Below, piece by piece: positions 1 through 50,026 of a DNA stretch of 50,026 nt (the stretch's first letter is position 1; every line of letters begins with the position of its first letter). Under the pieces are notes generated by a model that had not been told where the DNA came from, searched no databases, and was given only the letters and a program-made list of their open reading frames with translations. The stretch is from Prochlorococcus sp. AG-402-I21 (GTDB taxonomy: Bacteria; Cyanobacteriota; Cyanobacteriia; PCC-6307; Cyanobiaceae). The stretch covers positions 1-50,026 of the forward strand of contig QCHZ01000010.1 of the NCBI GenBank assembly GCA_003216955.1. The letters are read 5' to 3'. The translations under genes were made by a program, and so were the position numbers.

Positions 1-2
1 CA

Positions 3-608
3 GAGAGAATGGCTAGCAGAATCCTAGGGATGGGTGATGTTTTAACTCTCGTTGAAAAAGCACAGAAAGAAGTTGAAATTGCTGATGCGGAAATCATGCA
101 AAAGAAGCTTCAAGAAGCAACTTTTGATTTTTCGGATTTTGTAAAACAGATGAGAATGATAAAGAGAATGGGGTCATTAGGGGGGTTACTAAAAATGATT
201 CCTGGGATGAATAAAATTGATGACGGAATGATTAAAAGTGGAGAAGATCAACTTAAAAAAATTGAGGCAATGATTGGTTCAATGTCAGTAGAGGAAAGGA
301 ATAAGCCTGAATTATTGGCAGCACAACCATCAAGACGTCGCAGAGTTGCAAGTGGCAGTGGACATCAGCCAGCAGATGTTGATAAGGTTCTCGCTGATTT
401 CCAGAGGATGCGGGGTTTGATGAAGCAGATGTCTACTGGAGGAGGACTTCCTGGAATGGATGGAGGACTTCCTGGCATGGGAGGACTCTCTGGCATGCCC
501 TCACCAGGTGCTAATCCATATCAGTCAAGAAAAGGAAGAGGGGGTCCAGGTTCTGCACCCCGAAGACAGCGCCCAGTTAAGAAAAAGAAAGGTTTTGGTG
601 ATCTTTAG
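3..608 (+). CDS. ffh: Signal recognition particle protein Ffh, C-terminal part
   Basis: This is the 3' end of ffh; the gene begins before the window, because the frame is open to the left edge and reads E-R-M-A-S-R-I-L-G-M-G-D, the usual junction between the GTPase (NG) domain and the M domain. Visible parts are the methionine-rich M domain, with the SLGGLLKMIPGM stretch that helps bind SRP RNA and signal peptides, and a Gly/Met/Pro-rich tail ending in a basic KKKKGFGDL segment. Ffh binds 4.5S/SRP RNA and delivers nascent membrane proteins to FtsY. The first in-frame ATG in the window (position 9) is internal, not the start. rpsP follows on the same strand, an order common in bacteria. Confidence 0.95.
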   Translation, partial: ERMASRILGMGDVLTLVEKAQKEVEIADAEIMQKKLQEATFDFSDFVKQMRMIKRMGSLGGLLKMIPGMNKIDDGMIKSGEDQLKKIEAMIGSMSVEERNKPELLAAQPSRRRRVASGSGHQPADVDKVLADFQRMRGLMKQMSTGGGLPGMDGGLPGMGGLSGMPSPGANPYQSRKGRGGPGSAPRRQRPVKKKKGFGDL

Positions 609-695
609 AGATATCAAAAGGCTAAATTAATCTTCTGTGGAGTATTATTAAAGTGAAGAACTTTTGAGTTCAATCCACTTACAAATAAATCGAAG

Positions 696-1028
696 ATGAT
701 CAAGCTCCGCCTTAAGCGGTTTGGTAAAAAGCGTGAATCCAGTTTTCGTCTAGTTGCCTGTAATAGCACTTCAAGGCGAGATGGTCGCCCCCTACAAGAA
801 CTAGGCTTTTACAATCCAAGAACCAAAGAAACTAGGTTAGATACAGAGGCTTTGAGAACTCGACTAGGACAAGGTGCTCAGCCTACTGATGCAGTTAGAA
901 CTTTATTAGAAAAAGGAGGACTCCTTGAAAAGAAAGTTCGACCTGCTCAAGTTCTAGGTAAGCAAAAACAAGAAAAAGAAAGATTAGCAAAGAAAAATGA
1001 TGCACCTGCATCAGAAACTTCTGAATAA
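696..1028 (+). CDS. rpsP: 30S ribosomal protein S16
   Basis: S16 of the small ribosomal subunit. The N-terminus [20 protein letters not shown] and the following [16 protein letters not shown] segment are diagnostic for bS16. The core of about 80 residues is followed by a charged Lys/Glu-rich tail, giving 110 aa, slightly long as in other picocyanobacteria. It lies 87 bases after ffh and 37 bases before the PhoH-like gene, all on the plus strand, so the three may be co-transcribed. Confidence 0.97.
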
Positions 1029-1065
1029 GAAGTTTTGATGAATATCAAGAATTTCAATAAAATCT

Positions 1066-2043
1066 ATGTCTGAAGCAACCACTGAAGGTCGCTTTTGTAT
1101 AGATCTGCCTGATCCCGATGCTGCTACTGCTTTGTCAGGTACTGGTCAGTCAACACTGCACAGATTGGAAACCCTTACTGGTGCTGCTTTTTCATTGAGG
1201 GGATTGCAACTCGAAATAAAAGGAAATTCTAATCAATTAGAGAGAGCTGCAGCAATTGTTGAATTAGTTAGACCAATTTGGGAAGAAGGACAAATTGTCT
1301 CTGCCGTAGATTTACATGCTGCGGCTAAAGCATTGGATAAGGGGAAAAAAAATGATCACGCCAAATCAACAAGTAAAGTTTTAGCAAGAAGTCAAAGAGG
1401 AAATCTTTTAAGACCAAGAACAATTAGGCAAAAATCCTATGTAGAGGCTATGGAAAAAAGTGATCTTACTTTTGCTTTAGGCCCAGCAGGAACAGGAAAA
1501 ACATTCTTAGCAACTCTGTTAGCAGTGCGAATGCTTACTGAGAGAAAAATTGAGAAGATTATTTTGACAAGACCTGCAGTTGAGGCTGGAGAAAGATTGG
1601 GCTTTTTGCCTGGAGACTTACAGCAAAAGGTAGATCCTTATCTGAGACCTTTATATGATTCTCTTCACTCTTTACTTGGACAAGAAAAAACTAATTTACT
1701 TATTGAAAAAAACGTTATTGAAGTTGCTCCTTTGGCATACATGCGCGGCAGAACTTTAGAAGAATCTTTCGTGATACTTGATGAAGCTCAAAATACTACT
1801 CAAGCACAAATGAGAATGGTTCTTACCAGATTAGGTGAAAGATCAAGAATGGTGGTAACTGGCGATGTAACCCAAGTAGACTTGCCATTCGGACAAATGA
1901 GTGGACTTATTGAAGCAGCAGATTTGCTTGAAAAGGTTGATGGGATTTCAGTTTGCAGACTTACTTCAGCAGATGTAGTAAGACATCCACTTGTACAAAG
2001 CGTTGTTGATGCTTATGCAGAACTTGATAAAAAAATACGATAG
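1066..2043 (+). CDS. phoH: PhoH-like ATPase
   Basis: A PhoH-family P-loop ATPase of 325 aa. The Walker A motif GPAGTGKT lies near residue 140 and a Walker B segment VILDEAQN near residue 237, followed by TGDVTQVDLP, a family signature. The N-terminal part of about 110 residues resembles the nucleic-acid-binding (KH/R3H-like) region that precedes the ATPase core in this family. PhoH proteins are linked to RNA metabolism and, in some bacteria, to phosphate stress; the cellular role in cyanobacteria is not settled. Start ATG at 1066 gives the normal family length. It follows rpsP directly. Confidence 0.93.
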   Translation: MSEATTEGRFCIDLPDPDAATALSGTGQSTLHRLETLTGAAFSLRGLQLEIKGNSNQLERAAAIVELVRPIWEEGQIVSAVDLHAAAKALDKGKKNDHAKSTSKVLARSQRGNLLRPRTIRQKSYVEAMEKSDLTFALGPAGTGKTFLATLLAVRMLTERKIEKIILTRPAVEAGERLGFLPGDLQQKVDPYLRPLYDSLHSLLGQEKTNLLIEKNVIEVAPLAYMRGRTLEESFVILDEAQNTTQAQMRMVLTRLGERSRMVVTGDVTQVDLPFGQMSGLIEAADLLEKVDGISVCRLTSADVVRHPLVQSVVDAYAELDKKIR

Positions 2044-2054
2044 GGTGATCCGCA

Positions 2055-2096
2055 TTCACATTTGTGAAGACTTATTTTTTTTGTGTCAAAATAAGT
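2055..2096. other. Two small inverted repeats after the phoH-like gene
   Basis: Between the PhoH-like gene and the next gene there are two self-complementary stretches: ttcaca/tgtgaa at 2055-2068 (tight loop) and acttatttt/aaaataagt at 2070-2078 and 2088-2096 (9-base loop). The run of T's at 2075-2082 follows the first hairpin, so this could be a weak intrinsic terminator. The stems are AT-rich and may be fortuitous. Confidence 0.3.
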
Positions 2097-2118
2097 ATTA
2101 ATAATTATCTGGTGCGTT

Positions 2119-2856
2119 ATGCCAGCAAACAGCAATTTTCAACAAGCTATTCGTGAAGCACAATCAAGTGCACTTATTGGCCCAAATGTAGTTAATAAAG
2201 CTTTGCCTTATGTAGGTGGAGGAATGGCATTAACTGGATTAGGTGTTTTAGGTGGACTTTCTTTACAAGCAACTAACAATCCTCTATTTGGCCCGCTATT
2301 TATAGGTGCATTTATTGCAGAAATAGTTCTATTTTTTATGGCAAGCAGCGCTGCCAACAACGCAAATAATTCTAAAGCGCTTCCACTTTTGACAGGATTC
2401 AGCTTGTTAACTGGCTTTACATTAAGTGGGATTGTTGGATTGGCAATTCAAGTTGCAGGCATGGGAGCCATAGGAACAGCTGTATTCGCTACTGGAATTA
2501 CTTTCGTTATTGCATCTTCTGTTGGAAGAAAAATGAGTGATAACGTTGGTCAAGCTTTGCAAGGAGCAGTTGGTCTTGGATTGCTTGGTCTTATTATTGC
2601 AATGGTTTTTCAGTTTATTGGTGGTTTATTTGCTCCAGGGATGTTTGGAGGCAGTGGATTTGAATTAATGATTGCTGGCTTTGGAACTGTACTTTTTGTT
2701 GCTATGTCTTTTGTAGATTTCTATACAATGCCAAGAAGGTACAACGATGAACAGTATTTAGCAGGAGCATTGGGAATGTACTTAACTTATATAAATTTAT
2801 TTGTTTTTGTTCTTCGTCTGATCATTGCTCTACAAGGGGGTGGTAGAAGAGATTGA
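2119..2856 (+). CDS. Bax inhibitor-1 / YccA-family membrane protein
   Basis: A 245-residue, very hydrophobic protein with about seven predicted membrane segments, typical of the Bax inhibitor-1 family (UPF0005; YccA, YbhL). The late segment AMSFVDFYTMPRRYNDEQYLAGALGMYLTYINLF contains family features: an Asp within a membrane helix and a conserved G-x-Y-L-x-Y-I-N-L-F helix. E. coli YccA interacts with the FtsH protease and other relatives are proton/calcium leak channels; the function here is inferred only from the family. The gene ends just before a strong hairpin at 2881. Confidence 0.85.
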   Translation: MPANSNFQQAIREAQSSALIGPNVVNKALPYVGGGMALTGLGVLGGLSLQATNNPLFGPLFIGAFIAEIVLFFMASSAANNANNSKALPLLTGFSLLTGFTLSGIVGLAIQVAGMGAIGTAVFATGITFVIASSVGRKMSDNVGQALQGAVGLGLLGLIIAMVFQFIGGLFAPGMFGGSGFELMIAGFGTVLFVAMSFVDFYTMPRRYNDEQYLAGALGMYLTYINLFVFVLRLIIALQGGGRRD

Positions 2857-2880
2857 GAATGATAAATTAAATATAAAAAG

Positions 2881-2902
2881 AGAGCCGAAAGGCTCTTTTT
2901 TT
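2881..2902. terminator. Rho-independent terminator between convergent genes
   Basis: Perfect hairpin agagcc-gaaa-ggctct (2881-2896) with a GNRA-type tetraloop, followed by a run of T's to 2902 and preceded by an A-rich stretch. It can end transcription of the Bax-inhibitor-like gene on the plus strand and, read from the other side, of the reverse-strand gene whose stop codon is at 2901-2903. Confidence 0.88.
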
Positions 2903-3413
2903 ATGTTGCAACTTCATAAATACTTTCTGATATTGCATTGATTTGTTCATCGTTATAACCCCATCTATTCAGAAACTTCAAGTCATTTCCATTCCCTTTT
3001 GTTGCTTCAAGTAAAACATCTAAACGTTTTTTGACCTCAGTTGAATCTAATAGTTTAAGTAATTCAATACACCGAATTTTTATTCTCTCTGATTGGATTT
3101 CCTGAGGATCTTTATTATTTCGATGTGTAATTATCATTGCTGAACTCATAGCAAGATTCTTGACGGTTAGGTCCACAACAAATTCTCCAGAACTTCTTAA
3201 TTGAAAAATTAATGCATCAGGAAATCTATCCATTAAAGGGCAATCTATTGAGAGACTTACAGCAAAAAATCCTCTTGCACCCTCTACAGTTTGAATAAGC
3301 TCGCCAATTCGATCAGAAATAACTTCGTCACTTATTTCATCATTTTCCCAACTTTTGCACCAAATCATTGATGCTTGCATAGCCTCTTTAAAAGTTGGTT
3401 TCTGTTCATTCAT
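2901..3413 (-). CDS. Conserved hypothetical protein next to era
   Basis: A 170-residue soluble protein with no signal peptide or membrane segment and no domain I can name. It is rich in charged residues, with amphipathic helices at the start (FKEAMQASMIWCKSWEN) and end (LLKLLDSTEVKKRLDVLLEA). The sequence has normal codon use and a clear gene-like composition. It is divergent from era, with 45 bases between the two starts, so they share a promoter region. I believe similar proteins lie beside era in other marine picocyanobacteria, but this is from memory and not tested. Function unknown. Confidence 0.8.
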   Translation of the reverse strand: MNEQKPTFKEAMQASMIWCKSWENDEISDEVISDRIGELIQTVEGARGFFAVSLSIDCPLMDRFPDALIFQLRSSGEFVVDLTVKNLAMSSAMIITHRNNKDPQEIQSERIKIRCIELLKLLDSTEVKKRLDVLLEATKGNGNDLKFLNRWGYNDEQINAISESIYEVAT

Positions 3414-3458
3414 GGTTTTATTGCTCTTTTAGAGTAAGGCTATAGATAATCGCAGAGA

Positions 3459-4406
3459 ATGAGAATGTCTTTGGGAAATTTAAATCAAGAGGATTTTAAG
3501 TCAGGATTTATTGCATTAATCGGTAGACCCAATGTTGGTAAATCAACTTTCATAAACAAATTTATTGGTCAGAAAATATCAATTACATCGCCCATCGCTC
3601 AAACTACTCGAAATCGATTAAAAGTAATACTTACTAATAAAAAGTCTCAAATTATTTTTGTTGATACTCCTGGTATTCACAAACCCCATCATTTATTAGG
3701 TGAAAGACTTGTTCAGAGTGCGAAGAGATCTATTGGAGAGGTGGATGCAGTTTTAGTTATTTTTGAAGCCAATCATTCTCCAGGAAGAGGTGATGCATTT
3801 ATTTTAAATTTGATTAGAAATATACAAATACCAGTGATTGTTGCCTTGAACAAATGGGATCTTGTTCATTTGAGTCAATTTAAAGAAAGAAAGAAAGAAT
3901 ATTTAGATTTTTTTGAGGGTACAAATTGGCCAGTTTTTTGTTGTAGTGCTTTTACAGGAAAGGGATGTAATGAATTGATTAATGAAATAGAAGAAAAACT
4001 ACCTTTGGGCCCTCAGTTGTATCCAAGTCATATGACTTGTGACCATCCTGAAAAGTTTTTAATGGCTGAATTTATAAGGGAACAAGTGTTAATAAATACT
4101 CGCGAAGAGGTCCCTCATAGTGTTGCAGTTTCTATTGATAAAATTGAAGATGTACCTTCGAAAAAAAAATCTAAAGAGAATTCAAGAACAGGAATTCTTG
4201 CAACTATTTGTGTTGAGAAAAAAAGCCAGAAAGGAATTTTAATTGGTAAAGGAGGAAGTATGTTGAAGAAAATTGGCCAGGAATCAAGACTACAAATTCA
4301 AACTTTAATTAATGGGAATGTATATTTAGAATTGTTTGTTAAAGTTGTTCCTGACTGGAGAAGTAAATCTTCTCGGCTTAATGAGTTTGGTTATGAAGGG
4401 AGCTAA
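3459..4406 (+). CDS. era: GTPase Era
   Basis: Era binds 16S rRNA and assists 30S subunit maturation. All GTPase motifs are visible: G1 GRPNVGKS, G2 around TTRNRLKV, G3 DTPGI, G4 NKWD and G5 CCSAFTGKG. The C-terminal KH RNA-binding domain follows, with [19 protein letters not shown] and the ending [11 protein letters not shown] typical of Era. Length 315 aa is normal for cyanobacteria. There are two possible ATG starts, at 3459 and 3465; either leaves a short leader before the G domain. The trmD-ispF frame starts five bases after the stop, so the two genes are probably co-transcribed. Confidence 0.96.
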
Positions 4407-4411
4407 TCAGT

Positions 4412-5638
4412 ATGAGTAGGATCAGATTCGATGTAGTAAGCCTTTTCCCAGAAGCATTTAAAAATTTTTTTAATCATGGACTTATAAAAAAGGCATTTGA
4501 AGAGAAGATTGCATCAATTCATATACATAATCCTCGTGACCATGCAATAGATAATTATCGAAAAGTTGATGATGAACCATATGGCGGAGGCGCTGGAATG
4601 GTCTTGAAGCCCGAACCTTATTTTTCGGTATTTGATCAAATCCCAAAGCTCAATAATAAAAGGATACTTTTGATGTCTCCACAAGGTAGAAGAATAGCTC
4701 AATCTGATTTTTCTAGATGGTCAAAATCAGATCAACTTATATTGATATGTGGTAGCTATGAGGGGTTTGATGAGAGGATTCGTTCTCTAGCGGATGAAGA
4801 AATTTCAATTGGAGACTTTGTCCTTACGGGTGGAGAAATTCCTGCGATAACTCTTATTAATGGAGTAGTACGACTATTGCCTGGAACTTTAGGAAGTGCC
4901 GAATCATTAGAAGAAGAAAGCCATAATGAGTTCCTTTTAGAACATCCGCAATACACACGACCCTCAGAATTCAAAGGTATGAAGGTTCCTGATGTCTTAC
5001 AAAGTGGTAACCATAAATTAATTAAAGAATGGAGGCAGAAGCAAAGAGAAATCAGGACTCAGTCACGTAGACCCGATTTGTTCAAACTTTGGAAGCTCGA
5101 CCAATTATCATTCGATAAAAGAACTTCATTATTAAAAACTGAAGTGAGCTTACGAATAGGCAACGGTTATGACATGCACAGATTGGTTCCTGGTCGACCT
5201 TTAATACTTGGTGGGATTAAGTTAAATCATCCTGAAGGTTTAGGTCTTGATGGACATAGTGATGCAGATGTTCTTACTCATGCAATTATGGATGCAATTT
5301 TAGGGGCATTATCTTTGGGTGATATTGGAAAGTACTTCCCTCCAGATGACCCTAAATGGAAGAATGCAGATAGTCTGATTCTTCTTGAACAGGTAATAGA
5401 ATTAATTGAGAAGAAAGGTTGGCAAATTCAAAATATTGATTCAGTTATTGTTGCTGAAAGGCCAAAATTAAAACCTTATATAGACCTGATGAAGGAGAAA
5501 ATATCTAAGAAAATAGGAGTTGATATTGATGATGTAGGGGTTAAAGCAACTACAAATGAGAAATTAGGTGCTGAAGGGAGAGAAGAAGGTATATGTTGTC
5601 ATGCAGTTGTTTTGATGAAAAGAAATGAAAACAAGTAA
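4412..5638 (+). CDS. trmD: TrmD tRNA (guanine-37-N1) methyltransferase in frame with IspF
   Basis: One 408-codon frame encodes two full enzymes. Residues 1 to about 244 are TrmD, which methylates N1 of G37 in tRNA: the N-terminus [24 protein letters not shown], the SAM-binding trefoil-knot motifs [13 protein letters not shown] and [14 protein letters not shown], and the C-terminal RRPDLF segment are present. Residues 245 to 408 are IspF (MECDP synthase of the MEP isoprenoid pathway). No stop codon separates them. Either a real fusion protein is made, or TrmD is translated with an IspF tail while IspF also starts at the internal GTG at 5144. Each half has normal family length, so nothing seems lost. 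Same operon as era. Confidence 0.92.
5144..5638 (+). CDS. ispF: IspF, 2-C-methyl-D-erythritol 2,4-cyclodiphosphate synthase (domain or internal start)
   Basis: The C-terminal 164 codons of the trmD frame are a complete IspF, which cyclises CDP-ME-2P to MECDP in the plastid-type isoprenoid pathway. Motifs are [12 protein letters not shown] (Asp and His are zinc ligands), [32 protein letters not shown] and the C-terminal [19 protein letters not shown] codon at 5144 lies five residues before the conserved GNGYD, just where IspF proteins usually begin, so independent initiation is plausible. The upstream bases show only a weak ribosome binding site. Whether the cell makes separate IspF, the fusion, or both cannot be decided from sequence. 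It overlaps the next gene by 14 bases. Confidence 0.8.
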
Positions 5639-6080
5639 AAAGAAAAATTTTATTCAAAAAATTTTTCTTTTTGTATTTGTTGGTTTAATTTCTCTTTCTA
5701 CTATTTTTGGAAATGTGAAAAATATTCAAGCTGAGTCTTTTTTGAAAGTGAATTTTCCAAAGGAATCTATTGTCGAGCACCTTAAGCTTGATGTCCCGAA
5801 AAAATTTAAACATGCTTGGTTAAAAGCCGAACAAGGAAGTTGGGAACCATGGTTGTTGAAACAGAATGGGTTTTTAGGACGCCAACTTTTTTGGGATCCT
5901 GAACTTGAGGAAGCAACCTTATTGATTGCTTGGGAGTCAAAAGCAGTTTGGAAGAATATTTCTCAGACAGAAATAAATCTTGTCCAGCAGGATTTTGAAA
6001 GGATTGCTCGAAAGGAAACAGGTGAGATTAGTGGAAATCCTTTCCCATTGATTTTTGAAGGAGAATTAAATCCAGAGTAA
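5625..6080 (+). CDS. TIGR03792-family cyanobacterial exported protein
   Basis: A 151-residue protein with a basic N-terminus and one hydrophobic segment (about residues 12-30, [18 protein letters not shown]), likely a signal peptide or anchor. The body carries the pattern of the cyanobacteria-specific TIGR03792 family, which has an ABM-like fold: [48 protein letters not shown]. The family has no known function. Its start overlaps the end of ispF by 14 bases and larB follows after two bases, so it lies within one operon running from era to larB. Confidence 0.82.
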
Positions 6081-6082
6081 AG

Positions 6083-6730
6083 ATGAATCAATCAATTATT
6101 GATTTTCAGAGACCAAGTCGACTAGGTGTGATTGAGGCTATATGGGGGGAGCATAAAACAATAGAGCAAATTTCTGAAATATTGAAAAAATTTCAACTTA
6201 AATACGAAACTGCTTTGGTGACAAGACTTTCCAAAGTAAAAGGAGAAAAACTTTTAGTTGAATTTCCTTCTGCAAAATTTCATGAGATAGCTGGTTGTTT
6301 AACTATGGGGAAGTTTAAGGAATGTACTTCTTCTGAGGAAGAAGTGATTATTTTGACTGGAGGAACAAGTGATGTAGGGGTGGCGTCAGAAGCAGAAATA
6401 GCTTTGAATTTGCACGGAATAAAAACTAAATTATTGATTGATGTTGGTGTCGCAGGCCTTCATAGGCTGCTAGATAGGCTTGAAGAAATAAAATCAGCAA
6501 AAGTAGTTATTGCATGTGCCGGCATGGAGGGAGCTTTGCCTACTGTGCTTGCTGGATTAATTCCTCAGCCAATTATTGGACTTCCTGTTTCAGTTGGATA
6601 TGGCATTAGTGGTGGAGGTAAAACTGCTTTGGAGGGAATGCTTGCAAGTTGTGCTCCAGGATTATTAGTAGTGAATATTGATAATGGTTATGGTGCAGCG
6701 ATGGCTGCTATTAGAATTTTATTGGCCTAA
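6083..6730 (+). CDS. larB: LarB-like carboxylase (PurE-related)
   Basis: 215 aa, matching LarB, which carboxylates and hydrolyses nicotinate adenine dinucleotide in synthesis of the nickel-pincer cofactor. The PurE-like core is clear: ILTGGTSDVGVASEAE, DVGVAGLHRLLDRL, VIACAGMEGALPTVLAGL, and the Gly-rich PVSVGYGISGGGKTAL. The N-terminal part is shorter than in Lactobacillus LarB (about 250 aa). LarC and LarE, which would be needed for the cofactor, are not in this window, so it may serve another reaction; older annotations call this family an AIR carboxylase homologue. Two bases separate it from the preceding gene. Confidence 0.85.
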   Translation: MNQSIIDFQRPSRLGVIEAIWGEHKTIEQISEILKKFQLKYETALVTRLSKVKGEKLLVEFPSAKFHEIAGCLTMGKFKECTSSEEEVIILTGGTSDVGVASEAEIALNLHGIKTKLLIDVGVAGLHRLLDRLEEIKSAKVVIACAGMEGALPTVLAGLIPQPIIGLPVSVGYGISGGGKTALEGMLASCAPGLLVVNIDNGYGAAMAAIRILLA

Positions 6731-6864
6731 TCCTTATTTGAATTCATTTCTAGAACCTGTTCTAGCCATAATTTCATAGAGTTAGGCAGTAGACCTTTCT
6801 CGTAACGGAAGATTGCTTCGGTAATAACGGGAGTGTTTATCCATTGAATAGTCTTTCGCCTCAT
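6727..6864 (-). CDS. Small protein of 45 aa, function unknown
   Basis: Reverse-strand frame from ATG (6862-6864) to TAG (6727-6729). It reads MRRKTIQWINTPVITEAIF, then RYEKGLLPNSMKLWLEQVLE and a short polar end. A purine-rich ribosome binding site (agaagagag) lies about eight bases before the ATG, which supports real translation. The stop overlaps the larB stop on the other strand. The protein-like composition and clear ribosome binding site suggest a genuine small gene. No domain recognised. Confidence 0.6.
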   Translation of the reverse strand: MRRKTIQWINTPVITEAIFRYEKGLLPNSMKLWLEQVLEMNSNKD

Positions 6865-6930
6865 TAAAACTCTCTTCTTTCTCCCAAGTTGAACTATTAA
6901 TACAAGGTGCGCAAGGGGGGATTTATAGTC

Positions 6931-7098
6931 TTAAGATTCTTCGTCATATTTGCTACCAAGCCTTGTTAGTTCATCACTATTGTTGCTCGATTCAACATCG
7001 AGGAGACGAGTGACTAATTCTGATAAATCTCTTTGAGCAAGCTCTCCAGAGCTTTCCCATTTCATTGAACGAGGTTCTGGTTGTGAAGAAGCCGACAC
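6931..7098 (-). CDS. Small acidic protein of 55 aa, function unknown
   Basis: Reverse-strand frame read from GTG (7096-7098) to TAA (6931-6933). The core SMKWESSGELAQRDLSELVT and RLLDVESSNNSDELTRLGSKYDEE is strongly gene-like and predicted to form amphipathic helices. GTG is the best upstream start I can find; no ATG precedes it in frame, and the internal ATG would remove about 11 residues. No strong ribosome binding site is visible. It follows the 55-to-45 aa small-gene pair order on the reverse strand, upstream of the 45 aa frame, so the two could be co-transcribed. Function unknown. Confidence 0.55.
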   Translation of the reverse strand: MSASSQPEPRSMKWESSGELAQRDLSELVTRLLDVESSNNSDELTRLGSKYDEES

Positions 7099-7226
7099 TT
7101 CTATTATGAGTAAATAACTGTCAGAGAATGCTAACTGTTATTTGTATATTTTTTGACCCTTCTTTACGTAAATAAGATGAAAAAAATATAAAGAAATCAG
7201 GTTTTTGGTTACTTAGAACACTGAAT

Positions 7227-8192
7227 TTATAAATGTTTAAGATTTGGGTATTGAGTTATTAGCTCTTCTTCTCTCAAAGTGTCTCCTTCTCCGTCAGGTT
7301 GCCAGATAATTTCTAAAGCGATTAGGTCATCTGATGATATTGATCCTAAGAGTCTTAATGCTTCTGTGATTTGTTCGTTATTTGCGGACTCTTTTAGTCT
7401 TAAATCCTTTTTGTTCGCTACTAAAATTGTAACCGCGATATATTCATTTGTTAAATCTGAATCACCAGGATTGGATTCGATATTTGTTGATGTAGATATT
7501 TGCCCTGAATAGTTTGATGTAAGTTCAGCGTTTAATTTACTTCTTTCAGTTATTGAGATTCGATTAAATGTTGATTCTGCAGAGGCAAAAGGAACGGAGC
7601 CTGTTTCTATATTTGAATAGACCCATAATTCAGGCTTCCTTAGCAAGGCCAGTGTTGTGTCTTGAAGTACTCTTTGAAGCCCATATGAGGTTGAGGTGTT
7701 AGAAGAGGAAGCAAGCTCTCTAAGCTTGACTTGAATCTCTTTTGCACTGGCTAGTAATCCAATTTGAAATTGTATTAAAGAAACTTTGGATGGGTTTGCT
7801 GATTGAGAAACTATTGAGTTATTGCTTGAGTTGGTAAAATTTGAAGAGTTTTTAAATGAATTAACAATCACACCAACGATTGACATAAGTATTAAAAACC
7901 CAAAAATTCCACCACCACCAAAGCCAAATATTGGCAATAAGAAAGGAAAACCAATACCACCTCCTCTATAGCCACTTCCATAGCCTCGAAAGCTATTGCC
8001 TCCATATCCTCCATAATTTTGGCTCCGTGGCGAAGAAGGTGACTGAAAACTACTTCCACCGATGCGTCCTCCACTTGCGGCTGAGGCAGGGTTGGGATTA
8101 ATAAATAAAAAAGAGGAAATTATTGAAGAAATAACTATAAAAGAAAAAATTCTTTTTCTTTTGAAACAGTTAAAGCGAGTGGATTTGAACAC
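7227..8192 (-). CDS. DUF1517 membrane protein
   Basis: 321 aa, a DUF1517 protein, a family shared by cyanobacteria and plastids. It begins with a basic stretch and a hydrophobic signal sequence ending in ASAASGG (residues about 17-40), followed by a low-complexity Gly/Ser/Tyr-rich linker (NYGGYGGNSFRGYGSGYRGG), a membrane segment (FLLPIFGFGGGGIFGFLILMS, about residues 85-110), and a conserved C-terminal domain with VSLIQFQIGLLASAKEIQ and LIALEIIWQPDGEGDTL. It is probably anchored in a membrane with the C-terminal domain free. Function unknown. thiS lies 19 bases upstream on the same strand. Confidence 0.87.
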   Translation of the reverse strand: MFKSTRFNCFKRKRIFSFIVISSIISSFLFINPNPASAASGGRIGGSSFQSPSSPRSQNYGGYGGNSFRGYGSGYRGGGIGFPFLLPIFGFGGGGIFGFLILMSIVGVIVNSFKNSSNFTNSSNNSIVSQSANPSKVSLIQFQIGLLASAKEIQVKLRELASSSNTSTSYGLQRVLQDTTLALLRKPELWVYSNIETGSVPFASAESTFNRISITERSKLNAELTSNYSGQISTSTNIESNPGDSDLTNEYIAVTILVANKKDLRLKESANNEQITEALRLLGSISSDDLIALEIIWQPDGEGDTLREEELITQYPNLKHL

Positions 8193-8211
8193 TTATTTGT
8201 ATTTGAGTTGA

Positions 8212-8430
8212 TTAACTGTAGGAACCTCCACCAACAATTGTCACAACCTCTAAGCAATCGCCATTTTTTATTTTTGTACTTATCCAAACTTTTGGATTAA
8301 TTATTTCACCATTTAACTCAACTACAACTAATTGAGGTTTGTAACCTAAGTTTTCAAGTAAACCTTCAAGTAGTAATTCTTCGTTAGAGTCAACAAAAGT
8401 CTTATTTTCTCCGTTAATTTTTAGTTTCAT
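8212..8430 (-). CDS. thiS: Sulfur carrier protein ThiS
   Basis: ThiS, the ubiquitin-fold sulfur donor for the thiazole of thiamine; 72 aa. Features are the beta-grasp start MKLKINGENKTF, the middle VVVELNGEIINPKVW and the end DCLEVVTIVGGGSYS. In well-studied ThiS the chain ends in Gly-Gly, whose carboxylate is adenylated and thiocarboxylated. Here three residues (SYS) follow the glycines, so the tail would have to be trimmed or this protein works differently. Its start overlaps the thiE stop by four bases, giving a thiE-thiS operon. Confidence 0.88.
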   Translation of the reverse strand: MKLKINGENKTFVDSNEELLLEGLLENLGYKPQLVVVELNGEIINPKVWISTKIKNGDCLEVVTIVGGGSYS

Positions 8431-9473
8431 TTTAGAAAATTGAGAAGCTCTTCAGTTCTTGAGAAGGGATCATTTGAATTAATAATTGCATCTGAAACAG
8501 CTATGCGTAGATTATTTAATTTGTTTAATTTGTTGATATTTGATTGATTGATTCCTCCAATAGCAAAAGCTGGTAAGAGAGTCGAACTTAATCCCTTTCT
8601 AAGGCAGTCAATCCCAATTGGATGTAGTTGTTTTTTTGTTTCAGAGGGAAATATTGGTCCTATGCCAATATAATCACAGCCTTCCTCTTCGGCATTTTTT
8701 ATGTCTTCAAGGCAGTGCGTGCTTCGGCCAATAATCTTTTCAGCCCCTAATATCTCTCTCGCGATTTTTGTTGGTATATCTTCTTGTCCTAAATGAATCC
8801 CATCGGCGTCAACAGCAAGTGCGATATCGATACGGTCATTGACTATAAACAGTGAATTGTATTTTTTACAAAGAGAGGCTAATCCTTTGGCTTGTGAAAT
8901 TTGTTCATTATCATTTAAGAATTTCTCTCTGTATTGAACTATTTTTACACCAGCTTTGAGAGCTTGAATAACAATCTCTTCCAGATTATTTCTGTTTTTG
9001 GTTATTAAATATATGGAACAATCATTTAATACTTTTCTTTTGTCTCTACCTTCTGTTGTATTGAGAACTTTTATCTCGATCTCATAAGTTTCGTATCTGA
9101 TTTTGGTGGCTATTTCACAAAGCTTTGGGTCTGTGATTCGAGTAAATTCTTCTATTACTCTTAATGCCTCTTGAACTCTTGATGAATTAGCAATAAATAC
9201 AGCCTCTGGAGTGGATCTGACCTGTTGTAACGGATGCGAAACTCCCATGGCTGGGTCGTTCGAAATAAGCCTTGCTTTTCGATAAATGTTGTGATGATGA
9301 ACTCCTAATTGTTGCCTCCAATTTTTGATTTGAATTGAAAAATCACTCCTATTTAGACCAAACCTACACCAATCTTCCATAACTCGTAGCCCCTCTCTAG
9401 CGCGATCAAGGTTCGCATCAATTAATTGACTAATACGTTTATCAGATGGAGGGGTGACAGGCATTGATTTCAT
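8427..9473 (-). CDS. thiE: Thiamine-phosphate synthase ThiE with N-terminal extension
   Basis: 348 aa, about 130 longer than E. coli ThiE. The C-terminal part (from about residue 150) is the TIM-barrel enzyme joining HMP-PP and thiazole phosphate: KIVQYREKF, LFIVNDRIDIALAVDADGIHLGQED, IGRSTH, DYIGIGPIFPSETK and PAFAIGGI. The N-terminal part (RISQLIDANLDRAREGLRVMEDWCRF) is the extension seen in cyanobacterial ThiE, which I recall as the ThiD2 domain; its role is less certain. ATG at 9473 fits, with an alternative ATG three residues later. Confidence 0.94.
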   Translation of the reverse strand: MKSMPVTPPSDKRISQLIDANLDRAREGLRVMEDWCRFGLNRSDFSIQIKNWRQQLGVHHHNIYRKARLISNDPAMGVSHPLQQVRSTPEAVFIANSSRVQEALRVIEEFTRITDPKLCEIATKIRYETYEIEIKVLNTTEGRDKRKVLNDCSIYLITKNRNNLEEIVIQALKAGVKIVQYREKFLNDNEQISQAKGLASLCKKYNSLFIVNDRIDIALAVDADGIHLGQEDIPTKIAREILGAEKIIGRSTHCLEDIKNAEEEGCDYIGIGPIFPSETKKQLHPIGIDCLRKGLSSTLLPAFAIGGINQSNINKLNKLNNLRIAVSDAIINSNDPFSRTEELLNFLK

Positions 9474-9535
9474 GTCATCCTTTGTTAGATGATATGTATT
9501 TAAATTTTATTGTGGAAAATGATTCTGAGAACAAT

Positions 9536-9628
9536 ATGACTGTGCTTATCTGGGGCGTTTTTTTGTTGGGGGGCATAGGTTTATTTGTTGTGTGGGGATT
9601 GTCTAACGCTTATCCCACAATTACTTGA
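9536..9628 (+). CDS. Small single-span membrane protein of 30 aa
   Basis: Plus-strand frame from ATG 9536 to TGA 9626-9628, encoding 30 residues: one hydrophobic helix (TVLIWGVFLLGGIGLFVVWG) and a short tail LSNAYPTIT. An in-frame ATG at 9494 would add 14 polar residues. It lies between the starts of thiE (reverse) and the end of ribF (reverse), overlapping the ribF stop by eight bases in the convergent sense. Cyanobacteria make many one-helix proteins of this size for photosynthetic complexes, but I cannot match this to a named subunit. The composition is distinctly membrane-like, so I think it is real. Confidence 0.5.
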   Translation: MTVLIWGVFLLGGIGLFVVWGLSNAYPTIT

Positions 9629-10583
9629 ATTTAGAAGTTTTGAACAATATTTCTTTTGCCAATATTGCATCTAAACTTATTTGTTTGCTCAGTTCCTCAA
9701 TGTTCTCAAACTTTTTTTGAAGTCTAATTCTGTGCACAGGTTCAATAATTAATTCATGTCCTAATAGGTCGATTTTTTTGTCTAGAAGGTGAACTTCAAC
9801 TGCTGAAAGGGAGTTGGGGTCAATAGTAGGCTGAGGACCAATATTCATGACGGCTGAGAAACGTTCTTTTTTGTTTGCGATGGAAGCCCAGGCTGCATAA
9901 ACCCCTAATGATGGAAGAAATTTCCGCCCATCTATTTTTAAATTTGCTGTTGGCCATCCAATCTTTTTACCTAAACCTCTACCTTTCTCCACCATCCCTT
10001 TAAAGGTATAAGGACGTTTCAATAGATCTTTGGCATGTTTTAAATCACCTTCGTTGAGTGCTCGTCTTACTCTGCTACTACTAAGTCGACCATGATTGTC
10101 TTCAAGGATAGGGATAATAGAAATTTTTATTCCAAGAGATGCACCTATTTTCTTTAAAGTCGAAGTGTCACCTTCTCTATTTCGTCCAAATCTAAAATTT
10201 TCTCCTACTGCTATGTGTTTAGCATGAAGTGTTTTAACTAGAATTTCATCTACAAATTCCTCAGCACTTTTTGAAGCAAGAGTTCTATTAAATGGAACTA
10301 AAACTAATTGTTCTATACCCAGTGGCTCGAGCAGGAATGTTTTTTCGTTTGGTAAATCTAATCTTAACCTTGATTCTCCAAAGAGAACCTCACGTGGGTG
10401 AGGCCAGAAACTCACAACTGTTGGTACGCCAATTGATTCTTTTGAGATAGCTTTTATTACTTTTTTATGACCTAAGTGAAGACCATCGAAGCTACCTAAC
10501 GCGAGTGCTGTAGGTCGCTTTGCGTTTTCAGGAGCACAGAGAGGAATCAAGATAAACGTGCAATTTTTATGCTTAGATGGCAA
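9621..10583 (-). CDS. ribF: Bifunctional riboflavin kinase / FAD synthetase RibF
   Basis: RibF phosphorylates riboflavin to FMN and adenylates it to FAD. The N-terminal nucleotidyltransferase has LALGSFDGLHLGHKKVI (HxGH-type motif) and ends with ISSSRVRRAL-like LSSSRVRRALNEGD; the C-terminal flavokinase domain has VEKGRGLGKKIGWPTANL and GVYAAWASI with NIGPQPTI. Length 320 aa is normal. The start at 10583 leaves about 25 residues before the conserved core and overlaps the longest form of the divergent DUF3611 gene; a slightly later start is possible. Confidence 0.95.
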   Translation of the reverse strand: MPSKHKNCTFILIPLCAPENAKRPTALALGSFDGLHLGHKKVIKAISKESIGVPTVVSFWPHPREVLFGESRLRLDLPNEKTFLLEPLGIEQLVLVPFNRTLASKSAEEFVDEILVKTLHAKHIAVGENFRFGRNREGDTSTLKKIGASLGIKISIIPILEDNHGRLSSSRVRRALNEGDLKHAKDLLKRPYTFKGMVEKGRGLGKKIGWPTANLKIDGRKFLPSLGVYAAWASIANKKERFSAVMNIGPQPTIDPNSLSAVEVHLLDKKIDLLGHELIIEPVHRIRLQKKFENIEELSKQISLDAILAKEILFKTSKFK

Positions 10584-10610
10584 GTTTGGTTTATCGCCTT
10601 ATTCATTGTG

Positions 10611-11174
10611 ATGGCAGATCAACGCGACTTTCAATTACTTTCTCTAGGAATGAGAAGAATTGGTTGGCTTCGGTTTTGGATTCAAACAATTTTAGGTGTA
10701 GTGGTAGTGGGTGTTTTGTTGTTCAACAATGTTGGAAGCAGTTTAGCTAGAAACTCTGAGAGAGCATTGGGTTTAGGACCAGGTTTGTCTCTCACGACAT
10801 TGGCTTTCATTTTATTGTTATTTAGCCTTTGGCAAGGCTGGTTGATAGTAAAGACTGGGAGAGCGCTTGGTAGTGAGGCGCGCCCAAGCAGAGGTGAAAC
10901 AAGTCGATTGCTTAAGAGAGGCTTGATTGTTGATTTAGTTGGATTGGTTTTTTCGTCAGTCGGGTATCAATCTTTAGCAGGAGCTTTGTTCGTTCAAGCT
11001 TCAATGCAAGCTCCTGGGATTTCAATTGGTGCAGGTATGAGAGCAATGGAAAATTATCCAATTACTTCTTTAGAAATGCTTTCTGTCTTAAGTAATACTC
11101 AAGTTTTATTTGCGCACTTAATTGGTCTGATTTTGTCTTTGTGGTTGTTGCAAAGGATTTTTCGGACAAACTAA
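10611..11174 (+). CDS. DUF3611-family membrane protein
   Basis: About 187 aa with four hydrophobic segments, matching DUF3611 proteins of cyanobacteria and plastids. The start MADQRDFQLLSLGMRRIGWLRFW and the GRALGSEARPSRGETSRLLKRG loop are characteristic. I place the start at ATG 10611 because family members begin near this DxQLLxLGxRRIG motif and because it avoids overlap with ribF; an upstream in-frame ATG at 10569 would add 14 residues. Likely an integral thylakoid or inner-membrane protein; function unknown. Confidence 0.82.
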   Translation: MADQRDFQLLSLGMRRIGWLRFWIQTILGVVVVGVLLFNNVGSSLARNSERALGLGPGLSLTTLAFILLLFSLWQGWLIVKTGRALGSEARPSRGETSRLLKRGLIVDLVGLVFSSVGYQSLAGALFVQASMQAPGISIGAGMRAMENYPITSLEMLSVLSNTQVLFAHLIGLILSLWLLQRIFRTN

Positions 11175-11177
11175 TTT

Positions 11178-11966
11178 TCATATTAAGTTTGGTAAATCAT
11201 CTAAATCTCCTCTCCAAAAAAGATCAGGTTGAATAGGAGTTAATGAGGGAGAGCATAAAGCTATTTGAGATACATCACTTGGCCATTCTTTTGGTCCCTC
11301 TCCAGCTGATTGAAGATCTTTTACTGCTTCCCCAGCCATCCAAAAATAGGTGTTCCCTCTAGGATCTTCCCTACGAATAAATTGCTCCTCGTATTGCCTG
11401 ATTGAAAGTCTTGTCCAAACTAAATCCCCCATTTCTTTCTCTTCACAAGGTGGAATATTTAAATTAAGTAGTAAATTGTTCGGCCAATTTTGTTCAATTG
11501 CTTTTTCTGCAATATCCAGGGCTAGTTTCCCCGCAAAGCTGAAACTCCTCCATTGAAAACTTGCAATGCTTACTGCAATAGATGGAATTCCATCCAATGT
11601 CCCCTCAAGTGCAGCAGCGACAGTACCTGAGCAAAAAATATCCGTACCAAGATTAGGCCCATGATTAATTCCAGAAAGAATTAAATCTGGTTTTTCATCA
11701 AGAAGTTCATTGAGTGCGAGTTTTACGCAATCAGCTGGAGTGCCACTACATCCCCACGCTTTAATACCTTCTCCAAATAATTCGTCTGCTTTCTCAGCTC
11801 TTATTGGCGAATGTAAAGTTAATCCATGGCCGGTAGCTGATCTTTCTTGATCTGGACAAACAACATAAACTTTATGTCCTCTGCTTGCTGCAGATGTGGC
11901 AAGTGTTCTTATCCCTTCAGCAAAAACTCCATCATCATTACTAATTAAAATTCTTAATGGTTTCAT
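11178..11966 (-). CDS. surE: 5'-nucleotidase SurE
   Basis: SurE, a metal-dependent phosphatase acting on nucleoside 5'- and 3'-monophosphates and polyphosphate. Motifs: [16 protein letters not shown] (the metal-binding N-DD), [17 protein letters not shown], and [20 protein letters not shown]. Length 262 aa is normal for cyanobacteria. It converges with the DUF3611 gene, only three bases apart, and is divergent from pheS, with 67 bases between starts. Confidence 0.95.
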
Positions 11967-12033
11967 TTTTAGCTAATTGTTTTTAGAACTGGTACTGGTT
12001 GCCGATTAAACTAGAACTCCAGATTGGAATTCA

Positions 12034-13041
12034 TTGAGTTCAACATTATCCCTAAAACAGCTCATTAATGAGCTTGAGATATTAGAAAACGAGGCTGCAA
12101 AAGAGATTGCTGCTTCAGAAAGTTCTGAATCAATAGAAAGATTAAGGTTAGGTTTCCTTGGAAAGAAAGGAAAACTCTCACTTCTATTGGGAGGAATGAA
12201 AAATCTTTCTAGCGAGGAAAGACCCTTAATTGGTCAAAGAGCGAACGTTTTAAAAATTCAACTACAAGAATTAATAAAGGAAAAGCTTGAAATTTTAAAA
12301 ACTCAGGCTTTAAATCAGATATTAATAAAAGAAACTATAGATGTTACAGCACCTGCAACTGGTATTTCTCAAGGACATCGGCACCCGTTAATAACAACTA
12401 CTGAGCAAATAATTGATCTTTTCTTAGGGCTTGGATACCAAGTTTCAGAGGGACCTGAGATAGAAAATGATTACTACAATTTTGAGGCATTAAATATTCC
12501 TCCTGATCATCCAGCCAGAGATATGCAAGATACTTTCTATTTGGGCGGTGAGCATCTTTTAAGGACTCATACTTCACCTGTTCAGATTCGTTGCCTTGAG
12601 AGGGAAAAACCTCCGGTTAGAATCGTTTCTCCTGGTCGGGTTTATCGAAGAGATGCAGTTGATGCTACTCATTCGCCAGTGTTCCATCAGGTTGAGGTCT
12701 TAGCAATTGATGAAAAGCTTGACTTTAGCCATTTAAGAGGAACGGTAATGGGTTTTTTAAAAGCGTTTTTTGGAGATCTGCCTATTCGTTTTAGAGCTAG
12801 TTATTTTCCATTTACTGAGCCATCAGCAGAAGTTGATGTTCAATGGAGAGGCAAATGGCTAGAGGTTATGGGTTGCGGAATGGTAGATCCTGCAGTTCTA
12901 GAAGAATTAGGGATTGATCCAGAAAAATATAGTGGATTTGCGGCTGGACTTGGTGTGGAAAGATTTTGTATGGTGCGTCATGGTGTGGATGATATTCGAA
13001 AGTTATACACAAGTGATCTCAGATTTTTAGAACAATTTTAA
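12034..13041 (+). CDS. pheS: Phenylalanyl-tRNA synthetase alpha subunit
   Basis: PheS charges tRNA-Phe together with PheT. The N-terminal coiled-coil arm (residues 1-85) is followed by the class II catalytic core: [37 protein letters not shown] (motif 2 region preceded by the loop), [27 protein letters not shown] and the motif 3 segment [11 protein letters not shown]. Length 335 aa is normal. The only start that fits is TTG at 12034, just upstream of the conserved LSLKQLI; the frame is closed by a stop at 12007 with no ATG between. Confidence 0.95.
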
Positions 13042-13136
13042 AGTTCAATATTTTTGAATTAAATTTTAATTGTATTAAATAAATTTTATTCACATTTGAT
13101 TGCTAGGATTGACAAATAGTTTGTGAAGTATGATCG

Positions 13137-14045
13137 GTGCCCCGAGTTGGACTGATCGTTAATGACGGGAAAGAGCTTGCTGTTGATACAGCAAAAACTT
13201 TTCAAAAGAAACTACAAGATTCTGGTTTTGATGTCGTCAGAGTTAGTAGTGCGGGTGGGTTATTAGGTTTTACTAATCCTGATCAATATATGAGTTCACA
13301 AGGATACAATTCATGTATTCCAGATGACTTTGATTCTTCAATTATTTTTGCCGTTGTTCTGGGAGGGGATGGGACTGTCTTATCTGCAGCAAGACAAACT
13401 GCACCATTGGGGATCCCTATACTCACTGTAAATACTGGACATTTAGGGTTTTTGGCTGAGGCGTATCTTTCAGACATAGATAAAATTTTCAAACATTTAG
13501 TTGCGAGACAATGGAATATTGAGGAGCGAACAAGCCTTGTAGTAAGTGTTATGAGAGGTGACCAATGTAGATGGGAAGCTCTTTGTCTCAATGAAATGGC
13601 ATTACATAGAGAACCTATGACAAGTATGTGTCATTTTGAAATTTCTGTTGGTCGACATGCGCCCGTAGATATTTCTGCAGATGGTGTAATTCTTTCTACT
13701 CCTACTGGATCAACTGCTTATTCACTCAGTGCTGGGGGACCAGTAATTACTCCTGACTGTCCAGTTTTGCAGCTTACCCCTGTTTCTCCTCATTCATTGG
13801 CATCAAGAGCTCTTGTCTTTAGCAATGAAGAGCCAGTAACAGTTTTCCCTGCCACACCTGAAAGATTAATGATGGTAGTAGATGGTAGTGCAGGCTGTTA
13901 TGTATGGCCTGAGGATAGAGTTTTAATTCGAAAAAGTGATCATCCAGTTAAGTTCATTAGACTTTCAGATCATGAGTTCTTTCAAGTCCTTAGAAATAAA
14001 TTAGGATGGGGACTCCCCCACGTTGCGAAACCTGACAAAACATAA
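13137..14045 (+). CDS. nadK: NAD kinase
   Basis: NAD kinase makes NADP from NAD and ATP. Motifs: [14 protein letters not shown] (GGDG), [20 protein letters not shown] and the Gly-rich [16 protein letters not shown]. 302 aa is typical of one of the cyanobacterial NadK types. The start is GTG at 13137, directly before [14 protein letters not shown]; no ATG is nearby. 95 bases separate it from pheS. It converges with cobL, three bases apart, without a visible terminator. Confidence 0.95.
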
Positions 14046-14048
14046 AAA

Positions 14049-15335
14049 TTATTGAATTTCACCTTTCAAAATAAAAACAGGATTTAAAGGAGATAATCTT
14101 ATATCTTCTCCAATACTTACGCCCCTATAGGATTGATGTTGACTAATAGATAACTTGTCTACTTTTGGCCTTAAAATCGACTCTAGTTTTGAGATGGATT
14201 TTAATGATATTAGTGGTATTACTATTATACAAGGACTATTTATTAGCTTCAATACTTCTTCAACAATTAAATGAGAGTTTGATCCACCACCTCCAATAAT
14301 AACTCTGTCTGGATGTAAAAGACTAGGTGTTATTTTTTTTTCTTTGAATATATTTAATACTTCATCTTCAATTATCAATGATGGAATAACACCAGTTCTT
14401 TTTGAGTTCTCTTTAATTATGCTTTTACTTCCTATCCTTTTATCAATGGATACTAATTTCAGATTTGGAGATATTCTTAATGCTTCTAAACCTATACTTC
14501 CAACGCCACTACCTATATCCCAAATTATTCCCTGCTTGGGGAGATTAAGCTCGGCAAGCAGTTGAACTCTAACTTCTCTTTTTGTCATTAACCCAGGGCA
14601 GTCTGGATTTTGAAGAAAAACCGAATCGTCAATGCCAAATAGAGGTAAATCTTTTGATTTTATAAGCTGATCTCCTTTTTCAAAAAGAATAACAAGATGC
14701 AATGGATCTATATCTGATGGAAAATCCTCAATTGAATTGATTTGTATGATTCTTTCATTTTGATATCCAAGTCTTTCAAAAGTCCAAAAATCATATTTTC
14801 CCTCAAGCCGCAGTGAATAAAGTAATTGATAAACTTCTTTAGCACCTCCTCTGTTTGAGTCAGTTAAAACCACAAGTGAAGAAGGAAGCTTTTTAATTGC
14901 GTTTTCAAATGGAAGCGGATCTCTTCCATGAAGACTGATCCATTGTGTATTTTGCCAAGGTTTGCCAAGTCTAGAAAAAGCCAGTTGGAATGAAGTAGCA
15001 GCAGGCTCAAAATAAAGTTCTGATAAAGGAAAATTTTGAATTAATAATCTACCAATTCCAAACCAAAGAGGATCACCGCCAGAAAAAATAATTGTTTTTT
15101 TCTCTCCTTTTTTTAATTGATCTATAAAGCCATTTAGTCTGTCAGTCGCTATAAATTCAAACTTATGATTTTCTATATTTTTGTCCTTTAGCCAAGTTTT
15201 AAATGAATCTAATATTCTTTGTGGACCGGAAATTCTTTCAGCTTTAAAAATTATTTTTTTTTTAGCTTCAAAAAAACTTTCAACACTCGAAGTATCAATT
15301 CCTATTACGTGTATCTGCTTTGACTCATTAGGCAT
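14049..15335 (-). CDS. cobL: Precorrin-6Y C5,15-methyltransferase (CobL / CbiET)
   Basis: Cobalamin pathway enzyme that methylates C5 and C15 of precorrin-6Y and removes a carboxyl. It is a fusion of CbiE and CbiT. The N-terminal tetrapyrrole methylase has FSGGDPLWFGIGRLL (residues about 84-98) and WISLHGRD; the C-terminal SAM methyltransferase has GIIWDIGSGVGSIGLEALR and VIIGGGGSNSHL. Length 428 aa is normal for the fused form. Pseudocobalamin synthesis is a known core trait of marine picocyanobacteria. Confidence 0.93.
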   Translation of the reverse strand: MPNESKQIHVIGIDTSSVESFFEAKKKIIFKAERISGPQRILDSFKTWLKDKNIENHKFEFIATDRLNGFIDQLKKGEKKTIIFSGGDPLWFGIGRLLIQNFPLSELYFEPAATSFQLAFSRLGKPWQNTQWISLHGRDPLPFENAIKKLPSSLVVLTDSNRGGAKEVYQLLYSLRLEGKYDFWTFERLGYQNERIIQINSIEDFPSDIDPLHLVILFEKGDQLIKSKDLPLFGIDDSVFLQNPDCPGLMTKREVRVQLLAELNLPKQGIIWDIGSGVGSIGLEALRISPNLKLVSIDKRIGSKSIIKENSKRTGVIPSLIIEDEVLNIFKEKKITPSLLHPDRVIIGGGGSNSHLIVEEVLKLINSPCIIVIPLISLKSISKLESILRPKVDKLSISQHQSYRGVSIGEDIRLSPLNPVFILKGEIQ

Positions 15336-15433
15336 GGTTTAAATAAATGGACGTAGAAAAATTTCTTTTTTATAGCTTTACTATTTTTTCGATGAAAATC
15401 AACTAAAACTTCAATAGTTAGTTTGAAAGTTTT

Positions 15434-15721
15434 GTGAATCTTAAAAAAAATGAAGCAGTGGAACACTTAACTAGAAGATCCCGTCTGCATGAAATTTTGA
15501 TAGCTCTGATTAAGCAACAAAAAGATTTAGAATTAATGGACGATGGTGTTCAAGTCTTTGAAAAACCTATTAATCATTTAGAAAAATATGATCCTTCCAA
15601 AATAGTTGAACGTAATCAACGTATCATTAAGAAATACCAGTCACTCGTTCGCTCAGCAATAGCATTAGATGCACTACTTGAATCAGAAGATTACGATATT
15701 AATGATGGAAGGATTTCGTAA
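15434..15721 (+). CDS. Conserved hypothetical protein, 95 aa
   Basis: A small charged protein, mostly helical by composition (VEHLTRRSRLHEILIALIKQ; RNQRIIKKYQSLVRSAIALD), with an acidic C-terminus. Start GTG at 15434 is preceded by the gaaag stretch at 15425-15429. No signal peptide, membrane helix or recognised domain. It overlaps the start of the DUF3122 gene by about 20 bases in another frame, so the two are probably translated together. Function unknown. Confidence 0.7.
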   Translation: MNLKKNEAVEHLTRRSRLHEILIALIKQQKDLELMDDGVQVFEKPINHLEKYDPSKIVERNQRIIKKYQSLVRSAIALDALLESEDYDINDGRIS

Positions 15722-16202
15722 TTTATTTCGTCTAACAATTTCATGTGTTTTAATTTTCTGTTGTTGTTTTTTTTCTAACGCAAATAAATGTTATGCAGAT
15801 TCAAAAGTCACTGTAATTGATCAGAGAAAAGAAATTAAAAGAAGTCTAGAGAGCCTTAAAGATTTGGATTATCAAACTTGGCAAATCATTGTCTATCCAA
15901 GTTCAAATGAGTCCAAGAATTTGATTTTAAGAATCGTTGGCTATCCAGGCTCATTGAGGATTGATCACCCAACTGACTTGGTAGTTAAGTCAGGGAGAAA
16001 AACTTGGAATCTAAAAGATATAACGAAAAACAGTAAAATCAAAGTTGAATCTTTGAATGACTCTGCTGCAGAATTTGCCCTAAGCTCTTTGATACCTGAG
16101 TTGGATAAAAATAGACCTTTGAGACTCAGCCTGCCGGGATTGATAAATGATTTACCAATTCCGCCATACTTAGTAAGTGAGTGGAGATCATTGGCCAAAT
16201 AA
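15702..16202 (+). CDS. DUF3122-family exported protein
   Basis: About 166 aa. A hydrophobic N-terminus (LFRLTISCVLIFCCCFFSNA) with a cysteine cluster forms a signal peptide or lipoprotein signal. The body carries the DUF3122 pattern: WQIIVYPSSNESKNLILRIV followed by GYPGSLRIDHPTDLVV, and a C-terminal WRSLAK. The family is cyanobacterial and uncharacterised. I start at the paired ATG codons at 15702/15705; a longer frame to 15669 is possible but lies inside the preceding gene. It is followed at once by ribD. Confidence 0.8.
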   Translation: MMEGFRNLFRLTISCVLIFCCCFFSNANKCYADSKVTVIDQRKEIKRSLESLKDLDYQTWQIIVYPSSNESKNLILRIVGYPGSLRIDHPTDLVVKSGRKTWNLKDITKNSKIKVESLNDSAAEFALSSLIPELDKNRPLRLSLPGLINDLPIPPYLVSEWRSLAK

Positions 16203-16204
16203 TA

Positions 16205-17299
16205 ATGATTAATTTGCCTTTGGGTCAAAAAATATGGGTGCCATGGATGAGACGTTCTATCCAACTGGCTTTGTTGGCAGAAGGAAGTACAAGCCCTAAT
16301 CCACTTGTTGGATCAATTATTTTGGATTCGAGTGGAAGTCTTGTTGGAGAAGGATTTCATTCAGGAGCTGGGAATCCTCATGCCGAAATAGAAGCACTTG
16401 CTCAAGCGGGAAAGAAGTCGGTTGATGGAACAATAGTTGTGACTTTAGAGCCCTGTTGTCATCAGGGCTTAACACCTCCCTGTACAGAAGCAATTATAAA
16501 AGCAGGCTTAAAAAGAGTTGTTGTTGGGATGGTCGATCCTGATCCAAGAGTTTCAGGTAATGGAATTTCAAGACTGAAAGACTCAGGACTTGAAGTAATA
16601 GAGGGGGTTTTGAGTCAAGAATGTGAAGCAATTAATCGCGAATTTAGTTTTCGAGTTCGTCATGGACGTCCTTGGGGAATCCTTAAATGGGCAATGAGTT
16701 TAGATGGGAGATTAGGGTTGCCCAATGGTCAAAGTAAGTGGATTACAGATCTCCCTGCGAGGAATTCTGTTCATCAAATTAGATCTAAGTGTGATGCTGT
16801 AATAGTTGGAGGAGGAACAGTTCGTTGCGACAATCCTCTTTTGACTTCAAGGGGAAAATCAGATATTGAACCTTTAAGGGTCATTTTCTCAAGGTCATTG
16901 AATTTACCTAAGGATGCAAAACTTTGGGATACAAAAATAGCGAGAACAATAATTGCCTATGGACCAGAGGCGAATGAATCTTTCTTTTCTGATTTGCCAG
17001 ATGGTCTAGAGAAATTGAGATTAAATACGAATGATCCTTCTGAATTGCTAGGTTCACTTGCTAAAAAAGGCTGCAATAAAATTCTCTGGGAATGTGGCCC
17101 CCATTTAGCTACAAGTGCAATCGAAGCAAATTGTGTTCAGGAATTAGTAGTTTTTATCTCACCAAAACTCTTAGGAGGAAAGTCTTCAATGAGCCCTCTG
17201 AACAGTTTTGGATTTGAATCAATAAGTTCGACCTACAAATTGCAACATTCTTTTTTAGAACAAAAAGGAGAAGATCTTTGTTGGAGACTACTTTTTTAG
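16205..17299 (+). CDS. ribD: Bifunctional riboflavin biosynthesis deaminase/reductase RibD
   Basis: RibD deaminates and reduces the pyrimidine intermediate of riboflavin synthesis. The N-terminal cytidine-deaminase-like domain has NPLVGSIIL, the zinc motif HAEIEAL and EPCCHQGLTPPCTEA. The C-terminal reductase has WGILKWAMSLDGRL, WITDLPARNSVHQIRS and VIVGGGTV-CDNPLLTSR. ATG 16205 lies two bases after the preceding stop; a GTG eight codons earlier is possible. About 364 aa, normal length. It complements ribF in this window for flavin supply. Confidence 0.95.
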   Translation: MINLPLGQKIWVPWMRRSIQLALLAEGSTSPNPLVGSIILDSSGSLVGEGFHSGAGNPHAEIEALAQAGKKSVDGTIVVTLEPCCHQGLTPPCTEAIIKAGLKRVVVGMVDPDPRVSGNGISRLKDSGLEVIEGVLSQECEAINREFSFRVRHGRPWGILKWAMSLDGRLGLPNGQSKWITDLPARNSVHQIRSKCDAVIVGGGTVRCDNPLLTSRGKSDIEPLRVIFSRSLNLPKDAKLWDTKIARTIIAYGPEANESFFSDLPDGLEKLRLNTNDPSELLGSLAKKGCNKILWECGPHLATSAIEANCVQELVVFISPKLLGGKSSMSPLNSFGFESISSTYKLQHSFLEQKGEDLCWRLLF

Positions 17300-17405
17300 G
17301 GGGTTAATTTTTTAGCATTAGATATTCGTTCGGATCTCCCTCCAGTTAAACAAGTCGATTTGGGAAGAAAAATGTTTAACTTGGTAACAACCCAAATCAT
17401 TGCTA

Positions 17406-19280
17406 ATGCCAATACGACAGGACGAAAATCAGCCAAATAGACGTTTTGGAATAATTAATTTAATTCTTATAGGCTTTGGAGCGCTTCTTCTTTTTAGCAG
17501 CTTTTTCCCAAGCCAAAATACACAAGTTCCGAGAGTTCCTTATTCGCTCTTTATCAATCAAGTAGATGATGGAGAAGTTAAACGTGCATACATAACCCAA
17601 GATCAGATTAGATATGAACTTTCTACAGTACAAGAAGGTGCTCCATCAGTTCTCGCAACAACTCCAATTTTTGATATGGAGTTACCTCAAAGACTAGAGA
17701 AAAAAGGTGTTGAGTTCGCAGCTGCTCCTCCAAAGAAACCCAACATATTCACTACAATCCTTAGTTGGGTTGTACCACCTCTGATATTTATTTTGGTCTT
17801 ACAGTTTTTTGCTCGTAGAAGCATGGGAGGGGGTGGAGCGCAAGGAGCACTAAGTTTCACTAAAAGCAAAGCAAAGGTATATGTTCCTGACGACGAATCA
17901 AAGGTTACCTTTGATGACGTAGCTGGAGTGGATGAAGCAAAAGATGAATTAACTGAAATAGTTGATTTTCTTAAAAAGCCTCAAAGGTATACAGATATTG
18001 GGGCAAGGATTCCAAAAGGAGTTTTACTAGTAGGACCTCCTGGAACTGGAAAAACTCTATTATCTAAAGCAGTGGCAGGAGAGGCAGAAGTGCCTTTCTT
18101 CATTATTTCAGGCTCTGAGTTTGTTGAATTATTTGTTGGTGCTGGAGCTGCAAGAGTTAGAGATTTATTCGAACAAGCTAAGAAAAAAGCTCCTTGTATA
18201 ATCTTTATAGACGAGCTTGATGCGATAGGTAAAAGTAGATCAGGTTCGATGGGTGTTGTTGGTGGAAATGATGAGAGAGAGCAGACACTTAACCAACTTC
18301 TTACGGAAATGGATGGTTTTGCTTCAACTGACAAACCAGTCATTGTTCTAGCCGCTACTAATCAGCCTGAAGTTTTAGATGCTGCTTTATTACGACCAGG
18401 CAGATTTGACAGACAGGTCCTTGTTGATAGACCCGATTTATCTGGTAGAAAAACAATTTTGGAAATTTATACAAAGAAAGTAAAGCTTTCTAATGAAATA
18501 GACTTAGATCGAATAGCTCAGGCAACTAGTGGCTTTGCTGGAGCCGACTTGGCTAACATGGTTAACGAAGCAGCTCTTCTCGCTGCCCGTGGCAAAAGGA
18601 CATCAGTTGAACAACAAGACCTCAATGAAGCAATTGAAAGAGTAGTTGCTGGATTAGAGAAAAAAAGTAGAGTTTTGCAAGACGATGAGAAAAAGATTGT
18701 TGCTTATCACGAAGTTGGTCATGCAATAGTTGGTCACCTAATGCCAGGAGGAAGCAAAGTCGCAAAAATATCGATAGTGCCAAGAGGAATGAGTGCGCTT
18801 GGATATACCCTTCAATTACCCACTGAGGAGAGATTCTTAAATTCAAAAGAAGATTTACAAGGGCAAATAGCTACTCTTCTAGGTGGTAGATCGGCAGAAG
18901 AGATCATCTTTGGGAAAATCACTACTGGTGCTTCAAACGATCTACAAAGAGCTACTGATCTGGCTGAGCAAATGGTTGGCACATATGGTATGAGTGATAT
19001 TTTGGGACCTTTGGCATATGACAAGCAGGGAGGGGGTCAATTCCTAGGTGGTAATAACAACCCAAGAAGAGAGCTTAGTGATGCAACTGCTCAGGCCATA
19101 GACAAAGAAGTTAGAAGTTTGGTAGATGATGCGCATGAAAGTGCCTTAAACATTCTTAAGAATAATCTTTCATTATTGGAAGATATCTCTCAAAAGATCC
19201 TCGAGAAGGAAGTAATAGAGGGAGATGAGCTTAAAGAAATGCTTTCTAATAGCGTAATGCCAGAAAAAGTTTTAAATTAA
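17406..19280 (+). CDS. ftsH: ATP-dependent zinc metalloprotease FtsH
   Basis: Membrane-anchored AAA protease for quality control of membrane proteins, in cyanobacteria including photosystem II repair. The order is: short leader, TM1 ([20 protein letters not shown]), lumenal/periplasmic domain, TM2 ([20 protein letters not shown]), AAA domain with Walker A GPPGTGKT, Walker [10 protein letters not shown] and [11 protein letters not shown], then the protease with HEVGHA zinc motif. 624 aa. The start is ATG 17406 ([13 protein letters not shown]); a TTG two codons earlier is less likely. Cyanobacteria have several FtsH paralogues, and I do not assign which one this is. Confidence 0.95.
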
Positions 19281-19294
19281 ATTACTTGACTTTT

Positions 19295-19323
19295 ATATCC
19301 TTTATCTCCGATAAAGGATATTT
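19295..19323 (+). terminator. Strong hairpin between ftsH and argF
   Basis: A perfect 11-bp inverted repeat, atatcctttat (19295-19305) and ataaaggatat (19311-19321), with a five-base loop ctccg. Only three T's follow, so as an intrinsic terminator it is weak at the 3' end. It could instead be an mRNA-stabilising structure or an operator, since it ends 12 bases before the argF start codon. Confidence 0.5.
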
Positions 19324-19334
19324 GAGGCTTATTT

Positions 19335-20291
19335 ATGGCTTCAGCGTTTACAAGCTTAGCTTCCAAATTAACGACTTTCAGTCAAAAGAACTTTCTCTCT
19401 TCATCTGATTTAAATAGTGATCAGATTTTTTCTCTACTTGAATTAGCTAAAGAGCTAAAAAAAGGTAATAGGAGAATAGACCTTGGGAATAGAGTCCTCG
19501 GATTGATTTTTAAAAAAGCTTCTACCAGAACAAGAGTCAGTTTTCAAGTTGCAATGGCAAGACTGGGAGGTCAAACTGTTGATTTGAACCCTCAAATCAC
19601 TCAACTTGGAAGGGGCGAACCGATAAAAGACACAGCAAGGGTTTTGAGTCGATATTGTGATGTACTTGCAATTCGGACTTTTTCTCAGCAAGAACTAGAA
19701 GCATATGCACAGTGGTCTACTATTCCTGTTATTAATGCTCTTACGGATCTAGAACATCCTTGTCAGGCGCTCGCTGATTATTTAACAATTCAGGAGAAAT
19801 TTGGACAGCTTGAGGGAGTAAATCTTTCTTACATTGGTGATGGTAATAATGTTGCCAACTCATTGATGATTTGCGGAGCAATGTTGGGTGTAAATGTGAA
19901 AATTTGCTCACCATTAGGGTTTGAACCAGATGCTCAAATCGTAGAGAAGGCGAGATCGCTATCGGAATTTGGTTCAAAAATATCCATTTCTAACGATCCT
20001 TTTGTGGCTGTCAAAGGAGCTCAAGTAATTTATACAGATGTTTGGGCTTCTATGGGGCAAGAGGAAGAGCATTTAAAGAGGAAAGAAATTTTTGAGAAGT
20101 TTAAAGTTGATAAAAAATTAATAGAGCTTGCAGATGAGGAAGTAATTATTTTGCATTGTTTGCCTGCTCATAGAGGAGAAGAAATCACAGAAGATGCTCT
20201 AGAGAGTCAAAGTAGACATATATTTGATCAAGCGGAGAACAGACTTCATGTCCAGCAAGCCTTGCTTGCCGTCCAGCTTGGGGGGCTTTAG
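19335..20291 (+). CDS. argF: Ornithine carbamoyltransferase
   Basis: Forms citrulline from ornithine and carbamoyl phosphate in arginine synthesis. Motifs: KKASTRTRVSFQVAM (carbamoyl phosphate site STRTR), HPCQALADYLTI, GDGNNVANSLM, DVWASMGQEEE and HCLPAHRGEEI, the last diagnostic for OTCase rather than aspartate transcarbamylase. 318 aa is normal. Start ATG 19335. The hairpin upstream may set its expression apart from ftsH. Confidence 0.96.
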   Translation: MASAFTSLASKLTTFSQKNFLSSSDLNSDQIFSLLELAKELKKGNRRIDLGNRVLGLIFKKASTRTRVSFQVAMARLGGQTVDLNPQITQLGRGEPIKDTARVLSRYCDVLAIRTFSQQELEAYAQWSTIPVINALTDLEHPCQALADYLTIQEKFGQLEGVNLSYIGDGNNVANSLMICGAMLGVNVKICSPLGFEPDAQIVEKARSLSEFGSKISISNDPFVAVKGAQVIYTDVWASMGQEEEHLKRKEIFEKFKVDKKLIELADEEVIILHCLPAHRGEEITEDALESQSRHIFDQAENRLHVQQALLAVQLGGL

Positions 20292-20314
20292 GGTTGCGAA
20301 ATTGAGATATTTTA

Positions 20315-20328
20315 GGTACATATGTATT
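20315..20328 (+). promoter_or_regulatory. LexA (SOS) box 1 upstream of lexA
   Basis: ggtacatatgtatt fits the cyanobacterial SOS consensus RGTACNNNDGTWCB at all positions but one (T for C at position 13). It lies 29 bases before the lexA start codon. With box 2 it forms a near-symmetric pair sharing the core gtacatatgt / acatatgtac. Confidence 0.7.
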
Positions 20329-20330
20329 GG

Positions 20331-20344
20331 AGGACATATGTACT
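20331..20344 (+). promoter_or_regulatory. LexA (SOS) box 2 upstream of lexA
   Basis: aggacatatgtact also differs from RGTACNNNDGTWCB at one position (G for T at position 3). Start-to-start distance from box 1 is 16 bases and the box ends 12 bases before the lexA ATG. The two boxes suggest negative autoregulation of lexA. Confidence 0.65.
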
Positions 20345-20356
20345 TAATCTATTCGA

Positions 20357-20965
20357 ATGCCAGAAGAAGCCTTAACTACAGCACAGCAAGAACTCTATGA
20401 TTGGCTTGTAGATTTTATTGGTGATCATCATCACAGCCCTTCAATTAGGCAGATGATGCAAGCTATGGGCCTTAGGTCTCCGGCACCGATCCAAAGTCGT
20501 CTAAGACATTTACAGCAAAAAGGTTGGATAAAATGGCAAGAGGGTCAGGCAAGGACCTTGCAATTGATAGAGGAGAATATTTCTGGTGTTCCTGTGTTGG
20601 GGGCAATAGCGGCAGGAGGATTAGTTGAAACTTTTGATGATGTACAAGAAACTCTAGATTTAAACTCAGTTCTTCAATTAAAAGGACTGTTTGCTTTAAC
20701 TGTGAATGGAGATTCAATGATTGACTCTTATATTGCTGACGGTGATATGGTCTTAATGGAGCCTGTTAATGACCCTTCTCGTTTGAGAAACGGAACTATT
20801 GTTAGTGCAATGGTCCCTGGATTGGGAACTACTTTGAAACATTTTTTTCGTAATGGAAGTTTAGTTCGTTTAGAAGCCGCTAATACATTTTATGAACCTA
20901 TAGAAATTGATGCTGAACAAGTACATGTTCAGGGAAAGTTAGCGGCTGTGTGGAGAAAAACTTAA
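20357..20965 (+). CDS. lexA: LexA repressor
   Basis: SOS repressor of 202 aa. The N-terminal winged helix (residues 1-70) has LVDFIGDHHHSPSIRQMMQAMGL with HHSPSIRQM in the recognition region. The hinge holds the self-cleavage Ala86-Gly87 in LGAIAAGGLV. The S24-peptidase domain has NGDSMIDSYIADGD with the catalytic Ser120 and GTTLKHFF with Lys161. All residues needed for RecA-stimulated self-cleavage are present, so a true SOS role is likely, unlike the altered LexA of Synechocystis. Two SOS boxes precede it. This gene is the last clearly conserved core gene before the accessory region. Confidence 0.95.
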   Translation: MPEEALTTAQQELYDWLVDFIGDHHHSPSIRQMMQAMGLRSPAPIQSRLRHLQQKGWIKWQEGQARTLQLIEENISGVPVLGAIAAGGLVETFDDVQETLDLNSVLQLKGLFALTVNGDSMIDSYIADGDMVLMEPVNDPSRLRNGTIVSAMVPGLGTTLKHFFRNGSLVRLEAANTFYEPIEIDAEQVHVQGKLAAVWRKT

Positions 20966-20992
20966 CTCTATTTTTAAAATTAATTAAAACTA

Positions 20993-21235
20993 TTAATTAA
21001 TTGTTGACTTCCAAGAATTGAATAAAGATTTTCTATTTTTATCTTCGTTATAAACCAAGCTATCAGCGGCAGTAAATGGGCTTTCAGTTGCTAATAAGGG
21101 CTTTCTTATTAGCAATCCCAATCCTTTTGCTTCTATATAAATCCCACCTTCCATATGCACTATTTGAAAGGTCCAGTTTTTGTTCCAATATACTGAAAAA
21201 GGATTATGCATAAAATCACTATGATTGTAAATCAT
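20993..21235 (-). CDS. Hypothetical protein, 80 aa
   Basis: A small reverse-strand frame with a gene-like sequence: MIYNHSDFMHNPFSVYWN, then VHMEGGIYIEAKGLGLLIRK and AADSLVYNEDKNRKSLFNSW. There is no signal peptide, membrane segment or domain I know. It converges with lexA. A few of its segments look like a small beta-rich domain, but that is a guess. Moderate confidence that it is translated. Confidence 0.5.
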   Translation of the reverse strand: MIYNHSDFMHNPFSVYWNKNWTFQIVHMEGGIYIEAKGLGLLIRKPLLATESPFTAADSLVYNEDKNRKSLFNSWKSTIN

Positions 21236-21350
21236 CTTTTAGTCGTTTTAAAGTCAGCAAAATAAATTAATTAATCCACTTATATCAAAACTTACTTTCA
21301 ACATAAATAATTGAAATTCGATCCTAGTTATTTAATTTACTTAAAAAATT

Positions 21351-21500
21351 ATGATTATGAGAAAAGCATGTTTTGAAAAATCTCTAGGTAATGAAACTAT
21401 TGAAACTTTAGGATTCAAAACAATTGATGCTCTTGAGAAGGAACTAGAGGCGTTAACTAAATACGTAGAAGAGCAAACTTTTCTAAGCTATAAAGACTAG
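21351..21500 (+). CDS. Small protein of 49 aa, function unknown
   Basis: Plus-strand frame from ATG 21351 to TAG 21498-21500. It reads MIMRKACFEKSLGNETIETL and then GFKTIDALEKELEALTKYVE with a short end EQTFLSYKD. The second half is an amphipathic helix. Sequence is protein-like and the codons match the neighbourhood. A second in-frame ATG is two codons later. Nothing recognised. Confidence 0.45.
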   Translation: MIMRKACFEKSLGNETIETLGFKTIDALEKELEALTKYVEEQTFLSYKD

Positions 21501-22035
21501 ATTGACTAGCTGAGATTGATTTCTTTGGTCGAATTGTTTTTTCTTTCGACTTTGAAAAATTGTCTTTACAGTCAATTTTTTTTTGAAGATCGACGAAAAA
21601 ATAATATGATTTTTGGGACCTTTGGCAGGGGTTTTTCCACTTTTCCACAAAATTCATGTTTTGAAAAAAATCTCAATAGGGTTCATGTCAATTGAATAAG
21701 TGGATTAATTACAAATGACAGATGTCTCCTTAAATCTAAGGTACACCAATGGGTTTGAAGATCTTTGTATCTCTTGATACACAAAAAAGTTCTTGTTAAA
21801 ATTCGCGGACAAAACTTTTTGTAATATCAGGAAACAGAAAAATGTGGAAAAGTATCATAATGTACAACTATCTCTCTAAAGGGACTTTTTACGTTGAAAA
21901 GCGATTAATTGATCCTTTCTTTTGACGACTATCAAAGCAATTTCCAAAGTGAATTTTTGTTATGAATGATTTTTTTTAGACAACTCGTTAAAAAGCAAGT
22001 AAATTTTAATGTATTAGAAAATCTTACTGCTTTTA
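21501..22035. other. Non-coding gap with a possible terminator or small RNA
   Basis: About 535 bases without a convincing gene. Right after the 49 aa frame, attgact (21501-21507) can pair with agtcaat (21570-21576), which is followed by nine T's (21576-21584); inside lies gtcgaa/ttcgac (21528-21533, 21545-21550). This could be an extended terminator or a small RNA. A 13-base inverted pair attaatccactta (21270-21282) and taagtggattaat (21697-21709) brackets the 49 aa frame. The rest shows nothing I can interpret. Confidence 0.3.
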
Positions 22036-22182
22036 ATGAATGAGCCTTTGAACTCTAGAAAAATAAAATCATCTTTTGAAATTAATTGGAAGATTAGGGA
22101 AATTTTTTCTGAAGCAGCTTTGTCTAACTTTTGTGATGATATAGATACTGGATACATCGCATCAAGAAAAACTAAAAATTAG
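22036..22182 (+). CDS. Possible small protein of 48 aa
   Basis: ATG 22036 to TAG 22180-22182: MNEPLNSRKIKSSFEINWKI, then REIFSEAALSNFCDDIDTGY and a basic end. The sequence is plausible for protein, with Trp and Cys residues, but there is no clear ribosome binding site and no homologue I recall. It converges with the epimerase gene, 26 bases away. It may be a remnant. Confidence 0.35.
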   Translation: MNEPLNSRKIKSSFEINWKIREIFSEAALSNFCDDIDTGYIASRKTKN

Positions 22183-22208
22183 GATGATTAATTGTTTACT
22201 CTTTTTTT

Positions 22209-23186
22209 TTATATAGTTTGATTTTTGAGAGCCCAATTCCATGTATCACTAAGACCATCTTTTAATGTGAATTTTGGTTCATAGTTTAAATGCTTCTTTG
22301 CTTTTTCTATGGATGGAAGTCTCCTTGTAGGTTCATCATCAGGATAATATTCTGGATAGGGAGTCAATTGATAACTTATATCTCTATTAATTGTTTTGCA
22401 AAATAACTTAACTAAATCTATCATTGATATTTCAGGTTTGTCATTGCCAATATTATATGTTTCCCCTCTCTTTCCATGTTGTATAACTTTAGTTATACCT
22501 TCAATTGCATCTTTATAATAACAAAAAGTTCTTGTTTGATTACCATCTCCATAAATACTTATTCTTTGTTTTTTTAAAGCTGATTTGATTAGATTTGGTA
22601 CCATTCTATAATCTGTTTCAATAGACATACCTGGACCATAAATATTAAATGGTCGTATTATATTTGTTTTTAAGTTATGTTTACTAGCGTATACATAGCA
22701 TAATGTTTCTCCAAGCCTTTTGCTCTCGTCATAACAAGCCCTAGGTCCTTGACATGATACATACCCTTTATAATCCTCTGAAGTAGGGATATTCTCTGAG
22801 GAGGGATTTCCATAAATCTCTGAAGATGAAAAAAATATAAATCTTGCATTCCACTCTTTACATTTTTCTAATAGTTTTCTCGTAACAGTCGTACCAATAT
22901 CAATTGTTTCTAGTGGGAATCTTTTATAGTGTACTGGACTAGCGATGCTTGCTAAATGAATAACAGTATCAAATACTTCAAGCTGATTAAAATCAAAATT
23001 GATTAAATTAGATTCTATAAAAGTATACTTTGAATTGCTTTCATTTTGATTTGATTTGTTAGAACATATGAAGTTATCAATACCAGTAATTTTCTCGATA
23101 AAGCCAAATTCATTTTTATTTAGGAATTTAGATAAAAGATGACTACCTAGGAATCCATTTGAACCGGTAATTAGAATCGATTTCAT
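22209..23186 (-). CDS. NAD-dependent sugar epimerase/dehydratase, UDP-xylose-synthase-like
   Basis: 325 aa, extended SDR family. The NAD-binding motif is TGSNGFLGSHL at the N-terminus; the catalytic triad region has SSSEIYG and YDESKRLGETL (YxxxK). HLASIASPVHYKRFPLETIDI and the C-terminal YYPDDEPTRRLPSIEKAKKHL are closest to UDP-glucuronate decarboxylase (UDP-xylose synthase). dTDP-glucose dehydratase or another 4-epimerase activity is possible. It is the last gene of a reverse-strand group whose upstream neighbour is a decayed radical SAM remnant, so it probably supplies a nucleotide sugar to the TPR transferases. Confidence 0.85.
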   Translation of the reverse strand: MKSILITGSNGFLGSHLLSKFLNKNEFGFIEKITGIDNFICSNKSNQNESNSKYTFIESNLINFDFNQLEVFDTVIHLASIASPVHYKRFPLETIDIGTTVTRKLLEKCKEWNARFIFFSSSEIYGNPSSENIPTSEDYKGYVSCQGPRACYDESKRLGETLCYVYASKHNLKTNIIRPFNIYGPGMSIETDYRMVPNLIKSALKKQRISIYGDGNQTRTFCYYKDAIEGITKVIQHGKRGETYNIGNDKPEISMIDLVKLFCKTINRDISYQLTPYPEYYPDDEPTRRLPSIEKAKKHLNYEPKFTLKDGLSDTWNWALKNQTI

Positions 23187-23258
23187 TTATCTATTCCAAT
23201 ACTAAGTTCTTGATTTTATATCATGATAGTACTATCTTAAGGTTTATTTCTAATTATT

Positions 23259-23485
23259 TGATCAATTCTTCTTTACTTAAATTTATTTCTTATGATAGTT
23301 GATTTTGAGCTTAACAAGGCTCCTCAGATAATTGATGAACAATTTTAGGAGCAGGTCTTATAAACTTCAGGGTTTTTTCTATTTTCAGAATATCTAAAAT
23401 GTTTGGTTTAAAGGAGAGGAATACTTAGTAAATAACCAGTTTGGAAAAATATTTATAATTAATTGTTTTTAGTATGTTTTTTCAT
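23259..23485 (-). pseudogene. Remnant of a DesII-like radical SAM gene (5' part)
   Basis: These 227 bases align closely with the first 230 bases of the intact radical SAM gene at 29402-30961, including the 5' flank. The reading starts MKKHTKNN and stops, where the intact gene reads MEKHTKKRLII; further small deletions break the frame, and the remaining 440 or so codons are absent. It lies just after the TPR gene at 23525, as the intact gene lies after the TPR gene at 31037. So a TPR-radical SAM unit was duplicated and this second copy decayed. Confidence 0.8.
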
Positions 23486-23524
23486 TTTTATAAAATAATT
23501 ATATAGCTCACAATTAATTTCAAA

Positions 23525-26191
23525 TTATTTATTTGTATATTCCCAGTTATTTTTATTGAAATTTGCGTTCTTTGCTTTTTTTACAGCTTCATTAAAAAAG
23601 TGATAATATTCTTTATATATTTCATTATCATTAAATAAATACTTTTCAGCTTTATTTCTTAAATCTTTCTTTGTACTATCTAATAATGATTTATTGTTAG
23701 CATATTTTAAGCACCAATTTATATAATCTTCTGGTGATTTTGCAATTGGTGGATTCTTTACTCCCATTTGACTATAACCTGATGCTACGAGGCTACCTAT
23801 TTGATTATCAGAAAATGAAATAAATGGTATCCCAAATGCCATTGCTTCATAAAATGTATTCCCACTACCAAAGTAGAAAGGATCAAGCATTATATCACAA
23901 TTTTTCGTGGTATTTATAAATTCGTCATTTGACATCCTATTCAAGAAAATAGATCTTTCTATTAACAATTTACTTTTCTTTTCCCATCTATTTTGTAAGT
24001 CCTTCGTTATATAATCATATTTATCCTTTACAAGAATTAAGTATGAATTTTTAATTTTTTTAAGGATTGACTCTAATATTTCATCATAATCTGGATGTAA
24101 CTTGAATAATGACTGAGTAAGACCAATATTGAAACTTCCTTCAAAATTAATACCAATTTCGTTAGTTAAGTTCTTCTCGTTAATGCTAGGTTTTGAATAA
24201 TTGAATGGTAATCGACTAAATCTTATTAAACGCTCTGAATAGCATGAATCTGCTCTATGAGGAACTTTATTAGCCGTTATACAATAATCAATATTTTTAA
24301 TACCTGTAGTATTAGGATGTCCTAGACTTGTAACTTGAACTAAGGCTAATCTTGATAAAGCGAGAATATATGTATAACTTGACATTCCAATATCAGGATA
24401 AAATAATATATCTAGTTGGTCAGATAGTATTTCTTTAGCAGCGATTTTTGGAGAATAAGGTAATAAAACTACTCTTTTAGATAAATTTTTAATTTCTTCT
24501 TCAATTTCATCATTGTTATTATTAGGTGGTATATAAATATTAACTTCCATATCTGTTTTTGATAAGTCTAATATTAATTGAATATATAATTTGCCTATAG
24601 TATGATTTGTTTTTAGCAATTGCGAACAGATACCAATCTTTAAATTTCTTCTTGTACTTGAATATTTTAAATATCTTTCATGTGAGAAATCTTTGCATAT
24701 TATGCCCTTGGCTTTTGAAATTGTATCTGCTAGTTCTTCAAGAATTTTTTTGTCATCTGATTTATTATGATAAGCTAAATAAAATAAACTAGAATAGAAA
24801 CTATGTGGTTTCTGAAATTTCAAATCAATTTTATTTCTTAAATTTTCTATTTCTTTTTTATAAGTATATCTTTCTCTATCTATTTGTTTATTGTCTTTCA
24901 TGATCGTAGAGAATTTAAGGTTAGAGGTGATAAAATAACAAATATTTTTTGGTTCATATTTTAAAGCTATTGCTAAATGTTTATATGAATCAGTCTCTTT
25001 CCCTATTTTTTTTAATAATAAGCCTAAATTGTAATGAGCCTCCGCATAATCTGGCTTAATATCTATTGCTTTCCTTTGAAAAACTAGAGCTTCATCAAAT
25101 TTACCCAGTGATTTATAAATTATTCCAAGGTTTGAATATGCTTCTACGAAATCTGCTTTGATTTCTATTGCTTTACGGAAACAAGATTCTGCTTCATCTA
25201 ATTTACCTATGCCTAGTAAAATTGTTCCTAAATTTGAATGTGCTTCTACTAAATTAGGTTTAATTTCTATTGCTTTACGTTGGCATCTTTCTGCTTCATC
25301 TTTCTTGCCAATCTCTATAAGAATAATTCCAAGGTTTGAATGTGCTATGGCGTAATCAGGCTTTAATTGAATTGCTTTACGTTGAGATTGTTCTGCCTCA
25401 CTTGATTTTCCTAGATCTTGCAGAATAACTCCAAGGTTTGAATGTGCTATGGCGTAATCAGGTTTTAATTGAATTGCTTTACGTTGAGATTGTTCAGCTT
25501 CATTTAATTTCCCAAGATCTTTCAAAATAACTCCAAGATTTGAATGTGCTAAGGCGTAATCAGGTTTTAATTGAATTGCTTTACGTTGAGATTGTTCAGC
25601 TTCATTTAATTTCCCAAGATCTTTCAAAATAGCTCCAAGGTTTGAATGTGCTAAGGCGTAATCAGGTTTTAATTGAATTGCTTTACGTTGAGATTGTTCA
25701 GCTTCATTTAATTTCCCAAGATCTTTCAAAATAGCTCCAAGATTTGAATGCGCTAAGGCGTAATCAGGTTTTAATTGAATTGCTTTACGTTGAGATTGTT
25801 CAGCTTCAGTTAATTTTCCTAGATCCCCCAAAATAGCTCCAAGATTTGCATGCCCTATCGCGAAATCTGGTTTAAGTTGAATAGCTTTGCGAAGGCATAT
25901 CTCTGCATTCTCAAGCTTTCCTAAGTCTTTCAATATTGCACCAAAATTTGAAAAGATTCTGTGATCTTTAATTTTTTGATTAATGCAATATTGATAATAT
26001 TTGGTGGCCTCTACGATATTCCCTTTTTTGTGAAACTCAAATGCTTTATTGATTAGAGCTTCATCTGATAGATCGGGAGTTGTATTGGTTGAATAAGATA
26101 TATCGTTATTCATTTCTTCCCTGTCAATTATTAAAGGGGATGTTTCTAAATCTATATTTCTCTTATCAAGCTCTTCATTACTAGTGGACAC
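23525..26191 (-). CDS. TPR protein with SPINDLY/GT41-like transferase domain (copy 1)
   Basis: 888 aa from a GTG start at 26191. Residues 1-41 are a polar leader; residues 42 to about 415 form eleven 34-residue TPR units, of which units 3 to 7 are nearly identical. The C-terminal half (about 500-880) resembles O-linked GlcNAc transferase/SPINDLY (GT41): LKIGICSQLLKTNHTIGKLY, DILFYPDIGMSSYTYILALS, ALVQVTSLGHPNTTGIKNID, and the UDP-sugar-site-like DPFYFGSGNTFYEAMAFGIP. Such enzymes attach sugars to proteins; the substrate here is unknown. About 80 percent of the last 400 residues reads like copies at 31037 and 46105 by eye. It is probably a cytoplasmic glycosyltransferase whose TPR array binds the acceptor. 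Confidence 0.85.
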   Translation of the reverse strand: MSTSNEELDKRNIDLETSPLIIDREEMNNDISYSTNTTPDLSDEALINKAFEFHKKGNIVEATKYYQYCINQKIKDHRIFSNFGAILKDLGKLENAEICLRKAIQLKPDFAIGHANLGAILGDLGKLTEAEQSQRKAIQLKPDYALAHSNLGAILKDLGKLNEAEQSQRKAIQLKPDYALAHSNLGAILKDLGKLNEAEQSQRKAIQLKPDYALAHSNLGVILKDLGKLNEAEQSQRKAIQLKPDYAIAHSNLGVILQDLGKSSEAEQSQRKAIQLKPDYAIAHSNLGIILIEIGKKDEAERCQRKAIEIKPNLVEAHSNLGTILLGIGKLDEAESCFRKAIEIKADFVEAYSNLGIIYKSLGKFDEALVFQRKAIDIKPDYAEAHYNLGLLLKKIGKETDSYKHLAIALKYEPKNICYFITSNLKFSTIMKDNKQIDRERYTYKKEIENLRNKIDLKFQKPHSFYSSLFYLAYHNKSDDKKILEELADTISKAKGIICKDFSHERYLKYSSTRRNLKIGICSQLLKTNHTIGKLYIQLILDLSKTDMEVNIYIPPNNNNDEIEEEIKNLSKRVVLLPYSPKIAAKEILSDQLDILFYPDIGMSSYTYILALSRLALVQVTSLGHPNTTGIKNIDYCITANKVPHRADSCYSERLIRFSRLPFNYSKPSINEKNLTNEIGINFEGSFNIGLTQSLFKLHPDYDEILESILKKIKNSYLILVKDKYDYITKDLQNRWEKKSKLLIERSIFLNRMSNDEFINTTKNCDIMLDPFYFGSGNTFYEAMAFGIPFISFSDNQIGSLVASGYSQMGVKNPPIAKSPEDYINWCLKYANNKSLLDSTKKDLRNKAEKYLFNDNEIYKEYYHFFNEAVKKAKNANFNKNNWEYTNK
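25355..25864 (-). repeat. Five near-identical 102-bp TPR-coding repeats
   Basis: Units 3 to 7 of the TPR array are five tandem 102-base repeats, all coding for variants of HSNLGAILKDLGKLNEAE. Units 4 and 5 are identical in protein sequence and differ at very few bases. This indicates recent duplication or ongoing unequal recombination, and repeat number may vary between strains. Confidence 0.9.
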
Positions 26192-26565
26192 TTTTTTATT
26201 TTTATTACACTTATATTACATGTAAAGAGGATTATATGTTGTTTTGTTTCGCAAATCCGTTTGTGATTACTTTCTGACTTTTTATCGATGATTATTTTAT
26301 TATCATTTTAAATTTATACTTTTTGTATAAATTTAAATAAGTAATCTCTATAAATAGTTAACCTTTTTATTGGCTTTAGCTGAGTTCTTTTGTTGAAAAC
26401 TTATTTTTAAGAATTAACTTTTACTTAAAGATTACATTTTGTATTAACATTTTGTATTTCTAATTCTTTTATTACTTTATATTTGTTCCCTTAAAAAGAT
26501 TAAAAAAGATATATTCATTGATTGATATTTAGCCTTAAAGAGATTGATTTTATGAAATATTAATA
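26192..26565. other. AT-rich spacer between TPR gene and oxidoreductase gene
   Basis: 374 bases of very AT-rich sequence with many short T and A runs and no plausible gene. Since both flanking genes are on the reverse strand, this holds the promoter of the 23525-26191 gene and the end of the oxidoreductase transcript. I see no clear terminator hairpin or operator. Confidence 0.4.
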
Positions 26566-27516
26566 TCAACATAGATGTAGAAGTCTAGTGACCTCTATAC
26601 CCATAGATAAGCTCCAATGTTTATTTATACCTTTTTTAATTAGATTTAAAAAGGATTCTATAACTATAGCAAGAGGTTCTTTATTTATTTTAACTTCTAT
26701 TGCAATTCCCTCCTGTGTTGGAAATTCTTTTCTATTCCAGTCTTTGTAAAAACTTAAAGGGATCTTGCCTATGTCATCTAATACTATCATTCCATTTGTA
26801 CCTAGGATTCCTATCTTTCTACATCTCGGCATCATGTTTCCTATTAAAGTACTTGATTCTATTTGATTATCAAAGGAACATCTTATGTTCCAAATAGATT
26901 CATCACCATATTGATTTTCTTTTTCATTGATTTTTTGTGAAATTATTTTCGTGGGAGAACAACCCAATATAGATATCAAAATTGAAAGTTCATGAGCACC
27001 CCAATCCCAGATAACAGGGATATCTTCTCGATAGGGGCCATAATTACCAGCTTTTGTAATTAGAAACTTTATATCACCAATTAATTTCAATGACTCTTTT
27101 AATGCAATAAATTTTTCATTAAAGAGCTGTGTAAAATCTGTCATCACAAGTTTATTATGTGATGTTGAAAGTTTATAAATAGTTTTAGCTTCTTCCAAGT
27201 CAAGTGTTAATGGCTTTTCAATGAGTAAAGGATGTCCTGCCTCTATTGAAGATTGGGCAATTTCAAAATGAGTCTTTGGTGGTGTACATATTATAATTCC
27301 ATCTAAATCTGAATAACTAATAAGTTCTCGCCAGTCTGTAAAAATTTTGCAATCGTTTTTAACTAAATTTCTGGTATCAGGATTTTTGCTTGCTACACAG
27401 CTCAACTTTATAGAGGGTATTTTCTTTGAAGTCTTAATGATATTTTTACCCCAACGCCCAGCACCTATTAGACCGATTTTGATTACATTTGGTTTTTTTT
27501 GTTTAGTGATTACCAT
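26566..27516 (-). CDS. Gfo/Idh/MocA-family oxidoreductase
   Basis: 316 aa. The N-terminal Rossmann fold has IKIGLIGAGRWGKNIIKT, then DGIIICTPPKTHFEIA and the family signature LLIEKPLTLDLEEA (EKP). The C-terminal substrate domain has WDWGAHELSI, in which the His is the usual active-site position. Family members oxidise or reduce nucleotide sugars or inositols using NAD(P). It is downstream of the C-methyltransferase and cupin genes on the same strand (32 bases after the methyltransferase stop), suggesting a role in modified-sugar synthesis. Confidence 0.88.
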   Translation of the reverse strand: MVITKQKKPNVIKIGLIGAGRWGKNIIKTSKKIPSIKLSCVASKNPDTRNLVKNDCKIFTDWRELISYSDLDGIIICTPPKTHFEIAQSSIEAGHPLLIEKPLTLDLEEAKTIYKLSTSHNKLVMTDFTQLFNEKFIALKESLKLIGDIKFLITKAGNYGPYREDIPVIWDWGAHELSILISILGCSPTKIISQKINEKENQYGDESIWNIRCSFDNQIESSTLIGNMMPRCRKIGILGTNGMIVLDDIGKIPLSFYKDWNRKEFPTQEGIAIEVKINKEPLAIVIESFLNLIKKGINKHWSLSMGIEVTRLLHLC

Positions 27517-27548
27517 GAACTTTATAGTGTGATTATATATAGTTATTA

Positions 27549-28787
27549 TTAAATTATTTCTAGATTAGGTAAGGGAATAATAAATTTACCTCCATTATTA
27601 TGAAAACTAATATTATCTTTTATAATTGAAGATGCAAAATTCCAAGCTAAAATAAGAATATAATCAGGCTTATTTTCTTTTATAAAATCTTTAGATACTA
27701 TAGGTATATGCATGCCTGGAGTATATAAATCTTGCTTCCATTTACTATCATCAACTATATAACTTAATATATCTTGGTTAATATTAAAATTGTACATCAA
27801 TGTTGTAGCCTTTGCTGGCGCTCCATAACCTATTATTGTTTTTCCTTCGGCTTTTAATGAATTTAGTAAAGCATTAAGTTCTTTACCGATAGAATTTATT
27901 TTTTTTGAAAAATTTAAATATATATCTATTTTATCTAGGCCTAAAGATTCTTCAAGCTTTATAAAGTCCATAACAGAAGTTTTTATTGGAAATTTACCTC
28001 CTTTTAATTGGGCAAAAACTCTTACTGATCCTCCATGAGTATCTAGATGTTCAATGTTGAAAATTTCTAATCCATTCGCCTGGAAAAATTTGTTTAAAGA
28101 AATAATCGAATGGTAATCTAAATGTTCGTGATAAATAGTATCAAATAAATTTTTATTTATGACGTCTACTAGGTATGAAACTTCTATAATAAAAATACCT
28201 GAACTGTCTTTAATTAAGTATTTAATGCCTTCTAGAAAAGAAGTTGGATTATCTACATGAGCAAAAACATTATTTGCAGTTATGACAGAGGCTGGACCCA
28301 AACTTTCAAAAATTTCTTTAGATAATGATGTATTAAAGAACTTAATCAATGTAGCTATGCCATTGTCTATAGCCTCTTTTGCGATTTTCTCAGCAGGCTC
28401 TATACCAATTACTCTGTAGCCATCCTTTTTGAAAAAATTTAAAAATGTTCCGTCATTTGAACCTATATCTATTATTAATCCACTTTTAAAGTAATTTTTT
28501 ACGCATCTATAATAATCTTCAAAATGTTGTACGAAAACTTTAGATGTTCCTGAAACATAAAGATAATCTTTATAAAGATAATTAGGATCAATGACATCAA
28601 TTAACTGTAAATGTTTGCATTCAGAACAAAAATAAACATCTAACGGATATAATGATTGGCTTTCATCTAGTTGAGATTTTTTTACGAAAGAATTTGCTAA
28701 AGGTGTTTCTTTAAGTTTTATGGCCAATATTAATTTATCTGAATTACATTGTCTGCAATTTAATCTTTGATAATGAATTTTTGACAT
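27549..28787 (-). CDS. NDP-sugar C-methyltransferase
   Basis: About 412 aa with the three-part layout of sugar 3-C-methyltransferases such as TylC3. The N-terminal zinc-binding part has CRQCNSDKL and YFCSECKHLQL; the SAM-binding core has LIIDIGSNDGTFLNFFKKDG and VIGIEPAE; the HEHLDYHS segment holds the active-site Tyr/His region; the C-terminal part has IIGYGAPAKATTLMY. I choose ATG 28787 (MSKIHYQRLNCRQC) because it keeps three bases from the cupin gene stop; a start 12 codons earlier would overlap it. It makes branched deoxysugars. Confidence 0.87.
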   Translation of the reverse strand: MSKIHYQRLNCRQCNSDKLILAIKLKETPLANSFVKKSQLDESQSLYPLDVYFCSECKHLQLIDVIDPNYLYKDYLYVSGTSKVFVQHFEDYYRCVKNYFKSGLIIDIGSNDGTFLNFFKKDGYRVIGIEPAEKIAKEAIDNGIATLIKFFNTSLSKEIFESLGPASVITANNVFAHVDNPTSFLEGIKYLIKDSSGIFIIEVSYLVDVINKNLFDTIYHEHLDYHSIISLNKFFQANGLEIFNIEHLDTHGGSVRVFAQLKGGKFPIKTSVMDFIKLEESLGLDKIDIYLNFSKKINSIGKELNALLNSLKAEGKTIIGYGAPAKATTLMYNFNINQDILSYIVDDSKWKQDLYTPGMHIPIVSKDFIKENKPDYILILAWNFASSIIKDNISFHNNGGKFIIPLPNLEII

Positions 28788-28789
28788 AA

Positions 28790-29224
28790 TTATTTTAAAT
28801 TGTTTATTGGTGGTATTCTGCAAACGTCAGCTTCATAAATTTCTTGTAGTCTCGAATTTCTACTCCAAGTTAAGAAATGAGTCCTTTGAGTAAATACCAT
28901 TGCATGTTCAATCATTGGCGGAGTGAAAAACATTTGCTTCTCTCTGATAATGATCTCTTCAGGCTTTTTATTATTACCGTGGGGACGATAGAAATATTTT
29001 AATTCTCCAAATAATACATAACAGTAATGCCAATCACTTTTGTGATAATGATTTGCTCTAATAGAGCCTGGATTTGATGTTATTAAAACTGAGCTTTTCA
29101 TCTCAATATCAACTAAAGGCTGAATTGATCCACGATCGTCGATAAATGGCTTTGGAAGATCAACAATAACAGTAGATGGCCAACTACTACTCTCTTTTTC
29201 AGAAATGGGCTTGATCTTCGTCAT
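28790..29224 (-). CDS. Cupin protein, sugar epimerase/isomerase-like
   Basis: 144 aa, single cupin fold. Motifs are PFIDDRGSIQPLV, IRANHYHKSDWHYCYVLFGE (metal-binding HxH) and FFTPPMIEHAMVF. This resembles dTDP-4-keto-sugar epimerases and the WxcM/FdtA isomerases, which act on keto-deoxysugars. It starts a reverse-strand group with the C-methyltransferase and the oxidoreductase. Exact reaction unclear; a structural or regulatory cupin is possible. Confidence 0.78.
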   Translation of the reverse strand: MTKIKPISEKESSSWPSTVIVDLPKPFIDDRGSIQPLVDIEMKSSVLITSNPGSIRANHYHKSDWHYCYVLFGELKYFYRPHGNNKKPEEIIIREKQMFFTPPMIEHAMVFTQRTHFLTWSRNSRLQEIYEADVCRIPPINNLK

Positions 29225-29401
29225 TGATTTAGAGAAATTGTATTACTTTTATTTTATATTAGTTTAAAAATGGACAATAATTCTTTAATTGTAAAAAAAA
29301 AAATTAATATTTTTTTTTTACAATTATCCATCTAATTGATAATTATACATGTTTTTATAATATCCTATGATTGCCTATTATGCTAATTATTAGGCTATTA
29401 A

Positions 29402-30961
29402 TTATTCTTTGTACCAATTATTATTCACATCAACATTTAATTCATTTATACTCGGAATTCTTGCCATAAGTGGACCTTGCTCAGGCTTAATACCGAATTT
29501 TATGTCTTCTTCTGTTTGATTGATTACTAAAGTAATCAAATGATCATATGAATCCATGAATTTACTATCCTCAGCATTTAACTTGATTTTTTCTTTACTA
29601 CAGATGAATTTTTTAAGTATTGATTCAAGACTATTTTTTTCATCTACTTTACCAATAATAAACTTTTCATTACCGGGTCGATCAAGAAAACCTGCTTCTC
29701 TAAAAAGATAAATATTACCAGCAATATCAATAGTCACACAAATCTGAGGATAACCTGAGATTCTCATGCTATTACCATTTACTTTTGCTAGTGGTTTTCC
29801 CAAGATTCCTTTTGATAAAGATTCCATTGCATAGCCATAATCTACATAAATATCTGGTAATTGATTTTTGATAATAGAATTAAATTCTAGAAAAACTTCT
29901 ATTAGTTGTTCTCTATGAGACTCATCAAGTAAGTTATTTAAATTATATTTTCTTTTCTCTAAATCCTGAGTATTTTCATTTTTTATTTCTGTTACACTAC
30001 CGAAATCTTCTCGAATAGTTAGAAAATCAATTCCTTTCCCATTATTTATTGAATTATTAATACTTTTTATATAATCTAATAGTCTAATAAGATCCTTAAT
30101 GTTTTCAGGTATAATGATATAATTTAATCCAATTTTAAGCTCTGGATTTATTAAATTTCTTTTATTGATAAAGTTGATAAGATTATTTTTAACATTATTA
30201 TATGCATTTTTGTTTCTTGTGATAAAATATGTTGATTTTTGATCAACCCCATATAAAGATATTCTTATTGAATCTAAATCCCAGATTCCAGGATTCTCTT
30301 TAATATAATTATTATTAAGTAAGTAACCATTAGTTATCATTGGTAATTTGTGACCTAATGATTTCGCATGTGAAATCATTTCACCGAGTTTTGAGTTAGT
30401 TAAAGGTTCCAATCCACCACCAATTGATATTGTAGAATTTGTTGGTAGTCGAGAAATGATATCTTTAAATCTTGATAATCCGATGTCTAGATATTCATTT
30501 TTATTATAGGAAGCTTGTTGGTTCCTTCCACAAAAGCCGCAATAATACATACAGGATAATCCAGGAAATATTGCAATTGTTAGAGGAAAAATATATTCAT
30601 AATTAATAACTTTTTGAATATAGCCGCTCTTTGTATACGGTATTATTGTATTCCAATATTTCTTGCCTAGACCATATTGAGTGATTAGTTTTTGTAGTAG
30701 AATAGATCTTCTTATGTAAGAATTTATTCTGATTAATTCTTCTTTACTTAAATTTATTACTTCTGCTATTTGATTTTGAGTTGACCATGGGTTCTCAGAT
30801 AATTGATGAATTATTTTAGATGCAGGTCTTATAAATTCTTCAGGAATTTTTTCTTTTTTCAGAATATCTACAATTTCTGGTGGTAAAGGATAGGAATACT
30901 TAGTAAATAACCAGTTTTGAAAAATATTGATAATTAATCTTTTTTTAGTATGTTTTTCCAT
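29402..30961 (-). CDS. Radical SAM enzyme, DesII-like deoxysugar deaminase
   Basis: 519 aa. The [4Fe-4S] motif C137-MYY-C141-GF-C144 follows IFPGLS. Downstream segments ISIGGGLEPLTNSKLG, NPGIWDLDSIRISLYG, IDFLTIRED and YVDYGYAMESLSKGILG match my recollection of DesII, the radical SAM ammonia-lyase for dTDP-4-amino-4,6-dideoxyglucose in desosamine synthesis. The N-terminal 110 residues have a helix-turn-helix-like stretch (TQNQIAEVINLSKEELIRIN). It lies 75 bases after a TPR transferase gene on the same strand, and a dead copy lies beside the other such gene. A DesI-type aminotransferase is not in the window. Confidence 0.78.
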   Translation of the reverse strand: MEKHTKKRLIINIFQNWLFTKYSYPLPPEIVDILKKEKIPEEFIRPASKIIHQLSENPWSTQNQIAEVINLSKEELIRINSYIRRSILLQKLITQYGLGKKYWNTIIPYTKSGYIQKVINYEYIFPLTIAIFPGLSCMYYCGFCGRNQQASYNKNEYLDIGLSRFKDIISRLPTNSTISIGGGLEPLTNSKLGEMISHAKSLGHKLPMITNGYLLNNNYIKENPGIWDLDSIRISLYGVDQKSTYFITRNKNAYNNVKNNLINFINKRNLINPELKIGLNYIIIPENIKDLIRLLDYIKSINNSINNGKGIDFLTIREDFGSVTEIKNENTQDLEKRKYNLNNLLDESHREQLIEVFLEFNSIIKNQLPDIYVDYGYAMESLSKGILGKPLAKVNGNSMRISGYPQICVTIDIAGNIYLFREAGFLDRPGNEKFIIGKVDEKNSLESILKKFICSKEKIKLNAEDSKFMDSYDHLITLVINQTEEDIKFGIKPEQGPLMARIPSINELNVDVNNNWYKE

Positions 30962-31036
30962 TTTTATAAAATAATTATATAGGTCATAATTATTTCAAAT
31001 TATTTATTTTTATATTCCCAGTTATTTTTATTGAAA

Positions 31037-33259
31037 TTATTGTTCTTTGCTTTTTTTTACAGCCTCATTAAAAAAGTGATAATATTCTTTATATATTTCA
31101 TTATCATTAAATAAATACTTTTTAGCTTTATTTCTTAAATCTCTTTTTGTACTATCTAATAATGATTTATTGTTAGCATATTTTATGCACAAATTGATAT
31201 AATCTTCTGGTGATTTTGCAATTGGTGCATTATTTACTTTCATTTGTTTATAACCTGCTGTAGGTATTTTCGTCTTTTGATTATGTGGATAAGTTATGAA
31301 TGGGATACCATATGTCATCGCTTCATAAAATGTATTCCCACTACCAAAGTAAAAAGGATCTAGCATAATATGACAACTTTTATTTATATTAAGATAATCT
31401 TCGTATGACATTCTATCAAGAAAAATCGATTTTTCAAGTAATACTTTGTGCTTGTTTTTCCATCTATCTTTTAAGATATTCGTGTTATGACTATGTTTAT
31501 CTTTGATAAGTATTAATTTTGAATCCTTTATCTTCATTACAATAGACTCTAAGATTTTGTCGTAACTTGGATGTATTTTAAATAATGACTGGGTGAGACC
31601 AATATTGAAACTTTCTTCTTGATTTAGGATGTTTTTATCTTCTATATTATCTACATTTACTTTAGGTGTAGAATAATTGAAAGGTAATCTGCTAAACCTT
31701 ATTAACTTTTCAGTATATTGTGAATCTGATGAAATCGGCTCTATTCCATAAGTTATATAATAATCAATATTTTTAATTCCTGATGTATTTGCGTGACCTA
31801 ATCCATTTATTTGAACTAATGCTAATCTTGAAAGTGCAAGAATATATGTATAATCCGACATGCCAATATCTGGATAGAACATTATATCTAGCTTGTCATT
31901 AAGGATAATTTCTTGCGCATGAATAATCGATGATGGTAAGTCGATTACTCTTCTAAAATTCTTTCTAATTATTTGTTGATCACTTTTTGTTTTACGATTT
32001 GGTGGAACATATATTGTAATTTCTAAATTAGTTTTTAATAAGTTTAATAATATATTTATATATAGTTTGCCTATTGTATGTTTTTCGCTTAGAAATTCTG
32101 AGCAAATACCAATTTTTATATTATTCTTTTTAAAATGAGAAGATTTTTTTTTCTCTATATCAAAATTTTTATTTATGATTCCTTTTATATTTGAAATTGT
32201 GTTAGCTAATTCTTCAAGGATTATTTTATCATCTAATCTATTTTGGTATGCTAGATAAAATATTGATGTGGAGAATTTTACGTCACCTTTAAAGTGTAAA
32301 TACTTATTTTCATTTATTAATTTTAAATGATTTTTGTAGCTACTTCGTTCAATATCTATTTGCTCATTACTTAACATCACTGGCGAAAAATTTAACATTG
32401 AACTTATTAATAAAGAAATGTTATTTGGTTCCTTTTTTAATCCAATTGAATAGTAAATATTTGCTTCTTTGTATTTACCAACTTGTCTCATGATATTCCC
32501 AAGATTATAATATGCTATTACGAAATCAGGATTGACTTCAATTGCTTTACGAGTCGATAATTCTGCTTCTTCTAACTTGCCAAGATCTAAAAAAATCATT
32601 CCCAGATTGGAATGTGCCATTGCGAAATTAGCATTGATTTCGATTGCTTTTCGCATTGATAATTCGGCATCTTTTAGTTTCCCTTGACTTTTTAATATAT
32701 TTCCAAGATTGCAATGAGCCATTGCGAAAGAAGGGCTCAGTTTTATTGCTTTTCGCATTGATAATTCAGCATCATTTAGTTTTCCTTGGCTTTTTAATAT
32801 GTTTCCCAGATTGGAATGAGCCATTGTGAAATCAGGTTTGATTTCAATTGCTTTGCGGATTGATAATTCTGCTGCTTCTAATTTTCCAAGTTCTCTCAAT
32901 ATGTTTCCCAGATTGTAATTAGCCTCTGCAAAATCAGGCTTAAGCTCAATTGCTTTACGAGTAGATAATTCTGCTTCTTCTAGTCTTCCTTGATCTTTTA
33001 ATATGTCCCCATAATTAGAAAAGACAATGTAATTCTTAAATCCTTCATCTATCAATTTTTGATAACATTTTCCTGCTTCTATTATTCTTCCTTGTGAATG
33101 ATACTGAAATGCTTGATTAATTATTTCTTCTTCAGAAAATTTTGATGGACTATGAGTATTTATATTACTGTTTTCTTTAAGTTCCTCTAGAGGCAATGGA
33201 ACTGAGAATGTTTTGACTTTATAGTCTGTTCTCTTTTGATTTCCTTTTCCCTCAGTCAC
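31037..33259 (-). CDS. TPR protein with SPINDLY/GT41-like transferase domain (copy 2)
   Basis: 740 aa from GTG at 33259. Leader residues 1-41 contain KVKTFSVPLPLEEL; residues 42 to about 279 form seven TPR units; the rest is the GT41-like transferase, with DIMFYPDIGMSDYTYILALS, GHANTSGIKNIDYYI and DPFYFGSGNTFYEAMTYGIP. The last codons differ from copy 1: a run of eight A's (seven in copy 1) shifts the frame after AVKK, so the protein ends SKEQ instead of continuing about ten more residues through NNW. The domain itself is intact. Upstream is a small M-x-IDITS frame. Confidence 0.85.
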   Translation of the reverse strand: MTEGKGNQKRTDYKVKTFSVPLPLEELKENSNINTHSPSKFSEEEIINQAFQYHSQGRIIEAGKCYQKLIDEGFKNYIVFSNYGDILKDQGRLEEAELSTRKAIELKPDFAEANYNLGNILRELGKLEAAELSIRKAIEIKPDFTMAHSNLGNILKSQGKLNDAELSMRKAIKLSPSFAMAHCNLGNILKSQGKLKDAELSMRKAIEINANFAMAHSNLGMIFLDLGKLEEAELSTRKAIEVNPDFVIAYYNLGNIMRQVGKYKEANIYYSIGLKKEPNNISLLISSMLNFSPVMLSNEQIDIERSSYKNHLKLINENKYLHFKGDVKFSTSIFYLAYQNRLDDKIILEELANTISNIKGIINKNFDIEKKKSSHFKKNNIKIGICSEFLSEKHTIGKLYINILLNLLKTNLEITIYVPPNRKTKSDQQIIRKNFRRVIDLPSSIIHAQEIILNDKLDIMFYPDIGMSDYTYILALSRLALVQINGLGHANTSGIKNIDYYITYGIEPISSDSQYTEKLIRFSRLPFNYSTPKVNVDNIEDKNILNQEESFNIGLTQSLFKIHPSYDKILESIVMKIKDSKLILIKDKHSHNTNILKDRWKNKHKVLLEKSIFLDRMSYEDYLNINKSCHIMLDPFYFGSGNTFYEAMTYGIPFITYPHNQKTKIPTAGYKQMKVNNAPIAKSPEDYINLCIKYANNKSLLDSTKRDLRNKAKKYLFNDNEIYKEYYHFFNEAVKKSKEQ

Positions 33260-33303
33260 ATTTATTTGTTATTACCTGAATATTTACATATTGTATACCT
33301 GAA

Positions 33304-33501
33304 TTAGATTTTAACTTTTAAAAGAAAATTAACCCAAGCAATTTGGGAGGTGATCATTAGCCTGCAAGGGGGAGTTATTCGCCCAGACCTTTTGAGAATA
33401 GAGGGCATTTGGGAATCCCACCGTACTTGTATTGGGTGAAATTTATTTTTCTTCGTGAATATTATCGGAACTTTATTAAAGCTAGTTATATCAATAGTCA
33501 T
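33304..33501 (-). CDS. Small upstream reading frame, M-x-IDITS family, copy R1
   Basis: 65 codons, ATG at 33501, ending 44 bases before the TPR gene start. It begins MTIDITSFNKVPIIF and has RSGRITPP later. Two related frames lie upstream of the TPR genes at 39495 (broken) and 48474 (intact). The shared parts are IDITS, KVP and a later ITxP/ITS. No ribosome binding site stands out and the three diverge strongly at the C-terminus. It may be a real small gene, a leader peptide or the decayed start of an older gene. Confidence 0.35.
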   Translation of the reverse strand: MTIDITSFNKVPIIFTKKNKFHPIQVRWDSQMPSILKRSGRITPPCRLMITSQIAWVNFLLKVKI

Positions 33502-33645
33502 TCACTCTGATTCTTCAATTGTCGCAAAAGCAATGAATTCCATCTCTTCAGTAATAGAAAAGAATCAAGCTTGGGTCTAATGCCTTCTTTTGTTCCTGAG
33601 TTGACATTGCGTTTTCAAATACTCCAGAGGGAATTGACGCTACAT
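33472..33645 (-). repeat. Duplicated upstream segment, copy R1
   Basis: This stretch aligns with 39709-39885 by eye, sharing gctagttatatcaat, cattcactctgat, tcagtaatagaaaa and aatcaagctt, then atgct or atact before ccagag. It belongs to the region ahead of the TPR genes. On the plus strand both copies can be read as the same broken peptide (MP-x4-EL, then LQ-x-EL), so they may derive from a lost gene. Confidence 0.6.
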
Positions 33646-33754
33646 TGCATCGGGCTGGTATATGAAAAAAGCTAATAAACAAGAAATGAATTAAGGGCAG
33701 GTTTTTCTGCTGTCTTACTTGCTCAAGGTCATAGTTGCACCGTAGCAATGACAA

Positions 33755-34476
33755 GAGTGACGAAAGAATATTAATTAAACAGAAGGCAAGCTCGGAGGAT
33801 CACAGCCAAAGCAATGGATTTGATCTTTCAAGACTTTGAAGATATTAATATTGAGCTGCCGAAAATGGTGGCGAAACTTCTTGTAAATCTCGAACAAGCG
33901 ATGCAAAAAGGACTAATCAATTATCAATTAAGTGGATTTACAGCTTCAGCAAGATAAATAATTTAACTATACTAGCCTATGATTCTTAACTCAACTCAAG
34001 AGAATAGAGGGTTTTTCACTAGCTCCTAGGGAAAAACTCGTACTAGATCTTTATAAGAAACGAAATAAGTTTTGGGGGCGATTCGAGGATTTAGATAGAT
34101 ATGACTTTATAATGCTTATAGCTTGAATTTCTAACCCATTGAGCATATGAAACCTCCTCTTAAAAAATTAATTTATCTACTACTTTAAGAAAGTATTTGT
34201 TAGATTTCTATAATGATTGTGGTTTGAATTAATGTTTTTATAATGATTTTAATTTTAATAAAAAAGTTAATTATAGAATATAAATAGAGCTTTCAAAACT
34301 ATCATGACCTAATTAAAAAATTGAATGAATTTCCGAAAGAATTTATAATACTTTTATTGCAATTGTAAACTGATTTTATTTTTTAAATTATAGAAATAAT
34401 TAATTTAACCTACATATTTATTTGACTATACCGATTGATCAAATATAATTAGTAAATATTAGGAAAATATTTAATC
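33755..34476. other. Long gap with gene remnants upstream of the KDO operon
   Basis: No intact gene. A plus-strand frame at 33814-33957 (47 codons) reads MDLIFQDFEDINIELPKMVA then KLLVNLEQAMQKGLINYQLS, and is open upstream to 33775. A second stretch, about 33974-34126, reads TQLKRIEGFSLAPREKLVLD then LYKKRNKFWGRFEDLDRYDF but lacks a start codon. Both look like decayed coding DNA; I cannot name the parent. The part from 34130 to 34476 is AT-rich and should hold the kdsB promoter. Confidence 0.35.
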
Positions 34477-35316
34477 ATGAGCGTAGATAAACTTATTATA
34501 GCTGTTCCTGCAAGATTGGATTCATTACGTCTTCCTAGAAAAGTATTGATAGATATTGCTGGGGAGACGATGTTAAAAAGAGTTTTAGATCGATGTAAGC
34601 TTGTAAATGAAAGTTCTGCTGTGGTTTTGTGTACTGATTCTAAAGAAATAAAAAATCTAGCAGATGATTGGGGCGTAAAAGTCTTGATGACCTCTCAAAA
34701 ATGCACTTCAGGCACTGATAGAATCTCTTCTGTTATTAATGATTTGGTTTCAATAGCGTGGGGAGTTAAATATAAAAAAAGAGACATAATAGATGATCAT
34801 GTTTTGCAAAAAACAGTTATTTTAAATGTTCAGGCTGATCAGCCATTTGTATCTCCAGAACTAATTAGTGATATTTATAAAGGATTTAAAAATTCTAATT
34901 TAAAGCATGATATCTTAACGCCTATTTATTTATTAAGAGATAAAGATGTACAAGATCCTAATCTTGTAAAAGTTGTAGTTGCTTCCAACGGCGATGCTTT
35001 GTATTTCTCTCGATCAGCTATACCCCATATAAGAGGTCAGCCCCCCTCTGAATGGAGCAGATATTCTCAATACTATGGCCATATTGGCATTTATGGCTTT
35101 AGGGCAAATGTTTTAGCTCATTGGAAGCAAATCCCTTCCTCTCGCTTAGAGGAGCTCGAGAGTCTTGAACAATTGAGATTTCTTGAGAGTGGCTTTGGAA
35201 TAAAAACCATACTAGCTAATGAAGAAGTATCCTCAATTGATACATATGATGATTTTAAAGAAGTGATTTCTAAAATGTCTAATAGTAATGGAAGCAAAAT
35301 TATTTCAAATAATTAG
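34477..35316 (+). CDS. kdsB: 3-deoxy-manno-octulosonate cytidylyltransferase
   Basis: KdsB activates KDO with CTP to CMP-KDO. Motifs: IIAVPARLDSLRLPRKVLID, the nucleotide-binding start; RVLDRCK; LNVQADQPFVSPELI; and LYFSRSAIPHIR near residue 185, then YGHIGIYGFRANVL. 279 aa is somewhat longer than E. coli KdsB (248), due to an insertion near residues 95-115. It is the first gene of a plus-strand four-gene KDO operon with gaps of 8, -4 and 4 bases. Sialic-acid-type NeuA was considered, but the motifs and the neighbours fit KdsB. Confidence 0.92.
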   Translation: MSVDKLIIAVPARLDSLRLPRKVLIDIAGETMLKRVLDRCKLVNESSAVVLCTDSKEIKNLADDWGVKVLMTSQKCTSGTDRISSVINDLVSIAWGVKYKKRDIIDDHVLQKTVILNVQADQPFVSPELISDIYKGFKNSNLKHDILTPIYLLRDKDVQDPNLVKVVVASNGDALYFSRSAIPHIRGQPPSEWSRYSQYYGHIGIYGFRANVLAHWKQIPSSRLEELESLEQLRFLESGFGIKTILANEEVSSIDTYDDFKEVISKMSNSNGSKIISNN

Positions 35317-35324
35317 CTATTTCT

Positions 35325-36362
35325 ATGTCGACTAATTTTCCACTTAAAAAATCTTCCTCAATAATTAGATCTTTTATTGGCTGGCTAGAATTGGAGGCTA
35401 AAGCAATTCATGAATGTAAGAATAATCTTGATGAAGAACAAATTGAAAAAGCTTTATTTTTAATACAAGCTTGTGACCATAACAAAGGAAAATTAATTTT
35501 TACAGGTGTTGGGAAAAGTGGAATAGTTGCACGAAAGATAGCTGCAACATTTTCTTCATTAGGTTTGACATCAATTTATTTGTGTCCGCTTGATGCACTT
35601 CATGGAGATATTGGTGTAGTTTCTGATGTTGATATTTGTTTCTTGATTTCTAATAGCGGAGAGACTAATGAGTTAGTTCAACTTTTACCGCATTTTAAAA
35701 AGAGAGATGTAGCTTTAATTTCAATAGTTGGAAAGATAGATTCAACATTGGCTAAAAATAGTGATTGTTTTCTTGGTTCAAAAGTAGATAGAGAAGTTTG
35801 TCCTTTGAATTTAGCTCCATCTGCAAGTACTACTGTTGCAATGGCAATAGGTGACTCATTAGCTGCTGTTTCTACTGAGATTAGAGGTTTTTCTTCTGAA
35901 GATTTTGCATTTAATCATCCTTTAGGAATACTAGGTAAGCAATTAAATTTTACTGTTTCAGATTTAATGATTCCTGTTTCAGAGTTGAATTCTTTAGATA
36001 CTAAAAGCTCTTTCCAAAAATTAATAGGTACAATAACTAAGGATGGAATAGGGTGTGGATATGTTGTAAACAATAGAAATGATAATCACCTTGTTGGAAT
36101 AATTACTGATGGTGATCTTAGGAGAGCACTTGAAAACAATAACCCTAGTAGTTGGTCTAAATTGACTGCATCAGATTTAATGATTAGTGACCCTATTACA
36201 TTAGAAAAACATACTTTGGCTAGTGAGGCCTTGAAACTTATGGAACAAAATTCAAAGAAAAAAGCTATCTCCAATATACCTATTGTAAAAATTGATAATG
36301 GATTTAAAAAGGTTTTAGGTATCCTTAGATTGCATGATCTTATTAAAGAAGGAATAAAATGA
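35325..36362 (+). CDS. kdsD: D-arabinose-5-phosphate isomerase KdsD
   Basis: Converts ribulose-5-phosphate to arabinose-5-phosphate, the first step to KDO. The SIS domain has GKLIFTGVGKSGIVARKIAATFSSLG, LDALHGDIGVV and ISNSGETNELV, and LAPSASTTVAMAIGDSLAA; the C-terminal part holds two CBS motifs (DLMIPVSELNS; GIITDGDLRRALE). 345 aa is typical of KpsF/GutQ-type enzymes. It overlaps kdsC by four bases. Confidence 0.93.
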   Translation: MSTNFPLKKSSSIIRSFIGWLELEAKAIHECKNNLDEEQIEKALFLIQACDHNKGKLIFTGVGKSGIVARKIAATFSSLGLTSIYLCPLDALHGDIGVVSDVDICFLISNSGETNELVQLLPHFKKRDVALISIVGKIDSTLAKNSDCFLGSKVDREVCPLNLAPSASTTVAMAIGDSLAAVSTEIRGFSSEDFAFNHPLGILGKQLNFTVSDLMIPVSELNSLDTKSSFQKLIGTITKDGIGCGYVVNNRNDNHLVGIITDGDLRRALENNNPSSWSKLTASDLMISDPITLEKHTLASEALKLMEQNSKKKAISNIPIVKIDNGFKKVLGILRLHDLIKEGIK

Positions 36363-36898
36363 ATAGATTTTTTGATAAGTTCTTCAAGCGCTCAGAATTA
36401 CTTATGGAAATAAAATGGATTTTGAATAGTAGAAAAATAGCTAAAATAAAATTGTTAGTATTTGATATAGATGGTGTACTTACTAATGGTAAATTATTTA
36501 TAAATGAGAATGGTGATATTAGTAGAGAGTTCAATGTTCGAGATGGACTTGGAATTAAATTATTGCAGGAAAATAATATAATTGTTGCATTTATAAGTGG
36601 TGGGGAAGGGGAAAGTACTTTAAAAAGAGCAAAGATGTTAGGAATTAGTAATTGTTTGATTAATATTAAAAATAAACAAATAGCTTTAAGAGAACTTCAA
36701 AATAAATTAAATATATCACCTTCTAATACAGCATTTGTTGGAGATGACATTAATGATTTAGTAGTAAAAGAAGATGTAAGTCTTTTAATAGGAACTAAAG
36801 ATTCATGTCCTCAATTTTCTCTTAAGGCTGATTTACTTTTGAAAAATTGTGGTGGTATGGGTATAGCACGAGAAATATCTGATAGAATTTTAATTTAA
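36359..36898 (+). CDS. kdsC: KDO-8-phosphate phosphatase KdsC
   Basis: HAD-type phosphatase releasing KDO from its 8-phosphate. Motif I LLVFDIDGVLTNGKLF carries the catalytic Asp pair; FNVRDGLGIKLLQ and the Ser-containing motif II FISGGEGESTLKRA follow; motif III/IV is FVGDDINDLVV. 179 aa is within the family range, with a basic N-terminal extension of about 30 residues. Its ATG overlaps the kdsD stop (ATGA) and kdsA follows after four bases, so translational coupling is likely. Confidence 0.9.
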   Translation: MNRFFDKFFKRSELLMEIKWILNSRKIAKIKLLVFDIDGVLTNGKLFINENGDISREFNVRDGLGIKLLQENNIIVAFISGGEGESTLKRAKMLGISNCLINIKNKQIALRELQNKLNISPSNTAFVGDDINDLVVKEDVSLLIGTKDSCPQFSLKADLLLKNCGGMGIAREISDRILI

Positions 36899-36902
36899 GA
36901 TT

Positions 36903-37757
36903 ATGCAAATAAAAAATGAAATCAATTTAACAGATTTTCAAATTTCAAACAATAAACCACTTGTTATTATTGGTGGTATAAATGTTATTGAGTCTAGACA
37001 AATGGCATTTGAAACGGCTTTACATTTTAAACAGACATGTGAAAAATATAATATGCCTCTTGTTTTTAAAGCATCCTTTGACAAGGCCAATAGATCATCA
37101 TTTGATTCCTTTAGAGGTATAGGGATACTTGAAGGTTTAGATGTTCTTAATGAAATTAAATTAAAATATAAAATACCAATTTTGACAGATGTTCATACTC
37201 CAGATCAAGTTAATTTAGCTTCGAAAATTTGTGATATTATTCAATTACCAGCTTTTTTGGCAAGACAAACTGATCTTGTAAAAACTATGGCTGCTTCAAA
37301 TTGTATTATTAATATAAAAAAACCACAGTTTTTGAGTCCTTTTCAAATTATTAATATAATTAAAAAATTCTTAGAATATGGCAATAACAATCTCTTGGTG
37401 TGTGAGAGAGGTACTTGTTTTGGTTATGATAATTTAATAGTAGATATGCTAGGTTTCCAAGTAATTAAAAGTCAATGTAATGATGTTCCACTAATATTTG
37501 ATGTGACTCATTCATTGCAATATAGAGATCATTCTTCTTCCGTATCAGGAGGAAGAAGATCTCAGATCTTTGGACTCGCAAGGGCTGCAATTGCTACAGG
37601 AATAGCTGGTTTGTTTATAGAATCTCATCCAAATCCTAAAGAAGCTTTATGCGATGGACCAAGTGCACTTCCATTGAATAATTTAGATGATTTACTTTCT
37701 CAATTGAGTGAGTTAGATGCACTAGTAAAAGGTTTTCCAATAATTAAAATTGATTAA
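36903..37757 (+). CDS. kdsA: KDO-8-phosphate synthase KdsA
   Basis: Condenses arabinose-5-phosphate with PEP. Motifs: VIIGGINVIESRQMAFE, FKASFDKANRSS, TDVHTPDQV, LPAFLARQTDLV, NIKKPQFLSP, CERGTCFGY, FDVTHSLQ, and ESHPNPKEALCDGPSALPL. The Asn in GGINVIES (where metal-dependent enzymes have Cys) suggests the metal-independent class, as in E. coli. 284 aa is normal. Last gene of the KDO operon; it converges with a TPR gene 16 bases away. Confidence 0.94.
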   Translation: MQIKNEINLTDFQISNNKPLVIIGGINVIESRQMAFETALHFKQTCEKYNMPLVFKASFDKANRSSFDSFRGIGILEGLDVLNEIKLKYKIPILTDVHTPDQVNLASKICDIIQLPAFLARQTDLVKTMAASNCIINIKKPQFLSPFQIINIIKKFLEYGNNNLLVCERGTCFGYDNLIVDMLGFQVIKSQCNDVPLIFDVTHSLQYRDHSSSVSGGRRSQIFGLARAAIATGIAGLFIESHPNPKEALCDGPSALPLNNLDDLLSQLSELDALVKGFPIIKID

Positions 37758-37773
37758 ACCTTTAGCTATATTT

Positions 37774-39495
37774 TTAAGAGTATGATCTTGGATTATTAAT
37801 TTTTATCTCATTTTTAATTTCTTTTAATGGTTCATTCCAGCTGTGCATATTAGTTTGTCTGAATATTTTAAGTGATGGTAGCCAATAACTTTTTGTATCA
37901 TTTATTCCCCAATAGAAATGACCTTTGAAACCAAGTATGAGATTGCAATTTGCCCCAATAGCACCTGCTAATACAGCTGTGACATTATCTATTGAAATAA
38001 TTTGATCACATGCATCTATTAATGCGGCCAGATCATCTATATTATTAAAAATGTCGATATTTTCTACATCATAAATATCAATATCGTATTTCTTTTTGAT
38101 ACTTTTAATTTCATACTTTATATCTCCATATTGAAGATTCACAAAACATATATTTGGGGTATATATTCCTAATATAAATTCTTCTAGAGATATAGATTTC
38201 TTCTTGTCTGCGTTAGACTTTGAACTCCATGAAATCCCTACTATTTTGTCAAATTTTTTTTCTTTTATTTGTTTTAAGAAGATTTTAGTTTTTCTTTCAT
38301 CAGCTTTTAGAAATGCTTTCCTAGCTCTTTCAAAACTTTCTTGGTTTGCTCTTAGAAATTTAGGAAGCGAGCCCATTGCTATTTGATAATCATATTTTTC
38401 CATTTTTAGAAATTGATTTCTTGTTATATAAATAATTTGTTCATTAAAAGATCTTTTTAGTAAAGGTATTAATCTCTCATCTACTTGCACGATTAGTTGG
38501 TCAACTTCGTTTAAGAAATCAGCTATCAAGGAGGTATATAAAATCTCATCTCCGACCCCTTGTTCGGCCCAAAGTAAAACTCTTCCTCTTTTCCCTGGTG
38601 ACCATTCTGGTTTAATTGTTCTGAACTTTTTATTTTTAGATTCTTTATTTTCATCTAATTTCCATCTCCATTCATATTTTCTCCAACCTTCTTGAAATTT
38701 TTTATTTTGTAAGAGGATTGTAGAAAGATTATAGTTTGCTTTTACAAAATTAGGATTTAACTCAATTGATTTTCTTGTTGATTTTTCTGCTTCTTCCAAT
38801 TTGCCAATAGTATTCAATATTACTCCGAGATTTAAATGTGCTTCTGCATAATTAGGTTTAAGTTTAATAGCTTTTCTAGTCGATAACTCAGCTTCTTTTA
38901 ATTCACCAATTTCAATTAATATATCTCCAAGATTATAATAACCTTTTGCATAATTAGGTTTAAGCTTAATAGCTTCTCTAGTCGACAACTCAGCTTCTTT
39001 TGATTTACCAAGATCATTTAATATATTCCCAAGACTTAAATAAGCTTCTGCAAAATTAGGATTTAACTCAATTGATTTTCTTGTTGATTTTTCTGCTTCC
39101 TCCGATTTGCCAATAGTATTCAATATTACTCCGAGATTTAAATGACTCACATAACAATTTGGATTTAACTCAATTGCTTTTTTTAATAATAATTCTGCTT
39201 CTTTTGATTTGCCAAGTTCTTTCAATATTATAGCATAGTTAGAATAAATTCTATGATCCTTGAATCCTTGATATATTAGATGTTGATAATATTTTATTGC
39301 TTCTGAAATATTACCTTTTAGAGTAAATTGAATTGCTTGATTAATTTTTTCTTCCTTCGAAGGTTTAGAAGGAGTGTTAGTAATAATAGTAATATTTTCT
39401 TGATTTCCCCCTAAAGGAACTGGAACTGGAACTGGAACTGGAACTGTTTTTACTTTAGATTTTCCTTTATTTTTATCTGTTTTTCCCTCGGTCAC
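37774..39495 (-). CDS. TPR protein with GT9-like transferase domain
   Basis: 573 aa from GTG 39495, the start that matches the paralogues (VTEGKTDKNKG against MTEGKGNQKR in copy 2). An open frame continues 26 codons further up, but those residues have no counterpart. Six to seven TPR units run from residue 46 to about 280. The C-terminal domain has GWRKYEWRW, GRVLLWAEQGVGDEILYTSL, VGISWSS and AALIDACDQIISIDNVTAVL with AGAIG, as in the GT9/heptosyltransferase-like proteins often fused to TPRs. It lies next to the KDO operon in the convergent sense. The leader has a five-fold Val-Pro repeat. Confidence 0.82.
   Translation of the reverse strand: MTEGKTDKNKGKSKVKTVPVPVPVPVPLGGNQENITIITNTPSKPSKEEKINQAIQFTLKGNISEAIKYYQHLIYQGFKDHRIYSNYAIILKELGKSKEAELLLKKAIELNPNCYVSHLNLGVILNTIGKSEEAEKSTRKSIELNPNFAEAYLSLGNILNDLGKSKEAELSTREAIKLKPNYAKGYYNLGDILIEIGELKEAELSTRKAIKLKPNYAEAHLNLGVILNTIGKLEEAEKSTRKSIELNPNFVKANYNLSTILLQNKKFQEGWRKYEWRWKLDENKESKNKKFRTIKPEWSPGKRGRVLLWAEQGVGDEILYTSLIADFLNEVDQLIVQVDERLIPLLKRSFNEQIIYITRNQFLKMEKYDYQIAMGSLPKFLRANQESFERARKAFLKADERKTKIFLKQIKEKKFDKIVGISWSSKSNADKKKSISLEEFILGIYTPNICFVNLQYGDIKYEIKSIKKKYDIDIYDVENIDIFNNIDDLAALIDACDQIISIDNVTAVLAGAIGANCNLILGFKGHFYWGINDTKSYWLPSLKIFRQTNMHSWNEPLKEIKNEIKINNPRSYS
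39416..39445 (-). repeat. Hexanucleotide repeat (5 copies) coding Val-Pro
   Basis: Five perfect ggaact units (plus strand) code for PVPVPVPVP in the leader of the GT9-type TPR protein. The paralogues have a leader of 41 residues; this one has 45, i.e. four more residues, which equals two extra hexamers. Repeat-number change would alter length but not frame. Confidence 0.9.
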
Positions 39496-39582
39496 ATCTA
39501 TTTGTTTTATAAAGGATCTATTGATTGTGATTATAACTTGCTCTGAAGTTTTAACTTTGAAAAGATCTTCCACTTGTAATTT

Positions 39583-39741
39583 TTAGGGAAACATCTCCCT
39601 AAAAAAGGAAGTAATTAGTCCAGACCATAAGCAAATAAAGGTGTTTGGTGTGATTTTCCAACTCTTTCCCTTGGGTAAAACTTCTTTTCCTTCGGGAATA
39701 GTATCCGGAACTTAAACAACGCTAGTTATATCAATAATCAT
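39583..39741 (-). pseudogene. Broken M-x-IDITS small frame, copy R2
   Basis: Reading from ATG 39741 gives MIIDITSVV, then a stop, then VPDTIPEGKEVLPKGKSWKI and NTFICLWSGLITSFFREMFP before a final stop at 39583. The first stop replaces the Lys of KVP in copies R1 and R3; the rest stays open and aligns with R3 (VPDTI; NAFILNGFGVITS). One substitution therefore inactivated it. Confidence 0.6.
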
Positions 39742-39885
39742 TCACTCTGATTTTTAACTATCGCATAAGCAATGACTTCAAGCTTTTCAGTAATAGAAAA
39801 TAATCAAGCTTTGTCTCTAATGCCTCAGATGATTGCTGAACTTTCATAGTGCTTGCACATGCTCCAGAGTGAGTTGAATCCACAT
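39709..39885 (-). repeat. Duplicated upstream segment, copy R2
   Basis: Matches 33472-33645 over most of its length. It contains gctagttatatcaata, cattcactctgat, cagtaatagaaaa and the atgctccagagtgagttgaa end. A shorter version occurs at about 48700-48760 (ctagttatatcaatcat; aattaggaga). Confidence 0.6.
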
Positions 39886-39906
39886 TTAATTAGGAGACTA
39901 TGTTGT

Positions 39907-39960
39907 TGTGGTTGTGGTTGTGGTTGTGGTTGTGGTTGTGGTTGTGGTTGTGGTTGTGGT
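39907..39960 (+). repeat. Hexanucleotide tandem repeat, 9 copies of tgtggt
   Basis: Nine perfect copies of the 6-base unit tgtggt with partial units on both sides. In the frame of the pyruvate-kinase remnant just downstream it codes for a run of valines (GTT GTG). It appears to be an expanded simple repeat inside dead coding DNA. Confidence 0.92.
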
Positions 39961-39964
39961 TGTT

Positions 39965-40117
39965 TCTCCTGAAATGTTACATAGCATGTAAGAATCAATT
40001 CATCCTACAAAAGTTGAGTGTAATGATATTACTAATTCTGTATTAGATTGAGCTTCATGTCTCATCCTTTCTGGAGAGACAGCTTTAGGTGAAAATCCAT
40101 ATGAATCAATTAAACCA
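39965..40117 (+). pseudogene. Pyruvate kinase remnant
   Basis: In one frame this reads SPEMLHSM-stop-ESIHPTKVECNDITNSVLD-stop-ASCLILSGETALGENPYESI. It matches the pyruvate kinase region TQMLESM...PTRAE...DVANAVLDG...DAVMLSGETAxGxYPxEAV. The two in-frame stops and the loss of everything else make it a remnant of about 50 codons. The second stop replaces the glycine of the LDG motif. The next gene begins in another frame right at its end. Confidence 0.7.
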
Positions 40118-40578
40118 TGAAATCTATTATTAGTTTGACTCAGGAATATATTCTAAATAAGAATCTTAGTTCACTGGAATTTACAAATAAGAAGCAATCT
40201 GAACAGGCAGATGTCATGTCAGAAAGTGTTAGTTTTCTAGCCTCATCGGAAATATCAAAAGGGTTAGTATGTATTCGTAAAACGAGTGATTATGACCGTT
40301 CCCTTTCAAAATATGTAAGTAAAGATTTTTACTGCATTACAGATTCTCATGAAACGCTAAGACATCTAAATGTTTTTAGAAACGTTAAGACAAAATTATC
40401 AAATGTTTTCTTCAGTAAAAAAGATAGGACTCATATTTATTCTATTGCAAGACAGCTTACTGAGAATGGATTGAATCCTGATGATCTATATATATTTATA
40501 TATTTTAGTGAAGGTAGTAAAGGTCTTAGATTCAATACCATTCACATTAATTATTTAAATTCATTAGCGAGTTTTTGA
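40117..40578 (+). CDS. Hypothetical protein, 153 aa
   Basis: Not recognised. A soluble, mixed alpha/beta protein with KDFYCITDSHETLRHLNVF and SKKDRTHIYSIARQLTENGL, then DDLYIFIYFSEGSKGLRFN. It starts as the pyruvate-kinase remnant ends and stops one base before the APS-kinase-like gene, so these two are probably translated together. By position it may serve sugar or phosphate transfer, but that is a guess. Confidence 0.6.
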   Translation: MKSIISLTQEYILNKNLSSLEFTNKKQSEQADVMSESVSFLASSEISKGLVCIRKTSDYDRSLSKYVSKDFYCITDSHETLRHLNVFRNVKTKLSNVFFSKKDRTHIYSIARQLTENGLNPDDLYIFIYFSEGSKGLRFNTIHINYLNSLASF

Positions 40579-40579
40579 T

Positions 40580-41092
40580 ATGATTATATGGATTACAGGT
40601 CTTCCAGGTTCAGGTAAAACAACTCTTGCTAAAAAAATAAAATCTATATTGGACCTTAAAATATCAAATAATATTGTTCTTTTAGATGGAGACAACATTA
40701 GAGATATATTGCCTTATGAATTATCCTATTGTAATGAAGATAGAATTAGATTAGCAAAATTTTATAGTGAATTAGCATTGTTAATAGAGCAAAGTAATTG
40801 TATAGTAATTTGTTCTTTTGTCGCGCTATTTCATGATGTTCAAGAATATATACGTTTAAATGCTAATGACTATTTTGAGATTTTTCTTGACCCTTCTTTA
40901 GATGAATTAGTTCAAAAGAACAAAAAGGGTCTTTATGCAAAGAACTCAGAGTACATGCTTAATCAATTTATTAAGCATGAATTCCCTAAAAATCCAGAAT
41001 TGAGAATTAATACCATTTTAAATGGGGTCTACCAAGATCATATAAATGAGATTAAAAAGAAACTTTTTAAAAAGTTGAAAATTTCTATGTGA
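40580..41092 (+). CDS. APS-kinase-like (CysC-like) protein 1
   Basis: 170 aa. The Walker A motif GLPGSGKTT lies at residues 7-15 and LLDGDNIRDILP corresponds to the LDGDNVR motif of adenylylsulfate kinase. The late segments EIFLDPSLDELVQKNKKGLY and FPKNPELRINT match the CysC EVFVD-PLE-...-KGLY-...-PENPELxxDT pattern. The middle differs: ICSFVALFHDVQEYIR replaces the usual ISPYxxDR. It may act on a sugar nucleotide rather than APS. The divergence from the canonical family and the lack of sulfurylase genes nearby make the substrate open. Confidence 0.75.
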   Translation: MIIWITGLPGSGKTTLAKKIKSILDLKISNNIVLLDGDNIRDILPYELSYCNEDRIRLAKFYSELALLIEQSNCIVICSFVALFHDVQEYIRLNANDYFEIFLDPSLDELVQKNKKGLYAKNSEYMLNQFIKHEFPKNPELRINTILNGVYQDHINEIKKKLFKKLKISM

Positions 41093-41248
41093 TTAAGTTC
41101 AATTTAAAAGTTATCTTTTATAAATTATAAATAGAATACTAATAAATCTATTTGTTAGACATTTATTAATCAAAACATAAATTATTAAAACTTTAATTGC
41201 TTTTTTACATCTAGTATTTATTAGGATTTAATAAAACTATTATCTAAA

Positions 41249-41689
41249 ATGAAAAAGATACTCTACATAGATATGGATAATGTGCTTGTAGACTTTTCTT
41301 CTGCGATTGATAAGATTCCTTACCGGCTTCAAATTGAATACCAAGATAATTTAGATGAGGTCCCTGGTATCTTCTCTTTGATGAAGCCTTTATCTGGAGC
41401 AATTTCTTCATTTGAAAGACTTTCGAAAAAATATGATACTTTCATTCTTTCTACAGCTCCTTGGGAAAACTCCAGTGCTTGGGCTGACAAGAATCTATGG
41501 GTAAGAAAGTATCTAGGCGAAATTGCATATAAGAGACTTATTTTAACTCATCACAAGAATTTAAATTTTGGTGATTTCTTAATTGATGATAGAGAAGCAA
41601 ATGGTGCAAATCTATTTAAAGGTGAACATATTCTCTTTGGATCGAATGAATATCCTAATTGGAGAGCTGTATGTACTTATTTATTATGA
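41249..41689 (+). CDS. 5'(3')-deoxyribonucleotidase-like HAD phosphatase
   Basis: 146 aa. Motif I IDMDNVLVDF carries the nucleophile pair DMD; LSTAPWENSSAWADKNLWVR is the diagnostic stretch of NT5C-type nucleotidases; and DFLIDDREANGA is motif IV. Enzymes of this family dephosphorylate deoxynucleotides, and bacterial and phage copies are common. It sits in the surface-sugar region 156 bases after the CysC-like gene, so a sugar-phosphate substrate is possible. Confidence 0.82.
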   Translation: MKKILYIDMDNVLVDFSSAIDKIPYRLQIEYQDNLDEVPGIFSLMKPLSGAISSFERLSKKYDTFILSTAPWENSSAWADKNLWVRKYLGEIAYKRLILTHHKNLNFGDFLIDDREANGANLFKGEHILFGSNEYPNWRAVCTYLL

Positions 41690-41900
41690 TATTTTGAGCT
41701 TCTAAAAAAATAGATAATGCATTCATAGTCATTAGTATATTTAATTATATATCGAAATATTTATTTAAAAAACTAGTTTCAATTACTTTATTTAAGTATT
41801 TAATAAAAATATTTTCGAATAAAGTCTGAAAATATAAATAAAAGTATTGATTATTGAATAAAATCTTTTCTAGAAATACTATCGTTAAATCTTTACAAGA

Positions 41901-43760
41901 TCAATTAGTTTTTATTAGCCAATCATTTGAAGTTAAAAGCTCATATGCTCTTTTTGCACTAGTACCTTGATAATTTGTATTAAAAAATTCTTGCCTTAAT
42001 GATTTAACAATAGAATTATCAGGAGGATTCTCAAGGCAATAATTACAAATAGATTTTAGATTTTCTAATTTTGCTATTCTTTCGGGGAAGAATGATTTTA
42101 CATAATCCTCGCTAGATTGTTTACCTAAATAAGAATGATTTTTAGCTTCTAAATTCATTTCTAAAAATGCAAAGTTTTTGTTTAAGTAAATAGAGCCAAA
42201 CATCGAACCTCCATAATCAAAAAGCATTAGATCAGAGAGTGCAAATAGTTGAACATTATCATCTAAACTATCATCTACGTAATTGAAATTTGCGGAAAAC
42301 AATTTTTTATAATTTTCTGGGTCATCTATTTTCATATATGGATGAGGTCTCATAACTATATTATGATCACTTTTTAATGAGGATATCGCTGAAAGATACT
42401 TGTCTATTGAAGATAAGTTGCTCCAAGTCGAGAGCCAGACTATAGTTTTCTTATTATTATCACAATTAAATTTTTTCATTAGATAAGATTTTTTAAATCC
42501 TGGTTTAAAGTATTTATCAAACCTTGGATAACCCATCTGCGAAGTTGGTATTTTGTGTATTATCTTAAATCTATCTTCATGATATGGGCCAAAGCATAGA
42601 ATTCCATCATAATATTTATTCCAATAAGAAGATATAGTATATTTACTTTTCCCTGCTGAATACATAAATCTTATATTCTTTTTACCAAATAATTTAATAC
42701 TAGGAGCATTTAACTTTACATTCGTATTTGTTTTATTCTCATTCAGATCGCTCTCATAATCCCCGCGAATTGAGACAAGCTTTTCATAAATTAAGTTATC
42801 TTTCAACAGTTCTTTTATAGTCCTTATTCTTATATCTCTGTTTTCTAAGTTTGTATGAAGTTTTTCTATAAAGTTATCATAATTTTCAGGAACTAATAAT
42901 TCAAAATCATTATCATTTCTTTCTATGATTTCTCTAAAATGATTAAATATTGTATAGTTATATATATAAAATGCTGTTTTATTGATTGATTTTGCATTCA
43001 TTCGATAAGAATTTATAAAAGAATATAATGGGTGATGATTAATAGCCTTCAGTTGAGACTCACTGGCTTCTTTTGTTTTGCCTAGCTCATATAAAATCTG
43101 TCCAAGTGTTACATATGATTTAAATAAGTCTGACTTGAGTGCAATAGCTTTTCTAGTAGATATTTCTGCTTCTTTCGTTTTACCAACCTTTTGCAACATT
43201 ACTCCTAGATTTCTATGAGCATTCGCATAGTTAGGCTTTAGTTCAATTGCTTTACGAGTGTAGATTTCTGCTTCTTTTGATTTACCAAGATCACCCAATA
43301 TTGTTCCTAGATTGGAATAAGCCTCTGCGTATTTCGGATCAATTTCGATTGCTTTTCGAGTATAAAATTCTGCTTCTTCTAATTTGCCAATGTCGCTTAA
43401 TATGAGTGCGAGATTGTTATGAGCATCACTGAAATAAGGATTTATTTTAATTGCTTTGCGAGTGTAAATCTCTGCATCTTTTAAATTGCCTAAATCTCTT
43501 AAAATTGTTCCATAATTTGAGAAAACTCTATAATCTTTGAACCTTTTATTAATGAATAGTTGATAATATTTTGTTGCTTCTGAAATATTTCCTTGTGAAT
43601 GAAATTTAAATGCTTGTTTAATTATTTGCTCTTTAGATTGGTTTTCGCTGATATTAGTTGAAATAGCAAAATTTTCATTGATTTCTTCTAAAGCAAATGG
43701 AACTGTAAATGTTTTTGTTGTATATATTTCTTTGCTATTATTTCTTTTTCTTTCACTCAC
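41901..43760 (-). CDS. TPR protein with CDP-glycerol-transferase-like domain
   Basis: 619 aa from GTG 43760. Leader KTFTVPFALEEI, then six TPR units (residues 42 to about 245), then a domain that resembles CDP-glycerol glycerophosphotransferases of teichoic acid type: YYDGILCFGPYHEDRFK, QMGYPRFDKYF, TIVWLSTWSN, IVMRPHPYMKI and DLMLFDYGGSMFGSIYL. The HP and D-x-GG-S parts match the donor-binding region. Such enzymes polymerise glycerol- or ribitol-phosphate, or transfer related groups. The N-terminal half matches the other TPR proteins in this window while the C-terminal half does not. Confidence 0.78.
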   Translation of the reverse strand: MSERKRNNSKEIYTTKTFTVPFALEEINENFAISTNISENQSKEQIIKQAFKFHSQGNISEATKYYQLFINKRFKDYRVFSNYGTILRDLGNLKDAEIYTRKAIKINPYFSDAHNNLALILSDIGKLEEAEFYTRKAIEIDPKYAEAYSNLGTILGDLGKSKEAEIYTRKAIELKPNYANAHRNLGVMLQKVGKTKEAEISTRKAIALKSDLFKSYVTLGQILYELGKTKEASESQLKAINHHPLYSFINSYRMNAKSINKTAFYIYNYTIFNHFREIIERNDNDFELLVPENYDNFIEKLHTNLENRDIRIRTIKELLKDNLIYEKLVSIRGDYESDLNENKTNTNVKLNAPSIKLFGKKNIRFMYSAGKSKYTISSYWNKYYDGILCFGPYHEDRFKIIHKIPTSQMGYPRFDKYFKPGFKKSYLMKKFNCDNNKKTIVWLSTWSNLSSIDKYLSAISSLKSDHNIVMRPHPYMKIDDPENYKKLFSANFNYVDDSLDDNVQLFALSDLMLFDYGGSMFGSIYLNKNFAFLEMNLEAKNHSYLGKQSSEDYVKSFFPERIAKLENLKSICNYCLENPPDNSIVKSLRQEFFNTNYQGTSAKRAYELLTSNDWLIKTN

Positions 43761-43934
43761 GTCTATTGCTTTAGCTAAAAAGCTATTAATTTTAATTCTA
43801 TCTTACACTAATCTTGAACTAGGATACAAAAAAGTTTTCTCAATAATTAATCAATTGGCGTTACTGCATGTGCAAGACGAATAATTTAACTTGCTGGATT
43901 GGTTACTGATTCCTTTTTATTGCTTATGAAGCTA

Positions 43935-43994
43935 AAGTTGGTGCAAGTTGGTGCAAGTTGGTGCAAGTTGGTGCAAGTTCGTGCAAGTTGGTGC
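43935..43994 (+). repeat. Tandem decanucleotide repeat, 6 copies
   Basis: Six 10-base units aagttggtgc in direct tandem, the fifth carrying one change (aagttcgtgc). It lies in the space between the TPR gene at 41901-43760 and the formyltransferase-like gene, close to the 3' end of the latter. No role is evident; it may have arisen by slippage. Confidence 0.93.
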
Positions 43995-44019
43995 GACTGA
44001 GCTTTACAACCAAACTTCA

Positions 44020-45327
44020 TTATTCAGTCTCTCTAAATAAAGAATAACTTATATGCTTAAGTATTGGATGAATTATATAGTAATTTGAAAAATCTTCATT
44101 GCATGTTTGTACTTTGGATTTTAGATTTAATGAAATACCGCTATTGAATATCACATCACAAAGCAAATTGGCTCTTATGCAAGGTTCGTAAAGAGTGTCA
44201 ATATTATCAGTTTTAAAGGGTAAAGGAAATGATTTTATATCGATAATTGGACCAGTGTCTATCTTCTTATCCAAAAGGATGCAGCTTACTGAAGGAGATT
44301 GTTTGTTTAGTATTTCATAATAGAAGGTGGTGCTGCCTCTGTATTTTGGAAGCGACCCAGCATGACAGTGGATAAATTTAAATTCATCAAGTAATTTTTG
44401 ACTAACAATTTCTCCTCCAAATCCACAATAAATAATTAATTGGATTTTAATTTTCTTTAGGTTTTCATACATAATATTTGAATTTACAGAGCTAGTATTT
44501 ACTTGAATTAAATTAATTTTATTGTCTTTAGCAAGCTCTATTGGATGTATATACTCTTTTGGAATAAAAAGCCAATCAGGAGTTTGGTATAATTTTTCAT
44601 AATTATATCTTATATCTTTATTTTTAGCTTGATTATTGTTCATATAAACTATATTTTCTGGATAGATATTTGCATTGATTAATGCTTGAAGATAAATGCT
44701 AGAACGAGAAGATTCACAGCAAAGCAATGTTAAGCCTTTGATAACTTGACGAGTATTAAAGGTCTTTGTCTGTTCAATACATCTGTAAATGTTTTTTAAA
44801 TTAGGACTCGACTTTTCTGAAATCAAATTTTTTATGTGATCTATTTCTTTGGGTAATAATTCTTTTAAATAATATGAATGATAAAAAAATTTTTCATCAG
44901 ATTGAAAAAGATCGCATAATTTTAGAAGACAATTTAAATATCTAATATCTTTTGAATAAGAATAATAAGTCTCCATCATTAATGCAGTAGAGACATAATT
45001 GTCTATATTTTTATAACCATTAATTTTTATGGGTTTATTATTAATATATTGTGAATATAGCTTTTTACTTGATTCGTACTTACCTAAAAGAAAATTACAT
45101 GATTCATCCTCATTACCCTTAACATTAAAAGAACCATTCGTATATAAAATATCTGGTAGACTTGGATAGACAGGTTTTTTGTTATTTGACTTGAAATGCT
45201 TACTTACCCTTTCGAAATGAGATAATCTATGACTTAACCAATTCTTTATGAAATTATCACCCTCATAAGATGAATATGAATAACTTACAGGATTATCTAA
45301 TAAACTTTTTATTGTGTAGATATACAT
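44020..45327 (-). CDS. Formyltransferase-like protein with large N-terminal domain
   Basis: 435 aa. The last 200 residues look like the formyltransferase fold (Fmt, sugar formyltransferases): LIIYCGFGGEIVSQKLLDEF, HCHAGSLPKYRGSTTFYYEI and LLDKKIDTGPIID. The Asp of the catalytic N-H-D triad (KIDTG) and the His of the motif are present, but the usual Asn (INVH) is His (IHCH). The first 200 residues are unlike anything I recognise. It is preceded by a CysC-like gene seven bases away on the same strand. Likely an enzyme for an N-formylated or otherwise acylated amino sugar. Confidence 0.7.
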   Translation of the reverse strand: MYIYTIKSLLDNPVSYSYSSYEGDNFIKNWLSHRLSHFERVSKHFKSNNKKPVYPSLPDILYTNGSFNVKGNEDESCNFLLGKYESSKKLYSQYINNKPIKINGYKNIDNYVSTALMMETYYSYSKDIRYLNCLLKLCDLFQSDEKFFYHSYYLKELLPKEIDHIKNLISEKSSPNLKNIYRCIEQTKTFNTRQVIKGLTLLCCESSRSSIYLQALINANIYPENIVYMNNNQAKNKDIRYNYEKLYQTPDWLFIPKEYIHPIELAKDNKINLIQVNTSSVNSNIMYENLKKIKIQLIIYCGFGGEIVSQKLLDEFKFIHCHAGSLPKYRGSTTFYYEILNKQSPSVSCILLDKKIDTGPIIDIKSFPLPFKTDNIDTLYEPCIRANLLCDVIFNSGISLNLKSKVQTCNEDFSNYYIIHPILKHISYSLFRETE

Positions 45328-45334
45328 TTTTATA

Positions 45335-45856
45335 TTAATATAATTTTGGAACTAATTCATTAAATATCTTATTAATATTTGAAAATGAATTATCAATACT
45401 TTCATCACTATTTATTTCATAATCATAATTAGATGGTTTCGGATATGGGATATCAATTCCAACAATATTTTTAGTTTTCTTTATTTCATGTAATTTGTAT
45501 AAGTTTTTAGTATCTCTTCTCTTAAGAGTTTCTTGACTACAAGTGATATGAATTTCTTTATATGTTGAAAAAACCCTTCTGTTTAATGTTCTTATATCAT
45601 TGAAAATTAATTGTATTGCACAAATTACGTTTATTTTTTGATTATCAAGAATTAGAGAGAGATCATGAATTCTTTGGGCATTTTTTCTTCTCCCTTCTAA
45701 CGTGTAGTCTGTTTCTTTTTCCATCGATAAGAATTTTCTGATTAAATCACCATCTAGATAGATGGTGTTTTTATGTAATGGCTTTATTTTTTTATGCATA
45801 TTTTTTGCAAGTGTTGTTTTACCACTTCCAGATAATCCCGTAAACCAAATAATCAT
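45335..45856 (-). CDS. APS-kinase-like (CysC-like) protein 2
   Basis: 173 aa. Walker A GLSGSGKTT, YLDGDLIRKFLS, and the C-terminal KRRDTKNLYKLHEIKKTKNI followed by VGIDIPYPKPSNYDYEI match APS kinase closely (NFTGIDDPYEAPENPEI), better than the protein at 40580. It starts a small reverse-strand pair with the formyltransferase-like gene. No ATP sulfurylase or sulfotransferase is visible in the window, so the substrate may be APS for sulfated glycans or another small molecule. Confidence 0.8.
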   Translation of the reverse strand: MIIWFTGLSGSGKTTLAKNMHKKIKPLHKNTIYLDGDLIRKFLSMEKETDYTLEGRRKNAQRIHDLSLILDNQKINVICAIQLIFNDIRTLNRRVFSTYKEIHITCSQETLKRRDTKNLYKLHEIKKTKNIVGIDIPYPKPSNYDYEINSDESIDNSFSNINKIFNELVPKLY

Positions 45857-46104
45857 TTATTTTTTATTCGTAGAAAAGGGTATTAGTTTATCCATAAGAA
45901 TTAACCATAACTAATGTATTTATTTAATTGTAACGAAATAATTAATTATTGAATAATACTTTATACAAATTAATCTCCAATGGATAAACCTGTAAAAGAC
46001 TTTCATTATTTGTAAGAAAAATTATAATTAATCTCAATAGGTAATTACTATAGGATTATAGCAATATTTTACTATGAAAAACTCACAAAATAATCTTTTG
46101 TCGA

Positions 46105-48474
46105 TTAATTTTTGCTTGGAGAAAAGGGCTTCCAATTGTCTTCAAGAAATTCACCCTTCCTTGCTGCTTTTACAGCCTCAGTAAAAAATATATAATATTC
46201 TTTGTATATTTCATTATCATTAAATAGATACTTCTGAGCCCTTTCTTTTAATTCATCTTTTGTATTCTTAAGAAATAAACGGTTATTTGCATATTTTTTA
46301 CACCAATTTATATAATCTTCAGGTGATTCAGCAATTGGTGGATTTTTTACACCCATCTGTTTATAACCTGAAGCAACTAAACTACCTCTTTGACTGAATG
46401 GGTAAGTAATAAATGGTATGCCAAAAGCCATTGCTTCATAAAAAGTATTTCCGCTTCCAAAATAGAATGGGTCAAGCATTATGTGACAGTTTTTCGTTGT
46501 ATTAATAAAATCATCTTTAGACATCTTGTCTAGAAAGATTGATCTTTCTAGTAACAAATTACTTTTTCCTTTCCATCTATTTTTTAAATTTCTTGTGTTA
46601 TATTCCTGTTTATCTTTTAGAAGTATTAAATATGCATTCTTTATCTCGCTTAAGATTGATTCAAGTACTTGATCGAAATCAGGATGAAGCTTAAATGGTG
46701 ACTGAGTAAGTCCAATTATAAAATTATTATCAGAATTTAGTATAATTTTACTTGTTAATTTTGATTCATTGATTTTTGGAGTGGGATAATTGAAAGGCAA
46801 TCTACTGAATTTAATTAAGCGTTCTGTATAGCTAGATGTTGGATGATGAGGGACTGTGTCGTTAGTAATAAAATAATCAATATTTTTAATTCCTGATGTA
46901 TTAGGATGTCCTAGGCTAGTAACTTGAACAAGGGCTAATCTTGATAATGCAAGAAGATAGGTGAAGTTAGACATCCCAATGTCTGGATAAAACAAGAGAT
47001 CTAGTTTTTCCGATGATATTATTTCACCTGCAATAGGTATTGAAGTTGGTAAAATTATTACTCTTTTGAAGGAATTCTCAATTAGTTCTAGCCCTGAATT
47101 ACTACTTGCACTAGTCGGAACATAAATGATAATGTCAACATTGGTTTTTAATAAGTCTAATAGAACTTTAATATATAATTTTCCTATTGTATGATTTTTC
47201 CTAAAACATTCGGAACAAATACCTACTTTTAAGTTAGTTCTTTTTGATGAATTCTTAATATAATCTATTTTGGAGAAACCTTCAAATAATATTCCTTTAA
47301 TTTTTGATATTGTTCTACTAAGTTCTTCAAGAATCATCTTATCGTCTAGTCTATTTTGGTATGCTAGATAAAACATATTTGTATCAAAAATCTGGTTGCT
47401 TTTAAAATAAATATCTTTGTTATTCTTTATTTTTTCTAATTCTTGTTTATATGTCTTGCGCTCAATATCTATTTGTTTACTATCTTTCATAATAGCTGAT
47501 AATTTAAGTTTTACTTGTACAATATTAAATATATTATTTGGCTCTTTTTCTAAAGCAATATTATACTGTTTATTAGAATCTTTTGATTTCCCCGCATCCT
47601 TTAGAATGTTTCCTAGATTAGAATAAGCTTCTGCGTTATCAGGATTCAGTTGAATTGCTCTGCGAGTAAATATTTCTGCATCTTTTAAGTTCCCAAGATT
47701 TTTCAATATAGTTCCAAGATTGTAATTAGCAATGTCGAAATTAGGATTCAGTTGAATTGCTCTGCGAGTAAATATTTCTGCATCTTTTAAGTTCCCATGA
47801 TCTATTGATATGGTTCCTAGATTCGTGTAAGCCTCTGCAAAATCAGGTTTCAATTCAATCGCTTTGCGAGTAGAGATTTCTGCTTCTTTTAATTTGCCAT
47901 GGGCTATTAAAATGATTCCAAGGTTTGAGTGAGCCTCTGCGAAATCAGGTTTCAATTCAATTGCTTTGCGATAGGACTCTTCTGCATCTTTTAAGTTACC
48001 AAGATCTTTCAAAATAGTTCCCAGATTGGAGTAAGCCTCTGCGAAATCAGGTTTCAATTCAATTGCTTTGCGAGTAGAGATTTCTGCTTCTTTTGATTTA
48101 CCAAGACCTTCCAATACGCTTCCTAGATTTAAATGAACATTTGGTAACTCAGGCTTAATTTCAATTGCTTTGCGATAGGACTCTTCTGCATCTTTTAAGT
48201 TACCAAGATCTTTTAAAATTGTTCCATAATTAAAATAAACCCTGTCATCTTTGAATCCTTGAGCAATAAAGCTTTTATAATATTTTTGTGCTACTTGAAT
48301 ATTTCCTTTTAAATGAAACTGGAATGCCTGAGTAATAAGTTCTTCCTTAGAAGGTTTAGCTGGAATATTTGTATTAAAAACATGATTCTCTTTGACTTCT
48401 TTTAAAGCAAACGGAACTGGAAATGTTTTTACTTTATATCTTTCTTTATTTTTATTTCTTTTTCTTTCACTCAC
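46105..48474 (-). CDS. TPR protein with SPINDLY/GT41-like transferase domain (copy 3)
   Basis: 789 aa from GTG 48474. Leader KVKTFPVPFALKEV, eight TPR units (residues 42 to about 313), then the GT41-like domain with LKVGICSECFRKNHTIGKLY, DLLFYPDIGMSNFTYLLALS, VTSLGHPNTSGIKNIDYFIT and DPFYFGSGNTFYEAMAFGIP. It keeps the full C-terminus (FLEDNW), unlike copy 2. Upstream is the M-x-IDITS frame R3. The enzyme probably glycosylates protein or glycan in the cytoplasm; substrate unknown. Confidence 0.85.
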   Translation of the reverse strand: MSERKRNKNKERYKVKTFPVPFALKEVKENHVFNTNIPAKPSKEELITQAFQFHLKGNIQVAQKYYKSFIAQGFKDDRVYFNYGTILKDLGNLKDAEESYRKAIEIKPELPNVHLNLGSVLEGLGKSKEAEISTRKAIELKPDFAEAYSNLGTILKDLGNLKDAEESYRKAIELKPDFAEAHSNLGIILIAHGKLKEAEISTRKAIELKPDFAEAYTNLGTISIDHGNLKDAEIFTRRAIQLNPNFDIANYNLGTILKNLGNLKDAEIFTRRAIQLNPDNAEAYSNLGNILKDAGKSKDSNKQYNIALEKEPNNIFNIVQVKLKLSAIMKDSKQIDIERKTYKQELEKIKNNKDIYFKSNQIFDTNMFYLAYQNRLDDKMILEELSRTISKIKGILFEGFSKIDYIKNSSKRTNLKVGICSECFRKNHTIGKLYIKVLLDLLKTNVDIIIYVPTSASSNSGLELIENSFKRVIILPTSIPIAGEIISSEKLDLLFYPDIGMSNFTYLLALSRLALVQVTSLGHPNTSGIKNIDYFITNDTVPHHPTSSYTERLIKFSRLPFNYPTPKINESKLTSKIILNSDNNFIIGLTQSPFKLHPDFDQVLESILSEIKNAYLILLKDKQEYNTRNLKNRWKGKSNLLLERSIFLDKMSKDDFINTTKNCHIMLDPFYFGSGNTFYEAMAFGIPFITYPFSQRGSLVASGYKQMGVKNPPIAESPEDYINWCKKYANNRLFLKNTKDELKERAQKYLFNDNEIYKEYYIFFTEAVKAARKGEFLEDNWKPFSPSKN

Positions 48475-48488
48475 GTCTATTGCTTGAA

Positions 48489-48716
48489 CTAAGGAGCTAT
48501 TAATTGTGATTGTATTTTACCCTTGGGTTTGACTCCCAACAGAAATTGACCCGCTGTAAATAAGCATGAGCTAATCTCTCTTTTAGGGGAAGTAATTACT
48601 CCAAACCCATTGAGAATAAAGGCGTTTGGTAATTGCTCATCGCGTTCCCTTCGGGTAAAACTTTTTTCGTCGGTAATAGTATCGGGAACTTTATCTAAGC
48701 TAGTTATATCAATCAT
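48489..48716 (-). CDS. Small upstream reading frame, M-x-IDITS family, copy R3
   Basis: 75 codons from ATG 48716, ending 15 bases before the TPR gene start. It reads MIDITSLDKVPDTITDEKSF, later NAFILNGFGVITS. It aligns with R1 and R2 at the start and with R2 over most of its length. It is the longest intact copy. It might be a small protein translated ahead of the TPR gene, or a leader with a regulatory role; no ribosome binding site is obvious. Confidence 0.35.
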   Translation of the reverse strand: MIDITSLDKVPDTITDEKSFTRRERDEQLPNAFILNGFGVITSPKREISSCLFTAGQFLLGVKPKGKIQSQLIAP

Positions 48717-48926
48717 TTAGTTCTTGCCCTCCCGTAACCTGGAGTCTAATTAGGAGATCCAATTATTTGGGAGCTAAAGCATAAAGCCACTGTCATTACT
48801 AGGCCGCTTTGGCGGGATTCGTGGCGGGATCTTGCTATATTATTCAATATCAAGCGGTATCAAGCAACATCAACGATTTCCCAGAATCTCTAAAGATGCT
48901 TGGTATAACTAGTAAAACTCACACAT

Positions 48927-48999
48927 GGGGCCATAGCTCAGCTGGTAGAGCACCTGCATGGCATGCAGGGGGTCAGCGGTTCGAGTCCGCTTGGCTCCA
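48927..48999 (+). tRNA. tRNA-Ala (anticodon GGC)
   Basis: A 73-base cloverleaf folds without gaps: acceptor ggggcca/tggctcc, D arm, anticodon stem cctgc/gcagg with loop atggcat (anticodon GGC), five-base variable region, T stem agcgg/ccgct with loop ttcgagt, and discriminator A. The terminal CCA is not encoded in full. It lies within the accessory region, a common integration site for genomic islands in this group. Confidence 0.96.
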
Positions 49000-49111
49000 T
49001 TCTTCAAAAGTATTGACATAACGTGGCTTAGAGCTTCATTCTCAAGGGTCTTAAATCACGTCTCAAATACATTTAGTGCAAAAATTAGTGCATTTTAATT
49101 TTTTCGATTGT

Positions 49112-49924
49112 TCAATCTTGAAGTAAGTTAAGAATTTCATCTCTGTTTTCAAGGCTTTTTCCCGCATAATTTTTTATGATAGCTAGGAATTGATCTTTGG
49201 TTAAAGAGATATCTTTATTATTTTCTTTAGGTTGTCCAATAAGTTTTGGTGGATTCAAACCTATTTCAAATTTAGTAGTTTGATTCCATTCTTTTGCTTT
49301 CCAACATTCAAATATTTGAATTGTATTATATCCAGTGGAACAGAACAATAGAATATTTATATCTGGAAAATTAATTGATATTGAGTCAATAAAACCTTTC
49401 CACCAGAATGGATCTCTTATAGTTACATGAGCATTTTCTCCATTTGGAAGTAAAGCCGCGGCTTTATAACAAGCTATATTTAAAATAACTAATTTTTGAC
49501 TAAATTTGAAAATTTCTCTTAATATTTTTGCTATATCTGAAATAAAAATATGTTCAAAGACATCGAAGCAAGTAATACAATCGGCTTTATTCCTTTGGTC
49601 TATTTTTAATGCTGGTTCGTATAAAAAAACTTTTTCTAATAAGAAAAATTCCTTTGCGGATTTAGTACTTTTTATGTCAAAACCCTCTAATTCCCAATTT
49701 GACCCACCGCATCCATAATCCAATATTGATTTTATATTATATTTTTTGAAATAAGGCAATAATATTTCTCTAAATCTTCGAAGCTCAAAACTTGAAAAAG
49801 ATGATGATTGGTTATCTTTTTTATTTATATAATTACCATCTCTTCTTTCGTATCCTTCGGTACTCATTCTTTCGTAAAATTTTATCAATTCTTTACCTTT
49901 TTTTGAGAGTTCAATCTTTTCCAT
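49112..49924 (-). CDS. SAM-dependent methyltransferase
   Basis: 270 aa. The core has SILDYGCGGSNWELEGFDI (SAM-binding glycine motif, residues about 66-84), DCITCFDVFEHIFISDIAKI (a motif III-like region), then LVILNIACYKAAALLPNGEN. This class I fold fits a small-molecule or sugar methyltransferase; substrate unknown. It lies downstream of the tRNA on the reverse strand and continues the accessory gene set. Start ATG 49924. Confidence 0.8.
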   Translation of the reverse strand: MEKIELSKKGKELIKFYERMSTEGYERRDGNYINKKDNQSSSFSSFELRRFREILLPYFKKYNIKSILDYGCGGSNWELEGFDIKSTKSAKEFFLLEKVFLYEPALKIDQRNKADCITCFDVFEHIFISDIAKILREIFKFSQKLVILNIACYKAAALLPNGENAHVTIRDPFWWKGFIDSISINFPDINILLFCSTGYNTIQIFECWKAKEWNQTTKFEIGLNPPKLIGQPKENNKDISLTKDQFLAIIKNYAGKSLENRDEILNLLQD

Positions 49925-50026
49925 TAAATTTAATCTGCCAAATAAAAAAGAATTTAAAGACTATATTAATAAGAAAGTACATCTCTTTCACTGTAAAGTT
50001 TGTAAATCCTTGAAAGGTTTAAGTTT

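Follow-up and report, generated by a model that had tools for sequence, protein, structure and literature searches.

A fused trmD-ispF gene of Prochlorococcus with its joint as a probable integration site of small genomic islands

Introduction

The phage-like chromosomal island SpyCI of Streptococcus pyogenes integrates site-specifically at mutL, and one SpyCI is described as giving the downstream gene a promoter (PMC3430984, excerpt). For Prochlorococcus, tycheposons have been reported, which measure 4-200 kb and are bordered by a tRNA gene (PMC10872708, excerpt). Here, a protein-coding locus of Prochlorococcus sp. AG-402-I21 is analyzed, at which trmD and ispF are read in one frame. The whole stretch of DNA under study, 50,026 nt of contig QCHZ01000010.1, is referred to as the window. 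A preliminary description, made from the letters of the window, had noted the fusion; it is compared below with relatives in which the two genes are separate.

Results

The fused gene and its domains

The features of the region are listed in Table 1. The next gene in the same row encodes LarB (nickel pincer cofactor) at positions 6083-6730.

Table 1. Coordinates of the trmD-ispF region in the window and of its direct neighbors.
Feature	Position	Strand	Remarks
era	3459..4406	+	upstream neighbor; gap to the fused ORF 5 nt
trmD-ispF fused ORF	4412..5638	+	408 AA, ATG start, no internal stop; same frame in 21 of 41 genus genomes
TrmD domain, residues 5-228	4424..5095	+	TIGR00088, E 2.7e-87; aligns with solved TrmD structures
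linker, residues 229-244	5096..5143	+	ahead of the nested start; located between the two domain matches
nested ispF ORF from GTG 5144	5144..5638	+	164 AA; probable internal translation start
IspF domain, residues 248-403	5153..5620	+	TIGR00151, E 5.4e-64
GGCAACG, 7-nt core	5159..5165	+	putative attB, empty here; based on the crossing pattern around GGNAAYG
TIGR03792 family gene	5625..6080	+	14-nt overlap with the ispF end, different frame

The preliminary description had read the ORF as two full-length domains fused in frame, and the family models agree: both TIGR00088 (TrmD; 291.9 bits, cut-off 195) and TIGR00151 (IspF; 215.0 bits, cut-off 116.45) are matched over their full length in the open frame. 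The Pfam domain calls are the same, and both halves align with solved structures of the respective enzyme in the PDB, where the best stretch crossed both halves in none of the 57 matched sequences. The model for the bifunctional IspD-IspF (NF006899) was matched by residues 236-405 only (210.6, cut-off 417); the N-terminal IspD domain was not found in the fused ORF, the N-terminal half of which is TrmD. The own genome (1.73 Mb, 37 contigs) holds a single match to trmD-ispF.

The motifs GYDxH and HSDADV, which we take to be the metal-binding motifs of IspF, are present as GYDMH (residues 252-256) and HSDADV (residues 282-287) and are invariant in 10 fused sequences. In TrmD of E. coli and H. influenzae, the catalytic residue is Asp169. 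At this position the window encodes Glu (residue 169, positions 4916-4918, in EEESH), which is likewise invariant in the 10 fused sequences. The solved TrmD 8byh has Glu at the same position and the three other alignments shown have Asp. Since 8byh too carries Glu, the Glu169 form of TrmD may still be active.

Among 19 genus sequences, pN/pS was 0.116 for the TrmD domain and 0.080 for the IspF domain, and linker residues 223-244 were weakly constrained (0.48). Base shuffles of four linkers were stop-free in 6-56% of trials. Because a single open linker is therefore weak evidence, it is the recurrence of the open join that argues for a real fusion. A chance open frame was rejected on this ground, given 21 of 41 genus genomes and 57 loci at the DNA level. 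The predicted structure of the fused protein had a mean pLDDT of 39 (10 sequences), which is too low for use. Judged from these comparisons, trmD-ispF of the window is a genuine fused gene with both domains complete.

In the literature searched, which covered few subscription journals, we found no description of a TrmD-IspF protein, in line with the preliminary description, which knew of none, and none of ispF as an integration site. PMC6579920, retrieved as a paper on ispF and an attachment site, was a false match on ISPfr2.

Distribution of the fused, split and tandem states

The search matched 35 of the 41 genomes of the genus, 21 of them with fused genes, 13 with separate genes and one with a fragment (G027); six had no match. 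Two of the fused cases (G037 and G039) are cut by contig ends, and G038 was counted as separate with trmD and ispF on different contigs. Five of the 21 are single-contig genomes (G002, G003, G005, G006 and G007), and the join also occurs in named Prochlorococcus and Synechococcus records. The stop-free join asked about in the preliminary description is hence present in relatives, and the notion of a fusion unique to this genome was discarded in view of the genus and family matches; the family contains it often. The preliminary description had also named a stop codon or a frameshift in sister strains as an outcome that would speak against the fusion. Separate genes do occur in 13 of the 41 genomes, but the cause is inserted DNA and not an error of frame.

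Within the family, 369 of 400 genomes gave a match. The DNA of 132 loci, which were picked by hand and are not a random draw, was classed as 57 fused, 56 split and 19 tandem; the counts below rest on these loci, and motifs were counted in the same data in which they were found. Tandem denotes trmD and ispF ≤ 170 nt apart without open fusion, and two of the 19 tandem loci are outgroups (Fischerella and Leptolyngbya). The 57 fused loci comprise 16 genus codes and one named Synechococcus record. No open fused frame was found in 80 genomes of other families; the single match spanning both genes there (G442) has an in-frame TAG. By coordinates only, 38 further genomes with two matches contain close tandem pairs as well as pairs kilobases apart; some genomes with distant pairs are as large as those of Synechococcus (e.g., G114 and G120). 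Close neighbors out of frame exist, too (e.g., G045 and G084, by coordinates). The idea that the frame is kept despite a stop in the linker was dropped, since the loci in question came from a search reading one frame.

Fused and split members occur together within the genus codes g1, g11, g18 and g53. Placed on a TrmD-core tree, the distribution of the three states over the 132 loci requires at least 34 changes, and the starred branches force at least 8 changes between fused and the rest. This tree was built by a quick method and leaves 61 of its 129 inner branches open; recombination of trmD itself may also have affected it. A plasmid search gave 93 records, none with 80% query coverage, and the matches listed are single trmD genes of other bacteria. 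One contig end (L043, AG-410-A05 NODE_5) carries ispF parts in both orientations and is probably a chimera of a single-cell assembly.

A probable nested start of ispF

GTG 5144-5146 is codon 245 of the fused ORF and lies three codons upstream of RIGNGYD. It had been proposed as a possible separate start of ispF, and the comparison of loci bears this out: at codon -3, a start codon is present in 55 of 57 fused loci (24 ATG, 27 GTG and 4 TTG) and in none of the 56 split loci. In the fused loci, ATG, GTG or TTG is found in no case at -2, -4, -5 or -6 and in 8 cases at -1; for comparison, 21% of four-codon windows of the TrmD core contain such a codon. In 53 of the 56 split loci, ispF begins with an ATG at codon -8 relative to RIGNG. 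The swapping of Met, Val and Leu at -3 is therefore explained only by their codons being start codons. Within the genus, the sole change at -3 is GTG to TTG. Val is otherwise seldom encoded by GTG in these sequences (46 of 477), and 20 of the 46 are at this site. Motifs resembling a Shine-Dalgarno sequence precede 4 of 57 internal starts of fused loci and 3 of 55 starts of split ispF, a test that is uninformative. According to this codon pattern, ispF probably keeps its own start inside the fused frame, which in the window is GTG 5144. The 408-AA protein should be made as well, because no stop precedes IspF.

The joint as a probable integration site

In the 56 split loci, trmD and ispF are separated by 166 to 7382 nt (median about 1620). 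The TrmD tail and the ispF head of split loci were compared with the fused consensus on either side of GGNAAYG, using 21 fused and 6 split loci of g1 and 5 fused and 6 split loci of g18. The split loci are those with a RIGN-like TrmD tail (6 of 12 in g1, 6 of 16 in g18); a seventh of g1 (L178) was dropped, its tail lying outside the motif, and those omitted mostly have shortened or different tails. In g1, the TrmD tail agrees with the fused consensus at 238 of 252 positions left of the core and at 56 of 192 right of it, and the ispF head at 177 of 192 positions on the right and 89 of 252 on the left. The same crossing is seen in g18, with 236 of 252 (left) and 84 of 192 (right) for the TrmD tail and 177 of 192 (right) and 109 of 252 (left) for the ispF head. 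In the 12 split loci, the island flanks thus add up to the empty site in the way attL and attR add up to attB. The old ispF start codon at -3 is still found in 12 of 12 compared TrmD tails; the compact or fused state is therefore the older one.

TrmD ends in a short signature encoded by the island, e.g., YPDW or DPWFDD, in 36 of 56 split loci; in the other 20 no recognizable signature was found, and none of 76 cargo proteins has one. A DNA pattern for the YPDW tail hit 13 of 400 genomes and none in the reversed control. According to coordinates, the hit is the TrmD tail in 11 of the 13 and lies in the island behind it in 2.

Six loci contain orphan mini-ORFs composed of an ispF head and an island end; that of L161, for instance, reads MTRKSPQLRIGNEYDIYPDW and that of L136 MTKAFPQLRIGNEYYIPDPWLDD, each followed by a stop codon. 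The mini-ORF of L126 has a worn end and that of L130 no ATG. Repeated entry of islands into the ispF head should leave, inside an island, a former ispF head fused to a left end, and, read in this way, the orphan mini-ORFs show serial insertion. As far as the sequences tell, the trmD-ispF joint is probably an integration site with GGNAAYG as its core, of which the window would be the empty, fused form. What the preliminary description missed is that the relatives are apparently split since an island sits exactly at the joint.

Recombinase, end repeats and cargo of the islands

A PF00589 search of 40 genomes found one integrase inside an island (G287:C1:211661-213232). This recombinase, P0001, is an open frame of 524 AA with a TTG start directly after the mini-ORF of L161. 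Taken alone it scores 25.2 bits against PF00589 (E 1.5e-5, cut-off 27.1), and together with its neighbors it exceeds the cut-off; no NCBIfam name and no PDB relative was found for it. Remnants are present in L129 (residues 442-517, 51% identical), L159 (1-52, 56%), L158 (2-26, 72%) and at a second place in L161. The left end of the G287 island has DNA matches beyond its ispF-like part in 19 of 58 other loci (≥ 100 nt long in 7), and its right end has matches in 19 of 58.

Pairs of RTYACAR repeats 11 nt apart number 20 in the island ends (16.4 kb) and 4 in the island middles (86.9 kb); no pair was found in 31 kb of trmD or on the other strand. Of 41 islands, only 7 show the repeats at the left end and only 11 at the right end, and the motif was spotted by eye in the same data. 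Arm sites of this sort are usual for tyrosine recombinases.

The cargo set consists of 76 mechanically called ORFs of ≥ 80 AA. Among the 25 of 106 families shown are PF13649 methyltransferases (in 7), FkbM methyltransferases (4), 2OG-Fe(II) oxygenases (4) and polysaccharide-export proteins (3), and the cargo is read as surface modification from these assignments. That no integrase appears among these 25 of 106 families is uninformative, as the recombinase itself is in that set. A phage origin was considered and rejected: no close relatives of the recombinase or of the fused protein were found in viral_contigs, and of the PHROGs cargo families (25 of 52 shown) the named ones are enzymes and the others nameless. 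No tRNA gene was found in any of the 56 split loci or within the 17 kb of L199 that surround the G287 island.

Four loci of other picocyanobacteria (L193, L194, L196 and L198) have a recombinase with 33-37% identity to P0001 directly after a flavodiiron-type gene; that of L196 is broken by stops. A second flavodiiron-type gene is situated at the far end of each stretch (domains checked for L193 only), and no tRNA was found in the four loci. This suggests a wider recombinase family that would target protein genes, and the flavodiiron-type gene pair is perhaps a second integration site of this kind. A full-length recombinase, 48-49% identical to the island recombinase, is encoded elsewhere in a genome with fused trmD-ispF (L192, G069:C5).

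Discussion

The observations are probably best accounted for by a fused gene with a nested ispF start, into the joint of which a tyrosine recombinase inserts islands that rebuild separate genes; we consider this likely. In such a scheme, the ribosome would make the 408-AA TrmD-IspF and, by internal initiation at GTG 5144, a free IspF of 164 AA. The recombinase would put small islands in by a crossover within GGNAAYG at the 5' end of ispF. At the left end of the island, a short tail, in many cases EYDIYPDW followed by a stop, would terminate the TrmD frame. The right end would place new upstream DNA before ispF together with an ATG and some eight codons, and ispF would thereby be reconstituted as a gene of its own. 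If the island were excised or lost, the fused gene would return. A more far-reaching version is doubtful, namely that island entry and exit act as a reversible fission-fusion switch, toggling between one bifunctional TrmD-IspF that has IspF nested in it and two enzymes driven independently of each other. Ready-made stop and start would keep both proteins alive, and the supply of isoprenoid precursors versus tRNA methylation would be rewired in wild Prochlorococcus.

Several other explanations were weighed against insertion at the joint. The islands could be replacement islands, swapped by homologous recombination in the flanks and independent of a site-specific integrase, with the likeness of TrmD tail and ispF head as leftover homology. 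Most islands indeed lack a recognizable recombinase, the cargo is of the surface-modification kind known from such islands (PMC10872708, excerpt), and the island ends are similar, so that they could recombine with each other and contribute to the pattern. Yet the crossing is sharp at one 7-nt core in two genera, the orphan mini-ORFs originate from serial insertion, a recombinase gene and its remnants are located at the left end, and the repeats are concentrated at the island ends. Replacement is improbable on balance. An assembly or sequencing error in the window, which is one contig of a 37-contig assembly, is negligibly probable considering that 20 other genomes of the genus, including five assembled as one contig, and the named Prochlorococcus and Synechococcus records have the same join.

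Concerning the fusion itself, the stop of trmD may have been lost neutrally, with IspF made solely from the internal start and the fused protein an unimportant by-product. The conserved internal start, the weakly constrained linker (pN/pS 0.48) and the tandem loci of relatives, in which a stop lies in a short linker (19 of 132), fit this reading, which we consider less likely than not: without a stop every TrmD made would carry IspF, the frame is open in 57 loci of 16 genus codes, and the ratio of the linker is still < 1. The opposite proposal is that the fusion couples two steps on purpose, e.g., via tRNA position 37. TrmD methylates this position, and IspF feeds the isoprenoid that MiaA uses on position 37 of other tRNAs. 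This proposal draws on the common target position, whereas the genes are split in close relatives (13 of 41 genus genomes) and the nested start decouples the amounts of IspF, which makes purposeful coupling very unlikely.

If the joint is an integration site, a gene fusion would be polymorphic within one genus since its joint is the docking site of a mobile element, and an element could enter a fused housekeeping pair with neither half broken. Protein fission and fusion would be directly testable in closely related strains, and protein genes would join the tRNA genes described for tycheposons as integration sites of picocyanobacteria. Annotators should be aware that, at this locus, it is easy to set the TrmD end and the IspF start at the wrong place.

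Compared with known systems, other cyanobacteria possess the same families, with trmD and ispF adjoining in some of the other families, e.g., in G424, G429, G455 and Fischerella (L024), but none of the 80 genomes of other families has the open fused frame. IspF forms the C-terminal half here as in the bifunctional IspD-IspF (NF006899; structures 8xhu and 1w55), whereas the partner is TrmD and the fusion is polymorphic within the genus and has a nested IspF start. The islands resemble tycheposons, as far as the excerpt describes them, in that they, too, would be integrative elements of Prochlorococcus that carry cargo and, putatively, a tyrosine recombinase; they differ in that the target is a protein gene, with 0 tRNA genes in 56 of 56 split loci, and in their size of 0.2-7.4 kb. 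The nearest known mechanism in the literature searched appears to be that of SpyCI at mutL, likewise a site-specific entry at the 5' end of a housekeeping gene of the essential type. The target of SpyCI is one gene behind its neighbor, while the target here would be the joint of a fused gene, and the islands are far smaller. Unlike SpyCI as described in the excerpt, they would also give a start codon and new N-terminal codons to the downstream gene and close the upstream frame.
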